A stretch of 40,094 nt of DNA. Origin: Deltaproteobacteria bacterium (GTDB lineage Bacteria; Desulfobacterota; Desulfobaccia; Desulfobaccales; 0-14-0-80-60-11). The DNA lies in the NCBI GenBank assembly GCA_016875015.1, contig VGSJ01000021.1:1-40094 (forward strand), given 5' to 3'. Positions 1-40,094 of this stretch are shown piece after piece; the first letter of the stretch is position 1; each line of letters starts with the position of its first letter. The notes under the pieces are model-generated. The model worked only from the letters and a program-made list of their open reading frames with translations. It searched no databases and had not been told where the DNA came from. The position numbers were made by a program, and so were the translations under genes.

Positions 1-179
1 TTCGGTCCTAAATTTTTTTTGAAATGCCAGGAGGCTCAGGTTTTCTTGTTGCACAATATTTGCTCCATTTAGCTAATTATTTTGGTAAATTATAGCTTAT
101 TTTAGGAGCAATGGCAATAAGCATATTTATAAAATGATTAACCAAAAATTTTTTAGTAAAGAATAAATTGCTATAATCA
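1..179. other. AT-rich upstream region, no gene seen
   Basis: This stretch is markedly AT-rich compared with the gene that follows. No reading frame of note was seen. A TATAAT box lies at 172-177 but only 2 bases before the ATG at 180, so it cannot serve as the -10 element of a normal leadered transcript for that start. Confidence 0.5.
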
Positions 180-788
180 ATGAGCCACTCCCTATCTCCA
201 ACCTTCTACCGCCTGGGCCGCTGGCTGACCCGGCAAACCATCGGTCGGTTCTTCACCCTGCGGGTGGAGGGCCTGGAGCACCTGCCGGCCCGGGGTCCCG
301 CGATTATCTGCCCCAAGCACCAGCGCTGGGAAGACATCCCGGTCATGGGCATGGCCCTGCCCCCGCCGCCCCACTATATCGCCAAAGTGGAACTGTTCCA
401 GCAGCCGGTGGTGCGGGAGTTGCTGGGGGCCATGGGCGGGGTGCCGGTGGACCGGCAAAACCCCCGGGCGACGCTGTCGTCCTTCCGGCGCCTGCTGCCG
501 CTTTTGACCAAGGGGGCTTTCATCGTGGTGTTCCCCGAAGGCACTTACTTTTCAGGCCGGGTCGGCCCCGGCAAACACCGCCTGATCCAGCTGCTCTTGA
601 AGCTGCAAGGGCAGGAGGGGTTGGGGTTCCTGCCCTTTGTTCCCGTGGGGGTGGCTTATGAGCCCCGGGCCTGGGGCTCTACGGCGCACGTCAAACTGGG
701 GCCGCCGCTAGTGGCCCCCGGCCCGCGCCAGGCCCAGGCCCTGACGGACGCCCTCATGGCGCGCATCGCCCGGCTGTCGGGGGTCTGA
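180..788 (+). CDS. 1-acyl-glycerol-3-phosphate acyltransferase-like (PlsC family)
   Basis: The 202 aa product belongs to the lysophospholipid acyltransferase family, which moves an acyl group onto lysophosphatidate or a related acceptor at the inner face of the cytoplasmic membrane. The catalytic HX4D motif is visible at residues 47-52 (H47, D52), and the substrate-binding FPEGT motif is at 118-122. A conserved GGVPVDR-type block lies between them. Length fits compact members of the family. No Shine-Dalgarno sequence precedes the ATG at 180, and no better in-frame start was seen, so the start is uncertain. The exact acceptor (lysophosphatidate or another lipid) cannot be told from sequence. 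It is followed by a non-coding, repeat-bearing gap rather than by an operon partner. Confidence 0.88.
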   Translation: MSHSLSPTFYRLGRWLTRQTIGRFFTLRVEGLEHLPARGPAIICPKHQRWEDIPVMGMALPPPPHYIAKVELFQQPVVRELLGAMGGVPVDRQNPRATLSSFRRLLPLLTKGAFIVVFPEGTYFSGRVGPGKHRLIQLLLKLQGQEGLGFLPFVPVGVAYEPRAWGSTAHVKLGPPLVAPGPRQAQALTDALMARIARLSGV

Positions 789-860
789 CTCACCGGCCCC
801 TCAAAAAATTTTCCATAAAAATGGCTGACATGGGGTGATTTCTGCGGGGAAAGCCTTATT

Positions 861-932
861 CTTTGGCCAGGTGAATGTGGAACAGCCGCCCTCGGCTGTT
901 CTTGGCCAAAGAAATGGTGCGCAGTGCGCACC
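861..932. repeat. Nested hairpin plus perfect palindrome
   Basis: Two inverted repeats are nested: CTTTGGCCA (861-869) pairs with TGGCCAAAG (903-911), and GAACAGCCG (880-888) pairs with CGGCTGTTC (893-901). A perfect 8-1-8 palindrome follows at 916-932 (GGTGCGCA, G, TGCGCACC). Sixteen bases of the palindrome and its right flank recur at 14776-14791. No poly-T tract follows, so this looks like a dispersed repeat rather than a terminator. Confidence 0.7.
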
Positions 933-1004
933 CTGATCTGATGGAATTTCGGGCTTCCGTTCATCCCATATATAGTGGCCTGGTGAGTCAACCGGATAGC
1001 CCCA
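933..1004 (+). repeat. 72-bp dispersed repeat, copy A
   Basis: This block matches 23462-23533 in reverse complement at 70 of 72 positions by hand alignment. In the other copy it forms one end of a MITE-like element with terminal inverted repeats. Here it is a solitary end: no matching opposite end was found to the left. It sits directly upstream of the microprotein genes at 1046 and 1161. Confidence 0.8.
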
Positions 1005-1019
1005 TTTCGTAATTTTCGT

Positions 1020-1045
1020 AAGAGGTGATCCCAAGAGGTGATCCC
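1020..1045 (+). repeat. Tandem 13-bp duplication carrying the ribosome binding site
   Basis: AAGAGGTGATCCC is present twice head to tail (1020-1032 and 1033-1045), ending exactly at the ATG at 1046. Each unit holds an AGAGGTGA Shine-Dalgarno sequence, so the gene has two candidate ribosome binding sites, the nearer one at a normal distance. Confidence 0.85.
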
Positions 1046-1156
1046 ATGAAAAAAGGCTGGCAATTTCTGTCGCGGGGATGGTGGGTGGTGCATTTCCTGG
1101 GGTTTACCCTGGTCTATACCGCCGGGCGCCTGACCGCGGCGCTCATGAGAGGGTAG
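1046..1156 (+). CDS. 36-aa membrane microprotein 1
   Basis: A short frame of 36 codons begins with ATG after a strong duplicated Shine-Dalgarno sequence. It has a basic N-terminus (MKKGWQFLSRG), one hydrophobic segment at about residues 12-25 and a short basic tail. It shares the pattern G-W-x-x-x-H-x-x-x-x-x-L-V-x-x-x-G with the next gene, which starts 4 bases after its stop codon. The shared pattern suggests that the two are paralogues or subunits of one membrane complex. No family was recognised. Alternatives are a leader peptide or a non-coding frame; the ribosome binding site, spacing and paired motif argue for translation. Confidence 0.6.
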   Translation: MKKGWQFLSRGWWVVHFLGFTLVYTAGRLTAALMRG

Positions 1157-1160
1157 GCCG

Positions 1161-1268
1161 ATGAACCGCTGGCTTCCCCACGTGCTGTTTCCCCGGCCCG
1201 GCTGGTTTATCCTGCACGCCATCGTCATCGTCCTGGTGTTCCTGCTGGGCTACTCAGTGAAGTTTTAG
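1161..1268 (+). CDS. 35-aa membrane microprotein 2
   Basis: This 35-codon frame encodes an amphipathic N-terminus (MNRWLPHVLFPRP), a single hydrophobic helix at about residues 15-30 and a short tail ending VKF. The GW...H.....LV...G pattern matches that of the preceding microprotein, with W and H at the same spacing. It lies 4 bases after the stop of the first microprotein, and its stop is 1 base before the GTG of the next gene, so the three are probably translated as one unit. Function is unknown. The His at the start of the helix could bind a metal or haem, but this is speculation. Confidence 0.6.
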   Translation: MNRWLPHVLFPRPGWFILHAIVIVLVFLLGYSVKF

Positions 1269-1269
1269 G

Positions 1270-1689
1270 GTGAACCCCGTGACCACCCAACGCCCCGCCC
1301 TCTGGGTGGCCCTGGTGTCTCTGGCCCTGGGCGCCACCCTGCTGCATTACCGGATTCACCCCCCGAAGGACCTAACGTATCTGTGGCCCAACCTCTTTTC
1401 CTTGATCGACCTGGTCCTGGTGAGCGCCTTGTTCCGGTTCCGGGGCGCGGCGCTTTTGGGCCTCTTGCTCAACAGCTTCCTGGCCTTCCTGGGGATCATG
1501 ATGATGGCGGATTACTCCTTCTCCGCCACCCTGGCGGGCCAAGTGAAGGTTATGCCGGGCGTCAACTTCTTCGGCTGGCTGCTGCACACCACCTTCCCGT
1601 ATATCATGATCGCCCTGGCCGACTTCCTGACGGGCCTGGCCCTCTACCGGGCTATCCTGGCGGAGAAGTCAGTGGTCAGTAGTCAGTAG
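1270..1689 (+). CDS. Small four-helix membrane protein, unknown function
   Basis: The 139 aa product starts at a GTG immediately after the microprotein stop. It shows about four hydrophobic segments (near residues 10-26, 40-58, 60-80 and 100-128) separated by short polar loops. No family or catalytic motif was recognised. Tight spacing to the two microproteins suggests one transcript and perhaps one membrane complex. The last codons and the stop lie inside a heptanucleotide tandem repeat (1667-1694), so the C-terminal residues EKSVVSSQ may be repeat-derived and differ between strains. Confidence 0.7.
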   Translation: MNPVTTQRPALWVALVSLALGATLLHYRIHPPKDLTYLWPNLFSLIDLVLVSALFRFRGAALLGLLLNSFLAFLGIMMMADYSFSATLAGQVKVMPGVNFFGWLLHTTFPYIMIALADFLTGLALYRAILAEKSVVSSQ

Positions 1690-1728
1690 TCAGTTATTTT
1701 TTCTGGCAACTGGCAACCGGCAACTGAC
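1667..1728. repeat. Two adjacent heptanucleotide arrays with a hairpin
   Basis: Four tandem copies of RGTCAGT occupy 1667-1694 and three copies of CYGGCAA occupy 1703-1723. GTCAGTT (1689-1695) can pair with AACTGAC (1722-1728) across a long loop that holds a T6 run. The site lies between convergent gene ends and might act as a weak bidirectional terminator, but it mainly resembles short tandemly repeated repetitive sequences. A similar array lies on the other side of thiDN at 3146-3169. Confidence 0.75.
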
Positions 1729-3078
1729 TTACAGCTTCCCTGCCGCCTGCAGGGCGTTTTTCAGGGCCAGGGCCTTTGCCGCCACGGACATGGGGGTGGG
1801 TCCCAGGATGCGGATCATGGGTTCCTTGCCAAACTCGCCCCGGTCGTAGATCAGGTCCGGGGGCGGCTCGCCGGGCTTGAGGACCGAGGCCACGCCCCAG
1901 GTCAGGGCGCCGCCTTCCCGGGCTTTGACCTCCGGGGGTTCGGCGTTGCGGTCAAAGCTGGCCACCCGCAGGTGGAGCAGGGGCGCCAGGTCATCGACGC
2001 CTTCGAAGAATTTGACGTTCATGGCGCTCCTGAGCTCCGGGTGGGTGGTCATGGCGGTGAGGATGATGGCGCTGATGTGGCTGGAGGCGCCGAAGGCCGG
2101 CGGCGCCGGAATCAGCAGGCCCTGGGGGCCGCGGCGGAGCCGCCCGGGGAAGGCGGCCACGTCCCGGGGCCCCTCCGGGTAAGGGGTGGCGTACCCGAGG
2201 TTGGACATGACTTCCGGGATGAGGGGCTCGATTCCTTCTTTCTCCAGGCGGGCCGCGGCCGTCTGCAACGCGGCCAGGACTTCCAGGCGGGCCAGGTCCC
2301 GGGCGAAGGGGGCGTAGGGGTTCACCGGGCCGGCGCCCCGTCCCAGGGACAATCCGTACTTGAGAGCCTGGGCCGTGAGCTCCCGGGCCCGGTTCACCGT
2401 TTCCGGCGCCGACAGACCCTGGGCCAGGCCGGCGGCGCAGGCCGAGGCCAGAAGGCAGCCGGAGCCGTGGTGATTCGGCGCCACCAGGCGCACGCCGGGC
2501 AGGTGGTAGACGTTTTTGCCGTCGGTGAGCACGTCCACCGGCTCCCCCGGCAGGTGACCGCCTTTGGCCAGGACCCAGCGGGGGCCCATATCCTTGAGGC
2601 GCCGCGCCGCCTTTTCCAGGTCTTCGGGGGTCTTTACCTCAAGCCCGGCAAGCCGGGCGGCTTCCGGGGCGTTGGGGGTGATAAGGTAGGCCAAGGGGAA
2701 CAGCTCTTCCGTCAGCCTTTCGATGCCGGCCGCCGTGAGCAGCGGGAAGCCGCCGCCCGCGGCCAGAACCGGGTCCAGCACCAGGGGCGCGTCTAAACCC
2801 TTCAACCTTTCGGCCACGGTGCGGACCAGCGCCGGCGTGGCCAGCATCCCCACCTTGACCGCAGCCACGGGGAAATCGCTCAGCACCGCGTCCAGCTGCG
2901 CGGCCACCACTTCGGGGGCCACCGGGTGGACCGCCTTTACCCCCTGGCTGTTCTGGACGGTGAGGGCGGTGACCACCGTGAGGCCGTAGGCCCCCAGGAG
3001 GGTGGCCGCCTTCAAATCCTGTTGCAGGCCCGCCCCGGCGCCCGGGTCGGAGCCGGCGATAATCAGCACCGTTTTCAT
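1729..3078 (-). CDS. thiDN: Bifunctional HMP/HMP-P kinase - thiamine-phosphate synthase (ThiD-ThiN)
   Basis: The 449 aa protein fuses two steps of thiamine synthesis in the cytoplasm. Residues 1-260 are the ribokinase-fold ThiD domain, which phosphorylates hydroxymethylpyrimidine twice: an IAGSDPGAGAG start (7-17), the QNSQGV substrate block (42-47), and the anion-hole GSGC at 205-208 where GTGC is usual. Residues from about 275 to 445 form a ThiN domain, which joins HMP-PP to the thiazole phosphate in place of ThiE; recognisable parts are the SNLGYATPYP and VKFFEGVDD-like blocks. No TPP riboswitch was seen in the 94 bases upstream, which contain an A-rich heptamer array. It is the last gene of the minus-strand run. 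Fusion of ThiD with ThiN is known in archaea and some bacteria. Confidence 0.93.
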   Translation of the reverse strand: MKTVLIIAGSDPGAGAGLQQDLKAATLLGAYGLTVVTALTVQNSQGVKAVHPVAPEVVAAQLDAVLSDFPVAAVKVGMLATPALVRTVAERLKGLDAPLVLDPVLAAGGGFPLLTAAGIERLTEELFPLAYLITPNAPEAARLAGLEVKTPEDLEKAARRLKDMGPRWVLAKGGHLPGEPVDVLTDGKNVYHLPGVRLVAPNHHGSGCLLASACAAGLAQGLSAPETVNRARELTAQALKYGLSLGRGAGPVNPYAPFARDLARLEVLAALQTAAARLEKEGIEPLIPEVMSNLGYATPYPEGPRDVAAFPGRLRRGPQGLLIPAPPAFGASSHISAIILTAMTTHPELRSAMNVKFFEGVDDLAPLLHLRVASFDRNAEPPEVKAREGGALTWGVASVLKPGEPPPDLIYDRGEFGKEPMIRILGPTPMSVAAKALALKNALQAAGKL

Positions 3079-3145
3079 GAGTTAGGCCATTTGCCCTTTC
3101 ACATCCAACCAACCAGTAACTTATGGATAGTTTATTTTATTTTAA

Positions 3146-3169
3146 CCGAAAACTGAAAACCGAAAACGG
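3146..3169. repeat. Heptanucleotide array upstream of thiDN
   Basis: Three tandem heptamers CCGAAAA, CTGAAAA and CCGAAAA, then CGG, lie between the phosphotransferase gene and thiDN. The consensus CYGAAAA resembles the CYGGCAA array at 1703-1723 on the other side of thiDN. Confidence 0.7.
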
Positions 3170-3172
3170 TAT

Positions 3173-4168
3173 TTAAAGCCTCCGGTCATGAGCCAGGCAG
3201 CGCCTGGCTTCGGCCACCAGTTCCCGGCGGTAGTCCCAAGTGAGATAGAGGTTCCGGGCGATGCGAAGCTCCGCCAGGGCCATGTAACAGGGGTTGAGGC
3301 TGAAGAGTCGCTGAGTCAAAGCGGGATCAAGCCCCGCGGCCGCCAGGTACATCCGGAAAAAATGCCCGATGGCCTTTTCGGACCCGCTAAAATCCGAGGT
3401 GCGCCAGCCCCAGGCATGCTTCAGTTCCCCGGCCACCCAGGACAGGTCCCAGAGGCGGTCGCCGATTCGAAGCCGCTCCAGGTCCAGGGCCACGGCCCGC
3501 CCGTTGGGGAAAAGAAAGTTGGTGGGGGTGGCATCGCCGTGAATGAGCACCTGCCGGTCGGAAAATTTTTGAAAGCGGGTCTCCCAGGCGGCGCGCTCAC
3601 CCTCCAGGGCCAGACGGTCCTCCCGGTTCAACAGCCCGGCTTCCAGCAACTGGGCCATCACCTTATCCAGGTAAGCCAGGGCGGGCTCGGGCGAAACCGG
3701 CAGAGCCGGGACCGGCCGGGAGTGAAAAAAGGCCAGCAAGTGCGCCAGTTTTTCCAGGCCCCGGAAGAGGGGCGCCGGGTCTCCGTGGACGCAGGCCTTG
3801 AGCAAGAGGTGATCCAGGTCCGGGCCGGGCACGGCTTCCAGGAGGAGCCCCAGGGACCTCTCGGGCCAGCGGCCCAGGAGCCGGGGCGCCAGGCCGCAGC
3901 CATTTCCCAGACCCAGGGCGGGGAGCTGCAGATAGTGGTCATATTCCCGGGCCAGGCTCCAATCAGCGGAAACCCGGGGGGGATAGGCGGAGAAGAATTT
4001 CCCCACCACCGCGTAGTCGCCGCCGGGGAAGGTGAAGCGCCGGACTTGGCGGGACGAAGGCAACGGTTCGACGAAAACCTCCCCGGCCGGGGGCCGGAAA
4101 CCGGCCTCGGCTCCCACCAGGCGCCTCAAGGCCCGGGCCAGGGGATCAGCTTCGGCCAGGCGGTTCAT
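3173..4168 (-). CDS. Aminoglycoside phosphotransferase-fold kinase
   Basis: The 331 aa protein has the protein-kinase-like fold of the APH/choline kinase family, which phosphorylates small hydroxylated molecules with ATP. The catalytic-loop motif HGD is at 210-212 with N217, and the metal-binding Asp of the LDLE block is at D229. A possible ATP-binding lysine is K57. Substrate cannot be predicted; relatives act on sugars, methylthioribose, homoserine or choline, and resistance is not implied. The ATG overlaps the stop of the activase gene by 4 bases (ATGA), so the two are translationally coupled. That ties this kinase to the 2-hydroxyacyl-CoA dehydratase-type module by position only. Confidence 0.82.
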   Translation of the reverse strand: MNRLAEADPLARALRRLVGAEAGFRPPAGEVFVEPLPSSRQVRRFTFPGGDYAVVGKFFSAYPPRVSADWSLAREYDHYLQLPALGLGNGCGLAPRLLGRWPERSLGLLLEAVPGPDLDHLLLKACVHGDPAPLFRGLEKLAHLLAFFHSRPVPALPVSPEPALAYLDKVMAQLLEAGLLNREDRLALEGERAAWETRFQKFSDRQVLIHGDATPTNFLFPNGRAVALDLERLRIGDRLWDLSWVAGELKHAWGWRTSDFSGSEKAIGHFFRMYLAAAGLDPALTQRLFSLNPCYMALAELRIARNLYLTWDYRRELVAEARRCLAHDRRL

Positions 4169-5019
4169 GGCCTTTCCCGGACCAACACCCGGCCCGCCTC
4201 AAGGGCGCAGCCCAGGGCGCCGTTGAATTGGGGATAGGGCGGCACCCTGACCTGAAAATCTCCCTGGTCCCCCAGGAGCTTAACCACGGCCCGGTTTTTG
4301 GCCACGCCCCCCACAAAGACCAGGGTGGGGCAGCGGTAGCGGCACACCATGGCCAGGGCCCGGCGGGCCACCGAGGCGTTGACCCCCGCGGCGATCCGGG
4401 CGGGGTCCAACCCTTCCAGGAGGTGACCCACCAGTTCGGTCTCCCCAAAAATGGCGCAGGTTTGGGAGATGTCCGCCGGGTCCTGCCAGCACCCGGCAAA
4501 GTCCGTGAGGGGCATCTGGAGAAACCGGGCCATGTTTTCCAGGTAGCGCCCGGTGCCCGCGGCACAACGGTCGTTGGTGAGGAAATCGAACACCCGGCCC
4601 TCCCGGATATAGAGGACCTTGGTGTCCTGGCCCCCCATCTCCAACAGGATGAAGTGGTCCAGGCCCGTGACGAACCGGGCCCCCAGGAAGTGCGCCCGGA
4701 TCTCAGTGATGGTGGGAAAATGGGCTTTAAGAAGATTCTTGCCGTACCCCGTGGCCACCAGCGCCTCCGGGGGGGCCAGCCCCAGCCGCCCCCAATCGAT
4801 CCGCACCTCCCCCTCAAAGCGCACCAGATAATCCCGATAGAAACTGATGCTGTCCAACTGCCGCCGCCCCCAGCCCCCTGGCGCCCGGGCATACACCAAC
4901 TTCACCGCCCGGCTGCCGAAGTCCAGGCCGTAGGTTGAACTTTGAGAAGTACGGGGGGAGGGGTCAGATCCCCCCGGTCCCTGGTCCTCCCCCCAAATTC
5001 TTCTAAGGCCGCAGGACAT
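4165..5019 (-). CDS. 2-hydroxyacyl-CoA dehydratase activase (HgdC/BadF/BadG family)
   Basis: This ASKHA-fold ATPase uses ATP hydrolysis to push a low-potential electron from its [4Fe-4S] cluster into a partner reductase or dehydratase. In the 284 aa form the phosphate-1 loop GLDFGS is at 31-36, the ATGYGK block at 89-94 and GGQD at 129-132. The two cysteines that bridge the cluster across the homodimer are C152 in DRCAAGTG and C188 in TCAIFGETE. ATG 5019 was chosen because GGAGG stands 9 bases upstream; a TTG two codons earlier is the alternative. The first 28 or so residues are an unusual Pro/Gly/Ser-rich extension before the fold. The gene start overlaps the end of the dehydratase-like gene, its likely redox partner. 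Confidence 0.92.
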   Translation of the reverse strand: MSCGLRRIWGEDQGPGGSDPSPRTSQSSTYGLDFGSRAVKLVYARAPGGWGRRQLDSISFYRDYLVRFEGEVRIDWGRLGLAPPEALVATGYGKNLLKAHFPTITEIRAHFLGARFVTGLDHFILLEMGGQDTKVLYIREGRVFDFLTNDRCAAGTGRYLENMARFLQMPLTDFAGCWQDPADISQTCAIFGETELVGHLLEGLDPARIAAGVNASVARRALAMVCRYRCPTLVFVGGVAKNRAVVKLLGDQGDFQVRVPPYPQFNGALGCALEAGRVLVRERP

Positions 5020-6013
5020 CGACAAAGGCCTCCAGGCGCATGCGGGTGCGGGAATCGAGGGCGGTGGGGCGATCCCCTTCGATGGTCAGGAGGGGCACGT
5101 TCAGGTGATCCCGGAGGAATTGATCGAACATCTGGCGGAAGCAGAAGCTCTGGGTGTAGTGCACCAGGCCGTCCAGGCGGCGGGTGGCCACGGCCTCCTT
5201 CAGGTCCGCCAGGCGGCCCCCGATGTCGTAGGGATAGGTATAGCGCAGGTATTGCGCCACCAGGTCCGGGCTCGCATCGGGCATGCTGAACTGCCGGGGG
5301 AACTCATGGAAGACCACGGCGGCGCCCAGTTCCTCCAGATAGGGCCACAGATCGGTCAAGATGGGCGGGATGCCGGCAAACCCCAGGCGCACCCGGCCAT
5401 CAGCGGCAGGGGGACGTTGTGCCGCCTCCTTCAGGAAAGCCGTCAGGCGTTGTTCGTAGGCGGTAAGGTCCGAGGCGAAATCCGAGCTCGAGATGAGCCA
5501 CTGGAAATTCTCCCGGCCATTCACCTGGCCGGTCTCCCAGGTGAGACGGTCCAGGCGGCGCAGTTGGCGGCGCACGGGGGTCAGGCGGGCCTGCATCCGG
5601 GCCACCGCGCCGGGGTCGGCGCCCAGGCGATCCATCAAGGCGCTGATTTCCCGGGCCAGTTGTTCCCGGTCCCGGGGATAGGGGAACTTGAAGTGGATGA
5701 CCTCTATCCCCTCCGCGGCAAGGATTTCCCCCAACGCCTGGGTATTGGAGCAGTCCCCCTGGCAGGCGGCGATGACCGTCTGGATTTCAGGGTGGGCCTG
5801 GAGCGCGGCGTAGATCCCCTTGATCCAGGCGCAGAGGGTGCGGGGAAAGCCGGCGGCTTCCGCCTGGCTCACCCGGGCCAGGGCTAACGGGTCGGCAATG
5901 AACAAATTGTTCAGGTCCACCGGGGTCAGGCCCGCAGCCAGCACCACCTCCACCGGGATGGTGGTGGTCAGGCCCACCTTCGCGCCCGGGGCGAAAGGCG
6001 CGGGTTGGCGCAT
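5003..6013 (-). CDS. 2-hydroxyacyl-CoA dehydratase family subunit (HgdB/YjiM-like)
   Basis: The 336 aa protein belongs to the 2-hydroxyglutaryl-CoA dehydratase D-component family. Typical blocks are the N-terminal PVEVVLAAGLTPVDLNN segment and the C-terminal TIEGDRP...TRMRLEAFVD segment. Only four cysteines are present (C61, C84, C88, C291 from the ATG), at positions expected for cluster ligands. Four ligands suit one [4Fe-4S] cluster; the related double-cubane proteins need six. It stands alone without the second subunit of classical heterodimeric dehydratases and is followed by its activase, as in yjiM-yjiL. A TTG at 6025 would give four more residues and abut the MgtC-like stop. The reaction is unknown: dehydration of a 2-hydroxyacyl-CoA or another ATP-driven low-potential reduction. 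Confidence 0.88.
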   Translation of the reverse strand: MRQPAPFAPGAKVGLTTTIPVEVVLAAGLTPVDLNNLFIADPLALARVSQAEAAGFPRTLCAWIKGIYAALQAHPEIQTVIAACQGDCSNTQALGEILAAEGIEVIHFKFPYPRDREQLAREISALMDRLGADPGAVARMQARLTPVRRQLRRLDRLTWETGQVNGRENFQWLISSSDFASDLTAYEQRLTAFLKEAAQRPPAADGRVRLGFAGIPPILTDLWPYLEELGAAVVFHEFPRQFSMPDASPDLVAQYLRYTYPYDIGGRLADLKEAVATRRLDGLVHYTQSFCFRQMFDQFLRDHLNVPLLTIEGDRPTALDSRTRMRLEAFVDVLRP

Positions 6014-6025
6014 TGCGTCACTCAA

Positions 6026-6730
6026 TTAAGGCACTTCGCCTTCCTGCAAGTGAACTTCCTGCAAGCCTTCGGTTTCGGAAAGGCTGCGGATCACCTGCTT
6101 GAAAATCACCGTATCCTTGCTCTGCAGGCGCAAGCGATAGGTCATCAGGTTACTGGGCGGCTCCAGGGTATAGTTGATGAACTGGATGCTGATGCGATGG
6201 CCTTTGAGGATCTGCCTGATATGGTCCAGGGGGTCCTCCGCCCCGTGATATTTCAAGGTCAGCATGGTGAACAGATCGTGGGCGAAGACCCTTTTTATGA
6301 GGCGCAGGACGTACAAGATAATCAGGCTGATCCCCGCGGCAAACAGGGCCGGGATGAGATACCCGGCGCCGATGGCCAGGCCGAGACCGGTGGCCAGCCA
6401 GAGGCCCGCGGCGGTGGTCAGGCCCCGCACCGAGCCTTTGCCGGTGATGATGGCGCCGGCCCCGAGAAAACCCATGCTGGCGATGGCATAGGAGGCGATC
6501 CGGGCGGGGTCCAGGCGGACCACCGATTGGTCCACGGCCAGATGCCGGTGGATTTCCTCCATTTCCAAAGACAGCATCATCATGAGGCAGGCGCCCACGG
6601 TGACCAGGATGAAGGTCCTGAGCCCCGCCGCCTGGCCGTGAGCCTCCCGTTCAAAGCCGATGGCCGCACCCACCGTCGCGGCGAGCATCAGCCGGGCCAG
6701 TTCCCAGGTGATATGGTGCAGGTCCCACAT
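6026..6730 (-). CDS. MgtC/SapB family membrane protein
   Basis: The 234 aa protein has an N-terminal MgtC-type membrane domain. The family blocks GAAIGFEREAHGQAAGLRT (about 21-39), the GFLGAGAI...V.GLTTAAGLW segment (about 92-113) and four to five hydrophobic helices are visible. A soluble C-terminal domain of about 80 residues follows, like the ACT-like domain of MgtC. Family members modulate F-type ATPase or Mg2+ homeostasis, or act as small transporters; the role here is not defined. An AAGGAG ribosome binding site precedes the ATG. Its stop abuts a TTG start option of the dehydratase-like gene, so the two are likely co-transcribed. Confidence 0.9.
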   Translation of the reverse strand: MWDLHHITWELARLMLAATVGAAIGFEREAHGQAAGLRTFILVTVGACLMMMLSLEMEEIHRHLAVDQSVVRLDPARIASYAIASMGFLGAGAIITGKGSVRGLTTAAGLWLATGLGLAIGAGYLIPALFAAGISLIILYVLRLIKRVFAHDLFTMLTLKYHGAEDPLDHIRQILKGHRISIQFINYTLEPPSNLMTYRLRLQSKDTVIFKQVIRSLSETEGLQEVHLQEGEVP

Positions 6731-6824
6731 AATCCGCTCCTTATAAGCGCCGATGGCATTGATCCCCGCAGAGCAGAGCGCCCCGGGGGGGTTGAGCCGG
6801 AAAGGGAAGGAGTCCAGGCCGCAT

Positions 6825-8021
6825 TCAGGTAAAACTCCGGGCGCAGCATCGGGCGCATCCGGGGAAGAGCCGGCGGGCGATGATCTGCCGGAAGCGGCGC
6901 ATCCGGGGGCCGTTCCAGATCTCCGTGAATGGTTGGGCGGCGATGTCGCCGGCCACCAGGTGCAGGCAGGGCGACACGGTCCCGTCGGCCAAAATCCGGC
7001 AACCCTTCCACAGGGCCTTGCACACCTGGGGGAAGGGATGGGTCAGGTCCAGGTAATAGGGTTCCAGGAGGTCCAGGGGCAGGTTCGGCAGAAAGAGCAG
7101 CTTCAGGCGGCCTTTGGCCAGGCGCCGGGCTTGCCTCAGCTGGTTGAGCAAACCCGGCAGGTCGGCCGGGGTGATCCCGCTTTCATAGTATTCGCCCTCG
7201 GGGATGGAGGGGGGGGCCAGGTCAAGTCCTTCCTGGGCGGCAACCTCGGGCGACAGCGCCCGATTGTGGCTCTGGACGTTGGCGGCGGTATTGAAAATGG
7301 TGTGCTGGAGCTGGAGGATATCCGCCCCCAACTCGTGGGCCAGGGGGACCATGAGCTCCAGGGTGGACAGGCTGGCTTTGGAAATCACACAGTTGACCAA
7401 GATGATGGGCCCGGGGGAACGCTGGCGGTCCCGAGCGGCCACCAGGGTCTTGATGCCCTCGCAGGTTTTCCGGAAGGCGCCCTCCTGCCCCCGAATGGCG
7501 TCATGGACCTCGAAGGGTCCGTCCAGAGAGACCGTCACCATCTCCACCCCCTGGGCCACCAGGCTGTCGGCCAGGCGGTCCAGCAAGATGCCGTTGGTCT
7601 GGAGGTGCACCACGAAGCCCCGCTGCTTGGCCTCGGTCAGGAAGGCGGCGAAATGGGGATAAAGGGTGGGTTCCCCGCCGGTGAGGTAGAGCCGGGGCCG
7701 GAAGGCAGCCACCTGATCCAGGAGGCCGACCCAGACGGACAGGGGCAGCTCCCGGCGGGGGTCGTACCACGGGAGCCCGGTGGGGCCGGGGTCATGGCGG
7801 TGCTGCTCGCACATGACGCATTTCAGGTTGCAGCGCCGGGTGAGGTTGAGGTTGAGGTTCACCGGAGGGGCGCTGGCGCCGTCCCGGAAGCGGCGGTCCA
7901 GGTCAATGCCGAATTTCTTGCGATATTCCTCCCGCAGCAGGGTGTAGGCCATGCGGGGGTTCCGCCGTATAAGCTTAAAGGCCCGGGTGGACAGGGAGGG
8001 TTTGGGCGGCCGGATCGGCAT
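6825..8021 (-). CDS. Radical SAM protein with SPASM-like C-terminus
   Basis: The 398 aa protein carries the radical-SAM cluster motif CNLKCVMC (C64, C68, C71), the SAM-binding TGGEPTLYP block near 114-122 and a Cys-rich C-terminus typical of SPASM/twitch domains (a Cys before GTVSPC, then AGD, EIWNG and FPGCARCC). Such enzymes modify peptides or act in cofactor assembly; many generic members resemble heme d1/MoaA-like proteins. No precursor peptide gene was found nearby, so the substrate is unknown. ATG 8021 with a GAGG upstream was preferred to the TTG one codon earlier. It lies between yggS and the MgtC-like gene in the same direction, separated from the latter by 94 bases. Confidence 0.88.
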   Translation of the reverse strand: MPIRPPKPSLSTRAFKLIRRNPRMAYTLLREEYRKKFGIDLDRRFRDGASAPPVNLNLNLTRRCNLKCVMCEQHRHDPGPTGLPWYDPRRELPLSVWVGLLDQVAAFRPRLYLTGGEPTLYPHFAAFLTEAKQRGFVVHLQTNGILLDRLADSLVAQGVEMVTVSLDGPFEVHDAIRGQEGAFRKTCEGIKTLVAARDRQRSPGPIILVNCVISKASLSTLELMVPLAHELGADILQLQHTIFNTAANVQSHNRALSPEVAAQEGLDLAPPSIPEGEYYESGITPADLPGLLNQLRQARRLAKGRLKLLFLPNLPLDLLEPYYLDLTHPFPQVCKALWKGCRILADGTVSPCLHLVAGDIAAQPFTEIWNGPRMRRFRQIIARRLFPGCARCCARSFT

Positions 8022-8096
8022 CAATTCTCTTACCTCATACCTGGAAAAACGCTCTCAGCGGTCAGCTTTCGCCTGTTTCCCAAAGTTGATTATCTT

Positions 8097-8780
8097 TCAC
8101 CGGCGCTGGCCGAAGATGGCAGCGCCTACCCTGACCAGGGTGGCCCCTTCCTCCACCGCCACCGCGAAATCGCCGGACATGCCCATGGAGAGCTCCGTCA
8201 AGGGCAGGCCGGTGAGCCCCCGCAGCCGGTCCCGCAGTTCCCGCAAGGCCAGGAAGTAGGGGCGCGCCGCCTCCGGGTCGGAAAACCACGGCGGCATGGT
8301 CATCAGGCCCAAAACCCGCAGGTGAGGCAATCGGGCAACCTCCTGGAGCAGCGCCGGCGCCGCCGCAGGCATGACGCCGGACTTGGTGGCTTCGCCCCCC
8401 TGATTGACCTGGATGAGGACGTCCTGGACCTTGCCCTGCGGGGCCGCGGCGGCAGAAAGGGCCTGGGCCAGTTTGAGGCGATCCACCGCGTGGATCAGGT
8501 CGAAGAGTTCCACTGCGCCCCGGGCCTTGTTGGATTGGAGGTGGCCCACCAGGTGCCAGTTCACCTGACGTCCCAAGGCGGCGATCTTGGCTCTGGCCTC
8601 CTGGAGATAGTTCTCCCCAAAGAGGTCTTGGCCGGCGTCAATGGCGGCCCGGATGCGCTCCAGGTCCACGGTTTTGCTCACCGCCACCAGGCGCACGCGG
8701 CCGGGGTCCCGGCCGGCCCTCTGGCAGGCCGCGCTGATGGCGGCCCGCACTTCTTGAAGGTTTTGGGCGATGGGGGTCAC
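8097..8780 (-). CDS. yggS: YggS/PLPBP family pyridoxal-phosphate homeostasis protein
   Basis: The 227 aa protein has the alanine-racemase-like TIM barrel of the YggS/PROSC family, which binds PLP and balances free B6 vitamers without known catalysis. The PLP lysine is K36 in VAVSKT. Further signature blocks are [25 protein letters not shown]...KSG, GLMTMPP and LSMGMSGDF, ending in [11 protein letters not shown]. The GTG start overlaps the end of tatD by 4 bases, so the two are coupled. Length is normal for the family. Confidence 0.95.
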
Positions 8781-9592
8781 GGGTTGGCCGCCTGGTCCGG
8801 CGCCAGCACGGTTGCCTCCTCTAAACCGAAAGCCGCCAGGGTATTGGCCCAGGTGCGGGCCGCGACCTCCTCCAGGGTCAGACCCCGGATAGCGGCCAGC
8901 TGCCGGGCCGTGGCCACCACGTAGGCCGGTTCGTTCCTTTTCCCCCGCCAGGGTTGGGGGGGCAGATAGGGACAGTCGGTCTCCACCAGGATCCGGTCCA
9001 GAGGGGCTTTCGCGGCCACCTGGCGCAAGCCGCCGGCCTTGGGGTAGGTCAGGGTCCCGGAAAAAGACAGATAAAAACCCAGGTCCAGGAAAGCCTGGGC
9101 CTCCGTAAGGCTGCCGTCGAAACAGTGCATGACGCCGCCAATGATGCGGCCCCGGTATTCCCGGAGGATCGACAGGGTCACGGAGGTGGCCTCCCGGGTG
9201 TGGATCACCACGACCTTCTTATGGGCGACGGCGAACTCCAACTGCCGGCGAAACCAGTACTGCTGGATATCTTCCGGGGAGCGGCGCCGATAGAAGTCCA
9301 ACCCGATCTCCCCGATGGCCACCACCTTGGGGTCGGCCGCCAGGGAGTCCAGGGCCGCAAGGTCCGCCTCGGTCATGGCGCCGGCGCCGTGGGGATGGCC
9401 CCCGACGATGGCCACGACCCCCGGGGAGGTCCTCGCGGTTTCGATTACCTGGGGGGCGTCCGCCAGGCCGGTGGCCACATTGATCACCAGGAGCACCCCG
9501 GCCTCCCGGGCCCGGCGCAGCACCGCGGCTTGATCGGGGAAGTGATCCTCCAGGTCCAGGTGGGCGTGAGAGTCGGCCAAACGGATAGACAT
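8777..9592 (-). CDS. tatD: TatD-family metal-dependent deoxyribonuclease
   Basis: The 271 aa amidohydrolase-fold protein carries the TatD signatures: DSHAHLD at 7-13 with metal ligands H9 and H11, IGEIGLDFYRR, IHTREA, MHCFDGS and VETDCPYLPP. Family members are 3'-5' exonucleases or deoxyribonucleases with roles in DNA repair and quality control. The open frame continues 61 codons upstream, but ATG 9592 places DSHAHLD where the family has it and clears the divergent promoter; an ATG at 9625 is a weaker alternative. It is the first gene of the long minus-strand run and overlaps yggS by 4 bases. Confidence 0.93.
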   Translation of the reverse strand: MSIRLADSHAHLDLEDHFPDQAAVLRRAREAGVLLVINVATGLADAPQVIETARTSPGVVAIVGGHPHGAGAMTEADLAALDSLAADPKVVAIGEIGLDFYRRRSPEDIQQYWFRRQLEFAVAHKKVVVIHTREATSVTLSILREYRGRIIGGVMHCFDGSLTEAQAFLDLGFYLSFSGTLTYPKAGGLRQVAAKAPLDRILVETDCPYLPPQPWRGKRNEPAYVVATARQLAAIRGLTLEEVAARTWANTLAAFGLEEATVLAPDQAANP

Positions 9593-9605
9593 ATCTTCAA
9601 GCTTG

Positions 9606-9633
9606 TGGACAATTCCCCTTTGCATGGTAAAAT
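9606..9633 (+). promoter_or_regulatory. Sigma-70 type promoter for the phosphodiester glycosidase gene
   Basis: TGGACA (9606-9611), a 16-base spacer and TAAAAT (9628-9633) form a good match to the -35 and -10 consensus. A TG dinucleotide stands one base before the -10 box, as in an extended -10. The predicted start, near 9640, leaves a leader of about 27 bases before GTG 9667. Confidence 0.55.
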
Positions 9634-9666
9634 ATACGAAATTTCGCCGGGCTGCAAGGAGAGGCG

Positions 9667-10503
9667 GTGACCGCCAGGATTTTTGCTCTTGTTGTGATCG
9701 GTTGGTTGTGGTTAGTGGCAGTCCTGCCTGCGGGGGCGGCGAGCCTGACGCACACCCCGCCTCAATGGCAGCCAATCGGCCGGGGGCTGGCCTTCTCCCA
9801 GGTGGAGGTCCTGCAGGATGGCGAGGTGGTGGCCGGTTTGGCGGTGGTGAAGATCGACCCCGCTGCCAATGCCTTCCGGGTATTGCACGGCGCGCCCCAG
9901 GCCATTACCGCCTGGCAGGAGGCGCTTGGCGCCCCCATCGTGTTCAACGGCAGTTATTATAAAAGCGACGGCAAGCCCTGCGGCCTCGTCATTGCGGACG
10001 GCAAAGCCTTCGGCCCCAAGGGCAACCGGGAAATGCGGGGGATGTTCGTGGCGGAACCCAAAGGCCTGTCCCCGGACCTGCCCCGGGCCACTATCCTGGA
10101 TTTGCTCACCACCCGCGTTGACCCCAATAAATTGCCCTGGACGCAAGGAGTGCAATCCTTTCCGTTGTTGCTGGACTATAAAGGGAAGATCAGGGTAAGG
10201 GATAGCGAGAAAAGGTCCCGCCGCACGGTGATCGCCACGGACCGCAACGGCAACATCCTGGTGTTCAACACCTCCGACAGATTTTTCACCCTTTTTGGGA
10301 TGGCCGAGTTCCTCAAGGGCAGTGACTTCGCGATTGATTCCGCCTTGAACCTGGATGGCGGCACGGAAGCGCAACTCTCTATCAAAACCAAGGACTTCGA
10401 ATTTTATTCTCCCCCTTCCTGGGAGAAATCCATCGGCAACATCATCGATCAGCAGAAGTTCTGGTTGCCTACCGTGGTGGGGGTGTTTCCGCGCCAGGAT
10501 TGA
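9667..10503 (+). CDS. Secreted phosphodiester glycosidase (NAGPA-like) domain protein
   Basis: The 278 aa product starts at a GTG after AAGGAG. Residues 4-24 form a Sec signal peptide (hydrophobic core ending AGAAS). The rest matches the phosphodiester glycosidase fold named after the mammalian uncovering enzyme: FNGSYYKSDGKPCGLVIADG, a RRTVIATDRNG block, then the LNLDGG motif with its acidic residue. In bacteria such proteins act on exported glycans or wall polymers, but the substrate here is unknown. It heads a plus-strand run of four genes with overlaps or short gaps. Confidence 0.85.
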   Translation: MTARIFALVVIGWLWLVAVLPAGAASLTHTPPQWQPIGRGLAFSQVEVLQDGEVVAGLAVVKIDPAANAFRVLHGAPQAITAWQEALGAPIVFNGSYYKSDGKPCGLVIADGKAFGPKGNREMRGMFVAEPKGLSPDLPRATILDLLTTRVDPNKLPWTQGVQSFPLLLDYKGKIRVRDSEKRSRRTVIATDRNGNILVFNTSDRFFTLFGMAEFLKGSDFAIDSALNLDGGTEAQLSIKTKDFEFYSPPSWEKSIGNIIDQQKFWLPTVVGVFPRQD

Positions 10504-10508
10504 CCCTC

Positions 10509-11177
10509 ATGGCCAGTTACCTTATACTGGGGGCCGGGAAATTCGGCTGCCTGGCCCTTAAGCGCCTGGCCCGGCAGGATGCCGCCGCCAGTTTTGTGGT
10601 GGTGGATCGCGACCCCGCGGCCCTGGCGGTGACCCTTGACGGCATTCCGGGCCGGACGCGGGTGCAGGCCGAGGCGGTCGCCTTTCTGGTGCAGCATGCG
10701 GGAGGCGACGGCCGGTGGGACTGGATCATCCCCATGGTGCCGGTGCACGTGGCCTTCCAGTGGCTCCTGGCGGGTCCCCTGGCGGGGTCGGCTTGGCAGC
10801 CGGCCGCGGCGCCGGAGGCTCTGGCGGGGCTTATCCCCGGGGCCCGGCGTGGTCCGCAAGGCGAGCTTTACCTGAGCCGGGCCCGTCACCTATGCCCGGA
10901 TGACTGCGCCGAGCCGGAAGTGTGCCCGGTCACCGGGGAATCACGGGACCTTCCTCTCCACCAGGAGCTGGCCGCCCTTAACCTGGCTGGATATGAGATC
11001 AGGGTCATTCCCAGCCGGCAACTGGCCCCGGGGGTGGGGGGATACTCCCCCCGGCGGTTGCTGGACCTGGCCCGGGATATGGACGCGTTAAAGGGCAACG
11101 TTTTGATCGCCACGGCCTGTCGCTGTCACGGGGTCATACATGGTCTAGCGCAATTCTCGGGGGGAGAGCGTGTTTGA
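10509..11177 (+). CDS. Rossmann-fold protein with C-terminal cysteine cluster, unknown function
   Basis: The N-terminus carries a dinucleotide-binding GAGKFG loop after a short strand (residues 8-13 from ATG 10509) and an acidic VVVDRD end of the second strand, like TrkA_N or dehydrogenase folds. A C-x3-C-x5-C cluster (C129, C133, C139) and a C-x-C-H (C204, C206, H207) could bind Zn or an Fe-S cluster. I do not recognise the family. A TTG at 10500 overlapping the previous stop is the alternative start. Its end overlaps the start of the sigma-54 activator by 8 bases, so the two are probably coupled, and it may act as a redox or nucleotide sensor for the activator. That role is inference from position only. 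Confidence 0.75.
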
Positions 11178-12117
11178 TTTTTCCGGGGTTTTAGGTTCCT
11201 CGCCGCGCATCCGGGAGATTTTTCAACTCCTGGCGATGGTGGCCCCTTCGGAGGCCACGGTGCTGCTCCTGGGTGAAACCGGGACCGGCAAGGAACTGGT
11301 GGCCCAGGCCATCCACCGGAACAGCCCCCGGGCAACCGGCCCCTTCGTGGTGGTCAATTGCGCCACCCTGCCCGAGACCCTGCTGGAGAGCGAACTCTTC
11401 GGGCATGAACGGGGCTCCTTCACCGGGGCCACCAACCGCAAAGACGGACGCTTTTTGCTGGCCCACCACGGCACCGTGTTCCTGGATGAAATCGGCGAAC
11501 TCAGCCTGCCGATCCAGGCCAAGATTCTCCGGGTCTTGCAGGCCCGGGAGTTCGAACCCGTGGGGAGCAATCGCACCCAGAAGGTGGATGTGCGCATCAT
11601 CACGGCCACCAACCGGGACCTGGATAAAATGGTGCGGGAGGGCCGGTTTCGGGATGATCTCTATTATCGCCTCAACGTTTTCCCCCTGGTGTTGCCGCCC
11701 CTGCGGGAGCGTCTGGAGGACCTGCCCGTCCTGGCGGATTTCTTCCTTAAGAAGTACGGGGAGAAGAACCGCCGGGGGGCCATCACCCTGGCCCCGGAGG
11801 CGCTCCAGGCCTTCCGGCGCTACCCCTGGCCGGGAAATATCCGGGAGTTGGAAAACGTCATTGAGCGCGGCGTGATCGTCTGTCAGGGCAATGTCCTCAC
11901 CCGGGAGGATTTGCCGGCGGCCATGCAGCCAAAGGACGGGTGGACCGCGGGCGGCGGCGAGGGCGAGCCCGGTTTGCCGGAACTGGAGCGGCAATTGATC
12001 ACCCGCACCCTGGAACGGGTGGCCGGTCAGCGCCGGCAAGCTGCCGAAATCCTGGGCATCTCCCTGGATGAATGGAACCTCAAGATCCGGTCCTACGGAC
12101 TGGAGGCGAGAGAGTAA
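11170..12117 (+). CDS. Sigma-54-dependent transcription activator without a sensor domain
   Basis: The 315 aa protein starts (GTG) almost directly with the AAA+ domain. Walker A GETGTGKE is at 35-42, the sigma-54 contact loop is GSFTGA at 82-87 (usual form GAFTGA), Walker B FLDEIGE at 104-110, and an arginine-finger region [13 protein letters not shown] follows near 157-169. A Fis-type helix-turn-helix closes the protein (about 288-311). There is no receiver, GAF or PAS domain, as in PspF, so control must come from a partner protein. The overlapping Rossmann/Cys gene upstream is a candidate. Target promoters were not found in the window. Confidence 0.92.
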
Positions 12118-12125
12118 ACCCGGCG

Positions 12126-12797
12126 ATGATTTTTGCACCGTTAATTTTTTTCCTGATGCTGATCTTTTTCCTGGCGGCCCTGGTCATGTTGCCCCTTTTG
12201 ATATTGGGGCTGATCGGCGAGGCCTTCCTGCGGCTGGGTATCTCCCCCAGCCTGATATTCTGGCTCCTCATCCTGACCCTGGTGGGCAGCCTGGTGAACC
12301 TCCCCATCTACCGATTCGAGAACCGGGACCTGGTGGGAGAGCAGGTGGTGTCCTATTTTGGCATGCGCTTCCGGGTGCCCCGGTCGGAGCGGAGCCAGGC
12401 GACCATTCTGGCGGTAAATGTGGGCGGGGCCTTGATCCCTATGGCCCTGTCCGGGTATCTGATCTCCCAACTCAATTTTGGCCTCAGCCTGCCGATCCTG
12501 TTGGCGGTAGTGACCGTGGTAGTGAACCGCCTGGCCCGCCCGGTGCGTGGTATGGGCATCGGGGTGCCGGGTCTGGCGCCTCCCCTGGTGGCGGCCCTGG
12601 GAGCTTACCTCTTGTGCGCCCCGGAGCTCCGGGCTCCCTGCGCCTATATCGCCAGCACCATGGGCATCCTGATCGGGGCCGATCTCCTGAACCTGGGGCG
12701 GATCCGGCAGTTGGGGGCGCCGGTGGCCTCCATCGGCGGCGCCGGCACCTTTGACGCCATCTTTCTCAGTGGGATTATTGCGGTCCTGCTCAGCTAA
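12126..12797 (+). CDS. DUF1614 family membrane protein
   Basis: The 223 aa product has about six or seven hydrophobic segments and ends with the SIGGAGTFDAIFLSGIIAVL block that I associate with DUF1614, a family of unknown function in archaea and anaerobic bacteria. A conserved VNVGGALIPM segment lies mid-protein. ATG 12126 was chosen because it starts directly at the first hydrophobic helix; the frame is open further upstream into the activator gene. It follows the sigma-54 activator by 8 bases and is the last gene of that run. Confidence 0.78.
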   Translation: MIFAPLIFFLMLIFFLAALVMLPLLILGLIGEAFLRLGISPSLIFWLLILTLVGSLVNLPIYRFENRDLVGEQVVSYFGMRFRVPRSERSQATILAVNVGGALIPMALSGYLISQLNFGLSLPILLAVVTVVVNRLARPVRGMGIGVPGLAPPLVAALGAYLLCAPELRAPCAYIASTMGILIGADLLNLGRIRQLGAPVASIGGAGTFDAIFLSGIIAVLLS

Positions 12798-12879
12798 GCC
12801 CGGGGCAGGCCGCGACTGTCACTCGCCATAAATGGTATGGTATAAAACAAGCCCTAGCTTGAATACCGACGGTGTTAAG

Positions 12880-12900
12880 CCCCCCTTTTCTAAAGGGGGG
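12880..12900. repeat. Perfect 9-bp hairpin, C6T3/A3G6 type
   Basis: CCCCCCTTT (12880-12888) pairs with AAAGGGGGG (12892-12900) around a 3-base loop. No T tract follows. This is the common intergenic dispersed palindrome of many bacteria. It might still stall transcription after the DUF1614 gene. Confidence 0.75.
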
Positions 12901-12981
12901 GAGAGAAAACTTGGATTTAACTATCATACATATTCATTAATGCCGCGTCGCACTAGTGCGATTAATGGAGGTGGATGGTTT

Positions 12982-13458
12982 ATGCATCAGTTGCGGATGA
13001 GTCGGGAACTTCAACCGGAAGGAGGCCGGGCCTCGGCCCGCCGGCGGTGGCGCCGGATCGCCTCGGTCCTCATGATCCTGCTGCTGCCGGGGCTCCTGGG
13101 AGCCTGGCGCGTCGTCAGCGGCGAGAGCATTGACCGCCGCCACGTGGAGCGCATCCGGGACGGCAAGACCACGAAGAATGAAATCCTCCTCCTGTTTGGC
13201 GATCCCCAGGAAATCGACCGCGCCCCGGAAGGCGTCACTTACACCTACAAGAGCTTCAAGGATGCGCCGGCCATGCCCTATAGACCGGAGAAGCGCGAGA
13301 TCAACCCGCAGTCCGATCAACTCTACGTCATTGATCCCAACAAGCAAATCAAGAAAGCGCCGTTGAAGACCGAAGGCAAGATCCTGCGCAGCACCCTGCT
13401 CATTCGCTTCAAACCCGATGGGCAAACGGTGATGAGCCACGAATACAAAGAGTTTTGA
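12982..13458 (+). CDS. BamE/SmpA-OmlA domain protein
   Basis: The 158 aa product has a hydrophobic N-terminal segment (about residues 28-45) after an Arg-rich stretch. A BamE-like domain follows with the family pattern VERIRDGKTTKNEILLLFGD-P and a YTYKSF strand. BamE-type folds help assemble or anchor outer-membrane proteins. There is no lipobox cysteine at the end of the hydrophobic segment, so this is a membrane-anchored or secreted form, not a classical lipoprotein. ATG 12982 follows GGAGG by about 10 bases; the open frame extends 50 codons upstream through an intergenic palindrome and is not believed to be coding there. folC follows after 11 bases. Confidence 0.8.
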   Translation: MHQLRMSRELQPEGGRASARRRWRRIASVLMILLLPGLLGAWRVVSGESIDRRHVERIRDGKTTKNEILLLFGDPQEIDRAPEGVTYTYKSFKDAPAMPYRPEKREINPQSDQLYVIDPNKQIKKAPLKTEGKILRSTLLIRFKPDGQTVMSHEYKEF

Positions 13459-13469
13459 GGGGAGCCGGT

Positions 13470-14753
13470 ATGACGGCCTTTGCCAATCTGGCCCAGGCTA
13501 CGGCCTGGGTCTTTGATTTACAGAAGTTCGGGATCAAGTTCGGCCTGTCCTCCACCCTCAGCCTGCTGGCTCGGCTAAGGTTGGACCACCGGGAGGGCCG
13601 CTACATCCACATTGCCGGCACCAACGGCAAAGGGTCGGTGGCGGCCATGCTTAGCGCCATCTTGAGCCGGGCCGGCTATCCCGTGGGCCTGTTCACCTCG
13701 CCGCACCTGGTGAGTTTTAGGGAGCGCTACCGCTTAGGGGATGAGGAGGTGCCGGCGGACCGTTTGCTGGCCTTGATCAACGAGGTGCGGGCCGCAGTGG
13801 ACACCGCTGAACCCCCCACTTTCTTTGAGTTCGCCACGGCCATGGCCTTTCTCTACTTTCTCCAGACCGGGGCCGCCCCCATTATCCTGGAGACCGGCAT
13901 GGGTGGCCGCCTGGACGCCACCAACATCGTCCAGCCGTTGGTTTCGGTGATCACCAACATCACCCGGGACCACGAGGAACACCTGGGCGAGGGGCTTTTG
14001 GCCATCGCCGGAGAAAAAGCGGGGATCATCAAACCCGGGGCGCCGCTGGTCACCTATGCCCGGCAAAAACAGGTGCTCCAGTTGTTCCGCAGCCGCTGCC
14101 GGGAAGCGGACGCCCCCCTCTACCAGGGCGGGATAGACTTCAAAACCAGGGGCAAATCCCGGGGGGCTTTCGATTATTTCGGCCTGCAGCGCCACATCCC
14201 CGGCCTGACCCTCAACCTCAGGGGCCGGCACCAGTATGGCAATGCCGCGGTGGCCCTGGCGGTGGTGGAACTGCTCAGCCGGGACGGGTTCCCCGTGCCC
14301 GAGGCAGCCATCCGGGAGGGCTTGGCGACGGCCCGCTGGCCGGGCCGTCTGGAACAGGTCTCCCAGGACCCCCGGGTCCTGCTGGACGGGGCCCACAACC
14401 CCGCGGCCGCCCTGGCCCTGGCCCAGAACCTGAAAAAGACCCGCGACCACGGCCGCCTCATCCTGGTGATGGGGGTCATGGCCGACAAAGACGTGGACGC
14501 CATCTTGGCCCGGCTCCTGCCCCTGGCCCAGATGGTCATCTTTACCCAACCGCAATACTTCCGGGCCGCGACGCCCCGGGACCTGGCCCGGCGGGCCCAA
14601 CCTTACGGCCTGGAAATCCTCCAGACCCCCCGGGTGGCCGCGGCCGTCCAACAGGCCCAGTCCCTGGCCGGGCCCGACGACCATATCGTCATCACCGGCT
14701 CTCTCTATACGGTAGGGGAGGCGAAAGAGTATTTTGAGGGCGGTGAGCAGTAG
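13470..14753 (+). CDS. folC: Folylpolyglutamate synthase / dihydrofolate synthase
   Basis: The 427 aa Mur-ligase-fold enzyme adds glutamate to dihydropteroate and to folates in the cytoplasm. Visible motifs are the P-loop AGTNGKGSVAAML (about 48-60), TSPHLVSFRER, ETGMGGRLDATN, the carbamylated-lysine region AGEKAGIIKPG and DGAHNPAA for the glutamate ligase domain. Length is normal. ATG 13470 has GAGGGGAG just upstream and was chosen over the GTG-type start at 13455 inside the previous gene. Confidence 0.94.
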   Translation: MTAFANLAQATAWVFDLQKFGIKFGLSSTLSLLARLRLDHREGRYIHIAGTNGKGSVAAMLSAILSRAGYPVGLFTSPHLVSFRERYRLGDEEVPADRLLALINEVRAAVDTAEPPTFFEFATAMAFLYFLQTGAAPIILETGMGGRLDATNIVQPLVSVITNITRDHEEHLGEGLLAIAGEKAGIIKPGAPLVTYARQKQVLQLFRSRCREADAPLYQGGIDFKTRGKSRGAFDYFGLQRHIPGLTLNLRGRHQYGNAAVALAVVELLSRDGFPVPEAAIREGLATARWPGRLEQVSQDPRVLLDGAHNPAAALALAQNLKKTRDHGRLILVMGVMADKDVDAILARLLPLAQMVIFTQPQYFRAATPRDLARRAQPYGLEILQTPRVAAAVQQAQSLAGPDDHIVITGSLYTVGEAKEYFEGGEQ

Positions 14754-14791
14754 GGCGGGCACGGCCCGCCGAGGAGCGCAGTGCGCACCCT
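14753..14791. repeat. Dispersed palindromes after folC
   Basis: GGCGGGC and GCCCGCC form a hairpin at about 14754-14770. A GCGCA-G-TGCGC palindrome follows, and its 16 bases with right flank (14776-14791) also occur at 921-936 in copy A's upstream palindrome. A related GCGGGC...GCCCGC hairpin is at 15860-15879. These look like REP-type extragenic elements. Confidence 0.6.
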
Positions 14792-14832
14792 ACATATCTG
14801 CTCACTTTAACCACCAAGGGGTTGGAGGTTCA

Positions 14833-15783
14833 ATGCGCATTTTTGTTTCCGGGTCATTGGCGTATGACCGGATCATGAATTTCCCCGGGCGGTTTGTGGA
14901 TCACATCCTGCCGGAGAAGATTCACATCCTCAACGTCTGTTTCATGGTCAACGGCTTGACGGAGCGGTTCGGCGGCACCGCGGGCAACATCGCCTACAAT
15001 CTGTCCCTGTTGGGGGAGAAGCCCGTCATTGTCGCCACCGCGGGGCGGGATTTCGGCCCTTACCGGGAGTGGCTGGCGCAGTTGGGTTTACCGCTCACGG
15101 GCATCAAGGAGATTCCCGAAGAGTTCACGGCCGGGGCCTACATCACCACGGATTTGGCCGACAACCAGATTACCGGGTTCAATCCCGGGGCCATGAAGCA
15201 CACCTCGGATTACCGCTTTGGCGACCTGGACCCGTCGGCCACCCTGGCCATCGTGGCGCCGGGGAGTCTGGAGGACATGCGCATCTATACCCGGGCGTAC
15301 AAGTACCAGGGAGTGCGTTACATCTTCGATCCGGGCCAGAGCATTCCGGCCTGGGGCGGCGACGAGCTTAAGGAGATGGCCACCGGGGCCCTGGCCCTCA
15401 TCGTCAATGACTATGAACTGGAACTGTTCCGGCAGAAGACCGGCCTGGACGTACCCGGCCTGCTGAAGCTCACGCCCCGTCTCATCACCACCCGGGGGGA
15501 GCAGGGCTCCCTGGTCCAGACTGACCGGGGCGGAGACGATGTCCCGGCGGTGCCGGCCAGCCAGGTCCTGGACCCCACCGGGGCCGGGGACGCCTACCGG
15601 GCCGGTCTGCTCAAGGGTCTGGCCCTGGGTCTCAACTGGCCCGAGGCCGCGCGCATGGGCGCGGTGCTGGCCAGTTTCTGCGTGGAACAGCAGGGCACCC
15701 AGGAACACCGGCTGGAAGTCCCGGAGTTCTGGGGGCGCTATACCGAGCATTTTGGAGCGCCGCCGGCGGCCCCAAGTCGGTAA
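14833..15783 (+). CDS. PfkB-family sugar or nucleoside kinase
   Basis: The 316 aa ribokinase-fold protein carries signature 1 (FGGTAGNIAYNLSLLG, about 48-63) and signature 2 (DPTGAGDAYRAG, about 249-260) with the catalytic Asp of GAGD. The start SGSLAYDRIMNFPGRF resembles adenosine-kinase-like members found in anaerobes. Ribokinase, adenosine/nucleoside kinase or fructokinase activity cannot be separated by eye. ATG 14833 follows TTGGAGG by 4-5 bases; the frame is open upstream through a repeat. It is convergent with kup. Confidence 0.88.
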   Translation: MRIFVSGSLAYDRIMNFPGRFVDHILPEKIHILNVCFMVNGLTERFGGTAGNIAYNLSLLGEKPVIVATAGRDFGPYREWLAQLGLPLTGIKEIPEEFTAGAYITTDLADNQITGFNPGAMKHTSDYRFGDLDPSATLAIVAPGSLEDMRIYTRAYKYQGVRYIFDPGQSIPAWGGDELKEMATGALALIVNDYELELFRQKTGLDVPGLLKLTPRLITTRGEQGSLVQTDRGGDDVPAVPASQVLDPTGAGDAYRAGLLKGLALGLNWPEAARMGAVLASFCVEQQGTQEHRLEVPEFWGRYTEHFGAPPAAPSR

Positions 15784-15859
15784 AGCCCCGAAAACCTCAG
15801 GGGCGGCAGGCGAATAATCCCATGTTCCTGATTCAGTCGCAACAAATTCTCTGAATGCT

Positions 15860-15879
15860 GGCGGGCACGGAGGCCCGCC
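15860..15879. repeat. GC-rich hairpin between convergent genes
   Basis: GGCGGGC (about 15860-15866) pairs with GCCCGCC (about 15873-15879) between the ends of the PfkB gene and kup. No T run follows on either strand. It matches the REP-type repeats near 14754. Confidence 0.55.
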
Positions 15880-15901
15880 CCACCAATAGGTTTGTTTCAG
15901 G

Positions 15902-17866
15902 TTATAGCTCCACCTGGCTGCCCAGCTCCACCACCCGGTTGGGCGGAATGCCGAAGTAGGTAGTGACGTTCCAAGAGTTCCTGGAGAGGAAGGCGAACAG
16001 CCCCTTGCGCCAGGAGGCCATATCCGCTTTGCCGGTGCTCAGAAGGGTTTCCCGGTTCACGTAGAAGGTGGTGGAAAAGGTGTCGAGTTCCAATCCCTGC
16101 TCCGTGGCGATTTCCAGGATGTTCGGAACGTTGGGGGTTTCCATGAATCCGTAGGTGGCTATCAGCCGGTGGAAACCCTGGCCCAAATCGCTGATGGACA
16201 ACCGGTCTTCCCGGGCGACATAGGGGGTGTTGGCGGAGACGACGGACATCAGGACCACCCTCTGGGGCAGGGACTCGGTGTGTTTCAGGAGATGGAGCAG
16301 GGTAATGGGGGTGCCGAAGGGGGAGACGGAGAGGAAGGCGCCGGTCCCGGGGGTGCGCACCAGTTTATATCTTTGAATATCCTTTAAGATAATTTCTATA
16401 GGCATCCGGGCGTCCTCGTTGCGCTTGGCCAGCAGAGCCCGGCCGTCCCGCCAAGTGAGCATGATCACGGTGAGAACCACGGCCACGGTTATGGCGAACC
16501 AGCCGCCGTCTACGAATTTGAGGAGATTGGCGCCGAAATAGGAGAGATCGAAGAACAGGAAGATGCACGCCGGCAACAGGGCCTTCCAGGCGGGCCAACC
16601 CCAGTTATATCGGGAAACGTAGTAGTAGATCAGGGTGGTGATGGCCATGGTCCCGGTCACCGCGATGCCGTAAGCCGCCGCCAGCCGGCTGGATTCCTTG
16701 AAGGCCAAAGCCAGCCCCAGGCAGCCGATCATCATCATAGTGTTCACCCAGGGCAGGTAAATCTGGCCCTTGGTTTTGCCGGAGGTGTGCACGATATGGA
16801 GCCGGGGACAGTAGCCGATCTGAATGGCCTGCTGGGTAAGGGAGTACACCCCGGAGATCATGGCCTGGGAGGCGATGACCGCGGCCGTGGTGGCCAGGGC
16901 CACCATGGGATAGAGCAGAATCCGGGGCACCAGTCCGTAAAAGGGATGGGCCGTCGCCTGGGGGTTTTCCAGGAGGAGGGCGGTTTGGCCAAAATAATTG
17001 AGCAAAAGGGCTGGAAAAACCAGAACGGTCCAGGACAGGCGGACGGGGCCCCGGCCGAAATGACCCAGGTCGGCGTAAAGGGCCTCACCCCCGGTGATAC
17101 AGAGAACTACCGCGCCCAGAACCACGACGCCGTGCAGGCGGTTAACGGCAAAGAAGGACACGGCGTAGCGCGGGTCCAAAGCCGCCAGAATCTCAGGTCT
17201 CCTGAGTATCTGGGCCAGGCCCAGGGCGGCAATGGAGGTGAACCAGAACAACATGATGGGGCCGAAGACGTTGCCGATGCGCTCGGTCCCCAGGCGCTGA
17301 AAGAAAAACAGACCGAACAGGACACCGCAGGAAATGGGCAGCACGAAGGGTTCGGCGGCGCTGGTGGCCACATTGAGGCCCTCCACCGCGGAGAGCACGG
17401 AGATAACCGGGGTGATAAGGCCGTCACCATAGAGCAGGGCGGCGCCGAAGATCCCCAAGAGGACGAGACGGTTCACGGTCTTTTCTGAAACCTGCTTGGC
17501 ACCTTTTCCCAGAAAGAGGGCAGCCAGGGCATAGATGCCGCCTTCCCCTTCATTGTCGGCTTTTAAGATAAATATCACGTACTTAATCATCACGACCATC
17601 GTGAGCGACCAGAAGATGAGAGACATGACGCCCAGCAGGTTAACCGGGGTTAGGGACATGGCGTGGGGTCCGTGGAAGCACTCCTTGACGGTGTACAGGG
17701 GGCTTGTGCCGATGTCCCCATACACCACCCCCAGGGCGCCTATGGCCAGAACCAGGGTTCTCTTCCGGTCTTTGCTCCCGGAGGGAGGGGGACCGGAGCC
17801 GTTCAGGTGGGCGCTGCCTGAATAGGACTGAGACGGCGTTCCGTCAGTTGAGGAATCGGTGCTCAT
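15902..17866 (-). CDS. kup: Kup-type low-affinity potassium uptake protein
   Basis: The 654 aa protein is a KUP/HAK/KT family K+/H+ symporter in the cytoplasmic membrane. The family hallmark GVVYGDIGTSPLYT is at 46-59 after a Ser/Gly-rich tail, followed by about 12 membrane helices and a soluble C-terminal domain from about residue 480. The QNSQGV-free order of helices and the KADNEGEGGIYAL and GDGLITPVISVLSA blocks are typical. GGAGG stands 7 bases before ATG. Upstream on the same transcript are a 35-aa microprotein and a c-di-AMP riboswitch, so expression should fall when c-di-AMP signals sufficient potassium, as in other Kup genes under ydaO control. Confidence 0.96.
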   Translation of the reverse strand: MSTDSSTDGTPSQSYSGSAHLNGSGPPPSGSKDRKRTLVLAIGALGVVYGDIGTSPLYTVKECFHGPHAMSLTPVNLLGVMSLIFWSLTMVVMIKYVIFILKADNEGEGGIYALAALFLGKGAKQVSEKTVNRLVLLGIFGAALLYGDGLITPVISVLSAVEGLNVATSAAEPFVLPISCGVLFGLFFFQRLGTERIGNVFGPIMLFWFTSIAALGLAQILRRPEILAALDPRYAVSFFAVNRLHGVVVLGAVVLCITGGEALYADLGHFGRGPVRLSWTVLVFPALLLNYFGQTALLLENPQATAHPFYGLVPRILLYPMVALATTAAVIASQAMISGVYSLTQQAIQIGYCPRLHIVHTSGKTKGQIYLPWVNTMMMIGCLGLALAFKESSRLAAAYGIAVTGTMAITTLIYYYVSRYNWGWPAWKALLPACIFLFFDLSYFGANLLKFVDGGWFAITVAVVLTVIMLTWRDGRALLAKRNEDARMPIEIILKDIQRYKLVRTPGTGAFLSVSPFGTPITLLHLLKHTESLPQRVVLMSVVSANTPYVAREDRLSISDLGQGFHRLIATYGFMETPNVPNILEIATEQGLELDTFSTTFYVNRETLLSTGKADMASWRKGLFAFLSRNSWNVTTYFGIPPNRVVELGSQVEL

Positions 17867-17886
17867 GGGAAGTCCTCCAAATCAGG

Positions 17887-17994
17887 TCAGGGCCAAGGCA
17901 ATAACGATGGGACCGTTGCCCCCGGTTTCCGGGGCAGATAGATGAATAACCCCACCAGGAACAGATTGACCAAGATGAGAATGATAGCTTTCAT
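17887..17994 (-). CDS. 35-aa hydrophobic microprotein upstream of kup
   Basis: A 35-codon frame lies between the riboswitch and kup, ending 20 bases before the kup start. It encodes one hydrophobic helix (start MKAIILILVNLFLVGLFIYL) followed by PRKPG and a short Pro-rich tail. GGAG stands 11 bases before the ATG, a rather long spacing. It recalls in size and layout KdpF, the small subunit of the Kdp potassium pump, but similarity was not demonstrated. It may be a Kup accessory peptide or a translated leader. Confidence 0.5.
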   Translation of the reverse strand: MKAIILILVNLFLVGLFIYLPRKPGATVPSLLPWP

Positions 17995-18262
17995 GTATCA
18001 GGGGACTCCCTAACTTTTAGATCCGCACCATAATTGAGGCGGATTACTCATACAGTGAGGCCGGAGCAAGGCCCCATTCGGCCCCAAACCCGCGCTAATC
18101 CTCTGCAGGTGTTTTCGCGGCGGCGGCGTCTTTCCATGAGGTGTCAGGGAGAATGGGATTCCGGCCCGGGGGGCGGCGTCGGACTGGGGCTGGCGGCGAA
18201 TAAACGACCGTCAGATAAAGCGGCTGTCTGAACGGGGGGATATGACTGGGCGGGAAGTCCCC

Positions 18263-18290
18263 TAAAAGACCCGCCCAGATGCGCGGCGGG
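18263..18290 (-). terminator. Terminator-like hairpin downstream of the riboswitch
   Basis: On the minus strand CCCGCC (18290-18285) pairs with GGCGGG (18275-18270), directly followed by TCTTTTA. The same GGCGGG can instead pair with a second complement at 18248-18256 as part of a 9-bp CTGGGCGGG/CCCGCCCAG stem. The two stems are mutually exclusive, which suits a terminator/antiterminator switch under riboswitch control. The U tract is short. Confidence 0.45.
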
Positions 18291-18317
18291 CGGCTCAATA
18301 TCTATGTTTGCCATACC

Positions 18318-18470
18318 CTCCTCCTGCCTACGGGGTTAGCTGCCGGGCTCGGGCGGGAGGTGGCTTGCCCTACCGCATTGACGAACTATGCGGATTCGCC
18401 CCAAAAACTTGGGTCCCCCGCTTCTCCGTTTGGGTTTCGGAGAATTCGGCGGTTGGCCGAATGGAGCTGT
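18318..18470 (-). ncRNA. ydaO/yuaA-type c-di-AMP riboswitch
   Basis: Reading the minus strand, the conserved blocks of the ydaO class appear in order: CCGCCGAA (18452-18445), GGGGGACCCA (18419-18410), GGGGCGAATCC (18402-18392), and the 3' hallmark CCCGGCAGCTAACCCCGTAG within 18353-18326. Spacing is compatible with the known fold of two pseudo-symmetric ligand sites. It starts just after a promoter and lies upstream of the microprotein and kup. The class binds c-di-AMP and usually turns off K+ uptake or wall genes. Boundaries are approximate because the P1 stem was not modelled. Confidence 0.92.
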
Positions 18471-18484
18471 GACCAACGACTATT

Positions 18485-18513
18485 ACTTTAATTTTTTTTT
18501 GCAGCTACGTCAA
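18485..18513 (-). promoter_or_regulatory. Promoter of the riboswitch-microprotein-kup transcript
   Basis: Minus strand TTGACG (18513-18508), a 17-base spacer with an A9 run, and TAAAGT (18490-18485). The predicted start near 18478 places the riboswitch at the very 5' end of the RNA. Confidence 0.6.
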
Positions 18514-18606
18514 GGGAAATTATCCACCCACGCCCTTGCGCTCCCAAGCCAATAACCGAGGGATTTCTCTTGAATGCAGGAAAATCTTCAGCCCTGGGGA
18601 TAATCC

Positions 18607-18635
18607 TTGAAAGGGGCGGTTATTTTAAGTATGAA
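18607..18635 (+). promoter_or_regulatory. Candidate promoter for ktrB
   Basis: TTGAAA (18607-18612), a 17-base spacer and TATGAA (18630-18635) lie 56 bases before the ktrB start. The remainder of 17995-18690 on the plus strand shows no gene; it is the divergent kup/ktrB control region, holding the riboswitch unit on the minus strand and about 270 bases of leader between the terminator-like hairpin and the microprotein. Confidence 0.4.
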
Positions 18636-18690
18636 CGAGTGAGACTGACCACCGCTTGCCGGAGAGACGGCCCTGGAAAATATTGGAAGC

Positions 18691-20076
18691 ATGACGCCAA
18701 TAAAGGCGAAAAGCAGAATTCGCCTGTTGCTCGGGCTGCCGGAGGCCTTGCTAATCATCGGTTTCGGGGGCGTAATTATCCTGGGGACGCTCCTCCTCAG
18801 GCTGCCTTGGACCCATCAGCCGGGCAAGGTCAGCTTTCTGAACGCCCTATTCACCTCCACTTCGGCCGTGTGCGTCACCGGCCTGACCGTGGTGGATACC
18901 GGCACCGACTTCACCCGGTTCGGCCAGATCGTCATCCTGCTGCTGATCCAGGCCGGCGGTTTAGGCATCATGACCTTTGCGGCCCTCATGTTCCAGTTCC
19001 TGGGGCGGCGCCTGTCCCTGAGGTCCCAGTCGGTGCTCCACGGGTCGTTCTTCCAGCAGGACATCGGCGTGAACTTCAAGACCATGTTCAGGCGTATCCT
19101 CTGGCTCACCGCGGTGACCGAACTCTTGGGCGTCGCGGTGCTCTTCGCAGCCTTGCTGCCCCAGGCCGCCCATCTGGGCGAGACCCTGTTCCAATCGGTT
19201 TTTCATGCGGTGTCGGCTTTTTGCAACGCCGGTTTTTCCCTTTACAAGGACAATCTGGTGGAGGTGCGCCACAACCACCTCTTTACCATCGCCATCATGG
19301 GCCTCATCGTCATCGGCGGTCTGGGCCACACCGTGGTCCACGAACTGTGGCAGCGGGCGGAATGCCGGTTTTCCCGCCGCCGGGACCGGGATATTGACTG
19401 TCGGCGCCTCTCGGTCCACGCCCGGGTGGTGCTGCGGTTCACCGCCATCCTGATCGTCGGGGGAGCGGCCGTCATCCTGGTCCTGGGGCTCACCGCGGCC
19501 GAGACCTCCTGGGAGGCCCGGCTGGCCGCGGCCTTGTTCCAGTCCATCACGGCCCGGACCGCGGGCTTCAACACCGTGGACATCGGCCGTCTGCCCCTTG
19601 CCTCCCTGCTGCTGATCTCGATACTGATGTTCATCGGCGGCTCTCCGGCCTCCTGCGCCGGGGGCATCAAGACCACCGTGTTCGCCATCTCCTGGGCGGA
19701 GCTACGGGCCAGGGTCCGGGGCGAAACCGAGGTCAGGCTGCTGGACCGCCGGATCCCCAACGAAACCTTGTGGCGGGTCTCCTTGTTGCTGCGTCTGGCC
19801 CTGTTGTGGAATATCGTGGGGGTCTTGTTGCTGTTGGTCACCGAGGGCGCCCGTCCGGGGATCGGCATGCACGACGTGATTTTCGAGCAAATCTCCGCTT
19901 TCGGCACGGTGGGCCTCTCCACCGGCATCACCGACAAGCTCTCGGCGCCCGGTAAGTTATGGATTATAGCCACCATGTTTGTGGGCCGCTTGGGACCGTT
20001 GACCCTGGCCATGTGGTTTTTCACACCCAAACCTGGCCCCGTTCAGTATCCCGAAGGAAAAGTGATGATCGGATGA
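18691..20076 (+). CDS. ktrB: KtrB/TrkH-family potassium channel subunit
   Basis: The 461 aa membrane protein has the four-fold M1-P-M2 layout of the TrkH/KtrB/HKT superfamily. The four selectivity-filter loops are visible: TSTSAVCVTGLT (about 54-65), HAVSAFCNAGFS (about 170-181), TARTAGFNTVD (about 286-296) and SAFGTVGLSTG (about 401-411), each with its filter glycine. It conducts K+ into the cell and is normally gated by a KtrA ring. Its stop overlaps the ktrA start (ATGA). A weak GGAAG precedes the ATG. Because ktrA is broken here, the channel may be ungated, use a KtrA encoded elsewhere, or be non-functional. Confidence 0.93.
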   Translation: MTPIKAKSRIRLLLGLPEALLIIGFGGVIILGTLLLRLPWTHQPGKVSFLNALFTSTSAVCVTGLTVVDTGTDFTRFGQIVILLLIQAGGLGIMTFAALMFQFLGRRLSLRSQSVLHGSFFQQDIGVNFKTMFRRILWLTAVTELLGVAVLFAALLPQAAHLGETLFQSVFHAVSAFCNAGFSLYKDNLVEVRHNHLFTIAIMGLIVIGGLGHTVVHELWQRAECRFSRRRDRDIDCRRLSVHARVVLRFTAILIVGGAAVILVLGLTAAETSWEARLAAALFQSITARTAGFNTVDIGRLPLASLLLISILMFIGGSPASCAGGIKTTVFAISWAELRARVRGETEVRLLDRRIPNETLWRVSLLLRLALLWNIVGVLLLLVTEGARPGIGMHDVIFEQISAFGTVGLSTGITDKLSAPGKLWIIATMFVGRLGPLTLAMWFFTPKPGPVQYPEGKVMIG

Positions 20077-20701
20077 AGCACAAAAAACATATCTGTATAA
20101 TCGGCCTGGGCGAGTTCGGGACCGAGCTGGCCAGGGAACTGTCCCGGGAATGCGAGGTCCTGGTCCTGGACCGGGATGAGAATCGCGTCAACGCCATCGT
20201 GGACCAGGTGCAGCGGGCCCTGATCCTGGACGTCAGGGATTTTGCCGGCCTGAGTTCGGTGGTCACCGCGGACTTCGATGAGGTCATCGTCAGCATCGGC
20301 GAAGACCTGGAGGCCAGTATCCTGTGCACCCTGCACCTGAAGAAGATCGGGGTGCGGTCCATCCAGGCCAAGGCCAAAACCGGGAGACGGCCCGCCGGGT
20401 GGCCGCCCACATTATCAACCCCAATCTCCTGGACTTCGTGCCCCTGGAAGCGGATTACCGGGTGATGGACGTGGCTCCGCCGGATGATTTTTACGGCTCC
20501 AGCCTGGAAGACCTTGAGCTGAGAAAACGCTTCGGGGTGTTCGTCATTGCCATCCGGGAACTGGTGCCGGCGCGCTTAGTGTTTTTGCCCGCCCCCGACT
20601 TCGTCATCAAGCCCAGCGACGTGCTGGTGGTGATTGGCCGGGAGAAGGACCTGACGGGGGTTCAGGACTGGAAGAAACCCGTGCCGTTCCAGGAGGGCTA
20701 G
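20073..20701 (+). pseudogene. ktrA: KtrA/TrkA RCK regulator, broken by an internal deletion
   Basis: KtrA binds NAD(H)/ATP through its RCK_N domain and c-di-AMP through RCK_C, and gates KtrB. The first frame (20073-20465) gives a good RCK_N start with GLGEFG at 11-16 and the acidic DRDE near 33, up to IQAKAK at 20361-20378. After that the homologous text continues in another frame from RETARRVAAHII (20381 onward) through the RCK_C domain (VMDVAPPDDFYGSSL, SDVLVVIGREKDL) to 20701. About 20 residues that normally join these parts, including the usual ...ILEKxGAxxVIFPE-like stretch, are absent. So this is a deletion of roughly 60 bases that is not a multiple of three, either real or an assembly error. 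Confidence 0.82.
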
Positions 20702-20703
20702 GG

Positions 20704-21276
20704 GTGTTCTTCTGGCTGCCGCTTTTGGCCCTGGCGGGGCTGGGGGCCGCCGCCCCCCTCACGGTAAGGCTGATCTCCGTGGGGTCCCTGCCCCCGGCCA
20801 TACTCGGCTTCCTGCAGGAGGGCGTAACGCGGGAACTGGGCGCGGTCGTCCGGATGGGGGGCAACCTCCCCCTGCCGGCATCCTGCCCTGAGGGCCGCAG
20901 CCAGTATCCGGGCCCCCCTTTTCTGGCGGCGCTGGCGGCCGTCCGCCCGCCGGGGGAGGAGATTATCCTGGGGGTCACCGGGGTGGACCTCACCGCGCCC
21001 GGTCTCAACTTCGTCTTTGGCCTGGCCGATCCCCCATCGCGCTGCGCCGTCATCTCCCTGGCCCGCCTCTACCCGGAGTTTTACGGCCAGCCCCGGGACC
21101 CCCGCCGGTTCAAAGCGCGGGCCGTCAAAGAGGCGGTCCACGAACTGGGGCACCTCCTGGGCCTGGGCCACTGCCCCGATCCGGCCTGCGTCATGTCCTT
21201 CTCCAACTCCCTGGCCGACACCGACCAGAAGGGGCCGGGGTTTTGCGGGGCTTGTCGGGAGAAGTTAGGGAAATGA
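20704..21276 (+). CDS. Archaemetzincin-family zinc protease
   Basis: The 190 aa protein carries the full archaemetzincin signature: HELGHLLGLGHC at 146-157 (H146, E147, H150, H156), C162, the Met-turn M164, and CGAC at 181-184, four cysteines expected to hold a structural second zinc. Family members are mainly cytosolic metalloproteases of unknown substrate. Here 17 hydrophobic residues (MFFWLPLLALAGLGAAA) precede the usual VRLISVG start and look like a signal peptide, hinting at export. The GTG at 20704 begins just after the ktrA remnant stop; an internal GTG (V27) would remove the hydrophobic part, so the start decides location. Confidence 0.87.
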   Translation: MFFWLPLLALAGLGAAAPLTVRLISVGSLPPAILGFLQEGVTRELGAVVRMGGNLPLPASCPEGRSQYPGPPFLAALAAVRPPGEEIILGVTGVDLTAPGLNFVFGLADPPSRCAVISLARLYPEFYGQPRDPRRFKARAVKEAVHELGHLLGLGHCPDPACVMSFSNSLADTDQKGPGFCGACREKLGK

Positions 21277-21318
21277 AATTTGAGGGGAGGGCGGGGGAGA
21301 GATAGCCCCCATAAAAAC

Positions 21319-23040
21319 CTATCCCTCCAAATCCGCCGACGCCCGGGCCGCGAAGTCCAGGGTCGGGTCCAGTTCCAGGGCCTGTTTGAGCACGTAGGCG
21401 GCTTCCTTGCGGTGGCCCAGGCGCTGCAAATTGATCCCCAGGTTGGCGTAGTCGATGGCCGAGCCCGGGTCCAACTCGATGACCTTCTCGAAGCACTCCA
21501 CCGCCTGCTGATATTCCTCCAGCTTGAAGCAGCAAAATCCCAGGAAGTGGAGGGCCTCCTTGAGGTTTGGGTCCAGTTCCAGCGCCTGGGTGAAGGCCGC
21601 CGCGGCCTCTTTGAAGCCCCCCAGGTCTTTGTGGCAGGCGCCCAGGTGGACGTAGATGCTGGGCAGTTCATGGGTCGGGGGGTTAAGTTCCAGCGCCCGG
21701 CGGAAGTGCTCCAGGGCATCACTGGCCCGGTCCTGGTTTTCCAGGGCCAGACCCAGGAAGAAGTGGACGTCGAAGCGCGCCGGAAAGGCGGCGTTGAGCT
21801 CCGCCAGGGCCGCCAGGGCCTCCAGGGGCGGGGCGTACAGGGCCGCGGTCTTGGCCAGGTGGAAAATGACGCTGGTGTTGCGGGTGCGTTCCAGAAAGTG
21901 GGTGCCGGGGATCAGCACGTACACCGCCGGGAGATTAAGTGCGGGGTGGGTGGTGTTCACCACCAGGACTTCCAGCCCCAAGCGGGACAGGGCCGCCAGG
22001 CAGAGATCGATCTCGTCTTTGAGGTTGGGCCGGGAGAGGTTGGGAAGGCTGTCCAGGGGTTTTTGGGGTCCGGGCGCCATGAGATAGGCCGCCTCCTCCA
22101 GGGTCTCATACTTGGGGAGCGTGGGCCGGTAGCTGGTGCGGCGGTGGAAATCCCCGGCCAGCTGGGCCACCTCGGTTAAGGCCCGAATCAGGGACTTGGT
22201 GGGATCGGTGGTGGTGCCGGCGGCGAAGACGATCTCGCTGCTCTCCGGAAAGGTGGACGGGTCATAGGCCAGGGCCGCCACCGTGGGGATGCTGGTGTCC
22301 AGGGAGAAATCCCGCAGGTGGAGGACAATGCCGTTCTGCCGAAACTTCGCCAGCAGTTCCCGGGCCACGGGGTCCGTGACCGACTCGGGGTCGATGGCCG
22401 GAGTGGGACGGCGCTCATAGCTGATGACCGAGCCCACGTGGCGCTCCACCACTTCGCCCAGGCCCTGGAGGATGGCCTCCTCCAGGCAGTTGCCCGCGGA
22501 CGGGCCGTTATATTCCTCAATCAGGTAAAACCAGTGGATGGGCAGATAGACCGCCTCGCCCCGGGTCAGGTTGGTGGCCGGCACGAAATACAGGGGCCAG
22601 TCCTCATAGAGCCGGGCCGCAGCCGCGGCGTCGGGCGAAGTGTCGAACAGGGAGCGGCAGAGTAAAGACCAGGGCAGGGCCTGGCCCGCCAGATCCCGGG
22701 GGCAGCCGAAGTCCAGGGGGCCGTCGTTCATATAGGAAAAGAAGCTGAAACGCTCCACCAGCTCCATGAGGGCCGAGGCCTCAGCCTGGACCGGGGTGGC
22801 CCCTTTGCCCATCTGCTTTTGGGTGGGCACCACCCGGCGGGCGTCCACCCCCAGAAGGCTGAGGTACACGGGGATATTTAGGCGGCCGGAGTCGATGCGC
22901 ATGGTTTCCTGGAGGAGCTTGAGGTCGAGCGCCCCCAGGCGGTCCCGCACCCGGCGGATGGTCTCCTCCGGGCTCAGGAGCTTGTCTTGGTCGTAGGTGT
23001 AGCTCTTTAGGGCGTCGGTGAGGTTAAGAGTTTCCAGCAT
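21319..23040 (-). CDS. ycaO: YcaO-domain protein with C-terminal TPR repeats
   Basis: The 573 aa protein has an ATP-dependent cyclodehydratase-fold YcaO domain (to about residue 390) and a TPR region (about 400-565) with repeats such as AxxxFxxALELxP. ATP/Mg-binding blocks are visible: GKGATPVQAEASALMELVER (77-96), AGNCLEEAILQGLGEVVERH (about 186-205) and TKSLIRALTEVAQ (about 283-295). The architecture and length resemble E. coli YcaO, linked to beta-methylthiolation of ribosomal protein S12 with RimO, rather than peptide-modifying YcaOs with a PxPxP end. No precursor peptide, TfuA or RimO gene is nearby, so the target remains open. Confidence 0.88.
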   Translation of the reverse strand: MLETLNLTDALKSYTYDQDKLLSPEETIRRVRDRLGALDLKLLQETMRIDSGRLNIPVYLSLLGVDARRVVPTQKQMGKGATPVQAEASALMELVERFSFFSYMNDGPLDFGCPRDLAGQALPWSLLCRSLFDTSPDAAAAARLYEDWPLYFVPATNLTRGEAVYLPIHWFYLIEEYNGPSAGNCLEEAILQGLGEVVERHVGSVISYERRPTPAIDPESVTDPVARELLAKFRQNGIVLHLRDFSLDTSIPTVAALAYDPSTFPESSEIVFAAGTTTDPTKSLIRALTEVAQLAGDFHRRTSYRPTLPKYETLEEAAYLMAPGPQKPLDSLPNLSRPNLKDEIDLCLAALSRLGLEVLVVNTTHPALNLPAVYVLIPGTHFLERTRNTSVIFHLAKTAALYAPPLEALAALAELNAAFPARFDVHFFLGLALENQDRASDALEHFRRALELNPPTHELPSIYVHLGACHKDLGGFKEAAAAFTQALELDPNLKEALHFLGFCCFKLEEYQQAVECFEKVIELDPGSAIDYANLGINLQRLGHRKEAAYVLKQALELDPTLDFAARASADLEG

Positions 23041-23460
23041 GAGTCATCATCTCCTGACGGGATTATGACCTTATCGCCGGATTTATGCAATGCTGAGGAG
23101 GATAAGAGGGGGCAATGGTTAAGGCCCGGCCGGACAACTTCCCGTCACGGGGATAAGATCATCTGACCGGCGATGCGGTTCATGGCCTTTTTGAATTTTG
23201 TCGTGAGTTAGAGAATAAAGGCGGGATGCGTTTCACTTTCCCGCCCTACGGCAAAAAGAAAGATAGAAGTGGTAAGTTTACAAAATAATTGTATAATAAA
23301 AATTCCCCGGTGCAAGGTCACTGCTGAGGCTGTCGAAAAAGGTACATCTCCGACCATTTCATTCCTGATTATTGCCTGTATCAATCCACCCAAAATTACA
23401 TATAACCAATTATAATCTTTGATAAATATCTATTCTATGTTAATATTGGCCAATAACTTT

Positions 23461-23763
23461 TTGGGGCTATCCGGTTGACTCTCCCGGCCACTATATATGG
23501 GATGAACGGAAGCCCGAAATTCCATCAGATCAGCCTGATTCGGAAACACCCCCTCCCCTGGTGGGAGGGGGTTGGGGGGAGGGGGTGTCTGGGCAACACC
23601 CCTGTAGAACATAGCATTCCCACCCCCACCCTAACCCTCCCCCATCAAGGGGGAGGGAATAAAGCACTTTGTTAGTAAACTTTTGTTCATTAGCGATCCA
23701 TTCGTGGAGTCGTTAATTAAAAACAACATATAGTGGGTAAGGGAGTCAACCGGATACCCCCAA
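23461..23763. mobile_element. MITE-like element with terminal inverted repeats
   Basis: The left end TTGGGGCTATCCGGTTGACT and the reverse complement of the right end TTGGGGGTATCCGGTTGACT agree at 20 of the first 21 bases and at 30 of 36 overall. Inside are two hairpins, CCCCCTCCC/GGGAGGGGG (23549-23571) and CCCTCCCCC/GGGGGAGGG (23635-23657), and no gene. The left end is 70/72 identical to a solitary copy at 933-1004. No clear target-site duplication was seen, so the boundaries rest on the repeats alone. Confidence 0.65.
23462..23533 (-). repeat. 72-bp dispersed repeat, copy B
   Basis: This is the reverse complement of 933-1004 with 2 mismatches, both in the CTCACCAGG/CTCTCCCGG stretch. It forms the left end of the MITE-like element. 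Confidence 0.82.
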
Positions 23764-23925
23764 TGATGAATTTGCTCACCAGATTGACAGGTTTGGGTAT
23801 TCAATTCATAATATACTTAAATTATTTGGCCTTTCTGTCGCCCACGTCCCCTGGCCTGGGGCTGCTTTGGCTGGGGTCAGGAGAGGCTATCAAGAGGTTA
23901 TGCCTCTGTGGCCAGAGGATATCAG

Positions 23926-25287
23926 ATGCAGAAAATGAGACTTCCCGATAGGCGCACCCTGGTCATCGCCGTCGTGGCGGTGGTTGCCGCCCTGGCTCTC
24001 CTGGGCTACCTGCTGCGCGGCAGCGGGAAGTCGGCCGGGTTTAAGACAGTCCAGGTGAACCGGGGCGACCTGCAGGCGACGATCAGCGCCACGGGCACGG
24101 TGGAGCCGGAGGAAGTCGTCGATATCGGGGCCCAAGTCGCCGGCAAGATCGTGACATTTGGCAAAGATAAGAACGGCAAACCGGTGGACTACGGCTCCGT
24201 TGTCGAGGCCGGGATGGTGCTGGCCCGGATTGACGACGCCCTTTACGCCGCGGACGCGGCCTCGGCCAAAGCCCAGCTGGCTCAGGCCAAAGCCTCAGTC
24301 CAGAAGGCCCAAGCCGATCTGGGGCAAATGCAGGCCAAACTTCTTCAGGCCGAGAACGACTGGGCCCGGGCCCGCAAGCTGGGACCATCGGACGCCCTGT
24401 CGCAAACCGACTTCGACGCGGCCCGGGCCGCCTTTGAAGTTGCCAAGGCCAATCTCGCGGTTGGTAAAGCCGCCATAGTCCAGGCGCAAGGCGCCGTGTC
24501 CCAGGCCGAAGCCGCCTTGAGTCGGGCCTTGCAAAACCTGAGTTACTGCACCATTACCTCGCCGGTCAAAGGGGTCATCATCGACCGGCGGGTCAACATC
24601 GGCCAGACCGTCGTGGCCAGTCTCAATGCTCCCAGCCTCTTTCTCCTTGCCAAGGATCTGAAGCGCCTCCAGGTCTGGGTCGCGGTCAATGAAGCGGATA
24701 TCGGCCATATACAGCCGGGGCAGGCGGTCACCTTTACGGTGGATGCCTTCCCCGGTGAGGTCTTTTCGGGGGAAGTAGGAAAGGTGCGGCTCAACGCCAC
24801 CATGACCCAGAATGTGGTCACCTACACCGTGGAGATTATCACCGATAATTCTAACGGCAAGCTGCTGCCGTATCTGACCGCGAATGTCACGTTTATTGTG
24901 GGCGAACGCAAGAATGTCCTGCTCGTCCCCAATGCCGCGCTCCGTTGGACGCCCCAGCCGGAGCAGATAGCGGGAGAGTTCCGGGAGAGCCCCAAGAAGG
25001 CGAGGGGGCCCGAGGCGCCGGCCCAGGTAAAGCCCACGGCTAAGGCCGGTAAGGCTTCGATGCCCCGCGGCCTCGTGTGGGTCCCCCAGGGAAACCTGGT
25101 GCGTCCGGTCCAGGTGACCCTCGGCATGAGCGACGGCAGCCTGACGGAAGTGGAAAGCGCTGAACTCAAGGAAGGGACCTCCTTGGTGGTGGGCGGCATG
25201 GAAAGCCAGCCGGCCGGGCAACCTGCGCCTGGCGGCAGCCCCTTTACCCCTCAACTCTTCAAGAAGCCCGCGGACGGCAAAAAGTAG
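23926..25287 (+). CDS. macA: MacA-like periplasmic adaptor subunit
   Basis: The 453 aa membrane-fusion protein bridges an inner-membrane MacB-type ABC transporter to an outer-membrane channel. It has an N-terminal anchor helix (about residues 12-31), a first lipoyl half (VEPEEVVDIGAQVAGKI), a long Ala/Gln-rich alpha-hairpin (about 100-200), the second lipoyl half (TSPVKGVIIDRRVNIGQTV), a beta-barrel and a membrane-proximal domain. A Lys/Pro/Ala linker near residues 355-380 is longer than usual. ATG 23926 has AGAGG 8 bases upstream; the GTG at 23908 lies before that site. macB follows after 51 bases. Confidence 0.9.
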   Translation: MQKMRLPDRRTLVIAVVAVVAALALLGYLLRGSGKSAGFKTVQVNRGDLQATISATGTVEPEEVVDIGAQVAGKIVTFGKDKNGKPVDYGSVVEAGMVLARIDDALYAADAASAKAQLAQAKASVQKAQADLGQMQAKLLQAENDWARARKLGPSDALSQTDFDAARAAFEVAKANLAVGKAAIVQAQGAVSQAEAALSRALQNLSYCTITSPVKGVIIDRRVNIGQTVVASLNAPSLFLLAKDLKRLQVWVAVNEADIGHIQPGQAVTFTVDAFPGEVFSGEVGKVRLNATMTQNVVTYTVEIITDNSNGKLLPYLTANVTFIVGERKNVLLVPNAALRWTPQPEQIAGEFRESPKKARGPEAPAQVKPTAKAGKASMPRGLVWVPQGNLVRPVQVTLGMSDGSLTEVESAELKEGTSLVVGGMESQPAGQPAPGGSPFTPQLFKKPADGKK

Positions 25288-25338
25288 TTTCACCTCCGGA
25301 GGGACCTCCGGCGGCGAGGGTGGATAACGAGAGCCTGC

Positions 25339-27480
25339 ATGGAATTTATCGAGCTGCGCGACCTCTATAAGACCTATCACCTGGGCGAAATCGACGTGCC
25401 GGTGCTGAAAGGCGTCTCGCTGACCGTTTCTCATGGCGAGTTTGTCGCGCTGATGGGCACCTCGGGTTCGGGCAAGACCACGCTCATGAACATTCTCGGG
25501 TGTCTCGACCGCCCCACGGCCGGGGAATACCGACTGGCGGGGCAGGACGTGGCGGCCTTGTCGGCCGATGAGTGGGCCCAACTCCGGAACCAGAAAATCG
25601 GCTTCGTATTTCAGACCTTTAACCTCTTGCCCCGGACCAGCGCCCTGGAAAACGTGATCATGCCCCTGTCGTATACCGCGCAGCACCTCTCCGACCAGGA
25701 GGCGCGCCAGCGGGCCGAAGACTTGCTCCGGCGGGTAGGTTTAGGGGACCGCCTGGATCACGAACCCTCTCAACTCTCCGGCGGGCAGCAGCAGCGGGTG
25801 GCCATTGCCCGCGCCCTCATCAATAATCCCGCCATCCTGTTCGCGGATGAGCCCACCGGCAACCTCGACTCCAAGACCAGTGAAGAAGTTCTGGAACTCT
25901 TCCGGAAACTCAACGAAGAGGAAGGGGTGACCATTATTCTGGTCACTCACGACGCCATTGTCGCCCGCTACGCCAAACGGATCATCAGGATTACCGATGG
26001 GAGGGTGGAAGCCGAAGCGCCCCAAACTCAAAAGGCCCCGGGGGGGCAGGTTGGGTCATCGCCTCCGGTGGGCTTAGAAGTCGTGGCCCAGATGCGCTCA
26101 GGATTGGCATGGCTGCGGCTCCAGTGGATGGTGCGGACCGCACTGCACGGGTTGAGGCGCAACGTCATGCGGGCGGCCCTGACCGCGCTCGGCATTGTCA
26201 TCGGCGTGGCCGCGGTCATCGCCATGATGGAGATCGGGAGCGGCTCTGCGAGCGCCATCCAGGCGACCATTGCCAGTATGGGGGCCAATAACCTGTTAGT
26301 CCTGCCAGGCACCGCCTCAAGCGGCGGCGTGAGCTTCGGCGCGGGCAGCGTCATGACCCTCACCCCCCAGGATGCTGAGGCTATCCTGAACGAGTGCCCG
26401 GCGGTCAGAGGCGCGGTTCCGGTGGTCCGGGCCCGGACCCAGATCATTTATGGCAACCGCAACTGGGTGCCCTCCTTTATTTATGGCACCACTCCCGCCT
26501 GGCTCAACGTTCGGGAATGGGGCCTGGCCGAGGGCGACATGTTCACGGATCGGGATGTCCGCAATGCCAGCAAGGTTTGCGTGTTGGGCCAGAGGCTGGT
26601 CCGGGAGCTTTTCCAGGGCGAGTCGCCCCTCGGCAAAGAAGTCCGCGTCCAGAATGTCTCCTTCCGGGTGATCGGGGTCCTCACCAGCAAAGGGGCCAAC
26701 ATGATGGGCATGGATCAGGACGATGTCCTGCTCGCCCCCTGGACGACGATTAAATTCAGGGTGACCGGCGCTTCCGCGACCACCGCGAACCAGAGCGCCG
26801 CGAGCAGCGGCTCCTCAACGGTGAATACTCTCAACCAGATCTACCCCACGGCTCAAAACCAACTCTATCCCATACCATCGGCGACGCAGGCCGCAAATAC
26901 TCCCCAGCCGGTGCGGTTTATCAATGTGGATCAGGTCCTGACTGCGGGTCGCTCCACCCAGGAAATCCCTGCCGCCATCAAGCAAATCACCCAGCTGCTG
27001 CGGGAGCGGCACCGGATTGGCCCGGGGGAGCCGGATGACTTCAGCATCCGGGATATGACCGAAATGACCAAAGCCCTGTCTTCCACCGGCGCTATGATGA
27101 CCAAGCTCTTGCTGGCGGTGGCCCTGATCTCCCTGTTGGTCGGGGGCGTTGGCATCATGAACATCATGCTGGTGTCGGTGACGGAGCGGACCCGGGAGAT
27201 CGGCTTGCGCATGGCGGTAGGGGCCTGGAGCCGGGATATCCTCCAGCAATTTCTGGCGGAATCCGTGATTCTCTGTTTCTGCGGCGGGGTGGCAGGCATC
27301 CTGGTGGGCCGGGGGATTTCCCTGTTGGTCAGGGCATTTCTGGGCTGGCCGACGGAATTATCCCTGGCCGCCATCGTCGCGGCCTTTGCGGTTTCCGTGA
27401 CGGTGGGCATGGTGTTCGGCTTTTATCCGGCGTGGAAAGCCTCGCGTCTGGACCCGATTATCGCCCTGCGCTATGAATGA
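25339..27480 (+). CDS. macB: MacB-like ABC transporter, fused ATPase and permease
   Basis: The 713 aa protein exports substrates such as macrolides, lipopeptides, toxins or lipoproteins from periplasm to outside with MacA and a TolC-like channel. The ATPase domain has Walker [10 protein letters not shown] (about 40-48), signature LSGGQQQR, Walker [15 protein letters not shown] and the H-loop VTHD. A 40-residue linker leads to the first membrane helix (about 277-297), a large periplasmic domain (to about 580), and three C-terminal helices of the FtsX fold. The periplasmic domain carries an extended Ser/Thr/Gln-rich insertion (about 475-525). Its stop lies directly next to RAYT debris. Confidence 0.94.
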
Positions 27481-27484
27481 TTTT

Positions 27485-27538
27485 TTGTATCAGACTCCTG
27501 AGGAACGCCCATTTCTCTGGGAACCATGGTCGCCCTGA
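27485..27538 (+). pseudogene. Decayed C-terminal remnant of a second RAYT
   Basis: The frame reads ...YQTPEERPFLWEPWSP and stop, which mirrors the end of the intact RAYT downstream (CQSPEEYPFLWEPGEP). Over the 36 aligned bases starting at CAG 27491, 30 match by hand count. It begins only a few bases after the macB stop and is followed by a REP hairpin, in the same order as the intact gene and its REP. The rest of this copy is missing. Confidence 0.75.
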
Positions 27539-27547
27539 AAAGAACCC

Positions 27548-27571
27548 GGCACAGCCTGGAAAGGCTGTGCT
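27548..27571. repeat. REP hairpin 1
   Basis: GCACAGCCT (27549-27557) pairs with AGGCTGTGC (27562-27570) around a GGAA loop, with a G-T outer pair. It follows the RAYT remnant. Confidence 0.85.
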
Positions 27572-27607
27572 ACCAAGAGTAATAGGGCTATAAGCCAAGA
27601 AAATAGT

Positions 27608-28141
27608 ATGAAGGCGAAAGAAAAAACTGATAAACCCGGTAGCACAGGCTTTCCAGCCTGTGCTCAAAAAGATGAGTTGTCCATTAATCGCCGAAATCTG
27701 CCTCACTGGCAATTGCCCGGCAGCACTTATTTTATTACTTTCCGTTTGAAATCAGGGATTATTACTGAGGATGAGAGAAGAATTGTGCTGGATGCTATGA
27801 AACACTTTCACCAGATAAGATATTGGGTGACAACGGCATTGGTGATGCCGGATCATGCGCATGTAATATTGAAACCTGTTGTATTTAAATCAGAAATGGA
27901 ATATCCGCTAAGTAAGATTTTGCAAGGTATTAAAGGTTATAGCGCCCGGGAAATCAATAAAGCCAGGGGCAGTAAAGGTTCTTTATGGCAGGAAGAAAGT
28001 TTTGACCGTATTGTGAGAGATCATGATGAGTATCTGGAAAAATGGAATTATATCCGCAATAATCCTGTCAAAACCGGATTATGCCAGTCTCCTGAAGAAT
28101 ACCCATTTTTATGGGAACCAGGGGAACCTATAGAAGAGTGA
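27608..28141 (+). CDS. REP-associated tyrosine transposase (RAYT, Y1 family)
   Basis: The 177 aa protein is a single-strand transposase-like HUH nuclease. The metal-binding HxH is in MPDHAHVIL (H83, H85); the catalytic tyrosine is probably Y148 in NYIRNNPV, by alignment with Tyr115 of E. coli RAYT. The DRIVRD and SLWQEESF blocks are typical. RAYTs recognise and cut REP hairpins, and three such hairpins lie at and around the gene. REP 2 lies inside the 5' part of the frame and encodes PGSTGFPACAQ, so the true start may be later, for example TTG 27677 (residue 24). Base composition is clearly more AT-rich than the flanking efflux genes, a sign of separate origin. Confidence 0.92.
   Translation: MKAKEKTDKPGSTGFPACAQKDELSINRRNLPHWQLPGSTYFITFRLKSGIITEDERRIVLDAMKHFHQIRYWVTTALVMPDHAHVILKPVVFKSEMEYPLSKILQGIKGYSAREINKARGSKGSLWQEESFDRIVRDHDEYLEKWNYIRNNPVKTGLCQSPEEYPFLWEPGEPIEE
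27641..27664. repeat. REP hairpin 2, inverted, inside the RAYT frame
   Basis: AGCACAGGCT (27641-27650), TTCC loop, AGCCTGTGCT (27655-27664): a perfect 10-bp stem. In reverse complement it matches REP 1 except for a GCC/GGC arm exchange, a compensated change that keeps pairing. Confidence 0.88.
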
Positions 28142-28153
28142 TGAGCTCAATAC

Positions 28154-28177
28154 GGCACAGCCTGGAAAGGCTGTGCC
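28154..28177. repeat. REP hairpin 3, after the RAYT gene
   Basis: GGCACAGCCT (28154-28163), GGAA loop, AGGCTGTGCC (28168-28177): a perfect 10-bp stem in the same orientation as REP 1. It borders the start region of the outer-membrane factor gene. Confidence 0.88.
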
Positions 28178-28181
28178 ACCA

Positions 28182-29681
28182 ATGAAAGTGAATGCACCCA
28201 TGTCTATAATGGCTGACGGCAGCCCGAAACGTGGAAAACTTTTATTAATTGTAGGCCTGGCCCTTTGTCTGGGGGCCGGCTCCGGCTGCGCCGTGGGCCC
28301 GGATTACCGCCCGCCGGAGACCAAGGTCCCCAAAGACTGGGACGGCCAGAATGTCGTCACCCCGGCCCAACCCAGCAAAACCACGCTAGACCCGGTGACG
28401 TTGGCGGAATGGTGGAACGCCTTTAACGATCCGACCCTGTCTTCCCTGGTGGAGATGGCCGTGCGCGCCAACCTGGATGTGCGCCTGGCCGAAGCCCGCA
28501 TCCGCCAGGCCCGGGCGGCCCGGGGGGTGGCGGGCGCGCCCCTCTGGCCCCAGGCGGATGCTTCGGCGCTGTACCAAAGGAGCCAGGGAGCCAGTGAAGT
28601 CGGCGGCGGCGGCGCCATCGCCACCGCCGGGGCGCTCAAGAACTTGTGGCAGGCCGGTCTCGATGCCGCCTGGGAGGTGGATATTTTCGGAGGCACGCGG
28701 CGCAGCGTCGAGGCCGCCACCGCCGACCTCCAGGCCGCGGTGGAGGACCGCCGCGACGTCCTGGTGACCCTGATGGGAGACGTGGGGAGCAACTATATCA
28801 ACCTGCGGGGATTGCAACAGCAGATCGATATTGCCCGGAGAAATCTTAAGGCGCAAAAGCACAATGCCGAAATCATCCGGAAGCGGTATGACGCCGGCTT
28901 TGTGGGGGGCCTGGATGTGGCCAACGCCAGGGCCCAGGTAGCCACCACTGAAGCCACGATACCGGTTTTCGAGTCCTCGGCCCGGGCGGCCATCTACAGC
29001 CTGGGGGTGCTGCTGGGGCGGGAACCGGCGGCCCTTTCACCAGACCTGGCCAAGGTAGCCCCGATTCCCCCCGCCCCCCTTTCGATTCCCGTGGGCCTGC
29101 CCTCAGAGCTGCTGCGGCGCCGCCCGGACATCCGCCGGGCCGAAGCCCAACTCCATGCCGCCACGGCCCGCATCGGGGTGGCCACCGCCGACCTGTTCCC
29201 CAAGTTTAACCTGGCCGGGTCCTTTGGCCTGTCCGCCAGTGACGTAGCCAGGTTGGGACCTTGGTCCAGTAATTTCTGGTCCTGGGGCCCCAGCGTTACC
29301 TGGCCGATTTTTGCGGGCGGCCGCATCTTATGGAACATCAAAGTTCAGGATGCCCTCACAGAGCAGGCCCTGCTCACGTATGAAAAGACCGTGCTCACCG
29401 CCTTGAAAGACGTGGAAACCGCGTTGGTGGCGTATGCCAAGGAACAGGAAACCCGCAAATCCCTATCCGAGGCCGTGGTTAACAACCGCAAAGCCGTGGA
29501 ACTATCCATGCTGCTTTACCTCGCCGGCAAGTCGGATTTCTTGAACGTCCTCATCGCCCAGCGCTCTCTGTTTGTTACCGAAGATGCCCTGGCCCAGAGC
29601 ACCCGCACCGTGGATACCAACCTGATCGCCCTCTACAAGGCCTTGGGCGGAGGCTGGGAAAAGGCGGGGCCATCACCCTGA
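28182..29681 (+). CDS. NodT/OprM-type outer-membrane efflux lipoprotein
   Basis: The product (about 500 aa) is a TolC-superfamily outer-membrane channel that completes the MacAB-type pump. It has a signal peptide ending in a cysteine (LGAGSGC) followed by AVGPDYRPP, the hallmark of NodT-type lipoproteins. Two efflux-protein repeats follow, each with long helices and strands, including AWEVDIFGGTRR, the RRRPDIRRAEAQL block and WPIFAGGRILWN. Start is uncertain: ATG 28182, 28200 and 28209 are all in frame and none has a good ribosome binding site; 28209 gives the most typical signal peptide. The REP/RAYT insertion has probably displaced the original leader between macB and this gene. Confidence 0.92.
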   Translation: MKVNAPMSIMADGSPKRGKLLLIVGLALCLGAGSGCAVGPDYRPPETKVPKDWDGQNVVTPAQPSKTTLDPVTLAEWWNAFNDPTLSSLVEMAVRANLDVRLAEARIRQARAARGVAGAPLWPQADASALYQRSQGASEVGGGGAIATAGALKNLWQAGLDAAWEVDIFGGTRRSVEAATADLQAAVEDRRDVLVTLMGDVGSNYINLRGLQQQIDIARRNLKAQKHNAEIIRKRYDAGFVGGLDVANARAQVATTEATIPVFESSARAAIYSLGVLLGREPAALSPDLAKVAPIPPAPLSIPVGLPSELLRRRPDIRRAEAQLHAATARIGVATADLFPKFNLAGSFGLSASDVARLGPWSSNFWSWGPSVTWPIFAGGRILWNIKVQDALTEQALLTYEKTVLTALKDVETALVAYAKEQETRKSLSEAVVNNRKAVELSMLLYLAGKSDFLNVLIAQRSLFVTEDALAQSTRTVDTNLIALYKALGGGWEKAGPSP

Positions 29682-29735
29682 GGGCGGAAAAGCTAACAAA
29701 TAATTCGGCCGGGGAAAAATATCGCCTGTATGCAG

Positions 29736-29760
29736 GGCGACCGCATCGGTCGCCTTTTTT
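29736..29760 (+). terminator. Rho-independent terminator of the efflux operon
   Basis: GGCGACCG (29736-29743), loop CAT, CGGTCGCC (29747-29754), then T6 (29755-29760). It lies 55 bases after the outer-membrane factor stop. Confidence 0.88.
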
Positions 29761-29838
29761 AGGTTAGTTCTTTCAAGTTTTAGGCCAATTGAAATTGACC
29801 TCATACGAAGTTGCAGTCAAAAAACTATGAAAATTCAT

Positions 29839-29917
29839 GTCATTCTGAACGGAGCGCCGCTTCGTTACGAATCTCGGCGGCTTTAAAGGAGAGATTCTTC
29901 GCTGCGCTCAGAATGAC
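29839..29917. repeat. Dispersed inverted repeat of the GTCATTCTGA type
   Basis: GTCATTCTGA at the left end is mirrored by TCAGAATGAC at the right end (29908-29917), with partly complementary GAATCTC/GAGATTC arms inside. This is a widespread intergenic repeat in many bacteria and has no gene. Confidence 0.7.
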
Positions 29918-30289
29918 AAAAATAGTCTTTTGAGTGCTCATTGGTATCAGAGCCGGGCCGGGGGTATGTCCATGTAGCCTCGGCTTTTCCTCTATCGCAC
30001 CACTATCGGGCGGTGCTGTCCTGGGGTTCATAGATCGACGCCCCAGCCAGAATCTGCGAACCAAGGGGGTGGTATATTCAAAATCTGAAAATAAAGATAA
30101 ATATTGAGGGGAATTTGTGCTACCTTCATTCAGCATGACTATTGGGCTACAAAAAGAGGAACTTCTTCGGAATCGACCCCCGGATAGAAGGTCTCAAAAC
30201 CAATTTCAACCGCATGGCCAAGATTATCGCATAATCTCGGGCCATTCATGGACCGGACGGTCTTAGGTTGGCGCGCTCAAGGAGGTATC

Positions 30290-31009
30290 ATGTTTTTATC
30301 ACGTGGAAAACTGGGCCTGGCGAGCTTGTTGCTTCTGGCGGTTTTGCTCCTGACGGTGTCCCCTTCCCAAGCGGGGGTCATTGCCGAAAATTTCGATAAC
30401 AACGAATATAACAAAAATTTGTGGTATAAATTTGAAGAAGGCCTGGGGTCTTCAAGCAGCGTGATCAATAATCGCCTGGAGATCACCCTACCGCAAAGTT
30501 CGGGGGGCACTCGTTACCAGGGGGGGGTGGGAAGCAACTTTACGTTAGTGGGCGACTTCGATATGGTGGTCGATTTCGATCTGCTGACGTGGCCGGCGAA
30601 TAATGAAGCGCAAATTGGCTTAACTATAGATCAGGCGAACGATTTTTCCATATTCCGCCGCAGCCGCGGGGTAAATGAGGGAGGTGGGGGCGAGATCTAT
30701 TTCACCATGATTAAGGGCCAGATGACTCAGGTTGCGGCTTCTGGCGCTTCCGGAAAGCTGAGAATGACGAGGACCGGTAATACGATGGCGGGGTCCTATT
30801 GGAATGGTGCGGCATGGCAATTAGTCGGGTCCTTTACCGATCCGTCCTTAGGTTTGGCTACTAGCGTTAACCTCAATCTCAATAGAGACACACCTTTCTC
30901 GGGACCGATTGTAAAAGGCGCTTTTGACAATATCCAGCTAACCTATGACCAAATCAATTATGAGCGTGGCGGTAATCCTGGCGCAGCCCTCCAGTTATTA
31001 CTGGACTGA
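30290..31009 (+). CDS. Secreted beta-sandwich (LamG/DUF1349-like) protein
   Basis: The 239 aa product starts at ATG 30290 behind a clear GGAGG. It has a Sec signal peptide (hydrophobic core about residues 8-27, cut near SQAG). The mature part begins ENFDNNEYNKNLWYKFEEG and contains alternating strands rich in Gly/Asn with an LRMTRTGNTMAGSYWNGAAW segment, as in concanavalin-like domains of the DUF1349 or LamG type that bind carbohydrates. The assignment is by general pattern, not by catalytic residues. It ends ALQLLLD, close to the LHLLLLAD end of the secreted protein at 31407. Its 3' end overlaps the convergent lipoprotein frame by 52 bases. Confidence 0.7.
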   Translation: MFLSRGKLGLASLLLLAVLLLTVSPSQAGVIAENFDNNEYNKNLWYKFEEGLGSSSSVINNRLEITLPQSSGGTRYQGGVGSNFTLVGDFDMVVDFDLLTWPANNEAQIGLTIDQANDFSIFRRSRGVNEGGGGEIYFTMIKGQMTQVAASGASGKLRMTRTGNTMAGSYWNGAAWQLVGSFTDPSLGLATSVNLNLNRDTPFSGPIVKGAFDNIQLTYDQINYERGGNPGAALQLLLD

Positions 31010-31260
31010 GGAAATAAGAGACAAAGTTTGCTACTGGGGCCGGTGGTGACCCGGGTATAATGCCAGGTCTCCTCCCCCTGGCCGCCATAGGAGGCGGTGA
31101 TCGGGTAACCCAGGAGGGCCGCGACGTCGGCCCGGGTGGACTTGCCCACCTCGATCCGGGAGACGACGCCGGCATCGGTAATGGCCTTGGCGCCGGCGGA
31201 GACACAGGCGCTGATGAGCAGGAGGACGGAGACGGTCAGAAGTTTCAGCCCTGCGGTCAT
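30958..31260 (-). CDS. SmpA/OmlA-like lipoprotein, probably truncated
   Basis: From ATG 31260 the product is 100 aa. A signal peptide with lipobox LISAC is followed by the pattern SRIEVGKSTRADVAALLGYP and an ETWHY strand, which matches the BamE/SmpA fold of outer-membrane lipoproteins. After RVTTGPSS the expected hydrophobic C-terminal strand is missing. The frame runs instead into the end of the convergent gene at 30290-31009 and stops at 30958, so the 3' part seems to be lost by a rearrangement. The intact BamE-like gene at 12982 is a different, longer protein. Confidence 0.65.
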   Translation of the reverse strand: MTAGLKLLTVSVLLLISACVSAGAKAITDAGVVSRIEVGKSTRADVAALLGYPITASYGGQGEETWHYTRVTTGPSSKLCLLFPQSSNNWRAAPGLPPRS

Positions 31261-31406
31261 GGTTCGATCCCGAAATGATGGCGTCAGAGGTTTGCCGGCC
31301 ATGCCCCTGGCCCAGCGCCTTAATTTTTATCGGGGGGAATCTCACAGACGCCTTCCCCTTCCCCGAACCGGATTGCTTCGAAGAGCGCCAGTAAGCCATG
31401 CCTGCG

Positions 31407-32483
31407 TCAATCGGCCAGCAGGAGCAAATGGAGCATTCCCGGTAAACTCTTCCCCTTCAACACCGTGATGGTCTGGCTGTAAGTGCTGGGGCCGCTTATC
31501 CACTGGGTTACCTGGAAGTTTCCCGGGGAAGTGAAGATATGATAAGGGCTGCGGTCCGAACTGGGGCTGGTGTTGTCGCCAAAATCCCAGCTCCAGTTGG
31601 CCCCGGCGATGGACATGTCGGTAAACCAGACCCACAGGGGGCTTGACCCGAGCTTAGGCTGCGCCACAAAATGAGCCATGGGCTTGGTGGGCCCCAGGTA
31701 CCAATGGTTTGCGCTGGCATCATAGCCCCAAGTATCAGACCCCACCTGACCAAAAGTGGGATGGAACAATATAGTATATATCGTGGAATTTGTTATGACA
31801 TATTGGCAAGTTAGGATATTGTCGGTAAAAAAGCTTGATGGGAAACCCTGTGACGCGCTGTGCCAGTTGCCTATCGCGCTATTATATATATCGACCGCAA
31901 GAACGGAATGAGGGGCATATCCAATGAGTTCCCAAGTATAGGAGACGACCACTACCCCATCTTTGGTTGCCACCGTCAAATTAGAGACATTAGGCCAAGA
32001 TGGGAAATGTGATCTATTCTGCCAGGCCCCCTTGGCCGGATCATAAGTGGCGTACTTGAACTCGGGATGAGCGGGATCAGACATGGTGGGCGGCATGCCG
32101 GCCACATAGGCCACCACTCCATCAACAATCTGAAATTGGGAAATATCAGTAAAAGGCCCCTGGGTATCCTCTATAAAGGTGCCGGCGCCGGGGTCATAGA
32201 CGCTGCAGGTGACTTGGTAAGTGGTCCCGTGTTTTATGATCCAGGCGATGACGCCGTTATGCTGTTTCAAATCTACAACGCTGACATTGTCTCCCCCGAA
32301 CCAGGAAATGAACCCCCAGGGTTTTTTAAGCTTAGGATCGTAAACCGTGCGCGAAACCGAATTGCTGGTGAAGGTGGCGGTGGCTGGCAAAGGAGAATAA
32401 TAGGCTGCCGCGGGCGCAACTCCAACAGCCAGCAGCCAACCCAGGATAAAAGCGCCGAGATAAGTTGCCCGGAACTTGTGCAT
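31407..32483 (-). CDS. Secreted protein with C-terminal PKD domain
   Basis: The 358 aa product has a signal peptide (hydrophobic residues 8-27, cut near AAAY). A long region of repeated strands (roughly residues 40-265) includes motifs such as SVYDPGAGTF, YATYDPAKGAW, VDIYNSAIGNW and WGYDASANHW, spaced like blades of a beta-propeller. A PKD domain follows: WSWDFGDN, then HIFTSPGNFQVT. Such proteins bind sugars or partners on the cell surface. It ends LHLLLLAD. GGAGAAGG precedes the ATG, and a good promoter lies about 180 bases upstream. Function is unknown. Confidence 0.78.
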   Translation of the reverse strand: MHKFRATYLGAFILGWLLAVGVAPAAAYYSPLPATATFTSNSVSRTVYDPKLKKPWGFISWFGGDNVSVVDLKQHNGVIAWIIKHGTTYQVTCSVYDPGAGTFIEDTQGPFTDISQFQIVDGVVAYVAGMPPTMSDPAHPEFKYATYDPAKGAWQNRSHFPSWPNVSNLTVATKDGVVVVSYTWELIGYAPHSVLAVDIYNSAIGNWHSASQGFPSSFFTDNILTCQYVITNSTIYTILFHPTFGQVGSDTWGYDASANHWYLGPTKPMAHFVAQPKLGSSPLWVWFTDMSIAGANWSWDFGDNTSPSSDRSPYHIFTSPGNFQVTQWISGPSTYSQTITVLKGKSLPGMLHLLLLAD

Positions 32484-32641
32484 AACCTTCTCCCGTGAAG
32501 TACTCCTCCTGACCCGGTTAGAGCCTAGATTATCCGGCGGCCTTGGCCACTGCGGTCAAAAAACGGGTTTGTCAGACTCCCTTCCGAGGTTAGCCCCCAG
32601 AGAGTTTTCTTTAATTCAGGGCGCACATTTTTGTAAGCATT

Positions 32642-32670
32642 ACAATAGCACAAACAGCGGCATATGTCAA
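32642..32670 (-). promoter_or_regulatory. Sigma-70 promoter for the PKD-protein gene
   Basis: Minus strand TTGACA (32670-32665), a 17-base spacer and TATTGT (32647-32642). The start near 32635 gives a leader of about 150 bases to ATG 32483. No known riboswitch motif was recognised in that leader. Confidence 0.6.
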
Positions 32671-32994
32671 CGATTTTGACCCGCCAGAGACCGCAGGTTG
32701 ACAGGCCGGTCTGGTTGTGGCATGGTGAACTTAAGTAGTAAATAAACCGGGAGGCTGGCCGCTGGGGCCGTTGGCTGAGAAGACTGGCAGCGCGAGGGTC
32801 CCGGTGTCCGAGGCGCCGGCGGCCCCCCAGGGGTCTTGACTGGGCCCGGGCTGGGCTGTTTGGGGGCGATCTTGCCGGTGCGGCGCATAGTGAGGCTCTG
32901 ACGGGGAGCCGCGCCCCGGGGCGAGGCGCGGGGGAAGTTTGGGCCTGGCGGCGGCTGCCGCCCGGTACTGAGGCTTGAGGGAGAAAGGCTCGCC
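32671..32994. other. GC-rich gap upstream of parA, nothing identified
   Basis: Together with 32484-32670 this gap is 511 bases. The half next to parA is very GC-rich, with several potential stems such as GGCGGCGGCTGCCGCC at about 32946-32961, but no gene, no parS-like site and no known RNA was recognised. A weak plus-strand promoter (TTGACA 32698-32703, CATGGT 32721-32726) is possible. Confidence 0.4.
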
Positions 32995-33756
32995 ATGAGG
33001 ACTTTTGCCATTGCAAACCAGAAGGGGGGGAGCGGCAAGACCACCACCAGCGTCAATCTGGCAGCGGCCCTGGGGGAGAAGGGCCGGCGGGTGCTGGTCA
33101 TCGACCTGGACCCGCAACATTCCACCACCGCGTGGTTCGGGATCAAAAAAGCCGGCAAGGGAGTGCTGGGGATCTTTGCGGAAAATGGCTCTATGCTTGA
33201 GCTGGTGCAGGATTCGGGGGTGGCCGGGGTGGACCTGGTGCCGTCCTCGTCCTGGCTGGTGGGGGCTGAGAAGATGCTGGCCGGGGAAGTGGGGGCCGAA
33301 ACCATTTTGCGCCGCAACCTGGACCGCCTGCCGCCGGACCGCTGGGACTACGTGCTCATCGACTGCCCGCCTACCCTGGGGGTCCTCACCGTCAACGCCC
33401 TGGTGGCGGTGGCGGAACTCCTGGTGCCGGTGGAGGCCCACGTCATGGCCCTGAGCGGCCTGGCCCAACTGCTTCAGACCGTGGAGGTGGTCCGGGACCG
33501 CCTCAACCCGGATCTGAGAGTCTCGGGCATCCTGGCCTGCCGGGTGGATTTTCGCACCCGCCACGCCCGGGAGGTGGTGGAGCAATTGCGCCAGCGGTCC
33601 GGCAGCCTGGTTTATCGCACCGTTATCCGGGAGAACATCCGGTTGGCCGAATGTCCCTCCTTCGGCCAGGCCATCACCCAATACGACGGCAAGAGCGCCG
33701 GCGCCGCGGACTATCGGGCCCTGGCCGACGAGATCATCAGCCAAGAAGGGAGTTAA
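32995..33756 (+). CDS. parA: Orphan ParA/Soj-family ATPase
   Basis: The 253 aa P-loop ATPase has the deviant Walker A KGGSGKTTT (10-18) with signature Lys10, the DLDPQHSTT block (37-45) and Walker B VLIDCPP. ParA ATPases bind non-specific DNA as ATP dimers and move or space cargo such as plasmids, chromosome origins, chemoreceptor arrays or microcompartments. No ParB gene is adjacent. Instead a small coiled-coil gene follows after 5 bases, so the pair resembles cargo-positioning systems (for example McdA/McdB or ParA-like chemoreceptor positioning) more than a plasmid partition locus. The ATG is preceded by GGGAGAAAGG. Confidence 0.93.
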   Translation: MRTFAIANQKGGSGKTTTSVNLAAALGEKGRRVLVIDLDPQHSTTAWFGIKKAGKGVLGIFAENGSMLELVQDSGVAGVDLVPSSSWLVGAEKMLAGEVGAETILRRNLDRLPPDRWDYVLIDCPPTLGVLTVNALVAVAELLVPVEAHVMALSGLAQLLQTVEVVRDRLNPDLRVSGILACRVDFRTRHAREVVEQLRQRSGSLVYRTVIRENIRLAECPSFGQAITQYDGKSAGAADYRALADEIISQEGS

Positions 33757-33761
33757 ACGAC

Positions 33762-34190
33762 ATGGCCAAACGCAGCACCATCGGCGAAAATCCCCTGGAT
33801 GCAGTCAATCAGGAAAATCCGCTGGATACCGTCGTGCCCGATCTCTCGGCGATGACCAGAACCGGCCGGGGTCAACCGGCGCCGGAGGCGCCCCCCGAGG
33901 TGCAGGCGCGCCTGGCCGAACTGGCAGCCGGCCTCAAGACGCTCTTGACCGAGGTGGCGGGGCTCAAAACCGTGGCAGGAGAAGCGGCCTCCTTGAAGGG
34001 CACGGTCGCCGGATTGCCGGGGGAATTGGCCGAGCTGCGCCGCGAGGTTGACCTTCTCAAGGCCGCGGCCGCGGCCGTCAAAGCTCTCCAGGCCGAAGTG
34101 ACGCAGCTCAAAGATGAACTGGCCCAACTCCGGGCGGCCAGCGCCGGGCCCGGTGACCTCCCCTTTTGGATGCGGGGCAAGAAGAAATAG
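33762..34190 (+). CDS. Small coiled-coil partner of ParA with tandem ENPLD motif
   Basis: The 142 aa protein has a basic N-terminus MAKRS followed by a duplicated motif ENPLDAV-NQ-ENPLDTV (residues 9-24). A Pro-rich linker leads to a coiled coil of about 85 residues (47-131) with heptad-like LAELAAGLKTL, LRREVDLLKA and LKDELAQLRA runs, then a tail PFWMRGKKK. In known ParA partners a basic N-terminal peptide stimulates the ATPase, and MAKRS would suit that. The coiled coil would join it to a cargo. The family is not recognised and the cargo is unknown. It has AAGAAGGGAG as ribosome binding site. Confidence 0.78.
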   Translation: MAKRSTIGENPLDAVNQENPLDTVVPDLSAMTRTGRGQPAPEAPPEVQARLAELAAGLKTLLTEVAGLKTVAGEAASLKGTVAGLPGELAELRREVDLLKAAAAAVKALQAEVTQLKDELAQLRAASAGPGDLPFWMRGKKK

Positions 34191-34222
34191 GGGGCCTGGG
34201 CATCGGGGCTGAACCAACTTTT

Positions 34223-34258
34223 CTCCTACCCGCTTGAACCGGGCGGGTGGGGAGTTTT
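34223..34258 (+). terminator. Terminator-like hairpin after the parA pair
   Basis: CTCC-T-ACCCGC, a 9-base loop, then GCGGGT-GG-GGAG and T4. The internal mismatch and short T run make it a moderate candidate. The rest of 34191-34514 contains the left inverted repeat of the next segment (34321-34375) and no gene. Confidence 0.5.
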
Positions 34259-34320
34259 ACGGACCCGGCTCCGGAACCGGACCTGCGCGCCGCATCTCCT
34301 TGAGTAGTAATTACCATAGA

Positions 34321-37265
34321 TAATGGTCAAGACTTCACCGGGCAACCTCGCCATCAAGGCATAATATCATCGGACAAAAAAGGATTCTGGAGATCCCCCC
34401 ACAACAGATCAATTTCGCTATGAATATGGAAGGTTTTTGGCTCGGTGATAAGTTTCGGATCAGGGCAGGTAGCACCAGGACAAGGAAAATTCCGGGTATT
34501 ATCTGCAAAGCAGTTCAGGTTGCGGCCACATCTCCTGCTTTTTCCCGGAAGCCAATACCTAAGGCCGCGGGAATCAGCAGGGCATAGCAAAGGCCTCCAA
34601 TCACCAAGGCGCAATTAATCCCCCAGGCAATGCTGATGGCTACGGTGGTGCTGGCCGCCAACACGCCGGCGATTCCATTGATGCCCCAGAACCACGGCGT
34701 CGGGTTGGGATCCACCACAGATACTAACCGCATACCGGTGGGAAAGCCGAAACCCATGAACAAGCCAGCTGGAATAATGATAGCAACGCATAGGGCACAT
34801 CTTTCCAACAAATTGGCGTGATCGTATGCGAGTAACAGTTCCGACAACCAATAGGGTAAGGTAATAAGATAGACCGCGGTTAATACGGACCAAATAATAA
34901 ACTTGAACCGGCTATCGAGGGGAAAGCGGTCGGAGATCAAGCTCCCTAATCCGGTGGTGAGAATAAGGCTAAAGAGAACCACGCTGAGGGAATAAATGGG
35001 ATGTCCCAGAAAGACACTCATCCTCTGTAATAGGCCAACTTCGACGGTCATGAAGCCAATGCCGATCAGAAAAAAGTAAGATGTGCCGGTTATGACCAAT
35101 CTGGACCCCACGTCTTTAATAGCAGGTCGCAAAGGAATGACAATAGTTATGAACACCAGCCCCAGGGAGACGATCAGGATAGTGAGGAGAGTCGCAGCTG
35201 CCATAAGATTGCCTCGCATCACTCCGGAGGGGGTCTGATGCAGCAGCATTTTGAAAACTTCCACCGGTCGATAGAACGGTAATTGGTTGAAAAAGAACGG
35301 CCGGTCGTCACTGGGCGGTTTCAGGTCTAGCTCAAAACCTTGAACATAGTGCTCCAGTTCTTTAAGACTCTTGCCTTTAAAAATAGCCTGCAAAACCTCT
35401 GATTGAGGCTGAGAATATGGGCTTATTATCACCTGATACTGGTACGCGGCTGTTGTCTTTTCCAGGGTTTCAATATCTTTAGTTGAAAAGGGGACAGGCG
35501 ATAGAAGCAGAGTAGCAATATTCTTAGCCGACGCCACGAAAATATGGCGGTTAGGTTCCTTCACCCCGAGATCCAGAAGGGTCGCGACGGCCAAACTAAT
35601 GATGCGGCCGGTTTCGTTAACCTGACCGGGAGCATACCAGCGGCTAACGGTAAAAACCCCTGTGGTCGTCAGGCGGGAAAGGAAAAGTTTCCAAGCTTCC
35701 ACCGTGTAAAGGCCATTTTCACTCAGGGTGAAAGCACCGGCGCCGGTAGCGGCCTCCGTATCGGTGAGGGTCATCTGAATAATATCAAAAGTCTCCGGGG
35801 TACGGGCGAACCAATTGCGCGCCTCATCAACGATTAATCGGACTGAATTAAGTTGGGCGAGGCCGGCAAATTCGGTAAACTCAGGTTCAGCCGTTAATAG
35901 GTGGATAAAGGCCGGGTTGATCTCGATACCGGTGATGTCCCGGAGGCCAAAAACCCAAGCGGACAGAATGTCGCGTCCACCACCGACACCAATTATGGCA
36001 GCGCGTTTTTGATTAGGCAAAAAATACCCCAGATTAGTCACATCATATTTAAAGTAACTGGCCTCTGCCACATCACCGCGGAAGCGGTACATGCTGGTGG
36101 AGGCGAACCCATCAATCTCCATATATTTTCTTTCCACTACCAGCCCTGGGGGCAATTTTGGCGAAGGCCCCCAAATTTGCGGCGCTTCCATTCTGGAATC
36201 CTTAAATATCGTCACCCTTGAGAAGGAATTCCATTTCTCCACCACCGAGGAGCTTCGGCCTTCAACCCGATCTTTAACTAAAATAGGCTGAAGCCCATAC
36301 GGAGTGAGTCCGTTACCTATCGCCAAAAGCGCCAGCAAAATAAAAATCCTTCCCTGGTTCTGAAGAAGCGAGGCCCACGGGGGTTTTGCTTCAGGGGGGG
36401 CACCGATGCCGGACCCGGCGAAAAACCAAGCGCCTGCCGCGGCAATAGCCCCCACCCAAATGACCGCGGAGGGACCGTCAGTAAAGTTGAGCAGAAATAA
36501 CACCCCCAGACAACCCACTGCCGCACCAACGAGATCAACCCCATACACCCGACCGATGGGATAGGGGCCGCGGGTAAGGGCCAAACTGATAGTGACCCCG
36601 GAAAAAAAATAAGGGACAGCCATAAACACCGCCAGTAAAACCCAGACGATGATACCGGTAATGGAGAATGTTACGGTCAACGTGAGTACCAGTTGCATGC
36701 CAAGTGACAAGACCGTAGTGATGGCAAACGCGGCGCTGAAATAAGCCAAGTCATATGACATAGTTTTTTGGGTATATTGATCGCTCTTTAAATAAATCCA
36801 GACAGAACCCGCAGTTAAACCAAACATGGCCATGCTGATAGCAAAAAAAGCCAAATGATACCATGAAATCACTGACAAGATACGTGTCTCTATCAACTGG
36901 AGCATTAACGTAGAGGAAGTGACTAAGAATACACCGGCGTAGAATTTAAAGTGCGACATCGGCAATTTCCCCCCCTTTGGACGGATTTTCCATAACAACC
37001 AAATCATGATAATGTCCACTGCGTTTGCCCCGACTCATTGGCTTGAATCCCTTCTCTCCCAAATTAATAAATTGCGTACGTTTTCGACCCAAGGCAACCA
37101 CTTTCGTGGATGCAGTAGGCAAAATGGATCTTTTGTGGTAGGACTTCCAGAATCCAGTAGTAAAATTAGCAAGAAAGCCGAACAGAATATTTTTTGAAAA
37201 CTTCTTTATGGTCAGGTGATAGTAAACCTGGGTGGAGAGGTTGCCTGGTCAAGTCTTGACCATTA
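34321..37265. mobile_element. Segment bounded by about 55-bp inverted repeats around one gene
   Basis: The left end (34321 onward, TAATGGTCAAGACTTCACC...) matches the reverse complement of the right end (37265 backward, TAATGGTCAAGACTTGACC...) at 34 of the first 39 and 45 of the first 55 bases by hand alignment. Similarity stops sharply outside 34321 and 37265. The only gene inside is the AT-richer spermidine-synthase-like membrane protein. No transposase is present and no target duplication was seen, so it could be a non-autonomous transposon or a cassette moved in trans. Confidence 0.6.
34515..36959 (-). CDS. Membrane-embedded spermidine-synthase-like protein
   Basis: The 814 aa protein has an N-terminal membrane domain of about seven helices (residues 5-225), a central soluble spermidine-synthase/methyltransferase-like Rossmann domain (about 300-560) with the nucleotide loop GVGGGRD at 324-330 and the acidic EIN at 346-348, and a second membrane domain of about seven helices. 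This is the layout of large fused SpeE-like membrane proteins common in environmental bacteria; their reaction is unknown and a polyamine role is not shown. ATG 36959 follows AGGGGGG; 20 codons upstream are open but not preferred. Codon and base use are visibly more AT-rich than in the neighbours. Confidence 0.82.
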   Translation of the reverse strand: MSHFKFYAGVFLVTSSTLMLQLIETRILSVISWYHLAFFAISMAMFGLTAGSVWIYLKSDQYTQKTMSYDLAYFSAAFAITTVLSLGMQLVLTLTVTFSITGIIVWVLLAVFMAVPYFFSGVTISLALTRGPYPIGRVYGVDLVGAAVGCLGVLFLLNFTDGPSAVIWVGAIAAAGAWFFAGSGIGAPPEAKPPWASLLQNQGRIFILLALLAIGNGLTPYGLQPILVKDRVEGRSSSVVEKWNSFSRVTIFKDSRMEAPQIWGPSPKLPPGLVVERKYMEIDGFASTSMYRFRGDVAEASYFKYDVTNLGYFLPNQKRAAIIGVGGGRDILSAWVFGLRDITGIEINPAFIHLLTAEPEFTEFAGLAQLNSVRLIVDEARNWFARTPETFDIIQMTLTDTEAATGAGAFTLSENGLYTVEAWKLFLSRLTTTGVFTVSRWYAPGQVNETGRIISLAVATLLDLGVKEPNRHIFVASAKNIATLLLSPVPFSTKDIETLEKTTAAYQYQVIISPYSQPQSEVLQAIFKGKSLKELEHYVQGFELDLKPPSDDRPFFFNQLPFYRPVEVFKMLLHQTPSGVMRGNLMAAATLLTILIVSLGLVFITIVIPLRPAIKDVGSRLVITGTSYFFLIGIGFMTVEVGLLQRMSVFLGHPIYSLSVVLFSLILTTGLGSLISDRFPLDSRFKFIIWSVLTAVYLITLPYWLSELLLAYDHANLLERCALCVAIIIPAGLFMGFGFPTGMRLVSVVDPNPTPWFWGINGIAGVLAASTTVAISIAWGINCALVIGGLCYALLIPAALGIGFREKAGDVAAT

Positions 37266-37308
37266 CGGCCAAAGTGGGCACGGGGCGAGGGCCGTCAGAA
37301 TCCAGCCC
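36960..37308. other. Gap between the SpeE-like gene and znuB
   Basis: 349 bases without a gene. The first 300 or so are AT-rich and belong to the inverted-repeat-bounded segment. At 37246-37262 there is a perfect 8-1-8 palindrome TGGTCAAG-T-CTTGACCA that forms the tip of the right inverted repeat. Confidence 0.6.
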
Positions 37309-38118
37309 TCATCGGTGGTGCAGCCAGGGGCGCAGCCCGCTGGTGAGGAGGTAGAGAACGGCCAGCACCAGGACGATGGTGGCCCCGGAAGGAAAGTCGA
37401 TGGCGTAGGACAGCATCAGGCCCCCCACCGCGGACCCCACCGCCACTCCGGTTGAGACCCATACCATGGTTTTCAGCTGCCGGGCCAGGTTCTGGGCGAT
37501 GGCCCCGGGGATCACCAGCAGCGCCGAGACCAGAATAATCCCCACCAGGTAGATGGTGACGATCACCACCAAGGCCATAATTACCAGAAAGAGATAGCGC
37601 AGGGCCTTCACCGGCACCCCGCTCACCCAGGCCATCTCCTCATCGAAACTCAGGAAGACGAGTTCCTTGAAAAAGGCCAGGATAACGGCCAAAACCCCCA
37701 CGGTGACCACCAGGATCTGCCATAGTTGTTGGGCGCCGATGGCCAGGATGTTCCCGAAGAGAAACCCGAAAACATCCACGTTATAGGCCCGGGAGAGATG
37801 CAGGAAGACCAGGCCCAGGGCCATGGAGGCCGCGAAAAAGATGCCGATGGCGGTATCTTCCTCCACCGTGGTGCGGGTCTGGGCGTACTCAATGAGCAGG
37901 GCCACCATCAGGGCAAAGCCGATGCCGGTCCACAAGGGATCGACGCCTAAGAGGAACCCCAGGGCCACCCCGCCAAAAGCCGAGTGCGAAATGCCCACCC
38001 CGATGAAAGCCATGCGCCGCAGCACCACGAAGGTGGAGAGCACCCCGCACAGCAGGCTCACCAGGATGCCCGCCACCAGGGCCCGCTGGAGAAACCCCAG
38101 GGTGAACAGATCAATCAT
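37309..38118 (-). CDS. znuB: ABC-3 type metal permease, Zn/Mn uptake
   Basis: The 269 aa inner-membrane protein has about eight hydrophobic helices and the ABC-3 family blocks VLRRMAFIGVGISHSAFGGVALG (start portion) and DEEMAWVSGVPV. It forms the channel for zinc or manganese import with the ATPase and binding protein encoded just upstream. It overlaps the znuC end by 8 bases; a GTG one codon earlier is the other start option. Metal choice between Zn and Mn cannot be made from the permease alone; the His-rich loop in the binding protein favours Zn. Confidence 0.9.
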   Translation of the reverse strand: MIDLFTLGFLQRALVAGILVSLLCGVLSTFVVLRRMAFIGVGISHSAFGGVALGFLLGVDPLWTGIGFALMVALLIEYAQTRTTVEEDTAIGIFFAASMALGLVFLHLSRAYNVDVFGFLFGNILAIGAQQLWQILVVTVGVLAVILAFFKELVFLSFDEEMAWVSGVPVKALRYLFLVIMALVVIVTIYLVGIILVSALLVIPGAIAQNLARQLKTMVWVSTGVAVGSAVGGLMLSYAIDFPSGATIVLVLAVLYLLTSGLRPWLHHR

Positions 38119-38902
38119 CACGGCTCTTCACCACCCGGTGGGGGATTTCGCCGTGAAACAGGTATTCCACCGCGCAGCCAAAGGTGCTTTCCAGCCCCAG
38201 GCGGCCGATGGGCGGGGGTTGATGCACGTGAATCCGCCGGTTGATGCAGACCACGTCGTCCATGTGGCGGGCCACGGCGCCGATGTCGTGGGACACGATG
38301 AGGACCGTGAGGTGCAGCTTTTCTCTGAGGGTATTGATCATCTCGAAGATGTCGTCCTGGACGCAGACATCCAGGGACACCGTGGGTTCGTCCAGCACCA
38401 GGATCCGGGGTTCTACGCCCAGGGCCCGGGCGATAAAGACCCGCTGCTGCTCTCCCCCGGAAAGATCGCCGATGAGCCGGTCCGCCAGATGGGAGATCCC
38501 CAGGTCCTCCAGCCGGCGCCGGGCCATTTCCCGGTCTTCCCGGCGGGGCCGTTTGAATAGGCCGATGCGGCCATAGCGGCCCATGAGCACCACGTCCAGA
38601 GCGGTGACGGGAAAGCGGGGGTTTCCCAGGGGCCGCTGGGGCAGGTAGCCCACCACGTTGCCATGATGCCGCAGCTTTTCCGGAGGTTCGCCGAAGACTC
38701 GGGCTTCGCCCCGCTGGGGCCGAATCAATCCGAGGATCACCTTGAGCAGGGTGCTTTTGCCGGCGCCGTTGGGCCCCAAGATGCCCACGTACCGGCCGGC
38801 CTCGATGGTCAGGCTGACATCCTCCAGGATCGTGACGCCGTTGAAGCTGACCCAGACCCCCTCGAGCTTAACGGCGGCTTCGCTTATCTCCGGCGCCGTC
38901 AT
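38111..38902 (-). CDS. znuC: Metal ABC transporter ATPase
   Basis: The 263 aa ATPase drives the permease. Walker A GPNGAGKST is at about 39-47, signature LSGGEQQRVFIARAL (about 145-159), Walker B LVLDEPTVSLD and the H-loop VSHD are all present. A C-terminal extension with HVHQPPPIGRLG is typical of zinc/manganese ATPases. ATGA overlap with znuA and 8-base overlap with znuB indicate one operon. Confidence 0.94.
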   Translation of the reverse strand: MTAPEISEAAVKLEGVWVSFNGVTILEDVSLTIEAGRYVGILGPNGAGKSTLLKVILGLIRPQRGEARVFGEPPEKLRHHGNVVGYLPQRPLGNPRFPVTALDVVLMGRYGRIGLFKRPRREDREMARRRLEDLGISHLADRLIGDLSGGEQQRVFIARALGVEPRILVLDEPTVSLDVCVQDDIFEMINTLREKLHLTVLIVSHDIGAVARHMDDVVCINRRIHVHQPPPIGRLGLESTFGCAVEYLFHGEIPHRVVKSRDD

Positions 38903-39942
38903 CGCAGGGCCTCATCCAGCGCCGCCAGGTTATAGCGCATCAGCTTCAGGTAATCGGAGCCGTAAGGCGGCGGGCCGCCTATGGGGTCCAGCATCAGGAC
39001 CTTCACCCCGGCCTCCTGGGCGATCACCTCCGCCATCCGGGGATTGAACTGGGGTTCGGCAAAGACCACCCTGATCCCGGAGCGGCGGACGGCGGTCACC
39101 AGGTTCTGGAGTTGGCGAGGGGTGGGTTCCCGGCCGGGAGCTTCTTCAATGACCCCGGCCTCATGCAGATTGTACCGGCGGGCGAAATAAGAGAAGGATG
39201 GATGGAAGGAAACAAAATCCCGGAGGGTCCAGGCGCGGGCATGCTGCTGAATCTCCTGGTGCAGCGCCTCCAGAGCCGCCAGATACTCCTTTAGATTGGC
39301 TTCGTATCGGGCGCGGTGGTCTGGGTCCGCCTGGATCAGGGCCCCGGCGATTTTCCGGCAGATATCCTGGACCAGCACCGGGTCCAGCCAGATGTGCGGA
39401 TTGCCGCCTAGATGGCGCTCAGGCGCGGCCTCCGTCTCGCGGTGCGAGGCCGCAGGTTTTGCGCCGGGCTGCTCACAGCCGTGATGACAGGTTTCTCGCA
39501 ACAGCTGAAGGCCCTGGGCCGCTTCCACCACCACCTGGCCTGAGTTTCCCCGGGAGCGCAACAACTTGGCCGCCCAGGGTTCCAGGCCGGCGCCGATATA
39601 CACGAACACCCGGGCCTGGGAGGCTCGGGCCATCACCGAGGGGGCCGGTTCAAACACATGGGGGCTGGCCCCCGGCGGGATCAGTACCTGGACCTGGACC
39701 AGATCGCCGCCGATTTTTTGGCAGAAGTCGCCCAGGGGCACAATGGTGGCGGCTACCAGGAGCTTGCCGGAGGGGGGCGCGGCCCCGGCCGGGGCCGCCA
39801 GGAGGGCCAGGCCCCAGGCGGCCAGGCAAGCCTGAAGGACAAAGCGCCGTAGCCGGGAACCGGTTCCAGGCCGCGGCCAGAGGCTACTTAGCTCAATCTT
39901 TAATTTTGTGACTTCGGCCTTTAAAGATTCTATGCTGTTCAT
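38899..39942 (-). CDS. znuA: Zinc-binding periplasmic protein
   Basis: The 347 aa cluster A-I binding protein has an N-terminal hydrophobic segment (about residues 35-54, ending AGAAP) preceded by an unusually long cytoplasmic stretch of about 30 residues. Metal ligands are likely the His of SPHVFEP, of NPHIWLDP and of SFHPSFSYF, plus Asp in MLDPIGG. A loop rich in Cys/His (CHHGCEQ, SHRETEAAPERH) precedes NPHIW, as in zinc-specific ZnuA. AAGGGG stands 9 bases before ATG. The gene follows a sigma-54 regulator by 25 bases on the same strand. Confidence 0.9.
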   Translation of the reverse strand: MNSIESLKAEVTKLKIELSSLWPRPGTGSRLRRFVLQACLAAWGLALLAAPAGAAPPSGKLLVAATIVPLGDFCQKIGGDLVQVQVLIPPGASPHVFEPAPSVMARASQARVFVYIGAGLEPWAAKLLRSRGNSGQVVVEAAQGLQLLRETCHHGCEQPGAKPAASHRETEAAPERHLGGNPHIWLDPVLVQDICRKIAGALIQADPDHRARYEANLKEYLAALEALHQEIQQHARAWTLRDFVSFHPSFSYFARRYNLHEAGVIEEAPGREPTPRQLQNLVTAVRRSGIRVVFAEPQFNPRMAEVIAQEAGVKVLMLDPIGGPPPYGSDYLKLMRYNLAALDEALR

Positions 39943-39967
39943 TTACCATCCCCTTAAAATATTATTA

Positions 39968-40094
39968 TCAAGTCGTCAAATGATATTTTTTCAGTTTGTA
40001 CTGGAGCAGGCTTTTGGTGATGCCCAGGAGTTCCGCGGCCCGGACCTGGACCTGGCCGCTTTTTTCCAGGGCCCGGCGGATCATCTGCTCCTCA
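39968..40094 (-). CDS. Sigma-54-dependent regulator, C-terminal end only
   Basis: The last 41 codons of a gene that continues beyond the window. The peptide contains a Fis-type helix-turn-helix (MIRRALEKSGQVQVRAAELL, then GITKSLLQYKLKKYHLTT and stop), as in NtrC-family response regulators. It ends 25 bases before znuA and could be co-transcribed with it. Confidence 0.88.
   Translation of the reverse strand, partial: EEQMIRRALEKSGQVQVRAAELLGITKSLLQYKLKKYHLTT

Follow-up and report, generated by a model that had tools for sequence, protein, structure and literature searches.

A kimA-leader-type c-di-AMP riboswitch upstream of kup in a Desulfobaccales genome, with a candidate expression-platform variant

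Upstream of the potassium transporter gene kup in a deltaproteobacterium of the Desulfobaccales lies a leader in which a first-pass annotation had placed a promoter, a ydaO-type c-di-AMP aptamer and a terminator-like stem, all ahead of a transcript thought to encode a microprotein and Kup. The locus raises the question of which gene this switch serves, and by what means it would do so. The window, that is the whole stretch of DNA analysed, comprises 40,094 nt of contig VGSJ01000021.1. We refer to its own genome as G000 and to its congeners as G001, G002 and G003; completeness is 99.96% for the window genome, 97% for G002 and only 72–73% for G001 and G003.

The aptamer and the genes behind it

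The features that bear on the target of the switch are as follows.

18485–18513, minus strand: promoter-like site TTGACG-17-TAAAGT, sigma-70-like (consensus scan)
18311–18461, minus strand: c-di-AMP riboswitch aptamer, ydaO/yuaA type, RF00379 (full-length match, 89.4 bits)
17887–17994, minus strand: 35-codon ORF (the 'microprotein'), a kimA2-like gene truncated to its 5' end (DNA homology to kimA2)
15902–17866, minus strand: kup, intact, 654 aa, with Shine-Dalgarno sequence (SD) TTTGGAGG at 17881–17874 (PF02705, E=2.5e-184; TIGR00794 over cut-off)

The RF00379 covariance model matches the leader over its full length (model positions 1–134) at 18461–18311 of the minus strand with 89.4 bits (E=8.5e-20), against a gathering score of 38 bits, and this is the sole match in the 3.1-Mb genome. 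The conserved blocks picked out by the first-pass annotation belong to a real, well-preserved c-di-AMP aptamer, for which ligand binding is predicted. The promoter that it placed before the aptamer, at 18513–18485, is borne out as well, as TTGAC and an AT-rich -10 element are also found at the equivalent position before orthologous aptamers.

The 35-codon ORF between the leader and kup had been read as a small gene in its own right, a reading that we abandon. It matches the 5' end of kimA2 of the congener G003 at 80% over 60 nt (E=5e-9), with an alignment score of 59, where shuffled sequences reach 27 at most; the homology ends around codon 25 and the kup SD begins within 40 nt. KdpF or another known small protein was rejected (best Pfam E=0.09, none above cut-off, with clear kimA homology), as was a purpose-built microprotein gene, the ORF being homologous to the 5' end of the full-length kimA genes of relatives. 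The first part of the window leader in turn resembles the kimA1 leader of G003 (67% over 182 nt, E=1e-5). A search for kimA found nothing elsewhere in the window genome, whereas kimA is found in all three congeners, in which the orthologous aptamer precedes kimA1 (G003) or kimA2 (G001 and G002). A search for kup found no homologue in the three congeners, at the completeness given above. The window genome holds two copies of kup, on contigs C21 and C52, the C52 locus being without an aptamer; the named close relatives of kup belong to Desulfobacca-like and other Deltaproteobacteria MAGs. Judged from these comparisons, a former kimA riboswitch now stands upstream of kup in the window genome, and the simplest history would be that kimA1 and most of kimA2 were lost, so that the kimA promoter, aptamer and leader came to lie before kup.

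RF00379 aptamers are carried by 31 of the 99 related genomes, the window's own counted. Many lie 57–65 nt before kup, and others precede kdp genes, other permease genes or a KimA-like permease of ~620 aa whose only PDB match is KimA (E=9e-8); in G022 and G027 the order is aptamer-kimA-aptamer-kup, each transporter with its own switch. The association of c-di-AMP with potassium is a clear and, on these gene neighbourhoods, well supported theme across the family. A kup-type riboswitch, with the aptamer 57–65 nt before kup and anti-SD-like hairpins of its own (G005, G008, G024 and G027), was considered for the window and rejected, as the window leader is of the kimA type and is without those elements. 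At two further loci, L058 in G057 and L069 on contig C224 of G010, the aptamer precedes what look like kdp genes, and at the latter it is directly followed by an SD/ATG leader ORF as in kimA-type leaders. A second RF00379 aptamer class, with the pseudoknot UGCUUUAG/UUAAAGCA, is present at L065–L068 (G022, G024, G026 and G027) and in three of these four loci precedes a secreted-looking protein of ~118 aa, which may be a cell-wall (3D-domain-like) protein.

The pseudoknot and the leader ORF

Between the aptamer and the kimA remnant the leader contains further elements, some of them overlapping.

18356–18360, minus strand: CCUCC, 5' strand of the pseudoknot, within the loop of a GGGC..GCCC hairpin (loop-tail matching)
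18316–18324, minus strand: GGAGGAGGG, pseudoknot 3' strand and SD of the leader ORF at once (leader comparison, loop-tail matching)
18144–18314, minus strand: leader ORF (uORF), 56 codons, ending PESHSP-stop (SD/ATG and open frame in relatives)
18264–18293, minus strand: GC-rich hairpin (18293–18271) followed by GTCTTTT, inside the uORF, in this genome only (fold, -15.9 kcal/mol)

In the window CCUCC (18360–18356) can pair with GGAGG inside 18324–18316. A loop-tail pairing, of CUCCUUCG with CGAAGGAG, is readable from the printed sequence of the crystallised ydaO RNA (PMC5393176). Across 38 distinct aptamers the loops form a mean of 7.14 pairs with their own tails as against 4.95 (sd 0.22, maximum 5.93) with swapped tails, none of 2000 shuffles reaching the observed value, where G-U pairs are scored as half and the sequences are related rather than independent. 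The pairing is realised by distinct loop/tail solutions, among them CCUCAUCG/CGAUGGGG, CUUCCAAG/UUUGGAAG, UGCUUUAG/UUAAAGCA and CCUCCU/AGGAGG; the window copy has only 5 pairs left, against 6–8 in most relatives.

Leaders of the kimA type use the 3' strand of this pseudoknot a second time, as uORF SD: in all 12 related leaders the aptamer is immediately followed by an SD with the sequence GGAGGAGG, or one like it, and then by an ATG. A pattern search of 395 genomes of the phylum finds this arrangement of SD after aptamer only in the window's family of Desulfobacca-like bacteria, in G073 and, doubtfully, in G279. With its SD serving as 3' strand of the pseudoknot, the uORF should have its start hidden in the ligand-bound fold. 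However, the ligand-free minimum-energy folds of several leaders also bury the SD, through a longer helix CCUCCUGCC/GGCAGGAGG that is present in G003, G001, G018 and G010, and for this reason the direction of the switch is one that we infer. As a conserved switch helix CCUCCUGCC/GGCAGGAGG was rejected, since it is broken up in five kimA-type leaders (G000, G002, G009, G019 and G021); as the pseudoknot pairing persists in them, it is the pseudoknot that we take to be the conserved element.

The uORF frame is free of stops for 34 codons in all 12 leaders, against 2 and 8 leaders for the two alternative frames. Five genomes share the PESHSP-stop end, where all differences are synonymous or stop-codon swaps. 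The body of the uORF is weakly constrained, with differences of 209, 209 and 249 at the three codon positions, and in G014 similar nucleotides are kept in a shifted frame; this weak constraint on the peptide counts against the reading preferred below. The uORF stop overlaps the kimA start in two genomes, G001 and G002, and precedes it by about 10 nt in G073, which favours translational coupling in these three genomes. In the window, by contrast, a gap of 149 nt follows the uORF stop before the stub ORF begins, so that direct coupling of the uORF to kup is unlikely there.

Two other observations concern the same stretch of the leaders. The sequence GCGCC..GGCGC-AUCC recurs ~20–45 nt past the uORF ATG in kimA-type leaders (about 18295–18270 in the window) and in several members of the family its translation gives an APxAHP-like motif; it could reflect RNA structure or peptide. 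In G009 the leader that separates aptamer and kimA, 0–590 nt 3' of the aptamer (L043), contains part of the 3' end of a second kimA, in the uORF frame and with 49% identity over a stretch of 87 residues; here too, kimA has left a trace of duplication and deletion.

The terminator-like stem of the first-pass annotation exists, as the hairpin at 18293–18271, but its loop is long and its T run interrupted, a terminator scan does not call it, and the orthologous leaders, congeners included, are without it. The idea that the leader carries a strong rut signal was rejected: the maximum excess of C over G, 20 per 78 nt, is reached in 7% of segments of 190 nt from this locus, and is therefore modest and not decisive.

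The c-di-AMP enzymes and the trk neighbours

A gene for the diadenylate cyclase for which the first-pass annotation had proposed a search is present. The window genome has one clear cyclase gene, cdaA (L002, G000:C71:2329-2685; 132 bits to PF02457), in the order folP-like, cdaA, ybbR/cdaR-like (neighbours named from sequence), and it also encodes a phosphodiesterase of the PgpH type (PF07698). The CdaA motif reads GTRHLAA in the window genome against GTRHRA in 20 of 20 relatives, the three congeners included. In DacA of M. tuberculosis, ATP binding and activity were both lost when RHR was replaced by AAA (PMC3328451). The single R-to-L difference in CdaA could be a change of the catalytic motif or a sequencing error; since the enzyme needs this motif in order to be active, the window genome may have a weakened c-di-AMP control. 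A protein of ~516 aa encoded elsewhere in this genome (L003, G000:C53:11515-11880) has a DAC-like match of 21.6 bits, below the cut-off, and matches in G001 and G002.

On the other side of the leader lie two trk genes.

18691–20076, plus strand: trkH, divergent neighbour (PF02386, E=2e-57)
20079–20701, plus strand: trkA/ktrA-like gene, frameshifted and interrupted by an internal gap of 58 nt (aligned to the intact 221-aa trkA of G024)

The first-pass annotation had counted ktrA as a further target of c-di-AMP, provided that it was intact. Because of the gap and the frameshift, which leave TrkA_N and TrkA_C in different frames, it is not; further TrkA_N proteins are encoded elsewhere in the genome. 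Taken together, the loss of kimA, the broken trkA and the RHL of CdaA suggest a relaxed c-di-AMP control in the window genome. The broader proposal, that c-di-AMP controls potassium in this lineage, is clear from the potassium-transporter targets in relatives, although such control may be weakened here.

A proposed mechanism, its rivals and known systems

We propose that the leader is a c-di-AMP riboswitch of the kimA-leader type, in which the ligand masks the SD of the uORF, on whose translation expression of the potassium importer depends, and that kup is now the regulated gene, perhaps under weakening control; we give this reading as a whole a probability of roughly 45%. The parts that the sequence comparisons establish are the aptamer, the promoter-like site, the pseudoknot with the uORF SD as its 3' strand, and the replacement of kimA by a stub and kup. 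At high c-di-AMP, when potassium is replete, the ligand-folded aptamer would keep the pseudoknot and the uORF SD would be masked; the uORF would then stay untranslated and the downstream importer off. This could come about because translation is not passed on, where stop and start overlap as in relatives, or by early termination of the untranslated leader, by Rho or, in the window genome, at the uORF hairpin (18293–18264). At low c-di-AMP, ribosomes would occupy the uORF and the importer would be made. With kimA gone from the window genome, kup would be left as the regulated gene. A more far-reaching version, which we put forward only tentatively, is that this is a lineage-specific design, in which the pseudoknot holds the SD and c-di-AMP gates a licensing uORF, and that the switch was captured by kup after the loss of kimA while the cyclase is being inactivated.

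A simpler possibility is an ordinary transcriptional OFF-switch, with c-di-AMP promoting intrinsic termination at the hairpin 18293–18271, in the manner of the Bacillus kdp leader, and with the uORF incidental. The stability of that hairpin and the GTCTTTT behind it are in keeping with this, and intrinsic termination is the established mode of the B. thuringiensis kdp switch (PMC6488665); however, the shortcomings of the hairpin described above, its absence from orthologous leaders among them, and the fact that no antiterminator was found make this rather unlikely. The opposite polarity, in which the unliganded SD is held in the CCUCCUGCC/GGCAGGAGG helix, the ligand frees it and the translated uORF represses the gene behind it, would agree with the minimum-energy folds of the four leaders that have this helix, and in M. 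tuberculosis metE uORF translation can suppress the downstream gene (PMC11260477). As the helix is interrupted in the window and four other leaders while the pseudoknot pairing persists, we consider an ON-switch of this kind improbable.

Two further explanations concern the window genome itself. After the loss of kimA and the change in the cyclase the switch may be a decaying relic that regulates nothing, kup being constitutive from this or another promoter. The stub, the broken trkA, the RHL of CdaA and the shortened pseudoknot all point this way, but the aptamer is still near-consensus at 89.4 bits, PgpH is present and the RHL could be a sequencing error, so that on balance we think a relic unlikely. 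Finally, the junction of stub and kup might be chimeric, the genome being a draft in 148 contigs and the congeners being without kup at the equivalent site. Such an artefact is very unlikely because the 99.96%-complete genome has no other kimA sequence to misjoin, and trkH lies divergently upstream on the kimA contig of G009 too.

On the reading that we prefer, the locus is, as far as comparison of sequences can tell, a known riboswitch class with a candidate new variant of the expression platform and a case of regulatory rewiring. It shows a riboswitch outliving the loss of its gene and coming to precede a functional substitute, and it offers a simple c-di-AMP expression platform, with an SD in the pseudoknot and a leader ORF, outside the Firmicutes and Actinobacteria. 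The congeners, in which kimA is intact and the cyclase has RHR, provide a natural comparison for the way in which a second-messenger circuit that is otherwise often essential decays.

Familiar examples of RF00379 are the switches of B. subtilis kimA (ydaO) and B. thuringiensis kdpFABC. The window shares with them the aptamer, potassium-uptake targets, the order promoter-aptamer-gene and the loop-tail pseudoknot; unlike them, it has a pseudoknot 3' strand that is the SD of a leader ORF, is without a conserved intrinsic terminator, and has a kimA stub and kup in place of the kimA target. In M. tuberculosis, B12 and Mg2+ riboswitches control uORFs via coupling and/or Rho (PMC11260477, PMC12810186). 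The ppe2 B12 riboswitch and the pe20 Mbox resemble the platform proposed here in being translational and in needing uORF translation for the downstream gene, which is experimentally shown there and which we infer for the window; their ligands and aptamers are different. In the SAM-II riboswitch of Sinorhizobium meliloti metA the ligand sequesters an internal SD, and the main gene lies further downstream with a terminator between (PMC9373788). The likeness to the window is an SD within the riboswitch and a main gene that starts further downstream, although metA uses an in-frame second AUG rather than a separate uORF and responds to another ligand.
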